Assembly (NCBI GenBank): GCA_900315315.1
Contig: OMYT01000013.1
Coordinates: 1-64,000, forward strand
Origin: an uncultured Eubacteriales bacterium
GTDB taxonomy: Bacteria > Bacillota > Clostridia > Christensenellales > Aristaeellaceae
DNA: 64,000 nt
Reading direction: 5' to 3'
Shown one piece after another: positions 1-64,000 of this stretch (the first letter of the stretch is position 1; each line of letters begins with the position of its first letter). Both the position numbers and the translations under genes were made by a program. The notes below the pieces were generated by a model. It saw only the letters and a program-made list of their open reading frames with translations, was not told where the DNA came from and made no database searches.

Positions 1-101
1 TGGTAGCCTCTCTCCCTGCATGCGCAGTATTTTGATTCCACTACCATTATATGCGATCAGTTCACACCGGAGGGCCCGTCATTTGGTGAAGCGCTTACGA
101 T

Positions 102-153
102 GAAAAAGTGCGTACCCCTGACCAGAAAAAGTGCGTACCCTACAGGGGTACGC
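102..153. repeat. 16-bp direct repeat plus inverted partial copy at the window edge
   Basis: The 16-mer GAAAAAGTGCGTACCC occurs at 102-117 and 125-140 (period 23), and GGGTACGCA at 145-153 is the inverted copy of its second half, so 132-153 can fold into a hairpin. Read on the minus strand the hairpin is followed by five T residues and could act as a second terminator behind tRNA-Val. Such direct-plus-inverted copies also occur at ends of mobile elements, but no transposase is visible. The preceding bases 1-101 show no gene I recognise. Confidence 0.5.
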
Positions 154-193
154 AAAAAAACCCGGTAAGCGTTGATCTTGAACGCCTACCGGG
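154..193 (-). terminator. Rho-independent terminator of tRNA-Val
   Basis: On the minus strand a 13-bp stem (CCCGGTAGGCGTT pairing with AACGCTTACCGGG, one G-U pair, 7-nt loop) at 161-193 is followed directly by seven T residues (154-160). It begins five bases after the tRNA CCA end, so it is the natural terminator of that transcript. Confidence 0.9.
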
Positions 194-197
194 TGTG

Positions 198-273
198 TGG
201 TGGTGACAGTTGGACTCGAACCAACGACCCCATCGATGTGAACGATGTGCTCTACCGACTGAGCCATGCCACC
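198..273 (-). tRNA. tRNA-Val (anticodon CAC)
   Basis: The minus strand folds as a full 76-nt cloverleaf. The acceptor stem is GGTGGCA pairing with TGTCACC (one G-U pair), the D arm contains GGCTCAGTCGGTAGAGC, the anticodon stem CATCG/CGATG encloses the loop TTCACAT, and the T arm contains GGTTCGAGTCC. The anticodon CAC reads GTG valine codons. CCA is encoded at 198-200. A tRNA remnant lies just upstream in the same transcript. Confidence 0.95.
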
Positions 274-297
274 ACAATTTCGTACCTTCGGCCTACC

Positions 298-349
298 AGT
301 CCAGTTGGACATTTGGAACAGTTCGTCCTACCGACTGAGCCAATAGACC
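298..349 (-). pseudogene. Transcribed tRNA remnant lacking the anticodon arm
   Basis: On the minus strand GGTCTAT resembles a 5' acceptor strand and is followed by a D arm sharing 14 identical bases (GGCTCAGTCGGTAG) with tRNA-Val, offset by exactly 76 bases. A T-arm-like GTTCCAAATGTCCAACTG follows almost at once; its GTCCAACTG matches tRNA-Val but at an offset of 95, so about 19 bases covering the anticodon arm are gone. It starts about 12 bases after the predicted transcription start and is therefore probably co-transcribed with tRNA-Val. It cannot work as a normal tRNA. Confidence 0.65.
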
Positions 350-368
350 ATTTCCGGGAACAAAGTGC

Positions 369-397
369 ATTATATCATGACGAAGGGATTCGGTCAA
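369..397 (-). promoter_or_regulatory. Promoter of the tRNA-Val transcript
   Basis: The minus strand carries TTGACC (397-392), a 17-base spacer and a perfect TATAAT (374-369). The predicted start near 362 lies about 12 bases before the tRNA remnant and about 90 before tRNA-Val. Confidence 0.8.
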
Positions 398-477
398 GTT
401 TCTTTTTCCCGGAAGATTTGGGCAGAGGATTTCGGACAGGGTGTTATGTTCAGAGTGTAAAATTGACGCGATCAGGC

Positions 478-1179
478 TCATTCTGCCCGGAAAGTGACGG
501 TGACGCTTGCGGAGACGATCAACTTTGCAGCCTGCACGATGGTGCCGGTATCCACAGCTTCTTCTTTCCCGAGCCCCCTGGCGGTGAAATTGCTGACATT
601 GTTGTCAAAGCTGAAAACGCCGCCTTCGGAGATTGTTTCGATTCCGGTGAGCTTCAGCCCGGCGGCTTCAGCCAGTGCTTCCGCCCGGGCCAGGGCATCA
701 GCCACGGCTTTTTTCAAGGACTCCGCTTTGGCGGCATCCGTGTCCGAGGCGGAGAAGCTGATGCCGTTGAGCGTGTTCGCGCCGGCAGCGAAAGCGGCGT
801 CAATGACCTTTCCGACGCTTTCCATATCCGTGATTTTGATTGCCAAAGTAGATCCAGCGTTGTAGGCCTGGACCTGCTCCTGATCGCCCTGATAATCATA
901 GACGGCATAGATGTTCATATAATCCGTGTTGATACAGTCTTCCGGGATACCGATTGTTACAAGCGACAGACGGATGGCGGCAATGGCTCCGTTCGCCTTT
1001 TGCTGCGCGGCGAGCACGTCCTTGTCCCGGGCGTTCACGCCCAGAGAGACGATTGCGGTATCTGCGCTCACCTGGGTTTCCCCGGAACCGGTGACGGTAA
1101 TCACTGTGTCCGCCAGGGCGAGGGACGAGGTAAGCATGAGGATAGCGGCAAGGATGATCATAAGAATACGGTTCTTCAT
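478..1179 (-). CDS. SIMPL-domain (DUF541) secreted protein
   Basis: The 233-residue protein begins with a signal peptide (about residues 1-23, ending LALA) followed by the SIMPL pattern: a short beta strand with VTGSGE, a central helical region rich in Ala/Lys, and a C-terminal hydrophobic strand ending VSASVTVTF. SIMPL proteins are exported and their biochemical role is poorly defined. The ATG at 1179 is chosen because GGAGG lies eight bases upstream and the residues before it are hydrophilic. The gene runs opposite to cysE and ends about 80 bases from the tRNA promoter. Family assignment is firm, function is not. Confidence 0.85.
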   Translation of the reverse strand: MKNRILMIILAAILMLTSSLALADTVITVTGSGETQVSADTAIVSLGVNARDKDVLAAQQKANGAIAAIRLSLVTIGIPEDCINTDYMNIYAVYDYQGDQEQVQAYNAGSTLAIKITDMESVGKVIDAAFAAGANTLNGISFSASDTDAAKAESLKKAVADALARAEALAEAAGLKLTGIETISEGGVFSFDNNVSNFTARGLGKEEAVDTGTIVQAAKLIVSASVTVTFRAE

Positions 1180-1263
1180 GAATGGTTCCTCCTTCTTCAT
1201 GTGCATACTGCATTATATCAGATGACGGCATAACAGGGAAAGATCCGTATTTTTTCAGAAAAC

Positions 1264-1293
1264 TTGCGGAAAGCCCGAAAATGCGGGTATAAT
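1264..1293 (+). promoter_or_regulatory. Promoter of cysE
   Basis: TTGCGG (1264-1269), an 18-base spacer and a perfect TATAAT (1288-1293) lie 38 bases before the cysE start codon. Confidence 0.65.
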
Positions 1294-1330
1294 ATATTGT
1301 TATGCAAGAACGCGAAAGGGGAGACACGGA

Positions 1331-2197
1331 GTGAAAGCAGAGATCAGGGGGACGGTGGAGGCTCTTTCGGCAGTCTCGACGGACCGGGCCCTGCGCAGGG
1401 AACATACCTGCCCGCCGCCGGACCGGCAGGAGGTTGTGAAGGTGATCCACGAACTGGAGGCCCTGCTGTTTCCCATGGTATACCGGCGTGAATATCCGAA
1501 CATGGCGGATGAAACGCTTTTGAGCCAAGCACTCTACCGCCTGCGGGACCAGCTGGTTGCAGCGCTGCGGTTCCGCATGGATGCGGAGGAAGCGCAGGAA
1601 GCTGCCGCGGAGGAAATCTGCGCACGGTTTGCGGAGCGGCTGCCGGAGGTAAAGCGTCTGCTGCTTCTGGACGTGGAAGCGCTTTACGAGGGCGATCCCG
1701 CCGCGGTCAGCCGGGAAGAGGTCATGATTTCCTATCCGGGTTTCCGGGCGATCATGATTTTCCGCATCGCCCATGAGCTGTATCTGCTGAAGGCTCCGCT
1801 GATCCCGCGTATTATGACGGAGTATGCCCATGAGCGGACCGGGATCGACATTCATCCCGGCGCTACGGTCGGGGAATATTTCTTCATCGACCACGGGACG
1901 GGCATTGTCGTCGGCGAGACCACAACGATCGGGGATCATGTGAAACTGTATCAGGGCGTAACCCTCGGCGCGAGGAGCTTCGAGCTGGACGCGGACGGGA
2001 ACCCCGTCAAGAACATCAAGCGGCATCCGGATATCGGGAATCATGTGGTAATCTATGCCAACGCGACGATCCTGGGCGGGGATACCGTCATCGGAGATCA
2101 CTGCGTGATCGGCGGCAATACCTGGCTGACCCGGTCTGTGGAGGCCGGCAGCGTGATTTCATATAAGGAAGGAAACTCCGGGGAGGAACAGGGATGA
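1331..2197 (+). CDS. cysE: Serine O-acetyltransferase
   Basis: This enzyme makes O-acetylserine from serine and acetyl-CoA, the first step of cysteine synthesis in the cytoplasm. The 288-residue protein has the alpha-helical N-terminal region of the family (PGFRAIMIFRIAHELY), then the left-handed beta-helix with hexapeptide repeats (GIDIHPGATVGEYFFIDHG, GIVVGETTTIGDHVKLYQG, GVTLGARSF). The His and Asp residues of IDHGTG are those expected at the active site. It starts with GTG behind a GGGGAG ribosome site. Its last four bases overlap the next gene (ATGA), so it is coupled to two polysaccharide deacetylases; no cysteine synthase follows. It resembles the EpsC branch of the family. Confidence 0.93.
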   Translation: MKAEIRGTVEALSAVSTDRALRREHTCPPPDRQEVVKVIHELEALLFPMVYRREYPNMADETLLSQALYRLRDQLVAALRFRMDAEEAQEAAAEEICARFAERLPEVKRLLLLDVEALYEGDPAAVSREEVMISYPGFRAIMIFRIAHELYLLKAPLIPRIMTEYAHERTGIDIHPGATVGEYFFIDHGTGIVVGETTTIGDHVKLYQGVTLGARSFELDADGNPVKNIKRHPDIGNHVVIYANATILGGDTVIGDHCVIGGNTWLTRSVEAGSVISYKEGNSGEEQG

Positions 2198-2967
2198 AGA
2201 AACTGAAGAAGATGCTGGCGCTGCTGCTGTGCCTGTGTGCGCTGCTGCCGGCGCTGTCCTGCGGGGAAGGGAACGAGGAAATTCTACAGGAATTTGCACT
2301 GCATCACGGGGACCGGAACAGCAAGAAAATTGCCCTGACCGTGGATGACTGCTACAAAAGCGCGACAGAATGGATTGAGAAAGATATTGCGCTGTGCAAA
2401 GAGTTCGGTGTAAAGATGACCTTCTTTCCACTGTACAAAACAGGCTGCCTGACTGAACAGTACCGCGACCTGTGGCAGTCGGTGCTGGACGCTGGATGCG
2501 AAATCGGGTGTCACGGATATCAGCATGTATATTACGGGGCTCTGAACAGCTGGACACTGATCAAGCGCCTCGGCCGCTGGCAGGAGGAACTGGATAAAAC
2601 ACTAGGATATCATTACCAGACCCGCTGGGCTCGCCCGCCATACGGCAGTCTCGAGGACAAGCTGCCCGGGAAAAAGGGGACGTCCCGGGTGATCAAGGCG
2701 CTGAAGACTTACGGATATGAGCATATTATCCATTGGGACGTGAGCGAGACCAAGAATTTCGAGAAAGCGCTGACGGACGTGCAAAACGGCAGTATTCTGC
2801 TGTTTCACGCAAAGAAAAAGGATTCAAACTTTATGGAGAAACTGATCCCCGAGCTTCAGAATATGGGGTACGAGATGGTGACCGTTAGTGAACTGTTCGG
2901 TTTTGATCCGCCGGAGACGAGCGACGAATTGTATGTATATGACCGGGCGAACTATGAGAAGGAATGA
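2194..2967 (+). CDS. Secreted NodB-family polysaccharide deacetylase
   Basis: This 257-residue protein has a hydrophobic signal region (residues 1-23) ending near LSCG; the Cys could be a lipid site but the surrounding lipobox is poor. All NodB motifs are present: TVDD (Asp51-Asp52), HGYQH (His107, His111), RPPYG (147-151), a WDV motif, and LLFH near the C-terminus. Known members remove acetyl groups from peptidoglycan, chitin-like or other wall polysaccharides using a divalent metal. It overlaps cysE by four bases and is followed one base later by a paralogue, so the two deacetylases are co-expressed. The substrate cannot be read from sequence; wall N-acetylglucosamine is the usual guess. 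Confidence 0.88.
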   Translation: MKKLKKMLALLLCLCALLPALSCGEGNEEILQEFALHHGDRNSKKIALTVDDCYKSATEWIEKDIALCKEFGVKMTFFPLYKTGCLTEQYRDLWQSVLDAGCEIGCHGYQHVYYGALNSWTLIKRLGRWQEELDKTLGYHYQTRWARPPYGSLEDKLPGKKGTSRVIKALKTYGYEHIIHWDVSETKNFEKALTDVQNGSILLFHAKKKDSNFMEKLIPELQNMGYEMVTVSELFGFDPPETSDELYVYDRANYEKE

Positions 2968-2968
2968 C

Positions 2969-3853
2969 ATGGGAACACTGAAAAAAGCGGCGGCGCTGCT
3001 GCTGTGCCTGCTGTTTGCGGCGGCTGGTTTGACCGTGGCTGCGGCTGATTACCCGGAACTGACTCCGGAGGAGTTGGATCCGGCACCGTCTCTTCTGACG
3101 GTCATGACGCTGAACCGTGAAACGGGGGCCGGCGGGCCCGCGACGCAGACGGACCTTCCGGGGGAAGACTTTGTGGAGGAAGATGATCCGCTTGGCGTGT
3201 TCACCATCAACCACGGCAGCCGGAACAGCAAGAAGATCGCGATTACGATGGACGATATGTTTGACACGGAGTGGACGTGGAAAACGCTGGCTCTGTGCAA
3301 ACAGTACGGCATTACGATGACGTTCTTCCCGATCGGGCGAAGCCTGAAGGAAGAGGACCGGGACAACTGGCGGGCGGTGATCGAGGCGGGATGCGAGATC
3401 GGCAGCCACAGTTCCTATCATGCCCAGTTCAAGGGAATCGGGGAATGGATTGCTATCGGCCGGCTGGGCAAGTTCCAGGAGATGCTTGACAAGACCCTGG
3501 GATTCCATTATGAGGTCAGGTGGTTCCGGCCGCCCTTCGGGAATATCTCAGACAGCAGCGGGCGCGCTTCCACCGCCATGGTTCGGGCGATCCGGACATA
3601 CGGCTATGAGCATATCCTGCGGTGGGATGTGAGCAACACGGACCCGAACAAGGCATTTGAGGCTACGCGGAACGGCAGTATTCTGCTGTACCACTCACGG
3701 CATAAGGATTATGTATGTCTGACGGAACTGATTCCGCGGCTGCTGGAGGCGGGGCTTCAGCCGGTGACGGTCAGCGAGCTTTTCGGGTTTCCGCCGCCGG
3801 AAACAAGCGAGGAGCTGTATACTTTCGACATACATGATTATGTCGGAAAGTAA
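2969..3853 (+). CDS. Second secreted NodB-family polysaccharide deacetylase
   Basis: This 294-residue paralogue of the preceding gene has a signal peptide (residues 1-26), an extra spacer of about 45 residues, and then the NodB core: TMDD (Asp95-Asp96), HSSYH (His147, His151), RPPFG (187-191), WDVS and LLYH. Both proteins also share a conserved SELFGF-PPETS ending, showing a tandem duplication followed by divergence of the N-terminal spacer. The ATG at 2969 is chosen because AGAAGGA lies just upstream and it opens directly into the signal peptide; it starts one base after the upstream stop. The longer spacer could place the domain further from the membrane, which is inference. Confidence 0.88.
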   Translation: MGTLKKAAALLLCLLFAAAGLTVAAADYPELTPEELDPAPSLLTVMTLNRETGAGGPATQTDLPGEDFVEEDDPLGVFTINHGSRNSKKIAITMDDMFDTEWTWKTLALCKQYGITMTFFPIGRSLKEEDRDNWRAVIEAGCEIGSHSSYHAQFKGIGEWIAIGRLGKFQEMLDKTLGFHYEVRWFRPPFGNISDSSGRASTAMVRAIRTYGYEHILRWDVSNTDPNKAFEATRNGSILLYHSRHKDYVCLTELIPRLLEAGLQPVTVSELFGFPPPETSEELYTFDIHDYVGK

Positions 3854-3861
3854 TGAAATAT

Positions 3862-3896
3862 GCGAGGGCTTTCCGATCACCCTCGCGCTCCTTCGG
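3862..3896 (+). repeat. GGGCTTTCC repeat, short copy 1
   Basis: GCGAGGG ... CCCTCGC form a stem enclosing CTTTCCGATCA, followed by GCTCCTTCGG. It is the short form of the dispersed family described at copies 8670, 26835, 29428, 32103, 34691 and 39467, and lies nine bases after a deacetylase stop codon. Confidence 0.75.
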
Positions 3897-3951
3897 GATA
3901 TAACAGGGGATTAAGTAGTGAAACAGGAGGATTTCGCGTCTGCGGACGCGA

Positions 3952-3982
3952 CCAGGGCTTTCCGATCGCCCTGGACCTTCGG
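3952..3982 (+). repeat. GGGCTTTCC repeat, short copy 2
   Basis: CCAGGGC TTTCCGATC GCCCTGG ACCTTCGG: the stem sequence differs from copy 1 but the constant parts (GGGCTTTCCGATC and CCTTCGG) are kept. A separate small hairpin, TCGCGTC-TGCG-GACGCGA, sits just before it at 3934-3951. The copy ends 14 bases before the EamA start codon. Confidence 0.7.
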
Positions 3983-3996
3983 TGCAGGAAGCAGGA

Positions 3997-4965
3997 ATGA
4001 ACAAAAAAAGTCTTCGGGGGAGTTTGTTGCTCCTTCTGGGTTCGGTGGTCTGGGGCGCGGCTTTTGTGGCGCAGCGCGTGGGAATGGATCATCTGGGCCC
4101 GTTTTCTTTCAACGGCATCCGGATGCTGCTGGCCGGGGTGGTTATGATTCCGGTGACAGCGCTCATTGAACGGAAAAATGCTCTGAGAAACCGGCAGTCG
4201 GATTCGACTGCGGAACTGATGGATCGGCGGGAAGACGAAACGCAGCGTGTTGATCCGAAGGATCAGAGGCGGGCCGGCCTGCTGTGCGGTTTCATGCTTT
4301 TCGCGGCGTCCTCCCTGCAGCAGATGGGGCTGGTGACAACGACTGCCGGCAAGGCGGGGTTCATTACGGCCCTGTATGTGGTGCTGGTGCCGGTGGCGGC
4401 ATGGCTCCTGTTTAAAAAGAACCCGGGGCGGATCATCTGGCTGGGGGTTGCGCTGGCAGTTTTTGCACTTTACCTGCTGTGCATGCCGGCAGGCGGTTTT
4501 TCCCTGCAGAGCGGGGATCTGCTGCTGCTCGGCTGCGCGGCCTGCTATACGGTCCAGATCCTGTGTGTGGATTATTATGCCCCGAAGGTCAGCGGCGTAC
4601 GCCTGGCCCGGGACGAGTTCCTGATCACCGGGGTGCTGAGCATGCTGATCGCCGTATTTACGGAAACCATCACATGGGAAGGAATCCGCGAGGCCTTGAT
4701 CCCGATCCTGTACTCCGGAATCATGTCCGGCGCGGCAGGTTTTACGCTGCAGATTATCGGGCAGCGGTACACGGATCCGACCATCGCATCCCTACTGATG
4801 TGCCTGGAATCTGTTTTTGCGGTGCTGACCGGTGCGATTGTGCTGGGCGAAAAAATGACGGTCCGTGAGACCGCCGGATGTATCCTGATGTTTTCCGCAG
4901 TGATCCTGGCCCAGCTTTCGCCGGTCATATCCAGCCTCCGTCGAGACGGACGATTTCGCCGGTAA
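3997..4965 (+). CDS. EamA/DMT-family transporter
   Basis: The 322-residue protein shows about ten hydrophobic segments arranged as two EamA repeats, with the typical first helix motif VVWGAAFVAQRVGMDHLGP and a short charged loop (residues about 55-90) between helices two and three. Members of this family export amino acids, metabolites or drugs, and the substrate cannot be predicted here. The ATG at 3997 is preferred over an upstream GTG at 3982 because it has AGGAAGCAGG before it. The 3' end overlaps the convergent SDR gene by 41 bases. Confidence 0.85.
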   Translation: MNKKSLRGSLLLLLGSVVWGAAFVAQRVGMDHLGPFSFNGIRMLLAGVVMIPVTALIERKNALRNRQSDSTAELMDRREDETQRVDPKDQRRAGLLCGFMLFAASSLQQMGLVTTTAGKAGFITALYVVLVPVAAWLLFKKNPGRIIWLGVALAVFALYLLCMPAGGFSLQSGDLLLLGCAACYTVQILCVDYYAPKVSGVRLARDEFLITGVLSMLIAVFTETITWEGIREALIPILYSGIMSGAAGFTLQIIGQRYTDPTIASLLMCLESVFAVLTGAIVLGEKMTVRETAGCILMFSAVILAQLSPVISSLRRDGRFRR

Positions 4966-5647
4966 AGTATTCCGGCATCTCCAGCAGGCGCAGCATTGCC
5001 TGGGCGACTTCTTCGGGGGAAACGATATAACCCGCGGGGATCTGATCACGGATCTCCGCTTTTTCTTTGTCTGACAGATTGGCGTTCATCCGGGTATCGA
5101 CAATGCCCGGAGCGACAGCGTTCACGCGGATGCGGGAAGGCGCGAGCTCCTTGGCGAGGGCCCGGGTGAAGGCGTTCACCGCACCCTTCGCGGCGCTGTA
5201 GGCGACCTCGCAGGACGCGCCGCACAGGCCCCACACGGAGGAAACGTTCAGGATCTGCCCGCCGCCCGCGGAGACCATATCTGGCACATAGGTGTGACAG
5301 GTGTTGTACAGGGCGGTCACGTTGGTCCGCAGGAGGCGCTCCCAGTCTTCCGGGGAGGTTTCCGTCAGCAGGCCGACAAAAGAAACAGCCGCGTTGTTGA
5401 CCAGCGTGTCCACCGGCCCGAAGCGGCGGCGGAGGCTTTCGACATAGGCTAGATCGCCTACGTCACCCAGGTCCGGGATGCAGACAAGATCGCCCGCAGC
5501 GGCAACGCGGCGGGCGGTTTCTTCCAACGCAGCGGCGTCATGGCCGCCGTTCAGGAGAATTTTCGTATAGCGCCCGGAGGCGGCACAGGCAAGGGCAAAG
5601 GCCCGGCCGATGCCGTTTGAGGCGCCGGTAATCAGGAGCGTGCTCAT
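4925..5647 (-). CDS. SDR-family oxidoreductase
   Basis: This is a classical short-chain dehydrogenase of 240 residues. The Rossmann motif TGASNGIG is at 7-14, NNAA near 84, the catalytic Ser at 136/137 and the Tyr150-Lys154 pair in YSAAK. After the first strand the sequence LLNGGHD lacks an acidic residue in the usual NAD-binding position, so cofactor preference is uncertain. The C-terminus GEIVRLDGGWI is typical of FabG-like members. Its start codon shares one base with the stop of the upstream VanY-like gene (TGATG), so translation is probably coupled. Confidence 0.88.
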   Translation of the reverse strand: MSTLLITGASNGIGRAFALACAASGRYTKILLNGGHDAAALEETARRVAAAGDLVCIPDLGDVGDLAYVESLRRRFGPVDTLVNNAAVSFVGLLTETSPEDWERLLRTNVTALYNTCHTYVPDMVSAGGGQILNVSSVWGLCGASCEVAYSAAKGAVNAFTRALAKELAPSRIRVNAVAPGIVDTRMNANLSDKEKAEIRDQIPAGYIVSPEEVAQAMLRLLEMPEYFTGEIVRLDGGWI

Positions 5648-6795
5648 CAGTACTCAAAGACGGTGATAATTCCGCCCATGTTGTCCAGAGAGGAGGTATA
5701 GTTTCTGGCGTTCCGGGTCAGCTGGACGTCCGTGTAGCCGGCATCGCCGATATACTGCCGGTAGACCTCATACTTCAGCACACCGTCCTCAAACAGGGCA
5801 ATGTGCGGATGCTCCTCCAGGTACTCGATGTATTCTTCCATCGTGAAATCCATGTAGTGCATGATGGCGGCATTGCCCTTGCCGACATAGCGGTACAGGT
5901 TCAGGTGCTTGCTGACGCCGGTTTTGAAACTCTTGTCCGTGGAAGATTCCAGCGGCCAGCCGGCCTGGGGGAAGCGGAACACGATGCCGTATTTCCAGCA
6001 GTTCTCGTTCATCCACTTCCCCTGGTTCGTGGCGGAATATTTCATGGAGTTAAAGTCCGGGTTGTTCTTTTCGTACTGCCGAAGCTCAAAGCCCAGGCCG
6101 GAGTTATACTCGCTGGTGCCGGGATAGTTGACTTCCTTCTTTGCTGCCGCGATCAGGGCGTCCCCGGTATACTTGGAGGAGAGTTTCGTGATCTTGTTCT
6201 GGAAGTACTGGTCCTGCTGCTCGTACGTGCGGTAGCCTTCCTCGACCATATAGTGCTCCAGGCCGTTTGCCTTGGCGCCGTCCAGCGCTTCGCGCAGCGC
6301 GGCAATCGCATTCGGGAAGAGGGTTACATTATTGTCCTTCACCTGGATTTTCTGGTCGCCGGTGTAGTATTTGCCGACGCTGACAATGCCGGATTCGTCA
6401 AAGTCCTCGGGCCGGGAATGCCACTCGTTGACCAGAAGCATGCCGTTGTTCATCAGGTCAGCCCGGGTCATAGTTACGGCAGACTGATTTTCCAGCGGAA
6501 TACCGGTCAGATCCAGCAGATCCCAGCCTTCATTCTTGTGTTCCGGCCAGCTCGGGTTGGTCGGGATGGAAGCCTGGCTTTCCAGTTCCGCGATGGCGGA
6601 GGCGTATTTTGCCTCGGCTTCCTTATTCCTGGCCTCCACTTCGGCTTTCGCGTCCGCGTTGGCTTTCTGAATGGCATCGCGCTGCGGCTGGATCACCAGC
6701 GGATTGATCAGAAAGCAGACGACGGCAGCCGCAATGATCAGCAGTGTCAGTACTGCTACGATCGGGACTGCTTTGCTCTTCTTCGTTCTGGCCAT
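5647..6795 (-). CDS. VanY-like (M15) D,D-carboxypeptidase homologue lacking zinc ligands
   Basis: The 382-residue protein has an N-terminal membrane anchor (about 10-31), a charged helical stalk (38-75) and a VanY-type domain. The fold signatures are clear: EEGYRTYEQQ (185-194), PGTSEYNSGLGFEL (225-238), YGIVFRFP (269-276) and YRYVG (301-305). Active members have SxHxxGxAxD and E-P-W-H before RYVG. Here the zinc His is Tyr230, the zinc Asp is Glu237, and the region before YRYVG reads KHLNL, so the second His and the catalytic Glu are also replaced. It is therefore probably a non-catalytic wall-binding or regulatory protein; that role is inference. It is translationally coupled to the downstream SDR gene. 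Confidence 0.8.
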   Translation of the reverse strand: MARTKKSKAVPIVAVLTLLIIAAAVVCFLINPLVIQPQRDAIQKANADAKAEVEARNKEAEAKYASAIAELESQASIPTNPSWPEHKNEGWDLLDLTGIPLENQSAVTMTRADLMNNGMLLVNEWHSRPEDFDESGIVSVGKYYTGDQKIQVKDNNVTLFPNAIAALREALDGAKANGLEHYMVEEGYRTYEQQDQYFQNKITKLSSKYTGDALIAAAKKEVNYPGTSEYNSGLGFELRQYEKNNPDFNSMKYSATNQGKWMNENCWKYGIVFRFPQAGWPLESSTDKSFKTGVSKHLNLYRYVGKGNAAIMHYMDFTMEEYIEYLEEHPHIALFEDGVLKYEVYRQYIGDAGYTDVQLTRNARNYTSSLDNMGGIITVFEY

Positions 6796-6818
6796 TGTTT
6801 ACACCAACCTTTTTAAAA

Positions 6819-6936
6819 ATTCAGAATTCAGAATTCAGAATGCGATAATACATAAACCCATTCTTTTAACATTTCGTCACAAAAATTTAAAATTCCTTCT
6901 TATTTTGCATCTAAATCAAAATAATTCTGAATTGAA
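6819..6936. repeat. AT-rich intergenic element with ATTCAGA heptamer repeats
   Basis: Three head-to-tail copies of ATTCAGA (from about 6819) end in ATGCGATAATACAT; about 80 bases later ATTCTGAATT (6922-6933) is an inverted copy. The intervening DNA is very AT-rich compared with neighbouring genes. Inverted ends around an AT-rich core suggest a small non-coding repeat element; no ORF is present. Confidence 0.45.
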
Positions 6937-8655
6937 TCACATCCGTTCGGGGGCTTCAATGCCGATCAGGTACAGGCCGGTTTTGATCACGCGGCGTGCG
7001 GCGTCGGTCAGGGCGACGCGGGCGGCGGCCTGAGCGGGCTCCCCGTCAAGGATCCGGTGCTCGTAATAGTACTTGTTGAAGGCCTGGGCGATATCGGTTA
7101 CCGCCCGGGTGACCATGCTGGGTTCATACTTGTCGGCAGCGTCGCGGATCACGTCCGGGAAGCGGCTGATCAGCCGCAGCAGGGCCTGGGCCTCATCATC
7201 GGTCAGGGCGTTCCAGTCCGGGGCAACGCCGGAGATATCCGGTGCCTTACGCAGCACGCTGCAGCAGCGGGCGTGGGTATACTGGACATAGGGGCCGCTT
7301 TCGCCGTCAAAATTCAGGGCCCGGTCCCAGTGGAAGTCGATATCCTTGATCCGGTTATTGGAAAGATCGGTGTAGATGACAGCGCCGATGCCGACCTGAC
7401 GGGCAACTTCGTCTTTGTTTTCCAGTCCCGGGGATTTCTCCTCAATGATTTCCCGGGCTTTTACGACTGCCTGGTCCAGCAGGTCATCGAGCAGGATCAT
7501 GTTCCCCTTGCGTGTGGAGAGGGCTTCTCCCTCGAAGCTGACCATGCCGAAGGCGACATGCACGCAGTCCTTCGCCCAGGAATAGCCCATCTTTTCCAGT
7601 ACACGGAACACCTGACGGAAATGCAGGTCCTGCTGGTAGGCTACGACATAGAGACACTTCCAGAAATGATAGGTGTTCTGCCGGTAGATGGCGGCAGCCA
7701 GGTCGCGGGTGGCGTAGATAGTGGCGCCGTCGCTCTTGAGAATCAGGCAGGGAGGCATGTTGTCCTCCGACAGATCCACGACCCAGGCGCCCTGGCTTTC
7801 CACCAGCAGGCCCTTGTCCCGCAGTTCCTGTACCACGGGTTCCATTTTGTCGTTGTAAAAGCTTTCGCCGGCATAGCTGTCAAAGGTGACGCCGAGCTTG
7901 TCATAGACGCGGGCAGCGTCCCTGAGGGTGACTTCCTTAAACCAGCGGAAGATTTCCATGGCCTCGGGATCGTTGTCCTCGATCTTCTTGAACCAGGCGC
8001 GGCCTTCGTCCTCGAGGGATGGATCCTTTTCCGCCTCCTGGTGGAAGCGGACATAGAGGGCGGACATAGCGTCGATGCCGTTCTTTTCGACCTCTTCCTT
8101 CGAGCCCCACTTCTTATAGGCACAGATCATCTTGCCGAACTGGGTGCCCCAGTCGCCCAGATGATTGATGCCCACGGTCGTGTAGCCCAGGAAGTCGAAA
8201 ATGCGCTTCAGGCTGTGACCGATCATGGTTGTCGACAGATGGCCGATATGGAAGCGTTTGCAGATGTTGATGCTGGAATAATCCAGGCATACGGTCTTTC
8301 CGTTTCCTTCGTCGGACGCGCCGAAGCGGTCGCCTTTTTCCGTCAGTTCGTCCATGATCTCCGCGGCGAAGTTGGCCCGGTTCAGGAAAAAGTTCATATA
8401 GCCGTTCACGGGCTGTACGGAGGCGGTTTCCTCATGCTGCCACGCGCCGCACAGGGCTTCCGCGATTTTCGGCGGGGCGGAGCGCAGGGGTTTGGCCAGG
8501 CGGAAGCAGGGGAAGGCATAGTCGCCGAGGGCCGGATCCGGCGGAACCGCCAGAAGACCGCGGATTTCGTCCGCGGCCGGGAGGCCTTCGGTTTCCGGCC
8601 AGAGAGCTTTCATATTTTCGGCAGTCAGTTCAGCGATTTTTGTCATCATATCCAT
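6937..8655 (-). CDS. argS: Arginyl-tRNA synthetase
   Basis: This class I synthetase charges tRNA-Arg. The 572-residue protein has the N-terminal Add-1-like region, the HIGH signature as FHIGHL (His136-His139), the ArgS-specific STRKGN motif in place of KMSK, and the C-terminal DALR anticodon-binding region ending with EAPERM. The stretch before HIGH reads NICKRF rather than the more usual NIAKPF. The ATG at 8655 has GGAGG seven bases upstream. A GGGCTTTCC repeat begins just beyond the ribosome site. No other argS is in the window, so it is taken as the housekeeping copy. Confidence 0.95.
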   Translation of the reverse strand: MDMMTKIAELTAENMKALWPETEGLPAADEIRGLLAVPPDPALGDYAFPCFRLAKPLRSAPPKIAEALCGAWQHEETASVQPVNGYMNFFLNRANFAAEIMDELTEKGDRFGASDEGNGKTVCLDYSSINICKRFHIGHLSTTMIGHSLKRIFDFLGYTTVGINHLGDWGTQFGKMICAYKKWGSKEEVEKNGIDAMSALYVRFHQEAEKDPSLEDEGRAWFKKIEDNDPEAMEIFRWFKEVTLRDAARVYDKLGVTFDSYAGESFYNDKMEPVVQELRDKGLLVESQGAWVVDLSEDNMPPCLILKSDGATIYATRDLAAAIYRQNTYHFWKCLYVVAYQQDLHFRQVFRVLEKMGYSWAKDCVHVAFGMVSFEGEALSTRKGNMILLDDLLDQAVVKAREIIEEKSPGLENKDEVARQVGIGAVIYTDLSNNRIKDIDFHWDRALNFDGESGPYVQYTHARCCSVLRKAPDISGVAPDWNALTDDEAQALLRLISRFPDVIRDAADKYEPSMVTRAVTDIAQAFNKYYYEHRILDGEPAQAAARVALTDAARRVIKTGLYLIGIEAPERM

Positions 8656-8669
8656 AAGTTAACCTCCAA

Positions 8670-8766
8670 GGGGGCTTTCCGATCTTCCTGGGCTACCGCC
8701 CGTTCTTCGCTGAAAACTGTCCACTGGACAGTTTTCCTGGCGCTCCGAACCCCTTAAACCCCTTCA
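8670..8766 (+). repeat. GGGCTTTCC repeat, long copy (CCACTGG hairpin)
   Basis: Begins AGGGGGCTTTCCGATC, continues through GCCCGTTCTTCGCTGA, then a perfect hairpin with arms AAAACTGTCC / GGACAGTTTT around ACT (8713-8735), then CCTGGCGCTCCGAACCCC and ends CCCCTTCAG. It lies between the divergent argS and nifJ genes. It matches the copy at 32103 closely outside the hairpin stem. Confidence 0.85.
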
Positions 8767-8857
8767 GCCAAAAGCGTGAGAGAAAAAATAAGGGAGAGAT
8801 CCTTTGAAATAACGGACAAATGATACCATAGACAAGCGAAAAAAGGCAACAGATTGA

Positions 8858-8886
8858 TTGACATCTTCCAATATAACGCATATAAT
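8858..8886 (+). promoter_or_regulatory. Strong promoter of nifJ
   Basis: Consensus TTGACA (8858-8863), a 17-base spacer and consensus TATAAT (8881-8886). The leader of about 100 bases can fold ACCG...TTTTT with AAAAACGGT (8902-8940) and GGGCGA-TCCT-TCGCCC (8950-8965) before the AGGAGG ribosome site. Together with the biased codon use of nifJ this points to high expression. Confidence 0.9.
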
Positions 8887-8991
8887 TCAGCGTAGAGACG
8901 AACCGCTTTTTTTCGTACGCTTTTCTGCGGGAAAAACGGTGTTGATCAAGGGCGATCCTTCGCCCGACATATCAAGTCAGGAGGTAAGTTC

Positions 8992-12522
<3,531 letters not shown>

Positions 12523-12530
12523 GCAAGACA

Positions 12531-12568
12531 AACGAAAACGGGCTGCCGGAAGGCAGCCTGTTTTCGTT
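12531..12568 (+). terminator. Rho-independent terminator of nifJ
   Basis: AACGAAAAC-GGGCTGCC, loop GGAA, GGCAGCC-TGTTTTCGTT: a long stem with the T-run inside the 3' arm, nine bases after the nifJ stop. The complementary A-run makes it usable on either strand. Confidence 0.85.
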
Positions 12569-12598
12569 CAGTGACAATCGATTGTGAGGGCAGCAGAC

Positions 12599-13768
12599 AT
12601 GGAAATACGTTTACTGAGCGGGGAAGAGCGTTTTCAGGCAAGGCTGATCGCAACGGTAGCATTCCACATGCGGATGGAGGATCCGGAAAAGGCCAGAGAG
12701 GAGAGTGTACAGGAGACCTGTCAGCACTGGGGCGCGTTCCATGAGGACGGGACGCTGACAGCGGCGATGATCAATCATCAGTTCATCAGCCGCCTGGACG
12801 GCACGCCGGTGCGCAACGGAGGGATCGGGGGTGTTTCAACCCTTCCCGAATACAGGATGGAAGGCGGTATCCGGGAGATTTTCCTGAAGCTGCTGCCCCA
12901 TGCCTACGCGGACGGGGAAGTGATCTCCACCCTGTATCCTTTCAGCCATTCCTTTTACCGGAAGTTCGGCTATGAAACGGTCTGCTGGAAGAACGTTTAT
13001 GAGTTCGCTCCGGCGGTCCTGAAAGGATATGCTTTTCACGGAAAGGCGAAACTGTGGAAACAGGGCGATCCGGTCAACGAATGGACCGAACTGTATAACC
13101 GGTTTGCATCCTCTTTCAACCTGGCGATCAGCCGGGACGACGAACGGATGGAAAAACACCTGAAGGGCGAATACTATAAAGACCGGAAATTCTGCTATCT
13201 CCTTTACGAAGACGGCCGGCCGATCGCTTATCTGATTTTCCAGGACGTCCGCCACGATCCGCAGGCAATCCTTGAAGTAAAGGATCTGGCCTGGGACGGG
13301 CCGGGAGGCTTCCAGGCCATTCTGGGCTTCCTGGCGCGGTTTTCGGCCGATTACGGGGCCATCCGGCTGTTCCTGCCCCGGGATGTTGAACTGATGTCCC
13401 TGATCAGAAGCCCGCTGGCGTACGATATTCAGAAGACGACGGAACAGAACTATATGGTCCGGGTCGTGAACGCGGTTAAAGCGCTGGAAGCCATCCGGAA
13501 ACCGGAAGGCTGCAGCTTTGTAATCCGCGTGAGCGATGAACTGATCCCGGAGAACAGCGGCGTGTGGCAGGTAACCGGCGATGGGGTCTGTCCCTCTGAC
13601 CTGGAACCCGACCTGAGCGTATCGGAAAAAGCGCTGGGGCAGCTGGTGACGGGGGCCGTGAGCCTGTCCGAAGCGCTTTACCGGGACGATACGGTTGTGA
13701 TGAAAAACCAGGAAACGCTGGAGCAGATTTTTGTCCGGAAACCGATTCTCGTTGAGGATCATTTTTAA
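12599..13768 (+). CDS. Eis-like GNAT acetyltransferase
   Basis: The 389-residue protein has the three-part plan of the Eis family: an N-terminal GNAT domain with GGIGGVSTLPEYRMEGGIREI (about residues 75-95, split acetyl-CoA loop), a second GNAT-like domain (about 150-280), and a C-terminal SCP2-like domain (about 290-385, ending LEQIFVRKP). Eis proteins acetylate aminoglycosides or lysines of proteins; the substrate here is not predictable. The ATG at 12599 is preferred over a GTG at 12584 because the Eis alignment starts there. It heads a co-directional run with the PfoR-like gene 13 bases downstream. Confidence 0.85.
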   Translation: MEIRLLSGEERFQARLIATVAFHMRMEDPEKAREESVQETCQHWGAFHEDGTLTAAMINHQFISRLDGTPVRNGGIGGVSTLPEYRMEGGIREIFLKLLPHAYADGEVISTLYPFSHSFYRKFGYETVCWKNVYEFAPAVLKGYAFHGKAKLWKQGDPVNEWTELYNRFASSFNLAISRDDERMEKHLKGEYYKDRKFCYLLYEDGRPIAYLIFQDVRHDPQAILEVKDLAWDGPGGFQAILGFLARFSADYGAIRLFLPRDVELMSLIRSPLAYDIQKTTEQNYMVRVVNAVKALEAIRKPEGCSFVIRVSDELIPENSGVWQVTGDGVCPSDLEPDLSVSEKALGQLVTGAVSLSEALYRDDTVVMKNQETLEQIFVRKPILVEDHF

Positions 13769-13781
13769 GTAAGGAACGTGA

Positions 13782-14885
13782 ATGAATATGAAGGGCTTTC
13801 AGAAAACGAGGGAATTCCTGAAGAGAAAGGATATTGAGATCTCGCTGAAACGCTACGGGATCGACGCGCTTGGCGCGATGGCGCAGGGCCTGTTCTGCTC
13901 CCTGCTCATCGGAACGATCATCAATACCTTCGGTTCCCAGCTGCATATCGGGTTCCTGACGGAGAAGATCGCCACCATCGGCGGCACGGATTATACGGTG
14001 GGCGGTATCGCTTCCGCCATGAGCGGACCGGCCATGGCAATTGCCATCGGCTACGCGCTGAAGTGCCCGCCGCTGGTTCTCTTTTCCATGGCCGCCGTCG
14101 GCTTTGCGGCCAACGCGCTGGGCGGCGCCGGAGGCCCGCTGGCCGTCCTCTTTGTTGCGATTATCGCGGCCGAGTTCGGGAAGGCCGTATCCAAAGAAAC
14201 GAAGATCGATATCCTGGTCACCCCGCTGGTAACCATCGGCGTCGGCATGTTCCTTTCCTGGCTGATCGCCCCACCACTCGGAAAAGCCGCTATGGCTGTG
14301 GGCAACCTGATCATGTGGGCTACGGAACTTCAGCCTTTCCTGATGGGCATCCTGGTTTCGGTGATTGTCGGCGTGGCGCTGACGCTCCCCATTTCCTCCG
14401 CAGCGATTTGTGCTGCCCTGTTGCTGACGGGGCTGGCCGGCGGGGCCGCCGTGGCAGGCTGCTGCGCGCAGATGGTCGGCTTTGCCGTGATTTCCTTCCG
14501 GGAAAACAAAGTGGGCGGCCTGATCTCGCAGGGGCTCGGCACTTCCATGCTGCAGATGGGCAACATCGTGAAGAATCCGCGGGTATGGATTGCTCCCACG
14601 CTTGCTTCGGCCATTACCGGCCCCATCGCGACCTGCGTCTTCAGAATGGAAATGAACGGCGCCCCCATTTCATCCGGTATGGGGACCTGCGGGCTTGTCG
14701 GTCCGCTCGGGGTGTATACGGGCTGGGTCAATGACGTGGCTTCGGGAGCAAAAGCGGCCATCACCGCTACGGACTGGCTGGGGCTGGTGCTGATCTGCTT
14801 CGTACTCCCCGCCGTGCTGTCCCTGATCATCCATTTCTTTGTGCGGAAGGCCGGATGGGTCAAAGACGGGGACCTGAAGATCTGA
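13782..14885 (+). CDS. PfoR-like membrane protein (PTS EIIC type 2 fold)
   Basis: This 367-residue integral membrane protein has about nine or ten hydrophobic segments rich in Gly and Ala, including a GGIASAMSGPAMAIAIGYAL stretch and the late motif NGAPISSGMGTCGLVGPLG. These match the PfoR / PTS_EIIC_2 family (COG3641). The Clostridium perfringens member was linked genetically to perfringolysin regulation; transport of a sugar or a sensory role are both proposed. No EIIA or EIIB gene is adjacent, so a stand-alone role is more likely. It lies between an Eis-like gene and a secreted hydrolase, probably in one transcript. Confidence 0.85.
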   Translation: MNMKGFQKTREFLKRKDIEISLKRYGIDALGAMAQGLFCSLLIGTIINTFGSQLHIGFLTEKIATIGGTDYTVGGIASAMSGPAMAIAIGYALKCPPLVLFSMAAVGFAANALGGAGGPLAVLFVAIIAAEFGKAVSKETKIDILVTPLVTIGVGMFLSWLIAPPLGKAAMAVGNLIMWATELQPFLMGILVSVIVGVALTLPISSAAICAALLLTGLAGGAAVAGCCAQMVGFAVISFRENKVGGLISQGLGTSMLQMGNIVKNPRVWIAPTLASAITGPIATCVFRMEMNGAPISSGMGTCGLVGPLGVYTGWVNDVASGAKAAITATDWLGLVLICFVLPAVLSLIIHFFVRKAGWVKDGDLKI

Positions 14886-14921
14886 CGGTTTCCGGATGGA
14901 AACAGAGTGAGGAAACAATCG

Positions 14922-16286
14922 ATGAAGAAGATGATTTCAGCCATCCTGGTCATGATGCTGCTGACTGTTTTCGGAATTTCCGCGGCGGAGTCCGAACCCC
15001 GGAAAATGGAGACGGCCGCGGACGCGGATGAATTCATTACGGCATTCCTGGGAGAACACCCGGAAGAGCTTGAAGGCCTGTGGGCGCTTTCTCCCCAGAT
15101 GACGGCCGCGCTCAAACAGATGGGCGGGATTGCCGCTCTGGCGAAGCAGCTGGCAGCGCTGGGCACGCCCGAAACCGTTCTGCCGGCGTATGAAGGGGAA
15201 ATGAGGGGCCTGAAGGCGTTCCATATTCCCTGCGTGTTTTCCGCCATGCAGGCGGACCTGATCCTCATCGTTCAGGACGGAGCGATCGCGGGCCTGCAGA
15301 CCGGCACTTACAGCGGCGGCGGGCAGGAAGAGACGAAGAACGAATCCGACCTGTATGACAGCATGGAGCTGGCCCTGCCCGTTCCGTCCCTCGGGGAACT
15401 GCCCGGAGTGCTGACGGTTCCCAAAGGGGAAGGCCCGTTCCCGGTGGTGATTCTCCTGCAAGGCTCGGGCGCCAGCGACAAGGATGAATCGGTCGGGAAT
15501 CTGAAGCCTTTCCGGGATCTTGCGGAAGGCCTGGCGGAGAAGGGAATCGCGGTTTATCGCTTTGACAAGCGCTCCTATGTGTACGGTATGGAGCTGGCGG
15601 CAGACAGGCAGATCACCCTGGAAGACGAATATCTTGAGGATGCCGTGAACGCGGTGCAGCTGCTTGCCCGGCAGGACAGGATTGATCCGGACCGCATTTA
15701 TGTACTGGGCCACAGCCTGGGAGGAAACGCAATTCCGGCGCTGGCGCGGGAGCTGGAAAAAGTTCCGGTAAAGGCCTGCGGGTTTATCATGATGGCGGCT
15801 TCCCCTAGGCCGCTGGATGTGCTGATGCGGGAACAATACGACTTCCTTTATTCCCTGATGCCGGAAATCACAGATGAGCAGCAGGCTGAGAAGGACGCGG
15901 TTTTTGCGGAATTGGACAAGCTGCAGGATTTGGATTCCCTGGCTGAAGACGATACGGTCGCCGGGGTTTACGCCGCTTACTGGAAGTGGCTGGCAGACTA
16001 TGATATTCTGCAGGCCGCGGGGGAGATTACCGAACCTGTTCTGTTGCTGCAGGGAGAAGAAGATTATCAGGTGACCATGGAAGATTTCCGGATCTGGAAA
16101 GAAGCGCTGGGCGAAAAGAAAAACTGGCAGATGATTTCCTTCCCAGGGCTGACTCATGCCTTCACCGCGGGACAGAAAACGGAAGGAGCCGCGGTTTATT
16201 CCCGCGCCGACCGGGTGGATGCCCGGGTGATTCAGGAACTTGCGGATTTCATTGCCCGGACCGGCACAAACGCGTCCGGGCAATGA
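14922..16286 (+). CDS. Secreted alpha/beta hydrolase with N-terminal DUF3887-like domain
   Basis: The 454-residue protein has a signal peptide (about residues 1-22), a DUF3887-like domain (25-140) and a dienelactone-hydrolase-like catalytic domain. The nucleophile is in GHSLGG, the acid is probably in the QGEEDYQV segment, and the His in LTHAF completes the triad. The fold is that of bacterial acyl-hydrolases that act on esters outside the cell. The ATG at 14922 leads straight into the signal peptide and is chosen over a GTG at 14907. It is convergent with the acidic repeat protein, with only 14 bases between stop codons. Substrate unknown. Confidence 0.85.
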   Translation: MKKMISAILVMMLLTVFGISAAESEPRKMETAADADEFITAFLGEHPEELEGLWALSPQMTAALKQMGGIAALAKQLAALGTPETVLPAYEGEMRGLKAFHIPCVFSAMQADLILIVQDGAIAGLQTGTYSGGGQEETKNESDLYDSMELALPVPSLGELPGVLTVPKGEGPFPVVILLQGSGASDKDESVGNLKPFRDLAEGLAEKGIAVYRFDKRSYVYGMELAADRQITLEDEYLEDAVNAVQLLARQDRIDPDRIYVLGHSLGGNAIPALARELEKVPVKACGFIMMAASPRPLDVLMREQYDFLYSLMPEITDEQQAEKDAVFAELDKLQDLDSLAEDDTVAGVYAAYWKWLADYDILQAAGEITEPVLLLQGEEDYQVTMEDFRIWKEALGEKKNWQMISFPGLTHAFTAGQKTEGAAVYSRADRVDARVIQELADFIARTGTNASGQ

Positions 16287-16296
16287 CTGTTTTTTT
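16252..16296 (+). terminator. Possible terminator overlapping the hydrolase 3' end
   Basis: A perfect 10-bp stem, TTGCCCGGAC (16252-16261) with GTCCGGGCAA (16274-16283), lies inside the last codons. Seven T residues follow at 16290-16296 after a six-base gap. The gap makes it weaker than a standard terminator. Confidence 0.55.
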
Positions 16297-16300
16297 CAGA

Positions 16301-17134
16301 TCAGTCAACGGTATAGAGGCTCACGCGGTATTCACGGTTTACAATGTCACGGGTTAAGGTGAAGGTGTATTCGGGACCGCTGCCAACGGTGAACCAGCCA
16401 CGGCCGTCGCCGTCATTGGCTTCCCAGACAAGGCGGTGGTTCATCTCCACACCGGCAACCTTTGCCGCCAGCGTGACGTCCCCGCCGCAGCGGATTTCAC
16501 TGCTCTTCATTTCAATTTCCACGCTGCCGCTGAAACCGGTCGCTTCATAGTTTTCGGGATTGTTGAATTCCGCCAGCCGTTCTTCGGAAACAGCGCCGGC
16601 ATCGTCATCTTCGATCTCGATCAGATCTTCGGACTCGTTTTCCCGGACAGATTCCGTTTCCGGCTCGTCGTTCCATTCGTCTTCCGGCGCTTCGGCGGGC
16701 TCCTCTTCAGGAATCTCCGCGACTTCGGGCTCTGTTTCGGGCTCCTCTTCGGGAATTACGACGACTTCAGGCTCGGCCGCGGGCTCTTCTTCGGGAATCT
16801 CCTCGACCTCAGGCTCGGTTGCGGGTTCTTCTTCGGGAATTTCGACGACTTCGGGCTCCGCCGCGGGTTCTTCTTCGGGGATCTCCGCGACTTCGGGCTC
16901 CGCTGCGGGCTCTTCTTCGGGAATCTCGACGACTTCGGGCTCCGCCGCGGGTTCTTCTTCGGGAACCTCGATGACTTCAGGTTCCGCTTCGGCCGGTACC
17001 TGCTGTACTTCAACAGCTGCTTCTTCCGCGGGGATCGTTACCTCCTCCGCAATGACCGCCGGGAACGAACACAGCAGCATGGCCAGGGCAATCAGCATTG
17101 CCGGCAGTTTCTTTCCTTTGTTCATCTTACGCAC
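16301..17134 (-). CDS. Secreted acidic repeat protein
   Basis: The 277-residue protein has a signal peptide (about 1-29, ending AVIA), seven tandem 14-residue units of the form PEVxEIPEEEPAAE (about residues 55-150), an acidic spacer, and a C-terminal Ig-like beta domain (about 200-277) with a WEANDGDG core. The DNA of the repeats is a 42-bp minisatellite. There is no LPXTG motif or C-terminal anchor. GTG at 17134 is chosen because GGAGG lies nine bases upstream; an ATG nine bases later would be too far. The acidic stalk may space the C-terminal domain from the cell or bind cations; this is inference. I know no exact family. Confidence 0.8.
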   Translation of the reverse strand: MRKMNKGKKLPAMLIALAMLLCSFPAVIAEEVTIPAEEAAVEVQQVPAEAEPEVIEVPEEEPAAEPEVVEIPEEEPAAEPEVAEIPEEEPAAEPEVVEIPEEEPATEPEVEEIPEEEPAAEPEVVVIPEEEPETEPEVAEIPEEEPAEAPEDEWNDEPETESVRENESEDLIEIEDDDAGAVSEERLAEFNNPENYEATGFSGSVEIEMKSSEIRCGGDVTLAAKVAGVEMNHRLVWEANDGDGRGWFTVGSGPEYTFTLTRDIVNREYRVSLYTVD

Positions 17135-17483
17135 AGCTCGTCCCCTCCTTTCATTTCATCCGGGAAATTTCCCATTGGCTGTGATTCATCATCACTGCCA
17201 ATGGTTTATACGGTCGTGCAGTCAGGATGGCAGTATATTTTTCCTGACGGCGGTTTTTCCCTGACCGCAACTGTATATTATCCTGAAGCCCGACCAAAAA
17301 ACAGGACAGGATCAGAGAATTACAGGCTGTTATTTCTCCGTAAGCGGAAAGTCCGGAAAGCTTTCGGATTTTCCATTGACTGCGTGCCGGGGAATGAATC
17401 ATACAGGAGTCTGCCTTTTCCGTGTCGAAATATATATCTGCAGGAACAACCGGATTGAATAAAACAGTAAAGGGCTGACGGAT
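17135..17483. other. Intergenic region with inverted repeats between divergent genes
   Basis: This 349-base gap separates the minus-strand repeat protein from the plus-strand EAL gene. It contains the palindrome GGGAAATTTCCC (17162-17173) and a larger imperfect one with arms CCATTGGC-T-GTGAT and ATCAC-T-GCCAATGG (17172-17204, five-base loop, one T-T mismatch), 38 bases upstream of the repeat-protein start. The second could be an operator or a leader hairpin. Further right I see AT-rich TATATT and ATATAT stretches but no convincing promoter pair and no ORF. Confidence 0.5.
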
Positions 17484-19154
17484 ATGGATTGGAAATCGGA
17501 TGCTGATTTTGCGGACCGTTTTCATGAGGCGCTCGGAAACGGAGGGATCCGGGCCTGGTTTCAGCCTGTTTTCAGATCCCTGACGCAGCAGATCATGGGT
17601 GCGGAAGCGCTTGCCAGGTGGTTTGATCCGGACGGGAATATGCTTTCGCCCGCGGATTTTATTCCGCAGCTGGAACAAGGCGGTCTCATTTTTGAACTGG
17701 ATATGGAGATTCTCCGCCAGGCCTGCGCTTTATATGATGAGCTCCGCGCCCGCGGAACGCCGCTGTCACGTGTATCCGTGAATCTCTCCAGGCTGGATTT
17801 TGCCCGGGAGGATCTGTTTGAACAGGTTTGCTCTGTGCTTCACGCGTATTCGGTTCCTCGTGAGGCGGTCAGTCTGGAGATTACGGAAAGCGTCATGCTG
17901 GAAGATACGGACGCCTTTGAAAAGGTGTTCAACCGCTTCAGCGACGCCGGCTTTTCCGTATGGCTGGACGACTTCGGAAGCGGCTATTCCTCGCTGAACG
18001 TGCTGCAGAATTATCCCTTCGACGTGATCAAGTTTGATATGCTCTTTTTGCGGAAAATGTCCGCGAAGGGGAAAAATATGCTGGCGTCGCTGATCAGCAT
18101 GGCGAAAACCCTGGGGATCCATACGCTGACAGAAGGAGTGGAAACAAACGAGCAGCGGGAATTCCTGCTGGACATCGGATGTGAAGCGCAGCAGGGTTTC
18201 TATTATGCCAGACCGCTTTCCAGAGAGGCCCTGATTGAGCAGATTGACAGGAAACCGGGGATCCTGGAAAAGAAAGAAGACGAGGCATACTGGGGTCAGA
18301 TCGGCCGGCTGAACTTTGTGAACCCGAACCCGCTGAAGGAATATGCGGAACGCTGGAAAAGCAGCCCGGCTGATTATGTCAGCAGCTATGACGGCTCGAT
18401 CGCCCTGATCGAATGCGGGAGAGAGAATTTCACGTATATTTACGCTACAGAAGGATACAAGGAACGGCTCCGGGAACTGGGCTTCTCGTCCGTGGACGGG
18501 CTGGAGAATGCCCTGACCAGCCACCAGCGGGGCCATTACTACCTGGCCATTCATAAACTTGTGATGGACGCGCTGCAGCAGGGAACGATCCAGACGGTGG
18601 AGTATGCTTACAGGGATGTGTATTACAGGCTCAGCGCTCTGTTCATCGCCAGAAGGGAAGGGCGGGCCATGATTCTCATGCGCCTGAACACCTTTGACGC
18701 TGAGCGGGAAGTCAAAACAGCGCAGGAAATGCTGGATAACGGCAGCGCGCTCTTTTTCACCTATGAGATGGTCGCGATGATCCGGCCCGAAATGAAAAAA
18801 GCGAAGCGGATCTATGCGGCCAGCAGTCTGCCCTCCTATGACCGTGAAGAATCCGTTGACAAGACAATCAGGAAATTCTGCGAAAATCATGTCGATCCCG
18901 CAGATCAGGAACGATATCTGCAGTTTGCGAATATGGAAACGATGGGAGAGCGAATCCGGAACAGTCCCCGGAAGTTTATTCAGGCGGTTTTCCGGATGAG
19001 GCTGGAAAAGAATCAGAGCAACTGGTATTCCGCCCGTTTCACAGAGGTTCCTTCTTCTTCTGAACCGGTGTATATTCTGACAATCCAGAGCGTTCAGGAG
19101 AACCTGAACAGGTGGCTTAACCTGTTTGCCGAAGAACATCCGGAGATGTTCTGA
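17484..19154 (+). CDS. EAL-domain c-di-GMP phosphodiesterase with C-terminal sensory region
   Basis: The 556-residue protein starts directly with an EAL domain (about 15-255) whose catalytic set is complete: Glu41 of GAEAL, Asn100, Glu132 of EITES, Asp162-Asp163 of DDFGSG, Lys183 and Asp185 of KFD, Glu217 and Glu220 of TEGVE, then QGFYYARP. It should therefore hydrolyse c-di-GMP. The C-terminal 300 residues contain no recognisable GGDEF motif; the order of strands suggests PAS-like sensory modules, which is inference. There is no membrane segment, so it is cytoplasmic. It lies alone between a divergent gene and a gene remnant. Confidence 0.9.
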   Translation: MDWKSDADFADRFHEALGNGGIRAWFQPVFRSLTQQIMGAEALARWFDPDGNMLSPADFIPQLEQGGLIFELDMEILRQACALYDELRARGTPLSRVSVNLSRLDFAREDLFEQVCSVLHAYSVPREAVSLEITESVMLEDTDAFEKVFNRFSDAGFSVWLDDFGSGYSSLNVLQNYPFDVIKFDMLFLRKMSAKGKNMLASLISMAKTLGIHTLTEGVETNEQREFLLDIGCEAQQGFYYARPLSREALIEQIDRKPGILEKKEDEAYWGQIGRLNFVNPNPLKEYAERWKSSPADYVSSYDGSIALIECGRENFTYIYATEGYKERLRELGFSSVDGLENALTSHQRGHYYLAIHKLVMDALQQGTIQTVEYAYRDVYYRLSALFIARREGRAMILMRLNTFDAEREVKTAQEMLDNGSALFFTYEMVAMIRPEMKKAKRIYAASSLPSYDREESVDKTIRKFCENHVDPADQERYLQFANMETMGERIRNSPRKFIQAVFRMRLEKNQSNWYSARFTEVPSSSEPVYILTIQSVQENLNRWLNLFAEEHPEMF

Positions 19155-19231
19155 GAACGAAACATAAACTGAGAGATATTGGATTTTCCCGGTTCGGATC
19201 CGGAACATATTGCCTGAAGGAGATTCATCCC

Positions 19232-19331
19232 ATGAAGAAGATCTTACTTTTCATTCTGGCCCTTTGCCTGTGGCATCACGGAAGGCGACGGGATGTGGCT
19301 TAATCCGGAAGACCGGATTCAGGTCTGGTAG
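19232..19331 (+). pseudogene. Remnant of a small secreted-protein gene
   Basis: A good ribosome site (GAAGGAG) precedes ATG 19232, which opens a 13-residue signal-peptide start, MKKILLFILALCL, but after 23 codons it meets a stop. Another frame then reads EGDGMWLNPEDRIQVW up to a TAG at 19331. This looks like the two ends of a deleted, frameshifted secreted protein gene. Confidence 0.5.
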
Positions 19332-19398
19332 TCCCCCTGGGGCGCAGCAGACACGGGAGAGGATCATGTCCGTCCCATCAGAAAAGGAGAAAAAGCGA

Positions 19399-19953
19399 AT
19401 GAAGATTCGTGCGGATTTTGTCACCAATTCCAGTACAAGCTGCTATGTGACCATCGTCATCGAGACGAAGGACGGAAAGCAGTACGGCGGATATTTCGAC
19501 GGGTATGAAGCCAACATCAGCAGTGACGGGATAGCCATGAACGAGGAAGGATTCACGCTGGAAGGCGTCCTGTCTCTCGGCACGGGCAGGGAAGTGCTGG
19601 AACTCATCAATAAGCTCTACGACGACAGGATGGCCCAATGGGAAGAACTGGACCGGCTTTTCGAGGTGACGGACCGCGGCGGTGAAGCGTCGTCCTTCCG
19701 GAAAATGGGCGTCCGGCTTACTCCCGGCACCCAGAAGGAGGTCGAGGCGCTGCCGGTCTCACAGATCCGAAAGATCAAAATCTTCGAGCGGTGGGAAGTG
19801 GATACCTACTTTATTGACTCCGTTGCGGAGGCGAACCTGGAGACGAAGCGGGAGACCCTTGCTGTCGCGAGGAAGGACGAGGAGGAAGGCGACGATCCCG
19901 ACGACTATTCCGTCGCGAAGGGCTCAACAACTGAAAGAATCTGGAAGGACTGA
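19399..19953 (+). CDS. Uncharacterised protein with FVTNSS-type N-terminus
   Basis: The 184-residue protein begins MKIRADFVTNSSTSCYVT. Many uncharacterised Bacillota proteins begin with a very similar stretch (KIRxDFVTNSSSSSF) followed by unrelated bodies; I know this from recall of such sequences, and the role of the motif is not established to my knowledge. The rest is soluble and acidic, with no catalytic motif I recognise and a charged tail. The ATG at 19399 is chosen because the motif starts there and AAAGGAG lies nine bases before the AUG. The stop is 17 bases before the radical SAM gene, so the pair is probably co-transcribed and the protein may be its substrate or partner. Confidence 0.75.
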   Translation: MKIRADFVTNSSTSCYVTIVIETKDGKQYGGYFDGYEANISSDGIAMNEEGFTLEGVLSLGTGREVLELINKLYDDRMAQWEELDRLFEVTDRGGEASSFRKMGVRLTPGTQKEVEALPVSQIRKIKIFERWEVDTYFIDSVAEANLETKRETLAVARKDEEEGDDPDDYSVAKGSTTERIWKD

Positions 19954-19970
19954 GCAATAAGGATCAGACC

Positions 19971-21071
19971 ATGCGCTATATCATTGACGATGTAAAATAT
20001 CACTTCAAGGCCGCCTTTGACACGGAGACCGGCGCATATGTCCGCACCGGCGTTCTGGACGCAGACGGCAGGGATACCGGCAGGGATCCTTTTATGGCCT
20101 CCTATCCTCACCTGATCGACGTGGGCGTCATGGGTCACTGTATCCATGGAAAAACCGGCCTTTGCGCAAAGGCCGGTATCGGCTGCTATCAGAGCGGCCT
20201 GACGGTGGAGCAGCCGAACATGACCGTCGGGGATTTCCGGTGGATTGCGGAGCAGTCAAGGCACCGCTGCAACCAGTTCGCCCTGGGCGGCCGGGGAGAC
20301 CCGGACCAGCATGAGCATTTTGAGGAACTCCTCCGGATCTGCAGAGCCAATGACCTGGTACCGAATTTCACGACTTCCGGCTACGGTATGACACCGCAGA
20401 CTGCGAAAATCTGCCAAAAATACTGCGGCGCGGTAGCGGTCAGCTGGTACCGGAGTGAATACACCCTCAAAGCCATTGACATGCTGCTGGACGCGGGGAT
20501 GAAGACCAACATCCACTATGTCCTCGGGAACAACAGCATCGACGAAGCCGTCGAACGCCTGACAGAGGACACCTTCCCGGATGGGATCAACGCCGTGATC
20601 TTTCTTCTGCACAAGCCGGCAGGGCAGGGTACGAAGGCGAACATGCTTGCATATAAAGATCCCAGAGTCAGACAGTTCTTTCGCCTGCTGGATCGGAGAC
20701 ACCCATATAAAACCGGTATGGACAGCTGCAACGTCCCGGGCGCCATCCATTACTGCAAAAATGTGCTCCCGGAATCACTCGATACCTGCGAAGGCGGACG
20801 CTTCAGCTGTTATATCAGCCCGGACCTGAACATGACTCCCTGCAGCTTCGACCAGGGGAAGAAGTATCACGTCTCCCTCAGAGGCGCCACCATTGAAGAA
20901 GCCTGGAACAGCGAACCCTTCGAAGCTTTCCGCAGCAAAATGAGGAACGCCTGCCCGGCCTGCGGGAAGAAAGACCTGTGCATGGGCGGATGCCCCCTCA
21001 TGCCGGAGATCGTCTTCTGCGACAGCGACAGGAGAACAGACACATCCCTGCAGGGCGCCGATCCGGAATGA
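19971..21071 (+). CDS. Radical SAM/SPASM-like protein with non-standard cysteine spacing
   Basis: The 366-residue protein has the layout of a radical SAM enzyme: LIDVGVMGHC near residue 48, a later glycine-rich segment (FALGGRGDP), the strand SGYGMT and a C-terminal cysteine-rich region (CEGGRFSC, MTPCSF, then ACPACGKKDLCMGGC) typical of SPASM auxiliary-cluster domains. The first cluster motif is Cys57-x7-Cys65-x6-Cys72, not the usual CxxxCxxC. SPASM enzymes often modify peptides or proteins by thioether or C-C bonds. It follows the FVTNSS protein by 17 bases and ends 10 bases from a convergent gene. Its substrate is unknown. Confidence 0.8.
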   Translation: MRYIIDDVKYHFKAAFDTETGAYVRTGVLDADGRDTGRDPFMASYPHLIDVGVMGHCIHGKTGLCAKAGIGCYQSGLTVEQPNMTVGDFRWIAEQSRHRCNQFALGGRGDPDQHEHFEELLRICRANDLVPNFTTSGYGMTPQTAKICQKYCGAVAVSWYRSEYTLKAIDMLLDAGMKTNIHYVLGNNSIDEAVERLTEDTFPDGINAVIFLLHKPAGQGTKANMLAYKDPRVRQFFRLLDRRHPYKTGMDSCNVPGAIHYCKNVLPESLDTCEGGRFSCYISPDLNMTPCSFDQGKKYHVSLRGATIEEAWNSEPFEAFRSKMRNACPACGKKDLCMGGCPLMPEIVFCDSDRRTDTSLQGADPE

Positions 21072-21081
21072 TCAGAGGGCC

Positions 21082-21423
21082 TCAGAAATTCCCGCCGTTC
21101 CAGCCCCAATCACTGACCGGGTGATATGTCACATAGACCGCGTTTCCGGGAATACCGAGCTTATCACTCAGCAGGTCACAGATCTGACCGGTCAGCCGGT
21201 CATAGGATTCCTTTGGCGCATTACCGAACAGGCTGACTGCCACATAGGCACCTTTGTCCAGTTTCCGGCCGCCAAGCCACAGGTCACAGGAATCTTCAAT
21301 CCCGACCATCAGATAGGTCTCGCTTTTATTCAGCGTTGTAATCAGCTTTCCCAATTCGGTTTTCAGTGTTTCCTTCTGCTGATCAGACAGTTTCACGGTC
21401 ACCTTTGAATTAATAAACGGCAT
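21082..21423 (-). CDS. MIF/tautomerase-family protein
   Basis: The 113-residue protein starts MPFINSKVTVKLS; after removal of Met the exposed Pro1 is the catalytic base of the tautomerase superfamily. The pattern MVGIEDSC, then YVAVSLFGN and the C-terminal helix (YDRLTGQICDLLSDKLGI) followed by VYVTYHPV-DWGWNGGNF matches the MIF/phenylpyruvate tautomerase branch. The ATG at 21423 has GGGAGGG upstream; longer in-frame starts would hide Pro1. The physiological substrate is unknown. Confidence 0.88.
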   Translation of the reverse strand: MPFINSKVTVKLSDQQKETLKTELGKLITTLNKSETYLMVGIEDSCDLWLGGRKLDKGAYVAVSLFGNAPKESYDRLTGQICDLLSDKLGIPGNAVYVTYHPVSDWGWNGGNF

Positions 21424-21446
21424 GATACAGTTCCCTCCCTGACAAA

Positions 21447-22043
21447 TCAGATGCTTTCCACCATGTTGGCCGGGAGCCAGGCCCGCACCGTGCCGATGGC
21501 GCAGGAAAACTCCGCGAATACCCACCCGTTCATCTCAAAGAGTACATTGACGCGCATTCCCCGGGTAAGCAGCACCTGCCTGACATTCCTGCTCGGAGTC
21601 AGTTCCTCCATTGGACGATAGTCGTATCCTGGTCCCATCATCGGCTGGATTTCCGCAGTGACCGCTGCCGGGTAAGCAGTCAGTGTTTCCTGGTCGATAT
21701 TGCGGGTGGTCAGGTCCTGGATCTGGAAGTAGACACAGTATTTGCCCATGGAGGGATAGTAGAAATCCACCAGCGCAAAATCCCCTTCCCGGAACAGTGC
21801 CACCGCATTTTGCACAGATCTCGCTTTGAAAGCGCCGGCACCGGCATAGGTATAGGGATTCGGACCGTAATATGCCTGACGTTTTACATTCTGATTATTG
21901 GGCGGATAACTCACGCCCACTCCCACGCCGTAAAACGTCTTTACAGGCCAAGGCGCATTGTCTGCCGCCGCTGTGCCGAACATGCAGACCAGCAACAGGA
22001 GTGCCAGGACAACAGAAAATCTTTTTTTCGCGGGATGCAGCAT
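21447..22043 (-). CDS. Secreted protein with C-terminal SH3-like domain
   Basis: The 198-residue protein has a signal peptide (about residues 1-27, ending TAAA), a Tyr/Pro/Asn-rich middle (YPPNNQNVKRQAYYGPNPYTYAG) and a C-terminal SH3b-like fold with RGMRVNVLFEMNGWVFAEFS. Similar modules bind wall or mediate protein contacts. ATG 22043 has a GGAGG site eight bases upstream and leads directly into the signal peptide. It lies 23 bases upstream of the tautomerase gene on the same strand, so they may be co-transcribed. Confidence 0.75.
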   Translation of the reverse strand: MLHPAKKRFSVVLALLLLVCMFGTAAADNAPWPVKTFYGVGVGVSYPPNNQNVKRQAYYGPNPYTYAGAGAFKARSVQNAVALFREGDFALVDFYYPSMGKYCVYFQIQDLTTRNIDQETLTAYPAAVTAEIQPMMGPGYDYRPMEELTPSRNVRQVLLTRGMRVNVLFEMNGWVFAEFSCAIGTVRAWLPANMVESI

Positions 22044-22162
22044 ATTTTTTCCTCCTCGCATTATTTCTTTTTCTTTACCGGATTTCAGAGCTATCATAAC
22101 ACACCCATTCCCCTACTGTCCACAAAAACCCCACTTTCGTCCGTGTCAAACCCGCCTTCAAC

Positions 22163-22207
22163 AAAAAAACAGGGGAGGTCTCCGTAACGTATTCGTCCGG
22201 GACCTCC
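22163..22207 (-). terminator. Terminator downstream of the LysM peptide gene
   Basis: On the minus strand GGAGGTC (22207-22201) pairs with GACCTCC (22080-region 22074 onward in minus order, plus-strand 22174-22180), extended by CCG/CGG, and seven T residues follow (plus-strand A-run 22163-22169). It lies about 110 bases beyond the stop of the small LysM gene. Confidence 0.65.
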
Positions 22208-22319
22208 TCTGCTGCTTCCGCCAGTACCGACCCGGCGGATCGATCTGATCGGGACTTCTTTCGGGCTGCAACTGCTTTCACTCCTGAAACTTTGCAGCAT
22301 CACCCGGTAAGCGTCGTGA

Positions 22320-22553
22320 TTAATCCGGAATATAGATGTAATATCCGGCTGTGATGTCGTTGATGTTATGGATCGTGGGATTGATCCGCTTCAGATATTC
22401 CGCGGTCGTGCCATTCCTTCCGGCAATCTTGGAGAGGCAGTCGCCGCTCTGAATCCGGTATACCCAGTATCCCGGCCTTTCGGGCAGCCTGGTGGGAGAA
22501 CCGCCATGACCTCCGTTAATCATTTCCATTTCGTTCAGATTCAGCTCGTTCAT
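22320..22553 (-). CDS. Double-glycine-leader LysM peptide
   Basis: The 77-residue product starts MNELNLNEMEMINGG, matching the double-glycine leader consensus (L-x4-E-M/L-x2-I-x-GG) of bacteriocins and peptide pheromones; cleavage would follow Gly15. The cargo is a complete LysM motif: YRIQSGDCLSKIAGRNG (32-48) through INPTIHNINDI to GYYIYIPD, about 62 residues in total. LysM binds GlcNAc-containing wall polymers. There is no Sec signal, so export would need a C39-peptidase ABC exporter, which is not in this window. The ribosome site AAGGAGG supports translation. It could be a secreted wall-binding effector; that is inference. Confidence 0.85.
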   Translation of the reverse strand: MNELNLNEMEMINGGHGGSPTRLPERPGYWVYRIQSGDCLSKIAGRNGTTAEYLKRINPTIHNINDITAGYYIYIPD

Positions 22554-22761
22554 TTTTTATACCCTCCTTGCTTTCATTTCTTCAGGGCAGGTTCCGTATT
22601 GGTTCCTGCACTGATCTATACGCACGTGATCCGGCGGATGGCAGTTCATACATTCAGGGCCTGAACGAAGATCGTCCCGCTGTACCATAGAGGTGGAAAG
22701 AAAAGAGAATCCGGTGTATGATATATTCATCAAAAAGACCGGAACAAAGGAGTGAAGAAAA

Positions 22762-23814
22762 ATGACAATCCGCCGGATCAGCGACTCCACGCAAAAGCAG
22801 CAGATTGCCCGGGAAACCCTTGAAGCGCTGAAAGATTGGTTTGAGGTGACTGAGACACGGGAAGGATATATACACGACAGCGGGAAATGGGTTTTCTTTG
22901 CGGCTGAAGAAAACGGCCGGCCGGTCGGATTTTTGTGTCTGAAAGAAACCGGCAGCAGCACGGCGGAACTGGCTGTGATGGGCGTAAAGAAAGAGTATCA
23001 CCGCCATGGCATCGGGAGAGCGTTGTTTCAGGCTGCGAAAGAATATGCCGTCCGGGCCGGGTATGACTTTATGCAGGTCAAGACCGTTCAGATGGGATAC
23101 TACGAAGACTATGACCGGACGAACCGGTTTTATCAGAGCCTTGGGTTTCAGGAGTTTGAGGTTATTCCCTCCCTGTGGGGAGAAGAGAATCCCTGCCAGA
23201 TCTATGTGCTTTCTCTGAAGAAGGAAGAAAAAAAGAGTGAAGATAAGAGAGAAGGCGGGGAGAGATTTCTGCAGGAGGTTATCCTGCGCCGGCGCAGCTA
23301 CCGCGAGAAGTATAAACCGGACAGGGTACCGCGGGAAGACCTGACGGCGATTATGGAAGCAGGCCTGGCGGCGCCTTCGGGCTGCAACAAACAGACTACA
23401 AGCCTGATCGCGGTGGATGACGAAGAGCTTCTGGCCCGGTTGAAGGCGGAGATTGATCCGCCTGTCGCGCAGACAGCGCCGGCGATGATCTGCGTACTGA
23501 CCCGGCGGATCAACGCCTACCGTGACAGGTGCTTTGCGACCCAGGACTATGCCGCCGCGATCGAAAATATGCTGCTGGCAATCACCGCGATGGGATATCA
23601 GAGTTGCTGGTATGAAGGGCATATTACCGACACGGACCGGATCGGCGACAGACTTGCGAAGATTCTCGGCGTGCCGGAGGAATATGAGCTGGTCTGTATT
23701 CTCCCCGTCGGCATTGCGGAGGATGAACCTGCTGTGCCAAAGAAGATGCCTTTTGAGGAACGGGCACGGTTCAACGGTTTTCAGAATCCGGCCCGGGAAG
23801 GAACGAACAGATGA
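22762..23814 (+). CDS. GNAT acetyltransferase-nitroreductase fusion
   Basis: The 350-residue protein joins two enzymes. Residues 1-150 are a GNAT domain with VMGVKKEYHRHGIGRALFQAA (acetyl-CoA loop) and YYEDYDRTNRFYQSLGF. A Lys/Glu-rich linker follows (about 151-166). Residues 170-345 are a nitroreductase-like FMN domain with RRSYREKY, AAPSGCNKQ and GYQSCWYEG. Both halves look complete. Acetylation plus flavin reduction of one substrate would suit detoxification of a nitroaromatic or an oxime, which is inference. The stop overlaps the start of the next gene by four bases. Confidence 0.88.
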   Translation: MTIRRISDSTQKQQIARETLEALKDWFEVTETREGYIHDSGKWVFFAAEENGRPVGFLCLKETGSSTAELAVMGVKKEYHRHGIGRALFQAAKEYAVRAGYDFMQVKTVQMGYYEDYDRTNRFYQSLGFQEFEVIPSLWGEENPCQIYVLSLKKEEKKSEDKREGGERFLQEVILRRRSYREKYKPDRVPREDLTAIMEAGLAAPSGCNKQTTSLIAVDDEELLARLKAEIDPPVAQTAPAMICVLTRRINAYRDRCFATQDYAAAIENMLLAITAMGYQSCWYEGHITDTDRIGDRLAKILGVPEEYELVCILPVGIAEDEPAVPKKMPFEERARFNGFQNPAREGTNR

Positions 23815-24299
23815 GCGCATCACGCATTGAGCACCCTTTCGGGCCGTTGTATGACGAGCACAGCCGGATCCTGATTCTCGGCTCGTTTCCATCCGTCAAA
23901 TCCAGGGAACAGAACTTCTTCTACGGCCATCCGCAGAACCGATTCTGGAAAGTGATTGCGGCACTGTTCGGGCAGGAGGTGCCGGCAACAATACCCGAGA
24001 AAAAGATATTGATTCTGAGTAATGGGCTGGCTTTGTGGGATTCCATTGCCAGCTGTGTGATTACGGGATCCTCGGATGCCAGCATCCGGGATGTCCGGGC
24101 CAATGACCTGCGGATGATCCTCGACAACAGCCCGATTGAAAAAATCTGCTGCAACGGGCGCAAATCCCATGAGATGTACCAGAAATATATCCAAAAAGAG
24201 ATCGGACGGGAGGCTGTGTGCCTTCCGTCCACCAGTCCGGCCAACGCACAGTTTTCATTGGAAAAACTGATAGATGCGTGGGGAAAATGGTTATATTAA
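23811..24299 (+). CDS. DNA-deoxyinosine glycosylase (UDG superfamily)
   Basis: The 162-residue protein has LGSFPSVKSREQNFFYGHPQNRFW near residues 24-46, the hallmark of the DNA-deoxyinosine glycosylase branch, and the C-terminal STSPANA loop. It should remove hypoxanthine or related deaminated bases from DNA. It overlaps the GNAT-nitroreductase gene by four bases (ATGA) and is convergent with the TagD-Gfo/Idh gene, overlapping it by nine bases. The coupling to a nitroreductase is suggestive because nitrosative stress deaminates DNA, but this link is inference. Confidence 0.88.
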   Translation: MSASRIEHPFGPLYDEHSRILILGSFPSVKSREQNFFYGHPQNRFWKVIAALFGQEVPATIPEKKILILSNGLALWDSIASCVITGSSDASIRDVRANDLRMILDNSPIEKICCNGRKSHEMYQKYIQKEIGREAVCLPSTSPANAQFSLEKLIDAWGKWLY

Positions 24300-25619
24300 C
24301 TTCATGTTTTCACGGGCGTAGAACATCTTCATGACGCCGGTGATTGCTTCGGAAACATCATCGGCAATATAGGCGCTGTGCCTGCCGGTGATGATGGTTT
24401 TGACAAAATCCACCAGTTCATAGCGGATGCCTTCCCCGTCAAGCTGATAGAAATACCGCTTGTTTTCCTCCGGGTTTTCATAGCGGATCTCGAAATAATC
24501 CGTTTTCCACCAGGGGGAGGGGACATAGATATAGCCTTTGGTGCCGGAGATGACCAGCTCGCCTTCGGACTTGACGCCGCGGCCGACCTTCAGGGAAGCC
24601 ACGGCATGGGGATAATCAAAAGAGATGCGGGTAAACTGGTCATAGTTTTTTTCGGCGATCCGGCTGACGATCCGGACATCATCGTATTCGGTTCCCAAGA
24701 TCTGGAAGATCGGCAGGAGGGCGGTCGGTCCCCAGCTGCAGATACTGTTCCACGCGTGATCGAGGTCATCGACTTCCTGAATGCTGGTGCAGGTTGCATC
24801 GACCGAAACGATATCGCCGATCCGGCCGCTCTTGACCAGCAGAAGCAGCCGGTAATAGGCCGTGGAGAAGGCGGTTTTGATTGAATCCATGAGGACGGTG
24901 CCTTTTTCCTTCGCGATCCGGCTCAGTTCCCGGTATTCGGTTTCATCCAGGGCGATCGGGGCTTCACACAGGACGTGAATGCCTGATTCGAGCGCTTCCT
25001 TCGCGTGGCGGTAATGCTCCAGGGGATTGGAGAGGATATAAACCGCGTCGCAGCGGGAGAGAAGATCAGAATAATCCCGGGTGACATACAGATCCGGGGC
25101 GTTCAGCAGGCTGCGGATCCGCTCGCTGCGGGCGCATACGCCGGCGATTTCGATTCCGTTGACGAAGGAGCATTCATGATAAAACTTGGTCAGGATACGG
25201 GTTTCATAATCGCCGACGAAACCCATGCGGATTTTGCGCTGCTCCGCGCGGACTTCTGAGCTGGAAACCCCCTCGGTGCGGGGAAGATAGACCACCTTGC
25301 AGTAATCGCTGAGATAATCAAATTTACCGGCCCAGTCCGATCCGACGGTAAAGATATCCACATCAAAGCGCTTGATGTCGTCGATCTTCTGACCCTCGTA
25401 TTCCTCGACGATGATTTCATCGGGGATCCCCGTCTGGCGGAGGGCCTCGATCCGCTCCATCAGGGGCTGCTGGACGTTGATCTTGCCGCGGGACTTGTCA
25501 AAGTCGTCCGAGGTGACCCCGACGATCAGCCAGTCGCCCAGGGCCTTGGCCCGCTCCAGAAGGCGGATGTGCCCATAGTGGAGCAGGTCGTAGGTTCCGT
25601 AAGTGATTACTTTGGTCAT
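24291..25619 (-). CDS. TagD-like cytidylyltransferase fused to Gfo/Idh/MocA oxidoreductase
   Basis: Residues 1-130 of this 442-residue protein form a glycerol-3-phosphate cytidylyltransferase-like domain: YGTYDLLHYGHIRLLERAK (HxxH, His14-His17) and the distal PRTEGVSSSEVR. Residues 132-442 are a Gfo/Idh/MocA dehydrogenase: GFVGDY nucleotide loop, NPLEHYRHAKEALESGIHVLCEAP (the conserved E-P region with Ala substituted) and the C-terminal sheet. The fusion suggests that a polyol phosphate is both oxidised or reduced and activated with CTP for a cell-surface polymer. It is followed upstream in the same direction by an aminotransferase, consistent with an amino-alcohol decoration. The exact substrate is unknown. 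Confidence 0.85.
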   Translation of the reverse strand: MTKVITYGTYDLLHYGHIRLLERAKALGDWLIVGVTSDDFDKSRGKINVQQPLMERIEALRQTGIPDEIIVEEYEGQKIDDIKRFDVDIFTVGSDWAGKFDYLSDYCKVVYLPRTEGVSSSEVRAEQRKIRMGFVGDYETRILTKFYHECSFVNGIEIAGVCARSERIRSLLNAPDLYVTRDYSDLLSRCDAVYILSNPLEHYRHAKEALESGIHVLCEAPIALDETEYRELSRIAKEKGTVLMDSIKTAFSTAYYRLLLLVKSGRIGDIVSVDATCTSIQEVDDLDHAWNSICSWGPTALLPIFQILGTEYDDVRIVSRIAEKNYDQFTRISFDYPHAVASLKVGRGVKSEGELVISGTKGYIYVPSPWWKTDYFEIRYENPEENKRYFYQLDGEGIRYELVDFVKTIITGRHSAYIADDVSEAITGVMKMFYARENMKLI

Positions 25620-25639
25620 GGTGTAGACTCCGTTCAGCT

Positions 25640-25673
25640 TAATGAAGAGTGGAGAGTTGGGAGTGATTAGTGG
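25640..25673. repeat. GAAGAGTGGAGAGT-type short repeat
   Basis: AATGAAGAGTGGAGAGTTGG and the following AGTGATTAGTGGTTAG belong to a low-complexity repeat type also found at 40139-40178 and 45510-45530. It fills the gap between the aminotransferase and the fusion gene. Confidence 0.5.
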
Positions 25674-26732
25674 TTAGCGGTCCAGGTCGGAGAGTGCCTC
25701 GGTGAATCTTTCCATATATTGCAGTTCCCCGATGGAAACGCGGAGGCAGTCCCCGAAATTCCCCACACCGGGATAGGTCTTGATCAGGATCTTTTTTTCC
25801 GCCTTCATCCGGTCCACGATGCGCTGCGCCGGCATCCGGGGCTTGATGAAGAGAAAGTTGCCGGCTTCCCCCTTATGGGGGTAACCGTTGGCATCAAGCC
25901 AGGAGACCAGGTAATTCCTGCCTTCCTGAAAACGCGCGATCAGCCCGGGGAGCATGCCGGGCGAAGTGAGCGCAGCCTCGGCAAACTTCAGGGCGAAAGC
26001 ATTGGTGTTGTGCGGGGTGCACATCTTCTGCACCATGCGGATGCCCTCCGGCCAGCCGGCGACATAACCCAGGCGGCAACCGGCCATGGAGAAAAGCTTG
26101 GAGAAGGTGCGGGTGACAAAGACATGCTCACCCTCGAGCGCATAACGGATGAAGGTTTTCGGGTAAAAGTAATGATAGGCTTCGTCGATCAGAATGGTGA
26201 CCTGCTTTTCCCGCGCGGCGGCAAGGATCGATTCAAACTCTTCGTCTGAATAAACGTTTCCCATGGGATTGTTGGGATTCAGGAGGATGAGCAGCTGGGT
26301 ATCCTCTGTCAGCGCTGCGAGGATGTTCTCTACATCCATGGTGAGATCCTCATTGTAAGGGACCTTTACAAAATTCCGGCCGTACATTTCCGAATAAACC
26401 TGGAACATGAAATAAGAAGGGACGACGCCGACGATCCGGCCGCCCTCGCCGGTGAAGGCCTGAATGACATACCGGATTCCCTCGGCCGAGCCGTTGACCA
26501 GGCACAGATGAGCAATGTCCGTGTTCAGATAATCCGCGAGAACCTCGGTAAAATGCAGGGTTTCGGGATACTGGGCGACAAGCTGCGGCGTAACGTCCGC
26601 AAGGACGGAACGAATGAAGTCCTCCGGCAGGCCACCGGGGTTTTCGTTCAGGTCGAGGCGGAGATAGTCCTTCCGCTCGTTCTGGTCAAAGATCCGGTAA
26701 AGGTTCTCAACTCTGGGATTCAGATAATACAT
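25674..26732 (-). CDS. HisC-like PLP-dependent aminotransferase
   Basis: The 352-residue protein is a fold-type I aminotransferase of the histidinol-phosphate type: LDLNENPGG (44-52 region), NPNNPMGNVYS, IDEAYHYF and the PLP-lysine motif TRTFSKLFSMAGCRLGY. The ATG at 26732 follows CGGAGG; upstream in-frame codons are AT-rich leader. Because no histidine genes are nearby and its neighbour is a cytidylyltransferase-dehydrogenase fusion, it more likely makes an amino-alcohol or amino-acid precursor for a nucleotide-activated surface substituent; that is inference. A promoter (TTGATT-N17-TAAAAT) lies upstream. Confidence 0.85.
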   Translation of the reverse strand: MYYLNPRVENLYRIFDQNERKDYLRLDLNENPGGLPEDFIRSVLADVTPQLVAQYPETLHFTEVLADYLNTDIAHLCLVNGSAEGIRYVIQAFTGEGGRIVGVVPSYFMFQVYSEMYGRNFVKVPYNEDLTMDVENILAALTEDTQLLILLNPNNPMGNVYSDEEFESILAAAREKQVTILIDEAYHYFYPKTFIRYALEGEHVFVTRTFSKLFSMAGCRLGYVAGWPEGIRMVQKMCTPHNTNAFALKFAEAALTSPGMLPGLIARFQEGRNYLVSWLDANGYPHKGEAGNFLFIKPRMPAQRIVDRMKAEKKILIKTYPGVGNFGDCLRVSIGELQYMERFTEALSDLDR

Positions 26733-26754
26733 ATTTTTCCCTCCGACGGGAACA

Positions 26755-26783
26755 ATTTTAGACGATTTCAGGAAGGAAATCAA
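26755..26783 (-). promoter_or_regulatory. Promoter of the aminotransferase-TagD/Gfo unit
   Basis: On the minus strand TTGATT (26783-26778), 17-base spacer, TAAAAT (26760-26755). Start predicted near 26748, 16 bases before the ATG. Confidence 0.6.
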
Positions 26784-26786
26784 GGG

Positions 26787-26815
26787 ATGGCGGTATTGAC
26801 AAAGAATACCGCCAT
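26787..26815. promoter_or_regulatory. Perfect palindrome (candidate operator) between divergent promoters
   Basis: ATGGCGGTATT, seven-base loop GACAAAG, AATACCGCCAT. It touches the -35 box of the minus promoter and covers the -35 box and spacer of the plus promoter, so a bound repressor could control both directions. Confidence 0.6.
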
Positions 26816-26824
26816 TGTTATTAT
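26796..26824 (+). promoter_or_regulatory. Promoter reading toward the ABC-F gene
   Basis: TTGACA (26796-26801), 17-base spacer, TATTAT (26819-26824). It would give a leader of about 350 bases before the ABC-F start, containing a GGGCTTTCC repeat and hairpins GGAACAG/CTGTTCC (27106-27125) and ACAAGGGG/CCCCTTGT (27139-27158). No good terminator T-run is visible, and nothing else in the leader looks like a gene. Confidence 0.65.
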
Positions 26825-26834
26825 AAAATTAATT

Positions 26835-26920
26835 GGGGGCTTTCCGTAAGGAAACGCACGCGCACCGCGGCCGGTGTGCCGGCTCGCGCACCGCACGCGT
26901 CAGCGCCCAACCCCTTCGGG
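26835..26920 (+). repeat. GGGCTTTCC repeat, divergent long copy
   Basis: Begins GGGGGCTTTCCGT, contains GCGCACCG/CGGTGTGC-type GC-rich inverted repeats in place of the CCACTGG hairpin, and ends GCGCCCAACCCCTTCGGG. It sits in the leader of the ABC-F gene. Confidence 0.65.
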
Positions 26921-27180
26921 AATAAAGTGGGAGGCATTGGCTTCTGATGAGAAAGAACGACTGACATCCGGCTGCAGAAACGCTCCGGCGGGAAACCGCG
27001 GGGGAAATGTGTTTTGTCGCCGTTTGGAGGTTGTGATCTCGCACCAGCCGAACGCCTTTTTTGTTTTGCCGTTACGAATCGCTCCTCCACAATGGCGGAA
27101 CGGCGGGAACAGTCCCTTCTGTTCCACGTGCGTGTAACACAAGGGGCTGTCCCCTTGTTCCGGAAAAGGAGTGAGGATCT

Positions 27181-28839
27181 ATGATGAAACTGATACTGGA
27201 AGCGAAGAATCTCCGGAAAGGGTACGGGGATCGGGAACTGTTTTATATTGAAAGCCTAACGGTATACGATGGGGAACGGATCGGCATCATCGGGCCGAAC
27301 GGGGTCGGGAAGAGCACGCTGATTCACCTGCTTTCCGGAGGGGAAAAACCGGACGAGGGAACCGTGCGGCTCTTCGGCGAAACCGCGGTCATCGCCCAGC
27401 AGGGCATTCCGGAGGAAGACAGCGAGGGGGTTTACCGTTCCCTCTTCCGTGCGCAGGATAACCGGGAAAGCCTCTCCGGCGGGGAGCAGACCCGAAACCG
27501 GATTGCGGCGGCGTTGTCATCCCATCCGAAACTGCTGATGGCGGACGAGCCGTCGACGGACCTGGATGAGCAGGGGCTGGCCATGCTGGGAAAGCAATTG
27601 GAGGCGTTCAAAGGCGCGCTGCTGCTGATTTCTCACGACCGGGCGCTGCTCCGGCGCCTGTGCACCCGGATCTGGTGCCTGGAGAACGGGAAAGTGACCG
27701 ACTTCCCGGGCGGATACGACGCGTACATCGCCGAGCGGGAACGGCAGCGGAACCGGCAGCAATTTGAATACGACCAATACAGGGCCGAACAGAAACGGCT
27801 GAAGGAGTCCGCGCAGCGAATGGCAGAGCGGGCCGCTTCCGTCAAAAAGGCACCTTCCCGCATGGGAAACAGCGAAGCCCGGCTGCACAAAAGGGAAGCC
27901 ACGGACGCGATTCTGCAGATCAGCCACGCCAAGCGGACGCTGCAGAACCGGATGGAACAGATGGACGTGAAGGAGAAGCCCGTTTCCCTGCCGGAAATCC
28001 GGATGAAACTGGGCGTGGCATCCCCCATCGGCGCAAGGCAGGCTCTGGAAGTCCGGTGCGAAAGCCTGACAGCCGGCGGAGAGGTTCTGCTGGAGGGGAC
28101 CGGCTTTACCTTGCCGACGGGGAGCAGGACGGCACTGACCGGAGCCAACGGATGCGGAAAAACGACGCTGCTGTCCGCGCTGGCCGGACAGCCGGCAGAG
28201 GGGACTTTCTTTGACGGGCAGATCCGGCTCAACCCGCAGGCGCGGGTCGGCTGGTTCGACCAGCATCACGAACGGACGCTGAAGCCGGAAAAGACGGTCC
28301 TCGACAACGTGCTGGAGGAATCCGTCCATCCGCAGAGCTTTGCCCGCACGGTGCTTTCATGCATGGGATTTGCGAGGGAGGACGCGTTCAAGCCGGTGCG
28401 CGTGCTTTCCGGCGGGGAGAAGGCGAAGGTCGCGTTGTCACGGCTGCTGCTGATGGACCTGAACCTGCTGATCCTGGATGAACCGACGAACCACCTGGAC
28501 CTGTATACACTGGAAGCGCTGGAGGAACTGCTGAGCGGCTATGGCGGGACGATCCTGTTTGTGAGTCACGACGAAACCTTTGTGCAGAAGGTGTCGAACC
28601 GGATGGTCCGGTTTGAGGACCGGAAGCTGGTGACCTGGGAAGGCGGGCTGACGGAGCAGCAGAAGAGCAAAGAGCGCGATACGGCGCAGGAAGACCGGAA
28701 GCTGGCCATGATGCGGTTGGAGATGCGGATGGCGGACCTGAGCGCGAGGATGGCGAAGCCGCGGAAGGGAGACCGGCCGGAAGAGCTGAATGAGGAGTAT
28801 ATGAGGTTGGCGGAAGAGATAAGAAAGATGCGAGGGTAA
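27181..28839 (+). CDS. ABC-F ATPase of the ribosomal-protection type
   Basis: The 552-residue soluble protein carries two ATPase domains: GPNGVGKST, LSGGEQTR, MADEPSTDLDE, then GANGCGKTT, LSGGEKAKV, LILDEPTNHLDL. The linker of about 95 residues contains KAPSRMGNSEARLHK and a helical stretch ending QMDVKEKP, which is the type seen in Vga/Lsa/VmlR-like proteins that dislodge lincosamide, streptogramin A and pleuromutilin antibiotics from the ribosome. The Uup/EttA-type arm is absent. No membrane domain is encoded. The AUG has AAGGAG upstream. Its long structured leader fits the attenuation known for such genes, although no terminator hairpin is clear. Antibiotic spectrum cannot be predicted. 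Confidence 0.85.
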   Translation: MMKLILEAKNLRKGYGDRELFYIESLTVYDGERIGIIGPNGVGKSTLIHLLSGGEKPDEGTVRLFGETAVIAQQGIPEEDSEGVYRSLFRAQDNRESLSGGEQTRNRIAAALSSHPKLLMADEPSTDLDEQGLAMLGKQLEAFKGALLLISHDRALLRRLCTRIWCLENGKVTDFPGGYDAYIAERERQRNRQQFEYDQYRAEQKRLKESAQRMAERAASVKKAPSRMGNSEARLHKREATDAILQISHAKRTLQNRMEQMDVKEKPVSLPEIRMKLGVASPIGARQALEVRCESLTAGGEVLLEGTGFTLPTGSRTALTGANGCGKTTLLSALAGQPAEGTFFDGQIRLNPQARVGWFDQHHERTLKPEKTVLDNVLEESVHPQSFARTVLSCMGFAREDAFKPVRVLSGGEKAKVALSRLLLMDLNLLILDEPTNHLDLYTLEALEELLSGYGGTILFVSHDETFVQKVSNRMVRFEDRKLVTWEGGLTEQQKSKERDTAQEDRKLAMMRLEMRMADLSARMAKPRKGDRPEELNEEYMRLAEEIRKMRG

Positions 28840-28841
28840 AG

Positions 28842-29426
28842 ATGGAAGAGATTACGTGGGAGTTGTTTGAACGGCAGGTGGAGGCCTGCCGGCTGTGTCC
28901 GCTGTGGGAGCATATTCAGCACAAGGTTCCCGGACAGGGAGACCGGAACGCTCCGCTGATGCTGATCGGGGAAGGGCCGGGACAGACGGAAGATGAGGAA
29001 GGGCTGGCTTTTGTCGGCGCGGCAGGCCAGCTGCTGACTCGGATGCTGGAGGCGATTCAGCTGCCGCGGGAGCGGGTGTATATCTGCAATATTGTGAAAT
29101 GCCGCCCGCCGTATAACCGGGTGCCGACGCCGGAGGAGGCGGAGGCCTGCCGGATTCATCTGCGGATGCAGACCTGGCTGGTGCGGCCGAAGGTCATCGT
29201 CCTGCTGGGGAGCACGGCGGCGAAGAACCTGCTGAACCCGGAGATCCGAATTACCCGGGAGCGGGGGCTGTGGACAGAGCGGAAGGGCGTATGGATGATG
29301 CCGACGTATCATCCGTCCGCGCTGCTGCGGGACCAGAGCAAGAAACCGGAAGCATGGGAGGATATGAAGAGTCTTCGGGCGAAATTGATTGAGTTGGGAT
29401 TATATCAGGATATATATGGAGAATAA
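28842..29426 (+). CDS. Type-4 uracil-DNA glycosylase
   Basis: The 194-residue protein has the Fe-S UDG signature: ACRLCPLW (first two Cys), GEGPGQTEDEEGLAFVGAAGQLL (catalytic loop), NIVKCRPPYNR (third Cys), the RIHLRMQ-region, and the YHPSALLR uracil-binding loop. The fourth Cys would be at EACRIH. It removes uracil from DNA. It starts two bases after the ABC-F stop codon and is likely in the same transcript. Confidence 0.92.
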   Translation: MEEITWELFERQVEACRLCPLWEHIQHKVPGQGDRNAPLMLIGEGPGQTEDEEGLAFVGAAGQLLTRMLEAIQLPRERVYICNIVKCRPPYNRVPTPEEAEACRIHLRMQTWLVRPKVIVLLGSTAAKNLLNPEIRITRERGLWTERKGVWMMPTYHPSALLRDQSKKPEAWEDMKSLRAKLIELGLYQDIYGE

Positions 29427-29427
29427 T

Positions 29428-29492
29428 GCGAGGGCTTTCCTACTCTTCCAACAAAGGCGCCACTGGCGCCTTTGCCCTCGCGCTCCTTCGGT
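29428..29492 (+). repeat. GGGCTTTCC repeat, medium copy (CCACTGG hairpin)
   Basis: GCGAGGGCTTTCC, then hairpin arms AAAGGCGCC / GGCGCCTTT around ACT (29453-29473), then CCCTCGC closing the outer stem and GCTCCTTCGG. It starts one base after the UDG stop codon. Confidence 0.85.
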
Positions 29493-29537
29493 TCGGATAG
29501 TAAGTAAAGAAGAAATATTTAGATGGAAAAATGATTT

Positions 29538-30503
29538 ATGAGCTACATTTGCGTGCGGGATTTAGAGAAGCGGTTTGTTATCCGGGAGAAGCGGAAAAAA
29601 GGCGCGCTGCTGCGGGAGAAAAAGACGGTTCGGGCGCTGCAGGAGGTTTCCTTTGACGTGGATCAGGGGGAACTGCTGGGATATATCGGGCCCAACGGCG
29701 CCGGGAAATCCACCACGGTCAAAATCCTTTCCGGGATCCTGACGCCGGACGGCGGAGAGGTGACGGTGGGCGGCCGTGTTCCCTGGCAGGAGCGGAAAGA
29801 GCATGTGCGGCAGATCGGCGTGGTTTTCGGCCAGCGGACCCAGCTGTGGTGGGACGTACCGATCCGGGACAGCTATGACCTGCTGAAGGATATATACCGG
29901 ATTTCCCCGGAGGATTACCGGACACGCCTGGCTGAGCTGACAGAGGCCCTGCAGTTGGGCGACCTGATGCGCACGCCGCTGCGGCAGCTGAGCCTGGGGC
30001 AGCGGATGAGGGCGGAACTGTGCGGATCGCTGCTGCACCGGCCGGAACTTCTTTTTCTCGACGAACCGACGATCGGGCTGGACGCGGTCAGCAAGCTGGG
30101 ACTGAGGGAATTTCTGCAGTGGGAAAACAAACAGCAGGGAACGACAATCCTTTTGACGACGCATGACATGGAAGATATCGTTGCGCTGTGCCCCAGGGTC
30201 ATGGTGCTCGGGCACGGGCAGAAACTGTTCGATGGTTCCCTTGCGGCGCTGCTGGGCAGATATGACACGATCAGGACCGTTACGGTCAGCTATGAGGAGG
30301 CGGAGGCCGCGCCGGAGCTGCCGAGCGGTATCCCCGTGAGCCGGGAAGGGAAGAACCTGACGATCACCTACTCCCCGGATGAATACGCGACGGCGGAGAT
30401 GATTGCCCGGCTGCAGGCGGCCGGGACGGTGCGGGAACTGACGGTCCAGCCGCAGAATATTGACCGCCTGGTGGCGGCGATGTACCGGGAGATGGATCTA
30501 TGA
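29538..30503 (+). CDS. ABC-2 exporter ATP-binding protein (COG4586-like)
   Basis: The 321-residue ATPase has GPNGAGKSTT, a Q-loop, the signature LSLGQRMRAEL (LSxGQ with RxRAEL as in COG4586), FLDEPTIGLD and a TTHDMEDI switch His. A 70-residue C-terminal extension follows, as in exporters of this type. It drives the two membrane proteins encoded next. Its stop overlaps the next start by four bases. Close families include viologen, daunorubicin and other amphiphile exporters; the substrate here is unknown. Confidence 0.9.
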   Translation: MSYICVRDLEKRFVIREKRKKGALLREKKTVRALQEVSFDVDQGELLGYIGPNGAGKSTTVKILSGILTPDGGEVTVGGRVPWQERKEHVRQIGVVFGQRTQLWWDVPIRDSYDLLKDIYRISPEDYRTRLAELTEALQLGDLMRTPLRQLSLGQRMRAELCGSLLHRPELLFLDEPTIGLDAVSKLGLREFLQWENKQQGTTILLTTHDMEDIVALCPRVMVLGHGQKLFDGSLAALLGRYDTIRTVTVSYEEAEAAPELPSGIPVSREGKNLTITYSPDEYATAEMIARLQAAGTVRELTVQPQNIDRLVAAMYREMDL

Positions 30504-31291
30504 GAGCCTATCTGTCCGCTTTCCGGATGCGCAGAAAAATGGAACTGCAATACCGGGGCGCCGTGCTCGGCGGCGTGATCTGTCAGGTTTTTTTCGGGTT
30601 GATCCTGGTGGCGATATACCGGGCCATGTACACGGGGAAACCGCAGGAGATTCCGCTGAGCCACATCACGAGCTATGTGTGGCTGCAGCAGGCGTTTTTC
30701 CGGATGCTGCTGGCGAGCGATCCGGAACTGACGGATAAGATCCGCACGGGATCCATCGCCTATGATCTGTGCCGTCCGCTGGATCTTTACGGCTTTTACT
30801 ATGTGAGAATCATGGCGCAGAAGATGACGGGCAGCCTGCTGCGGGCTGTGCCGATGCTGGTGTTTGCGTTTTTGCTGCCGGAAGGGTGGGGGCTGATGCT
30901 GCCTGCTTCTGCGGCGGGATTTGCGTGGAGCGTGGCCGGCCTGTTTCTCGGACTGCTGTGCGTTTGCGCGCTGGAGAACATTACGATGGGATTCACGATG
31001 CGTACACTGGATGCCCGGGGAATGCAGGCGCTGCTGAACCTGCTGATGATGATCCTGGCGGGAAACATCCTGCCGCTGACGCTGTTTCCGGACAGCTGGC
31101 AGCGGGTGATCACACTGCTGCCGTACGCCCAGCTGCTGGACGCACCGATCCGGCTTTACACCGGGGATACGCCTCCTTCCTCCGCACCGGGGATTCTGCT
31201 CATCCAGGGGATATGGGTCCTGTTGTTGACGGGTGTTGGGATCCTGTTCTGGCGGGCGAACCAAAAACGGCTTGAGATCCAGGGAGGCTGA
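30500..31291 (+). CDS. ABC-2 family permease subunit 1
   Basis: The 263-residue membrane protein has six hydrophobic segments and matches the ABC-2 type exporter permeases (COG4587-like, ABC2_membrane_6). It begins in a conserved N-terminal amphipathic stretch (MRAYLSAFRMRRKMELQYRG). It overlaps the ATPase gene by four bases and the second permease follows after five bases. The three genes form one exporter. Confidence 0.85.
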   Translation: MRAYLSAFRMRRKMELQYRGAVLGGVICQVFFGLILVAIYRAMYTGKPQEIPLSHITSYVWLQQAFFRMLLASDPELTDKIRTGSIAYDLCRPLDLYGFYYVRIMAQKMTGSLLRAVPMLVFAFLLPEGWGLMLPASAAGFAWSVAGLFLGLLCVCALENITMGFTMRTLDARGMQALLNLLMMILAGNILPLTLFPDSWQRVITLLPYAQLLDAPIRLYTGDTPPSSAPGILLIQGIWVLLLTGVGILFWRANQKRLEIQGG

Positions 31292-31295
31292 CGGA

Positions 31296-32096
31296 ATGGA
31301 TACGATCAGGCTTTATCTTCATTCCATGCGCATGCTGATCCGGAGCCAGCTGCAATATCCGATTTCCTTTTTCCTGCAGACGCTTGCCCAGCTGGTGATG
31401 GAAGGCGGCGAGATGCTAGCGGTGATCCTGCTGGTGGACCGATTTGAGCATCTGAACCAGTGGGGAGCGGGGGATCTGTATTTCTTTTTCGGGCTGATGT
31501 CCGTGACTTTTTACCTGACGGAATGCTTCGGCAGGGGAATCACTGGCAATTTTCCGTACCTGGTGCGGACGGGGCAGCTGGATACTTTCCTGGTGCGTCC
31601 GCGGGGGGTGCTGACCCAGGTGATGTGCAGCGCGGTTGATCCGCGGCGGATTACGTGTATCGCGGTGGGGGGTGCCGCCCTGATCATCGGCAGCGGGATG
31701 GCGGCCATCGAATGGACCGCGGCGAAGGTGCTGCTGATGGCGGAGGCGATTCTCTGCGGGAGCATACTGATCCTCGGGTTGTTCATGATTGAAGCGATTT
31801 TTTGCATATACAGCGTTAAATCCATTGAGCTGGTGAACGCGCTGACCTACGGCGGGCGGAGCGCATGCGAATATCCGATCGATACTTATCCGCGGCCTTT
31901 GCGGGTGCTGTTCACGGTCTTTGCGCCGTTTGCGCTGACGCTGCATGTGCCGGGGGCGTGGATTTTGGGGAAGCCGTTGTTCGGCTGGCCGGAATGGGCT
32001 GTGTGGGTCAGTCCGGTTTCAGGGATTGTTTTCTTCTGGGTGATATGGGGATGTTTTCAGAAGGCGATGAGGCATTACAGGTCAACAGGAAGTTGA
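31296..32096 (+). CDS. ABC-2 family permease subunit 2
   Basis: The 266-residue protein has about six membrane segments and resembles COG3694-like permeases (LHSMRMLIRSQLQYPISFFLQTLAQ). It pairs with the preceding permease to form a heterodimeric channel. ATG 31296 follows AGGGAGG; longer upstream reading overlaps the previous gene. It is convergent with the arsR-type gene, with a GGGCTTTCC repeat between. Confidence 0.85.
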   Translation: MDTIRLYLHSMRMLIRSQLQYPISFFLQTLAQLVMEGGEMLAVILLVDRFEHLNQWGAGDLYFFFGLMSVTFYLTECFGRGITGNFPYLVRTGQLDTFLVRPRGVLTQVMCSAVDPRRITCIAVGGAALIIGSGMAAIEWTAAKVLLMAEAILCGSILILGLFMIEAIFCIYSVKSIELVNALTYGGRSACEYPIDTYPRPLRVLFTVFAPFALTLHVPGAWILGKPLFGWPEWAVWVSPVSGIVFFWVIWGCFQKAMRHYRSTGS

Positions 32097-32102
32097 AAAA
32101 AT

Positions 32103-32202
32103 GCGAGGGCTTTCCGAGTGCCCGGGGCTGCTGCCCGTTTTCCGCTGAGAAAGAGCCACTGGCTCTTTCTCCGGGCGCTCCAAACCCCTCGCGCTCCTTC
32201 GG
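32103..32202 (+). repeat. GGGCTTTCC repeat, long copy (CCACTGG hairpin)
   Basis: GCGAGGGCTTTCCGA, GCTGCTGCCCGTTTTCCGC, hairpin arms AGAAAGAGCC / GGCTCTTTCT around ACT (32148-32170), CCGGGCGCTCCAAACCCCTCGC and CTCCTTCGG. It fills the space between two convergent genes and ends exactly at the arsR stop codon. Outside the stem it parallels the copy at 8670. Confidence 0.85.
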
Positions 32203-32562
32203 TTATTTGGGACAAGCTATCTCCGCTACGTCTTCCGTCATGCGGTGAAGAGCCTGCGCCTGGGCGGTGTCCGCGGCACGGTAGTAGACTTCCCGGCCTT
32301 CCCGCCGGCTGACAATGAGGCCGCAGGCTTTCAGCAGCTTCAGGTGATGGGAAAGGGCGGGACTGGACATATCCATCATGACGGAAAGGTTCAGGACGCA
32401 TTCCTCACAGTGGCACAGGAGCCAGAAGAGGCGGAGGCGGGTCCGGTCGCTCAGGAGTTTAAAGAGCTCGGCTGTGGCGGTGAAAGCTTCCTCACCGGGC
32501 ATATGGTCAAAGGATTGTTCCACGGCGCTGTGGTGGTCATGGGGAAGGCTGAGAGAGGACAT
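32203..32562 (-). CDS. ArsR/SmtB-family metal-responsive repressor
   Basis: The 119-residue protein has a winged-helix core: ELFKLLSDRTRLRLFWLLCHCEECVLNLSVMMDM, SSPALSHHLKLLKACGLI and the wing SRREGREVYYR. The CHCEEC cluster in helix 3 is a likely metal or redox site, and His residues in the N-terminal tail (HDHH) could add ligands. It ends the operon with the P-type ATPase and HMA protein, and so probably represses it; an inverted repeat lies at the operon promoter. Longer upstream starts would overlap the ATPase coding sequence and are rejected. Confidence 0.88.
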   Translation of the reverse strand: MSSLSLPHDHHSAVEQSFDHMPGEEAFTATAELFKLLSDRTRLRLFWLLCHCEECVLNLSVMMDMSSPALSHHLKLLKACGLIVSRREGREVYYRAADTAQAQALHRMTEDVAEIACPK

Positions 32563-32573
32563 TCTATTACTCC

Positions 32574-34457
32574 TTACAGTTTGCTGACAAAAAGCGCGCG
32601 GATGGCGTTGAGGACGGCAATAATCATGACGCCCACATCGGCGAAGACGGCCAGCCACATATTGGCGATCCCCAGCGCGCCGAGAACGAGGCAGACAGCC
32701 TTGACGCAGAGCGCGAGGATGATGTTCTGATACACGATGCGCATACACTTGCGGGCGATCCGGATCGATTTGGAGATCTTGAGGGGGTTATCGTCCATGA
32801 GGACCACGTCCGCCGCTTCGATGGCCGCGTCCGAGCCCATGGCGCCCATGGCGATGCCCAGATCGGCCCGGCCCAGGACCGGTGCGTCGTTGATGCCGTC
32901 GCCGACGAAGGCAAGCATTTCCTTTTCCGGCTTTTCCGCCAGCAATTCTTCCACTTTCGTGACCTTATCTCCGGGCAGAAGGTTGCTCCAGACCTGATCG
33001 ATCCCCAGTTCGGCGGCCACCTGCTCGGCAACGGCTTTTCCGTCTCCCGTCAGCATGACGGTGCGGCGGACGCCGGAGCGCTTCAGGGCGGCGATGGCTT
33101 CTTTCGCATCCGGCTTGACGACATCGGCAATAACGAAGTGCCCGGCATATTCGCCGTTGATGGCCATGTGAACGATGGTTCCGGCGGTGCGGCACTCGAT
33201 GGGTTCGACGCTGAGGGAGCGCATCAGGCGGCTGTTTCCGGCGGCCACCTGCCGGCCGTCGATCTCAACGACGACACCGTTGCCGCCGATTTCTTCCACT
33301 TTGCCGACGCGGCTCATATCCAGAGGCTTACCCCAGGCTTTTTTGATGCTCATACCGATGGGGTGGGAGGAGGCGCACTCCGCAAGGGCTGCATATTCCA
33401 GCAGGGCTTGCCGGTCCAGGCTGCTATGGTGGACATCCACCACATCAAAGACGCCCATGGTCAGGGTGCCGGTCTTGTCAAAGACGACGGTACCGGTTTT
33501 CGAGAGGGCCTCCAGATAATTGGAGCCTTTGACCAGGATCCCTTCCTTGCCCGCGCCGCCGATGCCGGCGAAGAAGGTCAGGGGGATGCTGATCACCAGC
33601 GCGCAGGGGCAGCTGATGACCAGGAAGGTCAGGGCGCGGTAGATCCACTCGCCCCATTCCGGCGGAAGGGACATGAGCAGGCGGACCAGCGGCGGCAGTA
33701 AAGCCAGCGCCAGCGCGCAGCAGACCACCACGGGCGTATACCAGCGGGCGAAGCGGGAGATGAAGTTCTCGGACTTCGACTTCCGGGAGCTGGCGTTTTC
33801 CACCAGGTCGAGGACCTTGCTGACGGTGGACTCGCCGAATTCCTTCGTCGTGCGGATGCGAAGGACGCTGTTCATGTTGATGCAGCCGCTGAAGATCTCA
33901 TCGCCCGGCCCGACATCCCGGGGAACGCTTTCACCGGTCAGGGCACTGGTGTTCAGGCTGGATTTGCCGTTTTCCACGATGCCGTCCAGGGGGACTTTTT
34001 CTCCGGGATTGATGACAATGACGGTGCCGATGGCAACCTCGTCCGGGTCGACACGGGTCAGATTTCCGTCCGCATCTTCAATATTGGCGTAATCCGGGCG
34101 GATATCCATCAGCTCCGAAATGTTCCGGCGGCTTTTGCCGACCGCGTAGCTCTGGAACAGCTCGCCGATCTGATAGAACAGCATTACGGCTACGGCTTCC
34201 TCATAGTCCCCGGTCTTCAGCAGGCCGAGGGCCAGCGCGCCGAGGGTTGCCACGGCCATGAGGAAGTTTTCATCGAAAACCTGGCGATTCAGGATGCCTT
34301 TCCAGGCTTTTTTGAGGATGTCATAGCCGATGACCCCGTAGGGGATCAGGTAGAGGAGGAAGCGGGGAATGCCTGAGACGGGGATGAAATGAAGAATGAT
34401 TAACAGGGCGGCGGAGATAATGATCCGGATCAGGATCTTTTTTTGTTTCTTATTCAT
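32574..34457 (-). CDS. cadA: Heavy-metal-transporting P-type ATPase (Cd/Zn/Co type)
   Basis: The 627-residue P1B-ATPase has about eight membrane helices, the CPC transport motif (VISCPCALVISIPLTFF), the phosphorylation site DKTGTLTMG, SSHPIG, and GDGINDAPVL. The CPC motif with the following C-terminal pattern suggests Zn/Cd/Co rather than Cu. It lacks its own N-terminal HMA domain; instead a separate HMA protein is encoded just upstream with a 4-base overlap. It would pump metal out of the cytoplasm. The gene name cadA is assigned by family and operon, not by proven substrate. Confidence 0.9.
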   Translation of the reverse strand: MNKKQKKILIRIIISAALLIILHFIPVSGIPRFLLYLIPYGVIGYDILKKAWKGILNRQVFDENFLMAVATLGALALGLLKTGDYEEAVAVMLFYQIGELFQSYAVGKSRRNISELMDIRPDYANIEDADGNLTRVDPDEVAIGTVIVINPGEKVPLDGIVENGKSSLNTSALTGESVPRDVGPGDEIFSGCINMNSVLRIRTTKEFGESTVSKVLDLVENASSRKSKSENFISRFARWYTPVVVCCALALALLPPLVRLLMSLPPEWGEWIYRALTFLVISCPCALVISIPLTFFAGIGGAGKEGILVKGSNYLEALSKTGTVVFDKTGTLTMGVFDVVDVHHSSLDRQALLEYAALAECASSHPIGMSIKKAWGKPLDMSRVGKVEEIGGNGVVVEIDGRQVAAGNSRLMRSLSVEPIECRTAGTIVHMAINGEYAGHFVIADVVKPDAKEAIAALKRSGVRRTVMLTGDGKAVAEQVAAELGIDQVWSNLLPGDKVTKVEELLAEKPEKEMLAFVGDGINDAPVLGRADLGIAMGAMGSDAAIEAADVVLMDDNPLKISKSIRIARKCMRIVYQNIILALCVKAVCLVLGALGIANMWLAVFADVGVMIIAVLNAIRALFVSKL

Positions 34458-34672
34458 AAATAAATTTCACAGTCGTCCTCGACTTTTTTGCAGGCGGAGA
34501 CGACCTGCTTCATCGTGGAGGCAGGGTCGGCACCTTCTGAAAAGTCGACGATCATTTTCTGGGCCATGAAGTTTACGGTTACGTCCGCAACGCCGGGGAC
34601 TTTCTTCGCGGCGTCTTCCATTTTGTTGGCGCAGTTGGCGCAGTCCACTTCGATCTTGTAGGTCTTTTTCAT
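34454..34672 (-). CDS. Stand-alone HMA-domain metal-binding protein
   Basis: The 72-residue protein is one complete HMA fold (beta-alpha-beta-beta-alpha-beta) with the metal site DCANCANKME (CxxC) and the C-terminal VVSACKK. Usually this domain is the N-terminus of the ATPase; here it is a separate ORF that overlaps the ATPase start by four bases, so it probably hands metal to the pump or senses it. It is the first gene of the operon; the ribosome site AAAGGAG is good. Confidence 0.88.
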   Translation of the reverse strand: MKKTYKIEVDCANCANKMEDAAKKVPGVADVTVNFMAQKMIVDFSEGADPASTMKQVVSACKKVEDDCEIYL

Positions 34673-34690
34673 GGGAATGCTCCTTTCTTT

Positions 34691-34775
34691 GGGGGGCTTT
34701 CCTCTTATTCAACGATTGCCCTGCGACATTGTCGCCACTGGCGACCGCAGTGCAATCGCCCCAAGCCCCCTTCGG
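34691..34775 (+). repeat. GGGCTTTCC repeat, long copy (CCACTGG hairpin) plus fragment
   Basis: GGGGGGCTTTCC, outer stem CGATTGC/GCAATCG, inner hairpin GTCGCC / GGCGAC around ACT (34731-34745), then CCCCAAGCCCCCTTCGG. A degenerate second piece, CTTTCTGAACTCCAAACCC-ATTCGG, follows at 34791-34815. It lies in the leader of the metal operon. Confidence 0.8.
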
Positions 34776-34828
34776 CTTTCATGAGAGAGGCTTTCTGAAC
34801 TCCAAACCCATTCGGCTTTCATAGCAAA

Positions 34829-34858
34829 CAATTAAACGATCGTTTAATCGTTTAATTG
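34829..34858. promoter_or_regulatory. Operator of the metal-efflux operon
   Basis: CAATTAAACGAT (34829-34840) and its perfect inverse ATCGTTTAATTG (34847-34858) flank six bases; an inner 18-base palindrome ATTAAACGATCGTTTAAT also exists (34831-34848). It covers the predicted transcription start just downstream of the -10 box, the usual place for an ArsR-family operator. Confidence 0.75.
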
Positions 34859-34859
34859 A

Positions 34860-34888
34860 AGTATAATCATTCAGGGTTCCGTTGTCAA
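34860..34888 (-). promoter_or_regulatory. Promoter of the HMA-cadA-arsR operon
   Basis: On the minus strand TTGACA (34888-34883), 17-base spacer, TATACT (34865-34860). The leader to the HMA gene is about 180 bases and includes a GGGCTTTCC repeat. Confidence 0.8.
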
Positions 34889-34895
34889 TAGGGTG

Positions 34896-34920
34896 CAGTT
34901 ATAGATTGAATCTATAACTG
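34896..34920. promoter_or_regulatory. 25-base perfect palindrome between divergent promoters
   Basis: CAGTTATAGATT-G-AATCTATAACTG (12-1-12). It lies between the -35 boxes of the metal operon and of the metQ-like operon, so it may be a binding site acting on either. No regulator gene is adjacent that obviously matches. Confidence 0.55.
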
Positions 34921-34937
34921 ACTATTGTTTTCAGGTA

Positions 34938-34967
34938 TTGGACAAGGGAAATCTGTCTGCATATAAT
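34938..34967 (+). promoter_or_regulatory. Promoter of the metQ-like operon
   Basis: TTGGAC (34938-34943), 18-base spacer, TATAAT (34962-34967). The leader is about 140 bases; I find no S-box or other methionine riboswitch in it. Confidence 0.65.
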
Positions 34968-34998
34968 ACGAAACATCAAAACACGAGGAGGGAGCGCC

Positions 34999-35067
34999 GT
35001 GAAAGGGAAAACAGTCTGGCGGGACGGGCGAATGTGTATTGTGCGCCGGATGCGGCGCTGTGCCTGA
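34999..35067 (+). CDS. Possible 22-residue leader peptide
   Basis: A strong GGAGG site precedes GTG 34999, which opens MKGKTVWRDGRMCIVRRMRR followed by Cys-Ala and a stop. A perfect hairpin, GCGCCG-GATG-CGGCGC, lies in its last codons (35043-35058). Its position between promoter and binding-protein gene suggests a regulatory upstream ORF. It could also be chance. Confidence 0.35.
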   Translation: MKGKTVWRDGRMCIVRRMRRCA

Positions 35068-35112
35068 AAAAAGCTTAATGACTTTGTTTTGATAAATGAA
35101 AGGAGATACCCC

Positions 35113-35964
35113 ATGAAAAAGATTATCGCTCTGGTTGTTGCCCTGGTTCTGACCCTGTCCCTGACCGCCGCTTTTGCGGATTCGATTACCATTGCTGTTC
35201 CGAATGATCCCACCAATGAAGGCCGTGCCCTGAATATTCTTCAGGCTAACGGCGTGCTGAAACTGAAAGATGGCGCGGGTATCACTGCGACGAAAGAAGA
35301 TATTGAAGAGTATCTGACGGCTGAAATTGAATTCTATGAAGTGGCGGCCGATGTTGTTGCTCATGTGGTTGGAGATGTGGATTACGCGATTATCAACGGC
35401 AACTATGCTCTTGATTTCGGGATTGATCCCAAGAGCGCTCTTTTGACAGAGGAAGCCATCAATAATCCCTACATCAATGTAATCAGCGTGAAGGAAGGAA
35501 ATGAAGGAACTGATCTGGCCAAGGCACTTGCCGCTGCAGCGACCAGCCAGAAGGTGCTGGACTACATCAATGAAAAATACAGCGGCGTGGTTGTGATCGC
35601 TGTGGAGAACGTTACGGATGGCTATGACTCTTCTGTGGACTATGATGCCCTGAAGGGACAGACCATCGTCGTGGCTGCTACGCCCGTTCCCCATGAGGAG
35701 ATCCTGAAGGATGTTGTGGCTCCGATCCTTGCCGAGAAAGGCATTACGCTTGAGGTGAAGGAAGTTACGGATTATGTGACCCCCAACCAGTTTGTCGAAG
35801 CAGGCGATGTGTTTGCGAACTACTTTGCGCATCAGCCTTATCAGGATTCCTTCAACGCGGAGAACGGGACTCACCTGGTAACGATTGCCGGAGTGCATGT
35901 GGAGCCGATGGGACTCTACGCCGGAAAACAGACGGATCTGACCGCGCTGGGCGTTGCCAAGTAA
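35113..35964 (+). CDS. Circularly permuted NlpA/MetQ-family substrate-binding protein
   Basis: The 283-residue protein has a signal peptide (1-22, ending AFA) and then the two halves of an NlpA/MetQ protein in swapped order. Residues from 25 read ITIAVPNDPTNEGRAL, AIINGNYAL and NNPYINVISV, which in normal MetQ form the C-terminal half. From about 190 come TPVPHEEIL, TDYVTPNQF, NYFAHQPYQDSF and VHVEPMGLYAG, which normally form the N-terminal half. A new linker joins them. No lipobox Cys is visible, unlike typical Gram-positive binding proteins. The next genes are a MetN ATPase and MetI permease, so it probably delivers methionine or a related compound to them. The ribosome site AAAGGAG is good. 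Confidence 0.9.
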   Translation: MKKIIALVVALVLTLSLTAAFADSITIAVPNDPTNEGRALNILQANGVLKLKDGAGITATKEDIEEYLTAEIEFYEVAADVVAHVVGDVDYAIINGNYALDFGIDPKSALLTEEAINNPYINVISVKEGNEGTDLAKALAAAATSQKVLDYINEKYSGVVVIAVENVTDGYDSSVDYDALKGQTIVVAATPVPHEEILKDVVAPILAEKGITLEVKEVTDYVTPNQFVEAGDVFANYFAHQPYQDSFNAENGTHLVTIAGVHVEPMGLYAGKQTDLTALGVAK

Positions 35965-36010
35965 TTGACAGTCGATAAAGGATAGGATATCATCAAACCG
36001 TAAATCGAAC

Positions 36011-36042
36011 ACACCGGCAGCATTTGCCGCCGGTGTGCTTTC
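36011..36042 (+). terminator. Hairpin between metQ-like and metN
   Basis: ACACCGGC (36011-36018) and GCCGGTGT (36029-36036) form a stem followed by the weak T-rich GCTTTCTT. It probably reduces, rather than stops, read-through into metN, giving more binding protein than transporter. Confidence 0.5.
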
Positions 36043-36059
36043 TTGTCCGGAGAGAGAGC

Positions 36060-37127
36060 ATGATTGAATTAAGGAACTTGTCCAAACACTTTACCACAGC
36101 GGATGGCCCGGTAGATGCGCTCAAGCATGTATCCCTGACGATCAATGACGGTGATATTTACGGCATTATCGGTATGAGCGGAGCCGGAAAGAGCACACTG
36201 GTCAGATGTATCAATATGCTGGAACGCCCTACGGAAGGCTCTGTGATTTGGGATGGGACTGATCTGGGGTCATTGAACAAAAAAGAGATCCAGCAGGTGC
36301 GGCATCAGATCACGATGATTTTTCAGAGCTTTAACCTGCTGATGCAGCGTACATGTCTGGAAAATATCATGCTACCGCTAAAGCTGATCCATATGCCGAA
36401 GGCCAAAGCCAAGGAACGGGCGCAAGAACTGCTGGAGACAGTAGGCTTGCCGGATAAAGCCAACAGCTATCCGGCCCAGCTTTCCGGTGGACAGCAGCAA
36501 CGCATAGCCATTGCCCGTGCACTGGCAACTGAACCGAAGGTACTGCTCTGCGATGAAGCAACATCAGCATTGGATCCCAAAACAACCCATTCGATTCTGG
36601 ATTTAATCCGGGATATTAACCGCACAATGAAAATCACGGTGATCGTGATTACCCACCAGATGAGCGTAGTTCAGGAGATCTGCAATCGGGTGGCTATTCT
36701 GGAAAACGGTACTGTGGTAGAAGAGGGAGACGTCAGCCAGATTTTTTCGAATCCAAAGGCCAGAGCTACCAAAGCACTTGTATTTCCGGATGTGGCTGAC
36801 GGAATGGATCATTACACGATGCCGAATCAGCAGACGGTTCGCCTGGTTTTCCAGGGCGCGGAGGCAACTGCGAAACCTGTGATCGCTTCCATGGCTATTG
36901 AATGCCATATTGCGGCGAACATCCTTTCTGCAACGACCAGGACGCTGGACGGAAAAATCTACGGAAACATGCTGCTGAGCATTCCCGGAGGACCGGACGA
37001 ACTGGCAACGGCAGTCAAATACCTGAGCAAACAGCCGTCCGTAACGGTTCAGGTTGACGTGGAATACAAATCTGCTCCTGAGAATGACGCTGCGGATTCC
37101 GTCGGGGAGGTGGAAGCAAATGGGTGA
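36060..37127 (+). CDS. metN: Methionine-type ABC importer ATP-binding protein
   Basis: The 355-residue ATPase has GMSGAGKST, LSGGQQQRIAIARAL, LLCDEATSALDP and the switch His in VITHQM. After the ATPase domain comes a C-terminal NIL (ACT-like) domain (about 265-345) that senses methionine in known MetN proteins. It binds the MetI permease encoded next, whose start lies inside its last codons (8-base overlap). The ATG at 36060 follows GGAGAGAG. Confidence 0.92.
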   Translation: MIELRNLSKHFTTADGPVDALKHVSLTINDGDIYGIIGMSGAGKSTLVRCINMLERPTEGSVIWDGTDLGSLNKKEIQQVRHQITMIFQSFNLLMQRTCLENIMLPLKLIHMPKAKAKERAQELLETVGLPDKANSYPAQLSGGQQQRIAIARALATEPKVLLCDEATSALDPKTTHSILDLIRDINRTMKITVIVITHQMSVVQEICNRVAILENGTVVEEGDVSQIFSNPKARATKALVFPDVADGMDHYTMPNQQTVRLVFQGAEATAKPVIASMAIECHIAANILSATTRTLDGKIYGNMLLSIPGGPDELATAVKYLSKQPSVTVQVDVEYKSAPENDAADSVGEVEANG

Positions 37128-37833
37128 TTATATTGCCACATACTATAATCCCGAGAAACTCGAAAAAGCCTGGGCGGTCATCCAGAGAGATTTTCTCAGG
37201 GAAACGGGAGTAACACTATATATAACCCTGATGGCAACTCTCTTTGCGATTCTGATCGGCCTTCCCCTGGGTGTGCTTCTGGTAACGGGAGACAGCAAGG
37301 GAATCCGTCCGCTGCCAAGGCCTTTCATGGCATTTCTGAACGGCCTGATCAATCTTCTCCGCTCGGCGCCGTTCATCATATTGATTGTAGTCCTGATGCC
37401 AATTACCCGGGCTATTATCGGTACGGCTGTGGGAAATGCGGCGGTGATCGTACCGCTGATCATAGCAGCTTTTCCTTTTGTCGCCCGACTGGTAGAAGGA
37501 TCTCTGCGGGAAGTAAATCCGAATATCATTGAGATGTCCATGTCAATGGGTGCAACAACCTGGCAGACGGTATTCCATGTGATGCTCCCGGAAAGCGTGC
37601 CTTCGCTGATTACCAGTTTTACAACGGCAATCACCACGATCCTCGGATATACAGCTATGTCCGGTGCCGTGGGCGGCGGCGGCCTTGGAAATCTGGCCAT
37701 CACTCAGGGACAGCAGCGGTTCAACCAGGCGGTGCTGGTTGCTGCCTTGATTGTGCTTGTTATTCTGGTACAGGTTTTCCAGACCGTCGGAACAAAATTA
37801 GCCAAGAAAGCGGATAAACGGATCAAACAATAA
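37120..37833 (+). CDS. metI: Methionine-type ABC importer permease
   Basis: The 237-residue permease has five hydrophobic segments and the coupling motif EGSLREVNPNIIEMSMSMGA, followed by TAMSGAVGGGGLGNLAI, both typical of MetI. With MetN it forms the transmembrane channel of a D/L-methionine-type importer. The start is inside metN, so translation is coupled. A terminator follows. Confidence 0.92.
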   Translation: MGDYIATYYNPEKLEKAWAVIQRDFLRETGVTLYITLMATLFAILIGLPLGVLLVTGDSKGIRPLPRPFMAFLNGLINLLRSAPFIILIVVLMPITRAIIGTAVGNAAVIVPLIIAAFPFVARLVEGSLREVNPNIIEMSMSMGATTWQTVFHVMLPESVPSLITSFTTAITTILGYTAMSGAVGGGGLGNLAITQGQQRFNQAVLVAALIVLVILVQVFQTVGTKLAKKADKRIKQ

Positions 37834-37851
37834 AGAAACCAAACAAAATCA

Positions 37852-37880
37852 GGAGCTCCGGCGTTGCCGGGCTTCTTTTT
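37852..37880 (+). terminator. Terminator of the metQ-metN-metI unit
   Basis: TCCGGC-GTT-GCCGGG stem (one bulge extends it to AG/CT), followed by CTTCTTTTT (37872-37880), 19 bases after the metI stop. Confidence 0.75.
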
Positions 37881-37991
37881 ATCAGCCGTATATACTTTTT
37901 ACCATTTTGGATTCCGGCTGAAAAAAATATTATTATCAGTTAGCCGTTTTTTCCAGGTACCTCGTCTAATTTACAGAAAGGAGGGAGCGCG

Positions 37992-38498
37992 ATGGAACGG
38001 GATCAGCGCCGGGAATGGCTGGAAAAGGCGATTGCCCGGTGGGAGAAGCCGATCCTTCATCTCTGCTTTGCCTATCTGGGCGATACCGCCTTGGCGGAAG
38101 ACGCGGTGCAGGAAACATTTCTGAAGGCCTGGAAACACTACGACCGATTCCGCGGAGAAGCAGAGGAAAAGACATGGCTGATGCGCATAGCTATGAACAC
38201 GTGCAAGGATCAGCTGAAGAGCGGCTGGTTCCGGAATACGGACCGGTCCGTGACGCCGGATCTGCTGCCGGAGGGCTCCGTACCTTTCGAGGAGCGGGAC
38301 GACACCGTTACGCGTGCGGTGATGTCCCTGCCGCCCAAAGAGCGGGAAGTGACGCTGCTGCGCTGGTACCAGGGACTGAGCCTGGAGGAGATGGTGCAGG
38401 TGATGCGCGTTCCCCGCTCGACGATCAACTATCGACTGAAGAAAGCGAAGACGATGCTGCAGGGCAGCCTGGAGGAATGGTATGATGAAGACGAATAA
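37992..38498 (+). CDS. ECF-type RNA polymerase sigma factor
   Basis: The 168-residue protein has sigma region 2 (LCFAYLGDTALAEDAVQETFLKAW...WLMRIAMNTCKD) and region 4 (LPPKEREVTLLRWYQGLSLEEMVQVMRVPRSTINYRLKKAK), the ECF layout. It directs RNA polymerase to a special set of promoters. The next gene overlaps it by 17 bases and encodes a membrane protein, the probable anti-sigma factor. No distinctive self-regulating promoter is evident upstream beyond an AT-rich stretch. Ribosome site AAAGGAGG. Confidence 0.92.
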   Translation: MERDQRREWLEKAIARWEKPILHLCFAYLGDTALAEDAVQETFLKAWKHYDRFRGEAEEKTWLMRIAMNTCKDQLKSGWFRNTDRSVTPDLLPEGSVPFEERDDTVTRAVMSLPPKEREVTLLRWYQGLSLEEMVQVMRVPRSTINYRLKKAKTMLQGSLEEWYDEDE

Positions 38499-39459
38499 GG
38501 ATTCGCTGCGGTCCGCCATGGACCGGCGGCTTTCGTTCCTGGACGATCTTCCGTCCTGCCGCGCGGGTGTACTGGAGCAGATCGCCCGGGAGGAGGAACC
38601 CGTCATGAAGAAGAAAGTATCTGTAGGTTTTGTGTTTGCGATTGTGCTGGTTATGCTTTCCGTAGCAGCGCTGGCTGCCGGACTGCTGTTTTCCCCCAGG
38701 GTCAGCGCGGCGAGAAGCGCTGACCAGGCACTGGAGAAGGAATACGGGATTACGAGAGAAATGCAGACATTTTTCGGACGTGAAGAGGAAGAACTGCCGG
38801 AGGGCGGCATCCGGGTTACCTTTACCGGGGCCGGCAACCTGGCATACCCGCTGGGGACCTACACCGTGACCGTCCGGGACGGAAAGACGGACGTGACCTG
38901 GAGCCACGAAGGAAAGGATACCTCCGGCGGATATGATTCGGAAGTGTGGGGCACGGAACAGCTGAAGCAGATGTTTGCGGAGAGTACGGACGAAAGCAAA
39001 AAGCGAACGTTCCTGGACCGCGCCGCGGAAATTGCCGAAGCAAACGGGGCCGCGGAGGACAATGAATCCTCCGAGGCGGACGAGGGGTACCATATCCGGC
39101 GGGAAGCGGGGAAAACGGCGGCCCTTCGGGCCCGCAAACTGTCCGAAGAAGAGATGATCGGGATCGGCAGGGAGTTTATCGTCAGCAACTATGAACTGGA
39201 TGAAGAGCAGATTTCCCGGCTGGAACTCTATACCAATTCCTTCCGGAACGAAGAGAACGAATGGTATGAAACGGTGAATGAAAAGCCCTGCTTCCTGGTG
39301 GAGTACCTGCTGTACGAAGAATATACGACAGAACAGCAACAGAACGGCGAAGCCCGGGGGCGCACGGAGAAGGACGGGTATTATAAAGTCTATGTGAACG
39401 TGGAAAACGGAGCTGTTGAGGAGTATGAGTATAATTCGGCGCTGGGGGGAGAAGGGTAA
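38482..39459 (+). CDS. Membrane anti-sigma/PepSY-like protein
   Basis: The 325-residue protein has a short cytoplasmic N-terminus (about 40 residues, RRLSFLDDLPSC), one transmembrane segment (about 47-67) and a large outer region with many Glu/Asp residues. Its C-terminal part (about 210-320) has a PepSY-like strand-helix pattern ending KVYVNVENGAVEEYEY. Overlap with the sigma gene and the topology of one TM with an N-terminal cytoplasmic tail are as in ECF anti-sigma factors. The exact binding segment to the sigma factor is inferred. Confidence 0.75.
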   Translation: MMKTNKDSLRSAMDRRLSFLDDLPSCRAGVLEQIAREEEPVMKKKVSVGFVFAIVLVMLSVAALAAGLLFSPRVSAARSADQALEKEYGITREMQTFFGREEEELPEGGIRVTFTGAGNLAYPLGTYTVTVRDGKTDVTWSHEGKDTSGGYDSEVWGTEQLKQMFAESTDESKKRTFLDRAAEIAEANGAAEDNESSEADEGYHIRREAGKTAALRARKLSEEEMIGIGREFIVSNYELDEEQISRLELYTNSFRNEENEWYETVNEKPCFLVEYLLYEEYTTEQQQNGEARGRTEKDGYYKVYVNVENGAVEEYEYNSALGGEG

Positions 39460-39466
39460 AGGTAAA

Positions 39467-39501
39467 GGGGGCTTTCCGATCGCCCCCTTAAACCCCTTCG
39501 G
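39467..39501 (+). repeat. GGGCTTTCC repeat, short copy
   Basis: GGGGGC TTTCCGATC GCCCCC forms a hairpin, then TTAAACCCCTTCGG. The sequence afterwards (GCGCAAGCGTCAGGAG) parallels the bases after the copy at 8670 (AAAAGCGTGAGAG). Confidence 0.7.
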
Positions 39502-39586
39502 GGCGCAAGCGTCAGGAGAAGAGGGAAAAAGAGACCCCTTCGGCCGGCATAAAGTTTCAGGAGAGGGGTAAAAGGAGGAGAAGGTC

Positions 39587-40138
39587 TTGCTGTATATTAT
39601 GAGGCACGGACGGACGGACTGGAACGATAAGCACAAGCTGCAGGGGCGGACGGATATTCCGCTGAACGCGGAGGGACGGCGCATGGCCGAAAAAGCAGCG
39701 GAGGAATACCGGGACGTGCCGCTGGACGTATGCTGGTGCTCGCCCCTGATCCGGGCACGGGAAACGGCGGAGATCGTGCTTCGGGGCCGGGATGTGCCGA
39801 TTTTTACGGACGACCGGCTGCGGGAGATGGGCTTCGGCGAATACGAGGGGCTGGAGAACAGTTTCAGCATTCCGGACTGTCCGGTGAACGTGATCTTCCA
39901 GGCGCCGGAAAAGTATACTGCTTCCGTGGGCGGGGCGGAGACCTTTGACGAACTGTTTGACCGGACCGGATCCTTCCTGAGGGAGGTGATCGATCCCCTC
40001 CTGGAACAGGAGAAGAACGTGCTCATCGTCGGACACGGCGCGATGAACCTGAGCATCATCAGCCAGATCCGGAACCTGCCGAGAAAGGAGTTCTGGAGTA
40101 CGGGGATTGAGAATTGCAGGATGATCAGGCTTCTTTGA
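39587..40138 (+). CDS. Histidine phosphatase family protein
   Basis: The 183-residue enzyme has the RHG catalytic motif (IMRHGRTDWN, residues 4-13), SPLIRARETAE, the acidic REMGFGEYEGL and the second catalytic His in IVGHGAMN. This fits the broad-specificity phosphatase branch (GpmB/CobC-like), and the substrate cannot be told. The start codon is TTG at 39587, supported by AGGAGG eight bases upstream. Confidence 0.88.
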   Translation: MLYIMRHGRTDWNDKHKLQGRTDIPLNAEGRRMAEKAAEEYRDVPLDVCWCSPLIRARETAEIVLRGRDVPIFTDDRLREMGFGEYEGLENSFSIPDCPVNVIFQAPEKYTASVGGAETFDELFDRTGSFLREVIDPLLEQEKNVLIVGHGAMNLSIISQIRNLPRKEFWSTGIENCRMIRLL

Positions 40139-40178
40139 GAGTGAAGAGTGAAGAGTGGAGAGTGAAGAGTGGCTAGTG
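40139..40178. repeat. GAAGAGTGGAGAGT-type short repeat
   Basis: GAGAGTGAAGAGTGAAGAG and GGAGAGTGAAGAGTGGC run head to tail immediately after the phosphatase stop codon. Related runs occur at 25640-25673 and 45510-45530, always right after a gene. Confidence 0.55.
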
Positions 40179-40194
40179 GCCAGAATTATTGTTT

Positions 40195-40230
40195 CCGAAT
40201 CGGGGATTGTTCTCTCCGATTCGGATTTTT
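40195..40230 (+). terminator. Terminator after the histidine phosphatase
   Basis: CCGAATCGG (40195-40203) pairs with CCGATTCGG (40216-40224); the loop adds GGA/TCT pairs, and ATTTTT follows. A -10-like TATAAT at 40263-40268 just downstream may start the next transcript. Confidence 0.85.
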
Positions 40231-40362
40231 ATTTCCGGTTTTCAGGATGGAAGGTTTTGTGATATAATCTTTGAATCAGGACCGGGCGCCCCGGCGGCCG
40301 GAAGAGGAAACAAGTCTGATACGGATCCAACCCCGGACCAAACAACGAAAAGGGGAAAAGGC

Positions 40363-43260
40363 ATGCGACTGAAACGGAGTCTGTTATTGATCCTGTGTGT
40401 GACGATCGCGCTTCACGCGCAGATCCTGCTGCCTGCCGCTGCGCAGGAGGCCGTGCCCAAGACCGTCAAAGTCGGCTGGTACGAATCGGCCTTCCACCGG
40501 ACGGACGAATTCGGCCGGAAATCCGGCTACGGGTATGAATACCAGCAGCGGATCGCAATTTACAGCGGGTGGGAATACGAATACATCGAGGGAAGCTGGA
40601 GCGAGCTGTTTGAGAAGCTGGTGAACGGCGAGATCGACCTGCTCAGCGACGTTTCCTACACCCCGGAGCGGGCGGAGAAGATTCTGTATTCCGCCGAGGC
40701 GATGGGAACGGAGGACTACCACCTCTTCATCACACCGGACAACACCGGGATCCGGCCGGACGATTTTTCCACGCTGAACGGCAAGACCGTCGGCGTTAAC
40801 AAGAACAGCATCCAGGAAAAGCTTTTCGTCGATTGGGCGAAGAGCCATAACGTGACTCCGGAGATCACGGAACTGACAGGCAAGACGCCGGAACTGCTGG
40901 AGATGCTGGCCCGAAGGGAAATCGACGCGCTGGTGACGCTGGACACCTACGCAACGACCGCCGACGTCATCTCCGTATGCAAAATCGGCTCCTCGGACAT
41001 TCTGTTCGGCATCAGTAAAAGCCGCCCGGACCTGAAGCAGGACCTGGACATGGCGATGAACCGGATCTTCGAGGACAACCGGAACTTCAACCAGGAGATG
41101 ACGGAGAAATACCACAAAGCAGGCTCCGTGAACAGCTTCCTGACCGAAAGTGAGCAAAACTGGGTCGCGGAGCATGGGGCGATCCGCGTGGGCTACCGGG
41201 ACAACGACCTGCCTTTCTGCGCCCTGAGCGAGGACGGCAGCAGGCTGACCGGCATGCTGGCGGACTACCTGGCTTTCGCCGAAACGTGCGAGAAGAACGC
41301 GAAACTGAACTTTGAAGCCCAGGCCTTCCGGACCGCGGAGGAGATGCTGAAAGCCCTGAACGACGGGGAGATCGACTGCGCATTTCCCTTCTATTTCAGT
41401 TCCTTCGATGCGGAGCAGCGGGGCCTCATCGTTACCGACCCGCTGCTGATCACCGAAATGTTCGCCATGGTGCGGACCGCGGACCGACAGGGCCTCTCGA
41501 AAGAGCGGGAGATGAAGGTGGCCGTGCCGGCGGGGAACCCCAGCTACGAGACCTTCCTGAACAACTTCTTCCCCCAATGGCAGATCGTGTACTACCCGGA
41601 CGGGGAAGCGGCGTGCCAGGCAGTTGCCTCCGGGGAGGCGGACTGCGGGCTGGTGAGCAATTACCGGATCGACCGGGTGAGCGATCTGGGCAAGAAATAC
41701 GGTTTGTCGCCCCTGGCCACGGACGAGTCGATGGAGATGTGCTTTGCCCTGCGGGAGGAAGACAACAGTCTGTTCTCCATCCTGAACAAGGTGACGCACC
41801 TGATGCCGGAGGCTACGCTGAACACCTCCCTGACGAGGTACGCGTTCCGAGAAGACAAGGTGACGCTCATGGACTTCCTGCGGGACAACCTGGGGTATGT
41901 GATCGCCGGAATTGTGACGATCATCGCGATTATCCTACTGCTGGTGCTGCGGAGCGCGCGGGCGGAAGCCAAGGCCAAGGCGGGCAACCGGATTATTTCC
42001 GAGGCGGAGCTGGACCGGCTGACCGGCCTGTACAACCGGAACTTCTTCCTGGTCTACGTTAACAAGCTGCACCAGGAAAACCCGGAGAAGCCCATGGACG
42101 CCGTGGCGATCGACATTGAACGGTTCCACTCCCTGAATTCGCTAAACGGGCGTGCCTTCGGCAACGAGGTGCTGAAAACGCTGGGCAGCGAGATTACGGC
42201 GTTCCTGCAGGAGAACGGCGGGATCGGCAGCCGGTCGGAAGGCGACCGGTTCGACGTCTACTGCACACACCGGGAAAACTATGAGGATCTGCTGGCGCGG
42301 TTCACGGAGCGGCTGAACGAACTGAGCCGCAGTGCGGATATCCAGCTGCGGATCGGTGTGATGCCCTGGCAGAAGGACCTGGAACCCGAGCAGATGCTTG
42401 ACCGGGCGTGGAGCGCGGCCCGCAGCATCCGGGGCGACTACAAGACGCACCTGATGGTCTATGACGAAGAACTGCGCCACCAGGAGGAGATGAACCAGAG
42501 GCTCCGGAACGACCTGACCCGGGCGCTGGAAGAGGGCGAGATGGAGGTCTGGTATCAGCCGAAGTTTGACATTCAGGTTGATCCGCCGGTAATGCGCAGC
42601 GCCGAGGCACTGGTCCGTTGGCACCATCCGCGGCTGGGGCTGATTACGCCGGACGTGTTCATCCCGCTGTTTGAGCGCAGCGGACAGATAACCGCCCTGG
42701 ACAGCTATGTATGGGCGGAAGCGGGACGGCAGATCGCAGCCTGGCGGGAGAAATACGGGAGGCTGCTGCCGGTTTCCGTGAACCTTTCCCGGGTGGACGT
42801 GTTTGACCCGAACCTGATGACGACGCTGGAAAGGATCGTGACGGAAAACAGGCTGAACCGCAGCGATCTGACGCTGGAGATCACCGAGTCCGCCTATACT
42901 GAGAACGCGGATCACCTGATCCGGGTGATTGAGGAGCTGCGGGAGAAGGGCTATGTGATCGAGATGGACGATTTCGGGTCCGGATACTCGTCGCTGAACA
43001 TGCTGTCCTCCCTGCCGGTGGACGTGCTGAAGATGGATATCGCGTTTATCCGGAACATCGAGCGGAACGAGCGGGACTTCCATTTGGTGGAGCTGATCCT
43101 GGACATTGCCCGGTACCTGAAGGTGCCGGTGGTGGCGGAGGGCGTCGAGACGGAGAAGCAGCTGAAACTGCTGAAGGAAGCAGGGTGCGATCTGGTGCAG
43201 GGGTACTATTTTTCACGGCCGCTGCCGGCGAATGAGTTTGAGGAAAGAATGTTCAAATAG
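40363..43260 (+). CDS. Membrane c-di-GMP phosphodiesterase with two periplasmic-binding-type sensors (PBPb-PBPb-GGDEF-EAL)
   Basis: The 965-residue protein has a signal peptide (1-26), two tandem SBP_bac_3 modules (about 30-270 and 275-495), a TM helix (about 515-535), a GGDEF domain and an EAL domain. The GGDEF site reads SRSEGDRF, so cyclase activity is probably lost. The EAL domain is intact: [40 protein letters not shown] and QGYYFSRPL. It should therefore degrade c-di-GMP when the outer modules bind an amino acid or similar ligand. The ATG at 40363 opens the signal peptide. The PP2C gene follows 14 bases later. Confidence 0.92.
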
Positions 43261-43274
43261 CGGAAGGAGATGCG

Positions 43275-45479
43275 GTGGTGAGCAGAATCAGACGGGTGGT
43301 TTTCGGGAGCATCAGGAACAAGATCTTCTTTCTGATCCTGATTACGGTGGCGCTGCTTGCCGCGGCTTTTTTCCTGGCGACGGGACACCAGAACACGCAG
43401 CTGGCGGAGCTGAATGCCGAGATTTCCCGGGAGCAGCGGACCAACATCGCGGAAACCACGGAACAGGAGATGACCCGGGTGATCCGGGACGACCTGCTGC
43501 GGCGGACGGATCTGGAAGCCATGATTACGGACGAGATCTTCAAGGACTCCAAGGCGCGCGTGATGCTGCTGGGGGACTATGCCGCCGGCCTTTTCGCGGC
43601 GCCGGAGGAATATCCCCCGGAAGCGTGGAACGGTCCCGACCCATCCAGGGACGGGGAACTGGTGGCCCAGGTGATCCTGGCCGACGACGTGAACCCGGAG
43701 GATCCGAAGCTGCAGGAGGCGGTTGGCCTGATTGCCAACATGTCGGACCTGATGATCTCCATGTGCGGTACCTTCAACACGGACAACGCCTACGTGGCGC
43801 TGCCGGAAGGGGCGTTTCTGTCGGTCAGCCGCAACTCCGCCAGCTGGTTCAAGGAGGACGGATCCCCGCTGAGCTATGACGCACGGACCCGCTTCTGGTA
43901 CAAGCAGGCGGTTGAAGCCGGAAAGCTGATCTTTACGGACGTGGAAGAGGACGCGAACACCGGGGAACTGAGCCTGGTGTGCGCGATGCCGGTGTACGAC
44001 CCGGACGGCGGACTGCGGGCGGTGATCGGCACGGATCTCTTTCTCAGCACCATGCAGGAAACCATACGCGGGTCGGAGAAAAACGGCGGCGGATATCACA
44101 TGGTTGTCAACCAGGACGGGCACGTTATCGTTTCCTCACTGAAGGACAGCGAATTTCAGACCCAGACCAGCGAGGAGGCGCAAGATCTCCGCCGGTCGAA
44201 GAATACCGACCTGGCAGTGTTCGTCAATAACGCTCTAGCCGGAAAAAATAATGTGAAGCTGGTCTGCCTGAAAGAAGGCAATTACTACATGGCGGCATCG
44301 CTTGTGGACACGGCCGGGTGGGCGCTGATCTGCATGTTCAACGAGGATGACGTGACCGCGCCGGGCAGGACGCTGCAGGCCAAATACGCGGCAACCCAGG
44401 ACAGTGCGACAGGGAGATACAGAGAAAAGAGCACCCAGTCCACCAAGATCATGATCCTGTCGCTGGCGGCGCTGCTGGCACTGCTGAGCGGGATCGCGTT
44501 GTGGCAGGGGAAAAGGATCGTACGGCCGCTGAACACCATGACGCAGCACATTTCCGAGATCAAAGGCGAAAACCTCGAATTCAAAATGGAGGATACCTAC
44601 CGGACGGGGGACGAGATCGAGATTCTGGCAGAATCCTTTGCCGACATGAGCCGCACGACCATCGAATACATCGACCGGGTGCGGACGGTGACGGCGGAGA
44701 AGGAGCGGATCGGCGCCGAGCTGAACATGGCCGCCCGGATCCAGAATTCCATGCTGCCGCATATCTTCCCGCCGTTCCCGGAGCGGGATGAATTTGACCT
44801 TTACGCGTCCATGGACCCGGCGAAGGAAGTCGGCGGGGACTTCTACGACTTTTTCCTGGTGGATGAGGACCACCTTTGCGCCGTGATCGCGGACGTGAGC
44901 GGAAAAGGCATCCCGGCCGCGCTGTTCATGATGGTTTCCAAACTGATCGTGCAGAGCTACGCTTTGCTGGGGCAGAGCCCCGGGGAAATCCTGACCAGCG
45001 CCAACGACGCGATCTGCTCCAACAATACGGCGGAGATGTTCGTGACCGTATGGGTGGGCATTCTGGAGATCTCCACGGGCAAACTGACGGCGGCCAACGC
45101 GGGGCATGAATTCCCGGCGCTGATGCGGGCCGGCGGCGAATTTGAACTGTTCATGGACAAGCACGGATTCGTGGTCGGCGGGTTGGAAGGCGTGAAATAC
45201 AAGCAGTATGAGCTGCAGCTGGAGCCGGGGGACAAACTGTTCGTTTATACCGACGGCGTGGCGGAAGCGACGGACGCGAACAACGAACTGTTCGGAACAG
45301 ACCGGATGCTTGCCGCACTGAACACAGCAAAGGACCAGGGACCGAAGGAACTGCTGCAGAGCGTGCGGCAGTCGATCGACGATTTCGTCAAAGACGCGGA
45401 ACAGTTTGACGACCTGACGATGCTGTGCATGGAATACAGGGGACCAAAGGACGGACGGGAAGGGCACGGAGCAGTCTGA
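43275..45479 (+). CDS. Membrane sensor PP2C (RsbU/SpoIIE-type) serine phosphatase
   Basis: The 734-residue protein has an N-terminal TM (about 14-35), a Cache-type outer region (about 40-385), a second TM (about 395-415), a HAMP segment and a SpoIIE/PP2C domain. The phosphatase core shows MAARIQNSMLPHIFPPFP, GGDFYDFF, VIADVSGKGIPAALFM, AGHEFPAL and FDDLTMLCM. Such enzymes dephosphorylate STAS-domain anti-anti-sigma factors. A STAS-kinase protein is encoded 7 kb downstream. The start is GTG with AAGGAG upstream. A stray copy of the C-terminal motif follows its stop. Confidence 0.9.
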   Translation: MVSRIRRVVFGSIRNKIFFLILITVALLAAAFFLATGHQNTQLAELNAEISREQRTNIAETTEQEMTRVIRDDLLRRTDLEAMITDEIFKDSKARVMLLGDYAAGLFAAPEEYPPEAWNGPDPSRDGELVAQVILADDVNPEDPKLQEAVGLIANMSDLMISMCGTFNTDNAYVALPEGAFLSVSRNSASWFKEDGSPLSYDARTRFWYKQAVEAGKLIFTDVEEDANTGELSLVCAMPVYDPDGGLRAVIGTDLFLSTMQETIRGSEKNGGGYHMVVNQDGHVIVSSLKDSEFQTQTSEEAQDLRRSKNTDLAVFVNNALAGKNNVKLVCLKEGNYYMAASLVDTAGWALICMFNEDDVTAPGRTLQAKYAATQDSATGRYREKSTQSTKIMILSLAALLALLSGIALWQGKRIVRPLNTMTQHISEIKGENLEFKMEDTYRTGDEIEILAESFADMSRTTIEYIDRVRTVTAEKERIGAELNMAARIQNSMLPHIFPPFPERDEFDLYASMDPAKEVGGDFYDFFLVDEDHLCAVIADVSGKGIPAALFMMVSKLIVQSYALLGQSPGEILTSANDAICSNNTAEMFVTVWVGILEISTGKLTAANAGHEFPALMRAGGEFELFMDKHGFVVGGLEGVKYKQYELQLEPGDKLFVYTDGVAEATDANNELFGTDRMLAALNTAKDQGPKELLQSVRQSIDDFVKDAEQFDDLTMLCMEYRGPKDGREGHGAV

Positions 45480-45515
45480 CGAGTTCACGATGCTGAGCTT
45501 TAAGCTGAAAAGTGG
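45465..45515 (+). pseudogene. Leftover PP2C tail segment
   Basis: Overlapping and just after the PP2C stop, another frame reads EQSDEFTMLSFKLKSGE, clearly like the EQFDDLTMLCMEYRG motif at the end of the PP2C domain. It looks like the tail of a second copy left by duplication and deletion. Confidence 0.5.
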
Positions 45516-45538
45516 AGAGTGAAGAGGGGAGAGGACGG
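45510..45538. repeat. GAAGAGTGGAGAGT-type short repeat
   Basis: AAAAGTGGAGAGTGAAGAGG and GGAGAGGACGGG, the same low-complexity type as at 25640 and 40139; part of it serves as ribosome site of the next gene. Confidence 0.45.
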
Positions 45539-45539
45539 G

Positions 45540-46436
45540 ATGGCGGATCCGGTCGTTAATTTTCGGGAATATCTGAATGAAGAGGTCAACAAGGTCAAGG
45601 GCGTATATTATCCGGTCAGGGCCAGTTTCCTCAAACGGAAGTTTTGCAAGAAGGCATCATGCCGCGCGCTGCACCCGAACCCGGAGGATGAGTTCTGCTT
45701 TCCGGATATCGGGCCGAACTACGGCATCATCAAGAAATATCAGCAACAGTACAGACAGGGCGTCCAGTTCAAAACCGGGTTTGAGGAAAACGGCATCCTG
45801 GAGCCGCTGATGGTTCAGAAGACCAGACCGGACGGCTATATGATCCTGAACGGGCATCACCGGTGGGCGGCCGCGATCCGGAGCGGCGTGGGCAAGGTGA
45901 AGATTAAGATCGTCAACCTGACGCAGGTGTCGGATATCCGCAAAATGATCGAAAACAGCCAGTCGGACAGGCGCGTGACGCTGGACCTGGACGAGGTGGT
46001 GTTCTGCGGGAAAGATGATCCCTATGTGGAGAAACCGTTGCCGTTCCCGATGAACCGGTTCTTCAAAGAGCGGATCCGGAAGGGGATTCCCGCGCTGCTC
46101 CATGTCTTCAATCAAAGAGACGTCGATATCTGGGTATATACCTCAAAGTATTACTCGCTGGAGTATATCCGCTTTTTGTTCAAACACCGGGCTGTGCGGC
46201 TGACGGGCATCGTGACCGGCACGGCGCAGAAAGGCCCCCATGCCGCTGCAAACGCCAAAACGATGAAGGAAATGCTGGAAAAGAAATACAAGACCACGAT
46301 CCATATTGACAACAAGATGATCCTCCGGACCGTCAGCGGGTCAAAGGAAATTGAGGATTATCCTCTGAGCGGAAACCCGGAAACCTGGTCCCGGGAGGCG
46401 CTGGACATCCTCGCGAAGATCAACAATAAACGGTGA
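45540..46436 (+). CDS. ParB/sulfiredoxin-like domain fused to HAD-like domain
   Basis: The 298-residue protein has a ParB/Srx-type N-terminal domain with NGHHRWAAAIRSGV (about residues 107-120) after VQFKTGFEENGILEPLMV, and a C-terminal HAD-type region: DLDEVV (motif I), WVYTSKYYS (motif II), KKYKTTIHIDNKM (near motif III/IV). ParB/Srx folds use nucleotides or act as kinases. An HAD partner could remove phosphate, so opposing activities on one protein are possible, but this is inference. The gene lies between the PP2C gene and the activase gene, all in one direction; ATG 45540 follows GGGAGAGG. Confidence 0.7.
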   Translation: MADPVVNFREYLNEEVNKVKGVYYPVRASFLKRKFCKKASCRALHPNPEDEFCFPDIGPNYGIIKKYQQQYRQGVQFKTGFEENGILEPLMVQKTRPDGYMILNGHHRWAAAIRSGVGKVKIKIVNLTQVSDIRKMIENSQSDRRVTLDLDEVVFCGKDDPYVEKPLPFPMNRFFKERIRKGIPALLHVFNQRDVDIWVYTSKYYSLEYIRFLFKHRAVRLTGIVTGTAQKGPHAAANAKTMKEMLEKKYKTTIHIDNKMILRTVSGSKEIEDYPLSGNPETWSREALDILAKINNKR

Positions 46437-46449
46437 GGTACGGATCGGG

Positions 46450-49400
46450 ATGAATGGTTACCGGGCCGGGATTGACGTTGGCAGCACGACGGTGAAGGCC
46501 GTACTGCTGGATGAAAACGGCAATCCCGTTTTTGAACGCTACTGCCGGCATCACGCCCATACGCAGGAGACGCTGGCGGAAATCCTGAAAGAGGCAAGGG
46601 AAAAGCTGGGCTCCTGCCGCCTGCAGTGCGCCATTACGGGCAGCGGCGGCATGGGGCTGGGGAAGGCGCTGGAGATCCCGTTTGTGCAGGAAGTGGCAGC
46701 GGTGGCGGACGCGCTGAAACGGAAAGCGCCGCAGACGGACGTCGCCATCGAGCTGGGCGGCGAAGACGCGAAAATCATTTACTTTACGGGCGGCCTGGAA
46801 GAACGCATGAACGGCGTTTGCGCGGGAGGCACCGGCAGCTTTATCGACCAGATGGCCTCCCTGCTGCAGACTGACGCCCGGGGCCTGAATGAAGAAGCTG
46901 CGCACTACCAGGTGATTTATCCCATCGCCGCAAGATGCGGCGTTTTTGCAAAATCGGACATCCAGCCGCTGATCAACGACGGGGCCTCCCGGGCAGACCT
47001 GGCAGCCAGCGTGTTTCAGGCGGTGGTGAACCAGACGATCTCCGGCCTCGCCTGCGGAAAGCCGGTACGGGGGCACGTGGCTTTCCTGGGAGGGCCGCTG
47101 CATTTTCTGCCGGAACTGCGGAACGCGTTTATCCGGACGCTGAAGCTGACGGACGAAACGGCGATTATTCCCGAAAACAGCCATCTTTTCGCCGCCCAAG
47201 GCGCTGCCCTGAAGGCGGGCAAGGGAGACGCCCGGGAGATTGAAGACCTGATCGAGGCCCTAAGCCGGGGCATGGTGCTGAACCAGGCGCTGCAGCGGAT
47301 GGAACCCCTGTTTGCCGACGACGTGGAATACAGCGTGTTTACCCGGCGGCATGAGCAGGCGAAGGTGGCCCGGGCAGACCTGGCCGGGTATGCCGGGCCC
47401 GCCTTCCTGGGGATTGATGCGGGGAGCACCACCACGAAAATGGCACTGATCGGCAGCGAAGGGGAACTGCTGTGGACCTGGTATGCCAACAACCAGGGGA
47501 ATCCGCTGAAGGCTGCCGTTTCCGCCCTGGGGGAACTGAAAGGGCTGCTGCCGGACACGGCATACATTGCCAGGGCCTGCTCCACAGGGTACGGGGAAGA
47601 ACTGATGAAATCCGCGTTCTGTCTGGACGAAGGCGAAGTGGAAACCATCGCGCACGTTACCGCCGCGCAGTTTTTCGATCCCGAAGCGGACTGCGTGCTG
47701 GATATCGGCGGGCAGGACATGAAATGCATCCGGCTGAAGAACGGCTCGGTGGACACGATCCAGCTGAACGAAGCCTGCTCCTCCGGGTGCGGCAGCTTCC
47801 TGGAGAACTTCGCGGCCTCGATGGGCTACACGGCCCAGAGCTTCGCCGCGCAGGCACTGTTTGCCCCGGAACCCCTCGATCTGGGAACCCGGTGCACGGT
47901 GTTCATGAACAGCAACGTGAAGCAGGCCCAGAAGGAAGGGGCAAGCATCCAGGACATTTCCGCCGGGCTTGCCTATTCCGTGATCCGGAACGCGCTGTTC
48001 AAGGTAATCAAACTGACGGATGCCGGGCAGCTGGGGAAACGGGTGGTCGTCCAGGGCGGCACGTTCTACAACCACGCGGTGCTTCGGGCGTTTGAAAAAA
48101 TCAGCGGCAGGGAAGCCGTATGCCCGGATATCGCCGGGATCATGGGCGCTTTCGGGGCGGCCCTGATCGCCCGGCACCATGCATGCGGCGGGAAGAGCAG
48201 CATGCTCGGGCTGGAGGAGATCCGGCGCCTGGAATGGAAAACCAGCACTACCCGCTGCGGCATGTGCGAAAACCGGTGCATGCTGACGATCAACGCATTC
48301 ACCGGCGGGCGGAAGCACATCACGGGCAACCGCTGCGAACGGGGACTGGGACAGACGGCGGCCGGGGAAAAAGGCCCGAACGTGGCGGCCTACAAACTGC
48401 GGCGGATGTTTGACTATGAAAACCCGGAAAACGTGCCGAGAGGCGAGATCGGCATTCCGCGGGTGCTGAACATGTGGGAAAACTATCCCTTCTGGCATAC
48501 ATTTTTCACAAAACTGGGATTCTCCGTGCGCCTTTCGCCGATTTCCGGCCGGGCGCTGTACAGCCTGGGAATGGAATCCATCCCGTCGGAGAGCGAATGC
48601 TATCCGGCCAAGCTGAGCCACGGGCATGTGCAGTGGCTGATCAACCAGGGCGTCAAAACAATTTTCCATCCCAGCGTGTTCTATGAACACCAGGAAACGG
48701 AGCAGGCCCAGAACCATTTCAACTGCCCCATTGTGTGCGCCTATCCGGAGAACCTCAAAAATAACGTGGAGGACGTGACGGACGGCAAGGTGCGCTATAT
48801 CCGTCCGTTCCTGGCCTTTACCGACGAGAAAACCGCGGCGGACCGGCTGGTCCGCCTGTGCAGGGAAGAATGGGGTATCGCTGCGGCTGAGGTCCGGGCG
48901 GCCGTCCGCGCTGCGTGGACTGAGCAGCGGCGGGCGAAGGAAGACGTGCGCAGCGAAGGAAAAAAGGTGCTGGAATGGATGGAGGAACATCACCGGAAGG
49001 GCATCGTGCTGGCAGGCCGGCCCTACCACATCGATCCCGAAATCCATCACGGCATTCCGGACATGATTGCGTCCTACGGGCTGGCGGTGCTGACGGAGGA
49101 CAGCATTCCTGCGGAGGCCCCCGCGATCCGGCCCCTGCGGGTCAACGACCAGTGGGTGTATCATTCCCGGCTGTATACGGCTGCCCAGTTCGCCGCCGGG
49201 CGGGAGGACCTGGAACTGATTCAGCTCAATTCCTTCGGGTGCGGACTGGACGCCGTGACGACGGACCAGGTGTGCGAAATCCTGGAAGCGTGCGGGAAGA
49301 TGTACACGGTGCTCAAAATCGACGAAGTCAACAACCTGGGAGCCGCCCGGATCCGGGTGCGCAGCCTGCTGTCGGCCATGCGGATGCGGGAGGAGCAGGG

Positions 49401-50676
49401 CATTGAGCCCTTTGCCAAACCGGCCGCCTACGAACGACAGCCGTTTACCAGAGCCATGTTCGACAAGGGATACACCATTCTGGGCCCGAACATGAGCCCG
49501 ATCCACTTTGAATACCTCAGACCCGTATTCGAAAAGTACGGATACCATCTGGTGATCCTGGAAAACGAGAGCCGCAGCGTGGTGGACACGGGGCTGAAAT
49601 ACGTGAACAACGACGCGTGCTATCCTTCCATCATCGCCGTCGGGCAGATGATGGAGGCGGTGCTCAGCGGGCGGTACGACGTGAACCGGCTGGCGCTGAT
49701 CATGAGCCAGACGGGCGGGTGCTGCCGGGCGAGCAACTATGTGGGCTTTATCCGGCGGGCACTGGAAAAGGCGGGGCTGCCGCAAATCCCCGTGATCAGC
49801 CTGAACTTCAACGGGATGGAGAAGAACGAAGGTTTCCGTCCGCCCCTGCCGATGGTGCGGGACGCGGGCAGGGCGCTGGTGCTGGGGGACCTGCTGATGA
49901 AGTGCCTGTACCGGGTGCGGCCCTACGAAATAACGCCCGGCAGCGCAGACGCCCTGCATGACAAATGGAAAAAGATCATCCCGGACGCTGCTTTCGCCAA
50001 AGGGAAGCACGGATTTGCGGAAACGTGCCGGGCACTGGTGGAGGATTTCGACACGCTGCCCATCCATGAGGACCTGAAAAAGCCCCGGGTGGGGATCGTG
50101 GGCGAAATCCTGGTGAAATACATGCCGCTGGCCAATAACCGCCTGGTGGAGGTGCTGGAGCGGGAAGGGGCGGAGGCGGTGGTTCCGGACCTGATGGACT
50201 TTGTCTACTACACGCTGTACAACCAGCAGTATAAATCCGAATACCTGGGCGCCGGGAAAGCCCTGAAGGCGGTCAGCCATTTCGGTGTGCCGGGACTCCG
50301 GAAGTTCTGTAAGCCGGCTGTCGACGCGCTGCGCAGTTCCCGTCGGTTTCAGCCGCCGATGCCGATCGAGCACATCGCGGAACTGGCGAAGCCCTTCCTG
50401 TCGGTGGGAAACCAGTACGGCGAGGGCTGGTTCCTGTGCGGGGAGATGGCCGAACTGCTGGAACAGGGAGTTTCCGGCATCGTATGCATCCAGCCTTTCG
50501 GGTGCCTGCCGAACCATGTGGTGGGTAAAGGCGTGATCAAGCAGCTGAAAAAGAAATATCCGCATGCCAATATCGCCGCGGTGGACTATGACCCCGGGTC
50601 GAGCGAAGTGAACCAGCTGAACCGGATCAAGCTGATGCTGAGCCAGACGGAAGCCAACGACGGGACGGGAGGCTGA
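46450..50676 (+). CDS. Giant acyl-CoA dehydratase activase-related protein
   Basis: The 1408-residue protein contains two BadF/BcrA-type ATPase domains: residues 4-255 (GIDVGSTTVKAVLLD, GAGGTGSFIDQM) and about 322-575 (GIDAGSTTTKMALIG, DIGGQDMK, ACSSGCGSFLENFA). A Cys cluster CGMCENRCMLTI (about 595) and a DUF2229-type region follow, then a 2-hydroxyacyl-CoA dehydratase D-component-like C-terminal part (about 990-1400). Related proteins hydrolyse ATP to inject electrons into dehydratase partners. The predicted partner dehydratase is not in the window, so its substrate is unknown; gut anaerobes often carry such single-polypeptide versions. The start follows the ParB/HAD gene by 13 bases. Confidence 0.9.
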   Translation: MNGYRAGIDVGSTTVKAVLLDENGNPVFERYCRHHAHTQETLAEILKEAREKLGSCRLQCAITGSGGMGLGKALEIPFVQEVAAVADALKRKAPQTDVAIELGGEDAKIIYFTGGLEERMNGVCAGGTGSFIDQMASLLQTDARGLNEEAAHYQVIYPIAARCGVFAKSDIQPLINDGASRADLAASVFQAVVNQTISGLACGKPVRGHVAFLGGPLHFLPELRNAFIRTLKLTDETAIIPENSHLFAAQGAALKAGKGDAREIEDLIEALSRGMVLNQALQRMEPLFADDVEYSVFTRRHEQAKVARADLAGYAGPAFLGIDAGSTTTKMALIGSEGELLWTWYANNQGNPLKAAVSALGELKGLLPDTAYIARACSTGYGEELMKSAFCLDEGEVETIAHVTAAQFFDPEADCVLDIGGQDMKCIRLKNGSVDTIQLNEACSSGCGSFLENFAASMGYTAQSFAAQALFAPEPLDLGTRCTVFMNSNVKQAQKEGASIQDISAGLAYSVIRNALFKVIKLTDAGQLGKRVVVQGGTFYNHAVLRAFEKISGREAVCPDIAGIMGAFGAALIARHHACGGKSSMLGLEEIRRLEWKTSTTRCGMCENRCMLTINAFTGGRKHITGNRCERGLGQTAAGEKGPNVAAYKLRRMFDYENPENVPRGEIGIPRVLNMWENYPFWHTFFTKLGFSVRLSPISGRALYSLGMESIPSESECYPAKLSHGHVQWLINQGVKTIFHPSVFYEHQETEQAQNHFNCPIVCAYPENLKNNVEDVTDGKVRYIRPFLAFTDEKTAADRLVRLCREEWGIAAAEVRAAVRAAWTEQRRAKEDVRSEGKKVLEWMEEHHRKGIVLAGRPYHIDPEIHHGIPDMIASYGLAVLTEDSIPAEAPAIRPLRVNDQWVYHSRLYTAAQFAAGREDLELIQLNSFGCGLDAVTTDQVCEILEACGKMYTVLKIDEVNNLGAARIRVRSLLSAMRMREEQGIEPFAKPAAYERQPFTRAMFDKGYTILGPNMSPIHFEYLRPVFEKYGYHLVILENESRSVVDTGLKYVNNDACYPSIIAVGQMMEAVLSGRYDVNRLALIMSQTGGCCRASNYVGFIRRALEKAGLPQIPVISLNFNGMEKNEGFRPPLPMVRDAGRALVLGDLLMKCLYRVRPYEITPGSADALHDKWKKIIPDAAFAKGKHGFAETCRALVEDFDTLPIHEDLKKPRVGIVGEILVKYMPLANNRLVEVLEREGAEAVVPDLMDFVYYTLYNQQYKSEYLGAGKALKAVSHFGVPGLRKFCKPAVDALRSSRRFQPPMPIEHIAELAKPFLSVGNQYGEGWFLCGEMAELLEQGVSGIVCIQPFGCLPNHVVGKGVIKQLKKKYPHANIAAVDYDPGSSEVNQLNRIKLMLSQTEANDGTGG

Positions 50677-50723
50677 AGATTCCTCTGTTCCGAACCTTGC
50701 GAATTAATGTGTATTATATAATG

Positions 50724-50754
50724 TTTCAGGTTGGTTTCAGGTTGTTTCAGGTTG
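50724..50754. repeat. Triple TTTCAGGTTG repeat
   Basis: TTTCAGGTTG occurs at 50724-50733, 50735-50744 and 50745-50754. It is part of the 229-base AT-rich gap before the DUF4143-type ATPase gene. Confidence 0.6.
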
Positions 50755-50795
50755 TGGTTTTGATATTATCATAAAATGTGCGGATGTCATAAATT

Positions 50796-50848
50796 CTCCC
50801 TCATTTTTTGTGAAATTTAGTACAAACCTCCCTCATTATTTGTGAAAT
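50796..50848. promoter_or_regulatory. Two 21-bp direct repeats upstream of the ATPase promoter
   Basis: CTCCCTCATTTTTTGTGAAA (50796-50815, then T) and CTCCCTCATTATTTGTGAAA (50828-50847, then T) differ by one base and are 32 bases apart, about three helix turns. The second ends five bases before the -35 box, so they look like binding sites for a regulator. Confidence 0.6.
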
Positions 50849-50852
50849 GATC

Positions 50853-50881
50853 TTGTGCTTGGTCATACAACCTATTATAAT
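50853..50881 (+). promoter_or_regulatory. Promoter of the DUF4143-type ATPase gene
   Basis: TTGTGC (50853-50858), 17-base spacer, TATAAT (50876-50881), 25 bases before the start codon. Confidence 0.65.
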
Positions 50882-50905
50882 GAGCGCAGATGGAGGTGCT
50901 TTATC

Positions 50906-52264
50906 ATGTACATGCGGCGAAAGATAGATGATTTCCTGACACATTGGAAGGAATCCCCGGATCACATGCCCCTGATCATTAAAGGTGCACGCCAGATCGG
51001 AAAAACTGCATCCGTACGTGAGTTTGCCCGGAAAAACTACAAAAACTTCATCGAGATCAACTTCATTTTTGAGCCGCAATATAAGCAGATCACAGCAGAT
51101 GGATACAGTGCGCAGCAAATTATCAAAAACATGACGCTGATCAATCCGGGGCTTAAACTGATTCCCGGTGAAACACTGCTTTTCTTTGATGAAATTCAGG
51201 ATCATCCGGATATTGCAACCACTTTGAAATCGTTTCAGGAAGACAAACGTTTTGATGTCATCTGCTCCGGATCCCTCCTGGGCATCAATTACAAAAAGAT
51301 CGAAAGTGTCAGCGTAGGCTATAAGCAGAACTATGATATGCGGTCTCTGGATTTTGAGGAATTCCTGTGGACACAGGGGTATCAGAGCGATACCATCACA
51401 TCCATTCTGGATCATATGCTGACTCTCACACCTTTCAGCACTCTGGAGCTTTCCCGGTACAGTTCCCTTTTCCTTGATTACTGCGTACTCGGCGGCATGC
51501 CCGCGGTTGTCAGAAAATATGTGGAATCCGGAACTTTTGAGGAAACACTGGATATTCAGAAACAGCTCCTCCTTGACTATGAGGAAGATGTGCGCAAATA
51601 TGCTGACGGAATGGATCAGACAAGAATCATCAATGTCTTCCGTCATATTACGCCGCAGCTGGCAAAGGAAAACAAGAAATTCCAGATATCCAAGGTCGCT
51701 TCCGGAGCACGTTTCCGTGACTATCGCGGATGCATCGAATGGCTGCTGGATGCCGGAATTGTTCAGGCTTGTTATTGTCTGAATTATCCCGAATTGCCCC
51801 TGAAAGGCAATTATGATGCGGATAAATTCAAACTGTATTACGCTGATTCCGGCCTTCTGATTGCAACCCTTGACTCGGAAGCACAGAAAGAATTCCGCGC
51901 ATACCGGAACCTTGGTGTTTATAAAGGCGCACTGTATGAAAACATCATTGCAGAGGCACTCGTTAAAAGTGATCTGCCCTTGTACTACTACAAAAAAGAA
52001 AATTCAACACTTGAAGAAGATTTCTTCGCCCGCAGCGCAAATGATTTGGTTCCGATTGAGGTAAAAAGCACCAACAATGTCTCCAAATCGTTGAAATCAT
52101 TGATCCACAGCCAATCGTATCCTGAAATCCATTACGGCATCAAACTGATTGAAGGCAATCTGGGGTATGCTGAACAGATCTATTCTTTCCCGCATTTTTG
52201 TGCATGCATGCTGAATCGTTTCCTGCAAAACCGCAATCCGGATACAACCAAATCCCTGGCCTGA
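50906..52264 (+). CDS. AAA ATPase with DUF4143-type C-terminal domain
   Basis: The 452-residue protein has Walker A GARQIGKT (27-34), Walker B LLFFDEIQ near residue 94, a sensor segment CSGSLLG and a C-terminal DUF4143-type nuclease-like region ending with IPIEVKSTNN (Glu-x-Lys motif). Similar proteins are common, often horizontally transferred, and no clear function is known. Its codons and flanks are visibly more AT-rich than neighbours, suggesting acquisition. ATG 50906 follows GGAGG. It stands alone. Confidence 0.85.
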   Translation: MYMRRKIDDFLTHWKESPDHMPLIIKGARQIGKTASVREFARKNYKNFIEINFIFEPQYKQITADGYSAQQIIKNMTLINPGLKLIPGETLLFFDEIQDHPDIATTLKSFQEDKRFDVICSGSLLGINYKKIESVSVGYKQNYDMRSLDFEEFLWTQGYQSDTITSILDHMLTLTPFSTLELSRYSSLFLDYCVLGGMPAVVRKYVESGTFEETLDIQKQLLLDYEEDVRKYADGMDQTRIINVFRHITPQLAKENKKFQISKVASGARFRDYRGCIEWLLDAGIVQACYCLNYPELPLKGNYDADKFKLYYADSGLLIATLDSEAQKEFRAYRNLGVYKGALYENIIAEALVKSDLPLYYYKKENSTLEEDFFARSANDLVPIEVKSTNNVSKSLKSLIHSQSYPEIHYGIKLIEGNLGYAEQIYSFPHFCACMLNRFLQNRNPDTTKSLA

Positions 52265-52354
52265 TTAAACGATTAATTCTTCAAACATTTGAAAACATCA
52301 TCGGCCAAAAAACTCAATAAGTGTTATATTAAACAATAGTACGATCAAGGTGGC

Positions 52355-52403
52355 AGTTAACGCGCACATTTTTGTTAAATTTTCAAATTTGTGCGCGTTA
52401 ACT
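52355..52403. terminator. Long inverted repeat after the ATPase gene
   Basis: AGTTAACGCGCACA (52355-52368) and TGTGCGCGTTAACT (52390-52403) are a perfect 14-bp inverted repeat around a 21-base AT-rich loop. It could be a bidirectional terminator or the end of an inserted element. The surrounding gap 52265-52534 holds no gene I see. Confidence 0.5.
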
Positions 52404-52534
52404 TGCTGTTTGTACGTGTTATGATTGCGCGGGAGCTTTGTTTGGTATAAAATCTCTTTATCATAAGACTTTGACCGGCATCAGGTTCCGGGGATCCGGA
52501 GGGATTGCCCGGTATGACGGGAGGCAGGACAAAA

Positions 52535-53713
52535 ATGGTGAAGGGCAGAGAGGAAAACGGCAGGCTGATTATCAGCCTCAGCGACATCATTGACTCGACC
52601 AACGCGAAGCAGGTGGAGAAAGAGATCCAGGAAATCCAGGAAGCCCATCCGGACGACGGGATCGACCTGGACTGCGACAAGCTGCAATACGCTTCCAGCG
52701 CGGGGCTGCGGGTATTTCTGCGGCTGATCCAGAAGGTGCCGGACACGAAACTCATCAATGTTCATACCGAAATGTATGAAATCCTGGATATGACGGGGTT
52801 TACGGACCTGGCGGATGTCAGAAAAGCTTACCGCGTCATCTCGGTGGAAGGGTGCGAGGTGATCGGCCGGGGCGCCAACGGTGAGGTCTACCGGATCGCC
52901 CCGGATACGATCGTGAAGGTCTTCCTGAATCCCGACGCGCTGCAGGATATTCACCGGGAGCGGGAACTGGCGCGGCTGGCCTTCGTGGCGGGGGTGCCGA
53001 CGGCCATTCCCTATGACGTGGTACGCATTGAAGACGGCGGCTACGGCTCCGTGTTTGAGCTGCTGAACGCCAAAAGCTTTGCTGACCTGCTCAACGGCGG
53101 TGAAAAGACGCCGGACGAGATCGCGAAGAGAAGCATCGACCTGCTGAAAATCATCCACTCCAAGGAAGTGCAGAACGACATCCTGCCGTCGATGAAGGAG
53201 CAGGTGCTGAGCTGGGCGGAGACCGCGAAGGAGTGCCTGGACGCGGAACAGTATGAAAAACTCCGCGGGCTGATCGCAGCCGTGCCGGAGGATTCCCACC
53301 TGATGCACGGGGACTACCACATCAAGAACGTGATGGACCAGAACGGCGAGAGCCTGCTGATCGACATGGACAAGCTGTGTCACGGATATCCGATTTTCGA
53401 GCTGGCGTTTATGTACAACGCCTATGTGGGCTTCGGGCTGGTCGATCCGGAAAACATCGTCCGGTTCCTGGGCATTCCGATCGAGACCGCACATGAAATC
53501 TGGCGCAGGAGCCTGACGCACTATCTCGGGACGGAGGATGCCGCCGCCATCGATGCCGTGGAGACCAAGGCGAAGGTGATCGCCCTGACGCGGCTGATGC
53601 GCCACGAGATCCGGCGGGACGGGATGAACCGGGAGGACGGACGAAAGATGATCGGGACCTGCCGGGAGGAGCTGGGGAAGCTGCTGCCGCAGGTGGATAC
53701 GCTGATATTCTGA
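52535..53713 (+). CDS. STAS domain fused to APH-like kinase domain
   Basis: The 392-residue protein has an N-terminal STAS domain (about 1-110) with the phosphorylatable serine motif YASSAGLRVF (Ser54/Ser55), then a kinase-like domain (about 120-390) with GRGANGEVYRI (nucleotide loop), HGDYHIKN (catalytic Asp, near 258) and IDMD (metal Asp near 277). This is the APH-like TIGR02172 type. It may phosphorylate its own STAS or a second protein; the PP2C enzyme in this block would be the opposing phosphatase. Start 52535 is chosen for GGGAGG ten bases upstream; earlier TTG/ATG starts are less well placed. Confidence 0.85.
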   Translation: MVKGREENGRLIISLSDIIDSTNAKQVEKEIQEIQEAHPDDGIDLDCDKLQYASSAGLRVFLRLIQKVPDTKLINVHTEMYEILDMTGFTDLADVRKAYRVISVEGCEVIGRGANGEVYRIAPDTIVKVFLNPDALQDIHRERELARLAFVAGVPTAIPYDVVRIEDGGYGSVFELLNAKSFADLLNGGEKTPDEIAKRSIDLLKIIHSKEVQNDILPSMKEQVLSWAETAKECLDAEQYEKLRGLIAAVPEDSHLMHGDYHIKNVMDQNGESLLIDMDKLCHGYPIFELAFMYNAYVGFGLVDPENIVRFLGIPIETAHEIWRRSLTHYLGTEDAAAIDAVETKAKVIALTRLMRHEIRRDGMNREDGRKMIGTCREELGKLLPQVDTLIF

Positions 53714-53729
53714 GGCCTTTGGAGAACAT

Positions 53730-56700
53730 ATGAACCAAAGAACAGCTGACATAATGAAACGGATCTGCCTGGCGGTCCTGTGCCTGGCGCTGACGCTGAG
53801 CTTACTGCCGGCCGGCAGGAGCGGGGCGGCGGCGGAAGAGAACGCAAAGACGGGAACGATCAGCGCCTCTTTTCCCTACTTTACCAAGGCAGTGACCTGG
53901 GAGTATCCGTACAGCGACGACTTTTTTCTGCTGCCTTCCGATGAATATCATCATTCCCTGGCGCAGTGTTCCATGGGCATGGCGTATGCCGCTTTCCGGG
54001 ATACGGATCATCCGGAAGCACAGGACGATTACCTGATTGACGCGCTGGAGCAGGCCGGATTCGGGGAAATCGACACGCAGACATACCGGACGGAGCCCAC
54101 GGCGTACTCCATTGCGTATGGCTTTGCCCGGAAGAAAACCGGGGATGTGACGGTGATTGCCTGCATGGTCTGCGGCGGCAATTACGGCAAGGAATGGGCC
54201 AGCAACCTGACCGTTGGAACCGGGACGGAGTCACAGGGATTCGCTGAGGCCGCGCATACCGTGGAAGCCGCGCTGGACGCGTATCTGCAGGAGCATCCGG
54301 CGGAAGGAACGCTCAAACTGTGGATTACCGGCCACAGCCGCGGCGCCGCGGTCGCCAATATCACAGCGGCCGACTGCACGGATTCCGGCAGATATCAGGA
54401 TGTATATGCCTACTGTTTCGCGACGCCGAGAACCACCAGAGAACCCCGGGATTACAGGAATATCTTCAACATCATCGGGAAGGATGACCCGGTGCCGAAG
54501 ATCCCGCTGGCCGACTGGGGGTTTCAGCGCTACGGCGTCGACATGCTTCTCTTTTCCCCGGAAACCGATCCCGACGCGGCGGAACTGGTCCGGAAAGCTG
54601 CGGACCTGTATCAGGAAATGACCGGTTCAGTCATGGTGATGAACGCGCAGATCAATTACCAGATCCGGACGATCATGGACTACCTGCTGTACATGTTCCC
54701 GAACGCCGAAGTATACACCGACCTGCTGCAGCCTGTGCTGGTGGATGTTTTCACGGGGTCGGAGGACACGGGGAACGCGATCGAGGTGCTGATGACGGCA
54801 CTGAAACGGTTCAGGGCGACAAGCGAAGAACAGGAAAAGGAAACGAATGCGCTGCAGGACTATCTGGCCAGCCTGCTGAGCTACTATGTGCTGCAGGACA
54901 GGATTTCCGAACTGCCGCCTGTCAAATGGGACCCGAAACTGGGAATCAACAATCTGTATTCAGAGCATCTTCAAACGAAATATATCTGCAGAATGTTTGC
55001 CTCCGACGATCCGAATGAGATCTTTTCGGATCAGACCGGGTATGTCCGGCTGGTGATCTACGGAAACGCGGAGGCGGAAATCGCCGACGGGGACAAAGTG
55101 CTCAAAACGGTGCTGACCGACGGAACCCAGCTGGCGGGCGGCGGGGAAGACAAGGACGCCTACCCGTACGTGGATACCTCGCGGGACAAGATGGAGATCT
55201 CCCTGGCAGCGGACCGGAGCTACACCGTGACGCTGACCTCGAAGAGCCGCATGCCGGAGGTGATTTCCTACGCGGGAAACCTGTACAGCGGGGATACGAT
55301 CCGCGCTGCCACCGATCCTCTTTATTCCCATGTACTGAACGCCGGGGAGAAGATGCGCATCACCACGGACGGGCAGGGCCGGGTGATCGATCCGGAGAAG
55401 AGCGACCACACGGAGATCCTGAATGCCCTGAACGAAGTCTATTCGCCGACCACGGTGATGATGCTCGAAAACAACGAGATCGTGCACCTGACGATCCCGG
55501 GCCTTGTGAACAGGCTGGTATTCCTGGTGCTGTTCCTGCTGGCGCAGGGGATCGTCTGGATCGTGCTGGCCGTGCGGCGGAAAAAGAAGGGGATCCCGAA
55601 AAACCTCACGGTTTCGGCGGTGTGGCACGGGGTGAATGTGCTGCTGTTTATCATCTGCGAACTGGCGATGTGGTATTTTATCGCGGTGGTCCCGCTGCTG
55701 CGGATTATCCCGATGATCCTGGTCTGCATCGTACTGCTGTCCCTGGCCTGGACGCGGTACCGGAGAGACAGATCCCCGCAGACGCGGCTGAAATTCCTGA
55801 TCTTTGGCGCGGTACTGACGGTTTACGCGGTGCTGAACGGACTGTTTGCCGGAAAAATCTCCGAAGCCAAGGGGATTCTGTCCATGATGATTTATATCGC
55901 TTTCTTTGCTGCCGCCATGCTTCTGTTCCCCTGTGAAAAAACAGAGGATGCCCGGCCGGCGGAAAGGTTATCACAGAAAACGCATAAAGCGGTTTGCGGA
56001 GGAAATTGCATGAGGGCAAGAAAAATCATCGGAAACATTATGCTGATTCTGGCTGCCGCGTTTACGGTTTACCTTTCCGTGATCATGATCGGGCGGATTA
56101 ACGCGGTGGTGCTGAAGGCCACCTACAAAAAGATCTTCACCTATGAGCTGATCATCTGCGCGGTTTTCATCCTGCTGGCAGTGGACGTCCGGTTCGGATT
56201 CACGGGAATGAAATCCAAAGTGTTTAAAGCGCTGGGCTGGGTGCTGCGGGTTATTGTGATCGCTGTTGCCGCGGTGTCCCTGTTCTTTATCGGCAAGGTC
56301 ATGATTGGAGGGTTCAGCCATGCATCGAATCTGGCCGATCACGCCATCGTGCTCGGCCTGGCACTGGAAAACGGAAAGCCGACCCAGAACCTGCTGTACC
56401 GGCTGGACAAGGCCGAGGCATACCTGAAGCAGGAACAGAAGGGAACGCTGATCCTGACCGGCGGAAACGCGGACGAATCCGGAAAGACCGAGGCCGAAAC
56501 CATGCACGACATCCTGGCGGAGCGCGGAGTGGCAGAGGAGCGGATGATCCTGGAGGACAAGGCGGAAACCACGGAGGAGAACTTTGCAAACGTGGCGAAA
56601 ATCGTCGATCCCGCCGCCCCCATCGTGCTGATCAGCAGCGACTACCATATGGACAGAGCCAGCCAGAAGGCAGGAAAGGCCGGCTTTTCGAATATCCTGC

Positions 56701-56792
56701 GCATGCCAGCGCAGTCGGTTCTGATTGAATACGGGGCCAATGTAATGTGGGAGGTTGTTCTGGAACTGAACGATCTGATCAGTTCCAAATAA
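53730..56792 (+). CDS. Secreted lipase-like/DUF218 fusion membrane protein
   Basis: The 1020-residue protein has a signal peptide, a lipase class 3-like domain with GHSRGAAVANI (Ser about 203) and then FATPRTT and NIIGKDDPVPKIP, with Asp and His triad partners likely there. A middle beta region is followed by about eight hydrophobic segments (from about residue 590) and a C-terminal DUF218 (YdcF/ElyC-like) domain (about 870-1015) with AIVLGLALENGKP and TLILTGGNADESGKTEAE. The joining of a lipase-like and a DUF218 domain is unusual. The gene starts 17 bases after the STAS-kinase stop. Confidence 0.85.
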   Translation: MNQRTADIMKRICLAVLCLALTLSLLPAGRSGAAAEENAKTGTISASFPYFTKAVTWEYPYSDDFFLLPSDEYHHSLAQCSMGMAYAAFRDTDHPEAQDDYLIDALEQAGFGEIDTQTYRTEPTAYSIAYGFARKKTGDVTVIACMVCGGNYGKEWASNLTVGTGTESQGFAEAAHTVEAALDAYLQEHPAEGTLKLWITGHSRGAAVANITAADCTDSGRYQDVYAYCFATPRTTREPRDYRNIFNIIGKDDPVPKIPLADWGFQRYGVDMLLFSPETDPDAAELVRKAADLYQEMTGSVMVMNAQINYQIRTIMDYLLYMFPNAEVYTDLLQPVLVDVFTGSEDTGNAIEVLMTALKRFRATSEEQEKETNALQDYLASLLSYYVLQDRISELPPVKWDPKLGINNLYSEHLQTKYICRMFASDDPNEIFSDQTGYVRLVIYGNAEAEIADGDKVLKTVLTDGTQLAGGGEDKDAYPYVDTSRDKMEISLAADRSYTVTLTSKSRMPEVISYAGNLYSGDTIRAATDPLYSHVLNAGEKMRITTDGQGRVIDPEKSDHTEILNALNEVYSPTTVMMLENNEIVHLTIPGLVNRLVFLVLFLLAQGIVWIVLAVRRKKKGIPKNLTVSAVWHGVNVLLFIICELAMWYFIAVVPLLRIIPMILVCIVLLSLAWTRYRRDRSPQTRLKFLIFGAVLTVYAVLNGLFAGKISEAKGILSMMIYIAFFAAAMLLFPCEKTEDARPAERLSQKTHKAVCGGNCMRARKIIGNIMLILAAAFTVYLSVIMIGRINAVVLKATYKKIFTYELIICAVFILLAVDVRFGFTGMKSKVFKALGWVLRVIVIAVAAVSLFFIGKVMIGGFSHASNLADHAIVLGLALENGKPTQNLLYRLDKAEAYLKQEQKGTLILTGGNADESGKTEAETMHDILAERGVAEERMILEDKAETTEENFANVAKIVDPAAPIVLISSDYHMDRASQKAGKAGFSNILRMPAQSVLIEYGANVMWEVVLELNDLISSK

Positions 56793-56833
56793 AGCCGAAA
56801 CACGCGGCAGCCTTTCTTTCCGATGTGCCGGGG

Positions 56834-57155
56834 AGCTGGTCAGCAGCCCCAGCCCGCCGGAGATGACCAGCAGAACCGTGAACAGGTGGTTGATTTTGCC
56901 CCGGTCCCGTGCCAGATACCGCCCGTAGAGCACCTGCGAACCGCTGACAAACATGATGCTCGCCGCGTAAAGAAAATGATTCAGCGGGCCGAAGAGGCCG
57001 ATGGCGCTCATGGCGGTCTGGCCGATCTGGTTGCTGGCGTAAAGGCTGTCCACGATGCCGTTGACCGAGGTGATGATGAGCAGCAGGACCTGAAAGGGCA
57101 GGAGTCTGAAGAAGAGCCCTGACAGCAGTCTGTAATTCGATGAATTCTTTTCCAT
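56834..57155 (-). pseudogene. Truncated MATE-family efflux protein gene
   Basis: The minus-strand frame from ATG 57155 encodes the first 107 residues of a MATE transporter (NGIVDSLYASNQIGQTAMSAIG, then three helices through FTVLLVISGGLGLLTS). It then runs out of homology and enters DNA antisense to the end of the lipase-DUF218 gene. A normal protein has about 450 residues, so roughly three quarters of it is deleted. Confidence 0.8.
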
Positions 57156-57256
57156 GACAACGCCTCCCCGGGATGCCGGCGATCACAAAAATACCCGAAA
57201 GGGATTATAGCAGAGAAAAGACAGATGTGAAAGAGACGGTTTGAAGCCTTTGCATA

Positions 57257-57286
57257 TTGACATTCCGGCCGGCCGGCTTATATAAT
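57257..57286 (+). promoter_or_regulatory. Promoter of the small membrane-protein/GGDEF unit
   Basis: Consensus TTGACA (57257-57262), an 18-base spacer containing the palindrome CCGGCCGGCCGG (57265-57276), and consensus TATAAT (57281-57286). The palindrome between the boxes could be an operator. About 106 bases separate it from the start codon. Confidence 0.8.
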
Positions 57287-57391
57287 CACCCATCGGGACT
57301 GCCCGTTCCCCTTCAGGAACTGCCTGACGGGAGGAAGGCGGAACCCGCGGCCGATACCGACCAGAACAACAGAAGGAAGGAATCGAAACAC

Positions 57392-58042
57392 ATGAAGTAT
57401 CCGAACGCATTCAAAGGGGTCAAGAAGATCTGGATCGCGGAAATCCTGATGCTGATTGTCGCAGTGCTGGGCATCGTGTCCGTGTTTGTTATCGCCGCCA
57501 ACAGCGTCGTGATCGATGACGTGCTGGCGATAGACGCAGGCGCTGCCGACGCCGTCGGGTTTATCACCCTTGGCACGGCGATCATCGCCCTGATTGCTTT
57601 CTTCCTGAACCTGCTCGGCCTGATCGTTGCCCGGCAGGATGAAGAATCTTTCCGTACCGCCCTGTATGTGACCCTGGTGGGCGTCGTGACCAGCGTGATC
57701 AGCGCGATCTGGAGCACGAACGTCATCCTGGTCAGATGGATGGATGTCATTACCACGCTGTGCAACCTGTTTGCTTCCTATTACGTCCTGACCGGTATCG
57801 CCAGCCTGGCGAACACGTATCCGGATACCGAAACAAGGGATCTGGCGCTGAAGTCCCGCACCTGGCTGATGGGCACTTTCTGCGCGACCGCGATCATGAA
57901 GATCATCCTTTCGATTTTCAATATTCAGTCCGGAACCACATTCGCCACCATTCTCGGAATCGTCGGCCTGGTGCTGGAGATTGTTTCCTACATCCTGTAC
58001 CTGCGGGCACTGAACAGAGGCAAGAATATGCTTGAGCGCTGA
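57392..58042 (+). CDS. Uncharacterised five-helix membrane protein
   Basis: The 216-residue protein has about five or six hydrophobic segments (MKYPNAFKGVKKIWIAEILM start, then two more before residue 90). I do not recognise a specific family. A GGAAGG-type ribosome site precedes ATG 57392. It has its own consensus promoter and overlaps the GGDEF fragment by 11 bases, so the membrane protein may act as that domain's sensor. Confidence 0.7.
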   Translation: MKYPNAFKGVKKIWIAEILMLIVAVLGIVSVFVIAANSVVIDDVLAIDAGAADAVGFITLGTAIIALIAFFLNLLGLIVARQDEESFRTALYVTLVGVVTSVISAIWSTNVILVRWMDVITTLCNLFASYYVLTGIASLANTYPDTETRDLALKSRTWLMGTFCATAIMKIILSIFNIQSGTTFATILGIVGLVLEIVSYILYLRALNRGKNMLER

Positions 58043-58481
58043 CGCGGAACCCAAATTCATACAGTCTGCAAACCCGGCTCTGCCGGCCGGATGCTGCGTG
58101 ATCATGGCTGATGTCAACGATCTGAAGCGTACAAACGATACCCTTGGACATCATGCGGGCGACGAACTGATCATCGGCGCCGCTAAGTGCCTTTGCCGGA
58201 GTTTCACGGAAACAGACAGGATCTACAGAACAGGCGGGGATGAGTTTGCTGTAATCATCATGGACGAAGGATATGATGTTGACGCGGCACTGAACAGGCT
58301 GCAAAGATTCAGCGCGGACTGGAAAGGCAATCTGATACACGGCTTCTCCATATCCGCAGGCGCTGCTTCCGCAAAAGAATTCGATGACATAAAGACCATC
58401 CTGAAAGCGGCGGATCAAAGAATGTATGAATCCAAAAGGGAATATTACGAGAACAGCGGTAAAGACAGACGAAGAAAATAA
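58032..58481 (+). CDS. GGDEF-domain fragment (probable truncated diguanylate cyclase)
   Basis: The 149-residue frame opens with TTG 58032 inside the preceding gene. It contains VIMADVNDLKRTNDTLGHHAGD and the intact active-site RTGGDEFAVII, and a C-terminal DQRMYESKREY helix. The usual N-terminal half-motif (DxLTGLxNR) is missing, so about 20-40 residues of the domain are absent. It may be a decayed gene fused by deletion to the membrane protein, or may work in trans with it. Translation from TTG without a clear ribosome site is doubtful. Confidence 0.55.
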   Translation: MSADAEPKFIQSANPALPAGCCVIMADVNDLKRTNDTLGHHAGDELIIGAAKCLCRSFTETDRIYRTGGDEFAVIIMDEGYDVDAALNRLQRFSADWKGNLIHGFSISAGAASAKEFDDIKTILKAADQRMYESKREYYENSGKDRRRK

Positions 58482-58511
58482 TATAAAGGCGGATCAGGGA
58501 CGTCTCTGCGG

Positions 58512-59417
58512 TTATATTCCCGGAAACTGCTTTGCCAGGAAGCCGGCTACATATTCCCTGTAGGCTTTAGGATCGGTGAGGATGGACTTCGCATGCCCCG
58601 CGCCGGGGACCAGATGGATTTCGGCATATCCCTTGGCGGCTTCCTTCATCCGTTCGCTGTGTTCCGGCGGGATGAAATGATCGTCTGTGCCGTGGATAAA
58701 CAGGATCGGGATTGTGTTTTTGTCCAGACTCTCGATCGGCCGCATCTGGCTGAAGGAACAGCCGAAACGGACCCTGACCCAAAAGGCTGCGAGATCGAAC
58801 AGGAAACCCGGGGCATGCATGTCCGCTGCTTTGGCTTTCAGAACCGGAAGGATCTCGCTGAATCCGCAGTCCGCCACAACGAAATCGACCGGCGGTTTTT
58901 CCTCCAGCACCGCGACGGAAGCGGCGGCGCCGAGGGACTCGCCGTGAATGCCGAAGAGGGAAGCATGGGGATAGCGTTCCCTGCTGTCCAGAATCATTGC
59001 CAGCAGGTCTTTCCGCTCCCGGACGGTATAGGTACAGAACGTCGGCTCATCGAGCCCGTGGCCGCGCAGATCGTAGACAATGACGTTGAATCCCTTCTCC
59101 AGATACATGCAGGCATACTTCAGGGAGCCGAAGCGGTTGCCCGTATTTCCGTGGGAGATGATGACAAAGCGGTTCGTTTCTCCGGGGTTCTTCAGGAACT
59201 GGGCGTGGAGGATATACCCGTCGTAGCTGGTTACGGTATAATCCTTCTTTTCCAGCGGATCATACCAGGAGAGGTCAACATGCTCCTCCTGCTCCTGCCA
59301 GGCGCGCGCTTCCTCCAGCGTACAGGGCTTTACAGCCGTGATCAGGCCGGCGATGAAGAATCCTGCCGCGAGCAGGAGGACGGCCAGGACCGCGATGACA
59401 ATGACGACGATCAGCAT
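58512..59417 (-). CDS. Membrane-anchored alpha/beta hydrolase
   Basis: The 301-residue protein has an N-terminal TM segment (about 2-27), then an alpha/beta hydrolase domain: oxyanion-region ISHGNTGNR, nucleophile GIHGESLGA, Asp in IHGTDDHFIPP and His in GAGHAKS. A YDLRGHGLDEP loop is typical of this family. It resembles the FrsA/YqiA-type and peptidase-like hydrolases acting at the membrane. ATG 59417 follows AGAGGAG. Confidence 0.85.
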   Translation of the reverse strand: MLIVVIVIAVLAVLLLAAGFFIAGLITAVKPCTLEEARAWQEQEEHVDLSWYDPLEKKDYTVTSYDGYILHAQFLKNPGETNRFVIISHGNTGNRFGSLKYACMYLEKGFNVIVYDLRGHGLDEPTFCTYTVRERKDLLAMILDSRERYPHASLFGIHGESLGAAASVAVLEEKPPVDFVVADCGFSEILPVLKAKAADMHAPGFLFDLAAFWVRVRFGCSFSQMRPIESLDKNTIPILFIHGTDDHFIPPEHSERMKEAAKGYAEIHLVPGAGHAKSILTDPKAYREYVAGFLAKQFPGI

Positions 59418-59499
59418 ACCGTTTTCTCCTCTGAGTTTTTTTCTATCATACAACGAAAAATCGAAAAAGAAAAGGAAATGTGATGGAACGAAAAGGGTC

Positions 59500-59527
59500 G
59501 TCCCCCCGTTCCAGTCCCCCCGTTCCA
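59500..59527. repeat. Tandem GTCCCCCCGTTCCA repeat
   Basis: Two 14-base copies (59500-59513 and 59514-59527) lie in the intergenic gap between the hydrolase and NRPS genes. Nearby AAACGTCCCCGCCGTCCC belongs to the same family, which also resembles the hairpin pair at 27106-27158. Confidence 0.55.
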
Positions 59528-59577
59528 GGGGATGAATGGAAGACGGACGCGGAAAGAGGGGAAGAGCGTCCCGCCGT

Positions 59578-62538
59578 TCACAGGAAGGAGGAAAGGGGAA
59601 CGGAAACGTCCCCGCCGTCCCACGCTTTCAGGAGCCGGTCCAGAAGCTCCGAGAAAACGTCCACGGCCCGGCTGATTTTTTCCTCCGAGTAGATGGCTCC
59701 GTTGAACATCAGGTACGGAACGATCTGATCCGGGCTTTCGATGATCTGGACGGCCAGGCTTCTGGAATTGATCGGAGCATGGCTTTCCACGTTCAGCCTT
59801 GTGCCGCCGATGGAGCCGATACTTGAGCCGGACATGATGGAGGCCGTCTCATAGCAGACAATCATCATGTCGTGTTCAAAGACATTGTCCTGCTTCACGC
59901 TCCATTCATAGGAGGCGTGGGCGAGGCTTTCGCCGGACCTGCGGGAAAGATCTTTCAGAAACTCCGAAACAGTCATGTTTCCGGTGATCTCCAGGCCGAC
60001 CGTGACATACCGGAAGAGGCAGCCGAAGGCGTTCTGCCGGAGCGGATCCGTCCTGTCGTGGAAAACCCAGTCGAGCATGACTTTGTTTTTTGTTTCCATG
60101 GCATGAATCCCCAGAAGGCCGAGGGCGGCGAAAAGGAGATTCCTGGAGAGGCGGCTTTTTTCCTCAAAGGCATTCATTTCCTCTGGCGGGACCGTCCGCT
60201 TCAGCGGCAGAAACACCCTGCCGGCAGGCCGGGCGGACACGTCTGGGGAGAGGTTGATACACCAGTCCTTTCCGGGCCAGGCTGTTTCGAAGTACTTCCG
60301 GTCCTCCCGGTATTTTCTGCCTGCCCGCAGCTGCTCCTGTTGATACAGATAGGAATAATAAGTGTCCTGCGGAAGCGGTTCTCCCTTCCAGGCGCGGACG
60401 ATGTCCTCATTCAGCAGCTGCATTCCCGAACCGTCCGTCATGATATGATGAACGTCAAAGAACAGATAAACGGCTTCCTCCGTTTTCCACAGCCCGGCGT
60501 GGACCAGCGGTTCCCCGATCATGTGAAAAGGATAAAGCAGGTTTTCTTTTTTTCGGGAGAATTCCGCTTCGCTGAGGGTTTCCACGCAGAGCGTGAGCGC
60601 CTTTTCCGGAGCAGGACGCTGGACCAGGGAACACTCTTCATTGAACTCAAAAACGGTATAAAGCGCCGGCCGGTTCCGAAGGGCCCGGTTCATCGCGCTG
60701 CACAGACGGTCGGCATCCGTATCCGCGGGGAAGCGGTACAGACGGGGCAGGTTCCACATGACCGTGTTCGGGGAGAAAATGCAATAATCAAAAATCGAGA
60801 TCTGGTTGGGAGTGAGGGGGTGCGGCTTTGCCCGCTCCCGTTCTTCGGTGACAGCCGGATCCTCCTGCGAGGTGCCGGTTTCCCGGCTTTCCCAGAGGGC
60901 CGCGATGCGCTCCGGCGTGCATCCCTCAAAGATATCCGAGGCCAGCAGGCCGGACAGGTTCGCCGCGGCCAGGACACGCATGGCGCCGAGGGAGTCCCCG
61001 CCCAGATGGTAGAAGTTATCGCGGATGCCGACCCGGTCCGTCCCGAGGGCTTTTGCAAAGGCTTCGCACAGGATTTTCTCCGTTTCCGTCCGGGGAGGGG
61101 CGTATGTCGCCTTTTCCGCTCCGGCTTCCGGCGGCGGGAGGGCCCGGCGGTTCATCTTGCCGTTGGGGAGCAGCGGCACCTCATCCACATGGATAAAGAA
61201 GGACGGGATCATATAATACGGCAGATACTGCTCCATCCGGTGACGGACATCCAGTTCATCGAAGGAAATATCGTCGGTGTAGTACAGACAGACAAAGGCG
61301 TGGTCCGGGTTCTCAAACCCCCTGGCCGCGCACCACTTTACTCCGAGCACCTGCTTGCCCACGGCTTCGATCTCGGCCGGTTCGATCCGGTTGCCGTTGA
61401 TCTTGATCATATCCGTGCTGCGGCCGAGGAGCACCAGGTTGCCGTCGGGCAGTTTTTTCCCGATATCGCCGGTATGGTACAGGCCGCCGCGCATCGCATC
61501 GACGGTCTTGTCCGGAAGATTGATATAGCCGCGGAAGAAGGGATTCTCCACACAGATTTCCCCCTCCGTGCCATCGGGAACCTCGGTGCCGTTTTCATCC
61601 AGAAGGCGGAGGACGATTTCATCGAGATCCGGCTTGCCGACGGGGCAGGTTTCGTAAGGCCTGTCGATGACGAACTCCGCGACGGGGAAGCCGCACTCGC
61701 TCATGGAATAACCGTTGACGAGCTCCCTGCCTTCGACGAAGATGCCGTTGGCCGGTTCGCCGCCGATCTGGATCTGGCGGATGGTCGGCCCCGGATCCCC
61801 GATCAGGCGGATCAGGGAGGGAGAAGAGTAGGTGACGGTGATCCGGTTATCCAGGTAAAACTGACGGAGAAGGACGGGATTTTTGATGATGCTGTAGGGG
61901 ACGACAAAGGCGTGGCAGCCGTCATAAAGGGCGTAAATATAACGCCGGATCGCCGCGACGAAATTCAGCGGCGGGATCAGGGCCAGCCGGTCGGATTCGA
62001 ACAGCCGGGGCTTCCCGGTTTTCGGGTCCATGGAAGCGGCCTGGATCAGGCTGATGCTGCCGTATTCATGGAGGGCGCCTTTCGGATTGCCCGTGGTCCC
62101 GGAAGTATAGACCGCGAAGGCCGCGTCCCGGAGGCCGGCCCTCTCAAAGCCGGGCCGGGGCTCCGTCTTCAGGATCTCCATCCAGGCCTTTTGGTCAATG
62201 ACGGCTTTGCAGCCGCAGTCTTTCCGGATAAAGGCGATCCGCTCCGGAGGATAATTGTCCTCCACGAGGGTAAAGGCGGCACCGGCTTTCCACACGCCCA
62301 GGATCGCGATCAGCGCAACGGCGCCCCGCGGCAGGCACAGGAACACGAAGTCCTCCCGGCCGATCTGCTTCTCTTTGAGCCAGGCGAAGACCCGGGCGGA
62401 CAGCTCATCCACCTTCCGCCGGCTCAGGCCCCGGGGATGCCGCTCATCGGACAGCGCGAGGGCAGCCGGATTGTCCGCCACATAACCGGTCCATACGTCC
62501 AGAAGATATTCCGTACGATTCAGAAACGATAAATCCAT
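59578..62538 (-). CDS. Single-module NRPS, domain order A-PCP-C
   Basis: The 986-residue protein has an adenylation domain (about 15-480: YTSGTTGNPKG, YHTGDIG, GRSTDMIKINGNRIEPAEIE, and the A10 lysine in LLPNGKMNRR), a carrier domain with LGGDSLGA (Ser about 515) and a condensation domain with HHIMTDGSG (about 695). The A4 segment reads NFVAAIRRY where alpha-amino-acid-activating domains have FDxS; the Asp that binds the amino group is replaced by Val. It thus may load an acid without an alpha-amino group. No thioesterase or second A domain follows, so the C domain may join the loaded acyl group to a free amine. No phosphopantetheinyl transferase is in the window. Confidence 0.88.
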   Translation of the reverse strand: MDLSFLNRTEYLLDVWTGYVADNPAALALSDERHPRGLSRRKVDELSARVFAWLKEKQIGREDFVFLCLPRGAVALIAILGVWKAGAAFTLVEDNYPPERIAFIRKDCGCKAVIDQKAWMEILKTEPRPGFERAGLRDAAFAVYTSGTTGNPKGALHEYGSISLIQAASMDPKTGKPRLFESDRLALIPPLNFVAAIRRYIYALYDGCHAFVVPYSIIKNPVLLRQFYLDNRITVTYSSPSLIRLIGDPGPTIRQIQIGGEPANGIFVEGRELVNGYSMSECGFPVAEFVIDRPYETCPVGKPDLDEIVLRLLDENGTEVPDGTEGEICVENPFFRGYINLPDKTVDAMRGGLYHTGDIGKKLPDGNLVLLGRSTDMIKINGNRIEPAEIEAVGKQVLGVKWCAARGFENPDHAFVCLYYTDDISFDELDVRHRMEQYLPYYMIPSFFIHVDEVPLLPNGKMNRRALPPPEAGAEKATYAPPRTETEKILCEAFAKALGTDRVGIRDNFYHLGGDSLGAMRVLAAANLSGLLASDIFEGCTPERIAALWESRETGTSQEDPAVTEERERAKPHPLTPNQISIFDYCIFSPNTVMWNLPRLYRFPADTDADRLCSAMNRALRNRPALYTVFEFNEECSLVQRPAPEKALTLCVETLSEAEFSRKKENLLYPFHMIGEPLVHAGLWKTEEAVYLFFDVHHIMTDGSGMQLLNEDIVRAWKGEPLPQDTYYSYLYQQEQLRAGRKYREDRKYFETAWPGKDWCINLSPDVSARPAGRVFLPLKRTVPPEEMNAFEEKSRLSRNLLFAALGLLGIHAMETKNKVMLDWVFHDRTDPLRQNAFGCLFRYVTVGLEITGNMTVSEFLKDLSRRSGESLAHASYEWSVKQDNVFEHDMMIVCYETASIMSGSSIGSIGGTRLNVESHAPINSRSLAVQIIESPDQIVPYLMFNGAIYSEEKISRAVDVFSELLDRLLKAWDGGDVSVPLSSFL

Positions 62539-62766
62539 ATTGCATCCCTTTCCGCCGCTTTTTCAGATGTTCGGAAAGATTAATTCACTTTTTCCCCGTT
62601 TATTTGTATAAAAAACGATAGACTTTGCCGGTTTCATCTGATTATTCCCCCGTTCCGTATCATAATAGCAAATCCCGCGGCGGTTTTCCACCCTCCCCCT
62701 GAAAAAAACCGGGAAGAAGCGCCGGACGGGTTAAAAGGAACCCCCGGCCCATTATGGAAAATAGTT

Positions 62767-62794
62767 TTGCCTGTGAACTGTTTCATGGTATAAT
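62767..62794 (+). promoter_or_regulatory. Promoter of the SH3-domain protein gene
   Basis: TTGCCT (62767-62772), 16-base spacer, TATAAT (62789-62794), about 50 bases before the start codon. The rest of the gap 62539-62845 holds no gene; a possible NRPS promoter on the minus strand is weak. Confidence 0.6.
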
Positions 62795-62845
62795 CATGGC
62801 ATAACCCCGAAAGGGTACCCATTAAAACAGCATAGGAGGAAAACC

Positions 62846-63919
62846 ATGAAAAAACTGATCTCCCTGCTCCTCGCGGTCATCCTGCTCTGTTCCGTTGCGG
62901 CCCTGGCTTCCGGCTCCGGCTTCGGGCTGGGCACCATGTATGTGTATACGGAAAACGGCAAAGGCCTGAATGTCCGCAGCACCCCTGACGTAGCTGACAA
63001 CATCATCGGCTCCGTGAAATACGGCGGCGCGGTCAATGTCACGGAATTCCAGGGCAACTGGGCCGTCATTGAATGGGGTGACACCGTTGCCTATGTGCAG
63101 AAGCGTTTCCTGCAGTGGTACGTGCCGGATCCCAGGCCCGCCCCCCGGCCTACGGAAAAACCGGATGACGGGAAAGACGCGGAACTGCGCAGTGAAGTCC
63201 CTGTCGATTCCATCCGCCTGGAGGCAAGAGCCACCCGCGCTTCCGGCTGGGTCAACATGCGAATCGCGCCTTCCAAAAATACCCGGCGGGTTCAGACCTG
63301 CTCGGACGGAACCGAGCTGATTGCCTTCGGCGAAACCACCAACTGGTTCCATGTCACGGACCCGGCTACGGGAAACAGCGGCTATATCCGGAAGGATTTC
63401 CTGACGGTGATGCCGGCAGTATCGCCTGTAGTGGATGAAGAAACACAGATCGGAACGCTGGACGTGAACGGTAAGTTCCTTCTCCAGGGCAAGATTCCGG
63501 AAGGATATAAGCTGCAGGTGATCTCCTCCCGGAAATCCAAGATCATCGCGACCCTGGTTTCCGAAGACGTCAGCAAACCCCAGATGATGCTGACCATCGC
63601 CTTCAACGATACCTATTCCGATGTGGAACGGTTGAACGACCTGACCGACGAGGAAATCGAAACCCTGAAGACTTCCTACACGGATATGAACGAAGTTGCC
63701 TTCTCCGAAGCCCAGACCGCCTCCGGCACAAAGCTGCTGGTCGCCAGGGAAACCGGCGCGGACGAGGACTTTGTCAGTATCCTCTCCCTATATAAGGGCT
63801 ATTCCGTGGAATTCGTTCTCTCCCCAAATCAGGACGCTGCCTCTCCCATCCTGACGGACGCCCAGATCCAGACAGCCATCGACTTCCTCAGCAACCTGGA
63901 TTTCATTCCACTCAACTGA
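62846..63919 (+). CDS. Secreted SH3-domain protein
   Basis: The 357-residue protein has a signal peptide (about 1-21), a first SH3b domain (about 28-92: YVYTENGKGLNVRSTPDVADN, WAVIEWGDTVAYVQKRFL), a Pro-rich linker (PRPAPRPTEKP), a second SH3b domain (about 125-190: GWVNMRIAPSKNTRRVQTCSDGTEL) and a C-terminal domain (about 200-357) with no motif I recognise. SH3b domains bind the wall. The ribosome site AGGAGG is strong. It may be a wall-associated sensor or enzyme helper. Confidence 0.85.
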   Translation: MKKLISLLLAVILLCSVAALASGSGFGLGTMYVYTENGKGLNVRSTPDVADNIIGSVKYGGAVNVTEFQGNWAVIEWGDTVAYVQKRFLQWYVPDPRPAPRPTEKPDDGKDAELRSEVPVDSIRLEARATRASGWVNMRIAPSKNTRRVQTCSDGTELIAFGETTNWFHVTDPATGNSGYIRKDFLTVMPAVSPVVDEETQIGTLDVNGKFLLQGKIPEGYKLQVISSRKSKIIATLVSEDVSKPQMMLTIAFNDTYSDVERLNDLTDEEIETLKTSYTDMNEVAFSEAQTASGTKLLVARETGADEDFVSILSLYKGYSVEFVLSPNQDAASPILTDAQIQTAIDFLSNLDFIPLN

Positions 63920-64000
63920 CACTTCTATCACAGCCGAATGGCCGAAATGATCGGAAACGGCGCGTACGGCGTTCAGTATCTACCGTGATGTCAATGATTT

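Follow-up and report, generated by a model that had tools for sequence, protein, structure and literature searches.

A probable natural circular permutation of the methionine-binding protein MetQ, encoded beside metN and metI, in an uncultured Eubacteriales bacterium and its relatives

Organization of the locus

The window analyzed here is the whole 64,000-nucleotide stretch of contig OMYT01000013.1 (assembly GCA_900315315.1) from an uncultured Eubacteriales bacterium. On its plus strand lies an open reading frame of 283 amino acids (35113–35964), which starts with the ATG at 35113, ends with the stop codon at 35962–35964 and has an AGGAG-like site just 5′ of the start, at about 35101–35106. 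The protein matches a single Pfam family, PF03180, to which the methionine-binding protein MetQ and the NlpA proteins belong. Its residues 1–22 (35113–35178, plus strand) form a signal peptide, MKKIIALVVALVLTLSLTAAFA, with the cleavage site placed by eye; the peptide ends in AFA, and inspection of its sequence found no lipobox cysteine. Directly after it comes ITIAVPNDPTNEGRAL, which in an ordinary MetQ is the start of the second half. The rest of the frame, on the same strand, is made up of the C-terminal MetQ half, placed first (35176–35595, PF03180 profile positions 95–233, E = 7.3e-35), a new linker of about 23 residues that connects the former C-terminus with the former N-terminus (approximately residues 162–184, 35596–35664, the gap between the two profile matches), and the N-terminal MetQ half, placed second (35665–35949, profile positions 1–94, E = 1.1e-27).

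Two transporter genes lie directly 3′ of this metQ and run in the same direction. The first, metN (36060–37127, plus strand), encodes an ABC ATPase with a C-terminal NIL domain (Pfam ABC_tran, 3.1e-39; NIL, 1.6e-16), and the second, metI (37120–37833, plus strand), encodes the permease (Pfam BPD_transp_1, 1.4e-17). The best NCBIfam models were MetN (TIGR02314, 351.6 bits) and MetI (PRK10782, 168.5 bits), both under their cut-offs of 499.7 and 212. At the Rfam gathering thresholds, the window yielded one tRNA only and no riboswitch for methionine, of the SAM type or any other, and a 16S search of the genome found none.

A heavy-metal P-type ATPase gene lies on the minus strand, divergent from metQ, and together with a small gene upstream of it spans 32574–34712. 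By eye, this small gene (34467–34712 region) looks like one for a metal-binding protein of the HMA type.

Swapped order of the MetQ halves

A sequence-only reading of this gene had assigned its motifs to the two halves of MetQ, and had proposed that the halves stand in swapped order with a new linker between the old ends. The motif assignment proved correct. In the MetQ/NlpA family the N-terminal half is followed by the C-terminal half, whereas here profile positions 95–233 precede positions 1–94; both matches fall in one open frame, free of stops and frameshifts, and the approximately 23 residues that separate them are the proposed linker. Against the whole protein, PF03180 scored 215.9 bits (cut-off 27, E = 5.8e-64), in two stretches.

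The swap is equally evident from a rotation scan, in which the protein was globally aligned at every rotation to five linear MetQs. The alignment to E. coli MetQ with the halves exchanged, which the earlier reading had named as a check, scored 299 against 80.5 for the linear one; the score for the Oscillibacter MetQ (locus L081) rose from 196 to 578.5, and those for the remaining partners from 95 to 364, from 92 to 364 and from 71 to 280.5. The rotated score was thus three to four times the linear score, and the optimal cut fell at residues 162–170 for all five partners. Shuffled and rotated controls, of which the best of 20 was taken for each partner, never exceeded 39.5, so the gain is far above chance. 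Once rotated, the window protein is 54% identical to the Oscillibacter MetQ (127/237 aligned residues) and 32% identical to E. coli MetQ (76/238). All 22 PDB sequences found at E ≤ 0.001 match the protein in two stretches, and in each case the best stretch aligns a half of the window protein with the other half of the PDB sequence.

The cut falls in the loop immediately before the ITIAVPND strand, which may be the hinge strand at whose start the earlier reading had placed it. The distance from the N-lobe motif to this loop is 46 residues in 47 of 53 linear MetQs, and the distance from the same motif to the chain end is 44–49 residues in all 29 aligned relatives with the window's cut (type A, see below). 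Judging from these lengths, the core seems to have lost nothing, and no duplicated segment is evident in it either.

Distribution of the permuted gene

The permuted genes found in other genomes fall into two types, A and B, which differ in the position of the cut: approximately between profile positions 94 and 95 in type A and 98 and 99 in type B. PF03180 was found in 42 of the 45 genomes of the genus, three giving no match; 41 of the 45 carry a permuted copy, and one (G013) has linear copies only. In the window's own genome, the permuted metQ is the sole PF03180 gene found, the two matches both lying within it. Among 250 genomes of the family, 84 have a full-length type A match (E ≤ 2e-85), and further rows fit type B. 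The order survey (E ≤ 1e-40, 396 genomes) gave type A in 15 genomes and type B in 4. At the class level (E ≤ 1e-36, 391 genomes), a full-length match was found in 18 genomes besides the window's own, from ten families; ten of these 18 sequences were read and all are type A, the other eight being known from the profile match alone. The phylum survey (398 genomes) gave two genomes besides the window's own, G1049 and G638, the second of which the class survey contains as well. The matches listed for the named collection comprise 80 loci, 39 permuted (L033–L071) and 41 linear. The survey of homologues that the sequence-only reading had suggested thus found the permuted order to be common in related genomes.

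Most of the listed named carriers are assemblies of gut and rumen Clostridia; two are labelled Christensenella and two Lachnospiraceae. Carriers with a Chloroflexi or Anaerolineaceae label may come from misnamed bins. Three loci with such labels (L053, L060, and L063) have a type A metQ close to the clostridial ones, and their bins are probably contaminated or misnamed.

Two sets of matches were rejected as carriers or unusual forms. In G1219, G1351, G972, and G138, what matched the permuted profile over its full length is in each case a tandem of two linear metQ genes separated by stops, and not a permuted gene. An 811-residue fused frame in G113, like other long frames, proved on reading to contain a normal type B gene, the extra length being nothing but open frame upstream of it.

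The operon is largely shared by the type A genes. Among the 39 listed named loci, metN lies 3′ of metQ in 37 and metI in 36; within the fetched flanks, metI is absent in three and metN in two, one of these cases being L063, where the sequence stops shortly downstream. With the shorter flanks available for the 82 distinct type A genes, metN was seen in 76 and metI in 51. Type B genes also adjoin metN and metI wherever they were read with a long enough flank.

The P-type ATPase gene adjoins the type A metQ in five of the 39 listed named loci and in L248. Apparently the same ATPase slot occurs in two members of the genus, L003 (G029) and L004 (G012), with 76% and 68% identity over the part seen, and there it holds a linear metQ and a diverged metN (48%); the met operon thus seems to have been exchanged as a whole at this slot.

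Two permuted families

The second permuted family, type B, had gone unnoticed in the sequence-only reading. The linkers of types A and B are unlike in both length and sequence. We compared the two types in trees of rotated sequences, which included 29 of the 82 distinct type A proteins and all seven type B proteins found by then. Type A formed one clade (100/100) and type B another (100/99), with linear MetQs between them. Forcing the two types into one clade cost 45.9 log-likelihood units (AU test, p = 0.0103). The same separation was found in the MetI tree, in which the partners of type A (40 rows, 100/100) and those of type B (10 rows, 100/99) form separate clades; 13 loci without MetI were left out of it.

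The first tree contained long-branch linear rows. Six of its 32 linear rows were dropped (L003, L004, L005, L006, L008, and the linear protein of L010), and of 29 further linear rows, 27 went into the second tree, L210 and L213 being left out because their motif was not recognizable. Only the second tree resolves the sister of type A, a group of Oscillibacter and Eggerthellaceae rows (97/91). The sister of type B was L005 in the first tree and L156/L198 in the second, and we are unsure of its exact identity.

Taken together, these sequence comparisons indicate that types A and B quite probably arose by separate permutations at nearly the same loop; our confidence stops there because the long-branch warnings touch type B and its sister. 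The main alternative is a single permutation, with the intervening linear proteins misplaced in the tree. The two cuts do lie within about five residues of each other, long branches were flagged in both trees, and the starred branches of the C-half tree, taken alone, force only one change, for the linear group. We nevertheless regard a single origin as improbable, given the AU test, the dissimilar linkers, the separate clades of the MetI partners and the N-half tree, which forces two changes.

The stem of the type A MetI clade measures 1.03 changes per column. We dropped the idea that this divergence is unusual and claim no special co-adaptation of MetI, because linear lineages have similarly long stems (0.86–1.02 in Treponema, Streptomycetes, and Coriobacteriaceae).

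One locus, L244 (G012:C4, 2214–7748), holds two met operons one after the other. The first consists of metN, metI and a linear gene for a MetQ-like protein of the YSKSQGPY type, and the second of a permuted type B metQ, metN, and metI. The YSKSQ type may have a different ligand, since it reads VEQH at the place of the FQH of MetQ.

Ligand pocket and function

The methionine contacts described for Neisseria MetQ are Y81, F98, H100, and Y103 in one lobe and R156, N213, and N238 in the other (PMC6739813). All seven are kept in the window protein. Residues R38, N95, and N122, in the half placed first, correspond to R156, N213, and N238, and residues Y221, F238, H240, and Y243, in the half placed second, correspond to Y81, F98, H100, and Y103. 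The seven positions are identical in all 29 type A rows; in type B, six are identical in 7/7 rows, and Y103 is kept in six and replaced by F in one. The two NCBIfam MetQ models scored the window protein at 107.4 bits (cut-off 374) and 106.8 bits (cut-off 228.85), and the linear MetQ of L081 is also under both cut-offs, with 221.5 and 217.6 bits.

Chain order, pocket residues and neighboring genes make it very probable that the window gene encodes a natural circular permutant of MetQ, which binds the substrate for the MetNI methionine importer encoded next to it. Going by the fold known for MetQ, the protein would keep the usual two lobes, its new ends would both lie at a single loop, and its pocket would close on methionine and then deliver it to MetNI for uptake.

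NlpA-family proteins may bind ligands other than methionine, and a protein with the MetQ fold could serve a MetNI-like importer of changed specificity, taking up another amino acid, a dipeptide or a vitamin. The scores of metN and metI under their NCBIfam cut-offs, the lack of a methionine riboswitch among the Rfam hits of the window and the variety of ligands in the family would fit such a case. We consider it quite unlikely, since the seven methionine contacts are kept throughout the type A rows and MetN has kept its NIL domain.

Origin of the permuted gene

The textbook route to a circular permutation is described as a tandem duplication followed by the loss of the outer halves (PMC3320104), and this is the likely origin of the permuted metQ. 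The gene would have been duplicated in tandem and would then have lost the outer halves, separately in the type A and type B lineages. A tandem pair of linear metQ genes is the expected intermediate of this route, and such pairs were found four times (L156, L177, L178, and L249). In them, the permuted profile matches the second half of gene 1 and the first half of gene 2, with one or a few stop codons lying between. L156 falls in the clade nearest to type B (99/86, with long branches), and its genus code, g35, also holds a type B carrier, G114.

Fission of metQ followed by re-fusion, or the fusion in a new order of halves taken from two MetQ paralogues, might produce the same chain. The best linear match indeed differs between the two halves of the window protein, being L079/L072 for the N-half (64%) and L075 for the C-half (52%). 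Still, type A holds together as a single clade whether the tree is built from the N-half, the C-half or the full sequence, and the tandem linear pairs that the duplication route needs have been seen four times; we judge an origin by fission or fusion to be quite unlikely. As for fragments of a normal metQ wrongly joined by the assembly or by gene calling, the genome is a draft, metagenome-like assembly (197 contigs, 89% complete), but we reject such an artefact as having practically no chance of being correct, since the frame has no stops or frameshifts, the linker is conserved among type A relatives (common pattern TDGYDxxVDYxALxGxTI), and the same order is present in independent genomes, including all 39 listed loci L033–L071 and the single-contig carriers G001 and G031.

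The sequence-only reading had named two results that would have spoken against it: a swapped alignment no better than the linear one, or a normal order in most relatives with an assembly error here. Neither was obtained, because the swapped alignment fits far better and the relatives share the order.

Anchoring

When the N-termini of the 82 distinct type A proteins were inspected by eye, a lipobox cysteine was found in at least 16; a crude lipobox pattern gave 23, several of them false. Lgt was found throughout the genus (45/45 genomes), and the window's genome has six matches to it. Among the 20 SBP_bac_1 matches of that genome, the crude pattern was found in four, two of them convincing, in a count in which about four of the 20 have a plainly wrong or uninformative reading frame. 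Most of these SBP_bac_1 proteins (L216–L235) have signal peptides of the AXA type without a lipobox. An unlipidated binding protein therefore appears to be usual in the window's genome, and not peculiar to metQ. In four type A proteins (L027, L031, L055, and L145) the N-terminus resembles, by eye, an uncleaved membrane anchor and not a cleavable signal peptide.

The sequence-only reading had suggested that the permutation could alter hinge dynamics or anchoring. The permutation would also move the point of attachment. Judged from the known fold, the new ends would lie beside the first strand of the second half, which would put an N-terminal tether on the other lobe. The exported N-terminus is likely to be attached there, and not beside the first half, and the lipid anchor of the lipidated relatives likewise. 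In Neisseria MetQ, the lipid is reported to be required for the full stimulation of MetNI (PMC8416018). The missing lipobox cysteine therefore counts against the role proposed for the window protein, but the same lack in most SBP_bac_1 proteins of its genome lessens this objection.

Comparison with known systems

The closest known proteins are the linear MetQ/NlpA proteins of PF03180, such as E. coli MetQ, Neisseria MetQ/GNA1946, TpN32 (1xs5), and the structures 4ib2 and 4k3f. Their halves are homologous to those of the window protein, and the seven ligand residues and the metNI operon are found at the window locus too. They differ from the window protein in that its halves are swapped, with a new linker and new ends, and in that the window copy is without the lipobox cysteine. 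The MetQ fold is classed as Type II/Cluster F. The window protein does not fit the sugar-binding Type I/Cluster B, PF03180 being its only Pfam match and its solved homologues being lipoproteins of the MetQ/NlpA type.

MetNIQ ranks with the importers that have been studied best, and it should therefore be possible to test directly how chain order, hinge connection and tether position affect closing and delivery. Matched natural permuted and linear MetQs suit such comparisons, and offer a natural test of how far the fold tolerates rewiring. For annotation, profile-based naming scores the permuted MetQ poorly (about 107 bits, where the cut-offs are 229 and 374), and the linear MetQ of L081 falls short as well.

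The known natural case most similar to ours is TpMglB-2 (Tp0684), described as a circularly permuted glucose-binding protein and proposed as "Type Ic/Cluster Bc" (PMC4990184). The same report describes ligand binding and a change of shape in vitro, and its authors gave an anchoring rationale. Like the window protein, TpMglB-2 binds the substrate for an ABC importer and is naturally permuted, and the window protein shares with Type Ic/Cluster Bc the property of being a circularly permuted substrate-binding protein. The two differ in several respects. TpMglB-2 is described as having a Type I/Cluster B sugar-binding fold, in which no more than the first three strands of one lobe have changed place and the hinge has gained a fourth crossing; its moved part is weakly conserved (13% identity), whereas the moved half of the window MetQ is clearly homologous. 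Permuted binding proteins have also been engineered, and together with permuted halves of the ribose-binding protein they are described as evidence that such folds can tolerate permutation (PMC9815098); these are engineered and not natural.

In the open-access literature searched for permuted MetQ, NlpA-like or other solute-binding proteins, TpMglB-2 was the only report found. Natural circular permutation thus looks rare in Venus-flytrap binding proteins, with one precedent found, a Type I sugar binder. The genes described here could, though we put this forward only tentatively, form a subclass of their own, permuted and widespread in gut Clostridia, among the Type II binding proteins. What the window case adds to TpMglB-2 is conserved halves, linear sisters, a transporter of its own and an apparently independent second occurrence.
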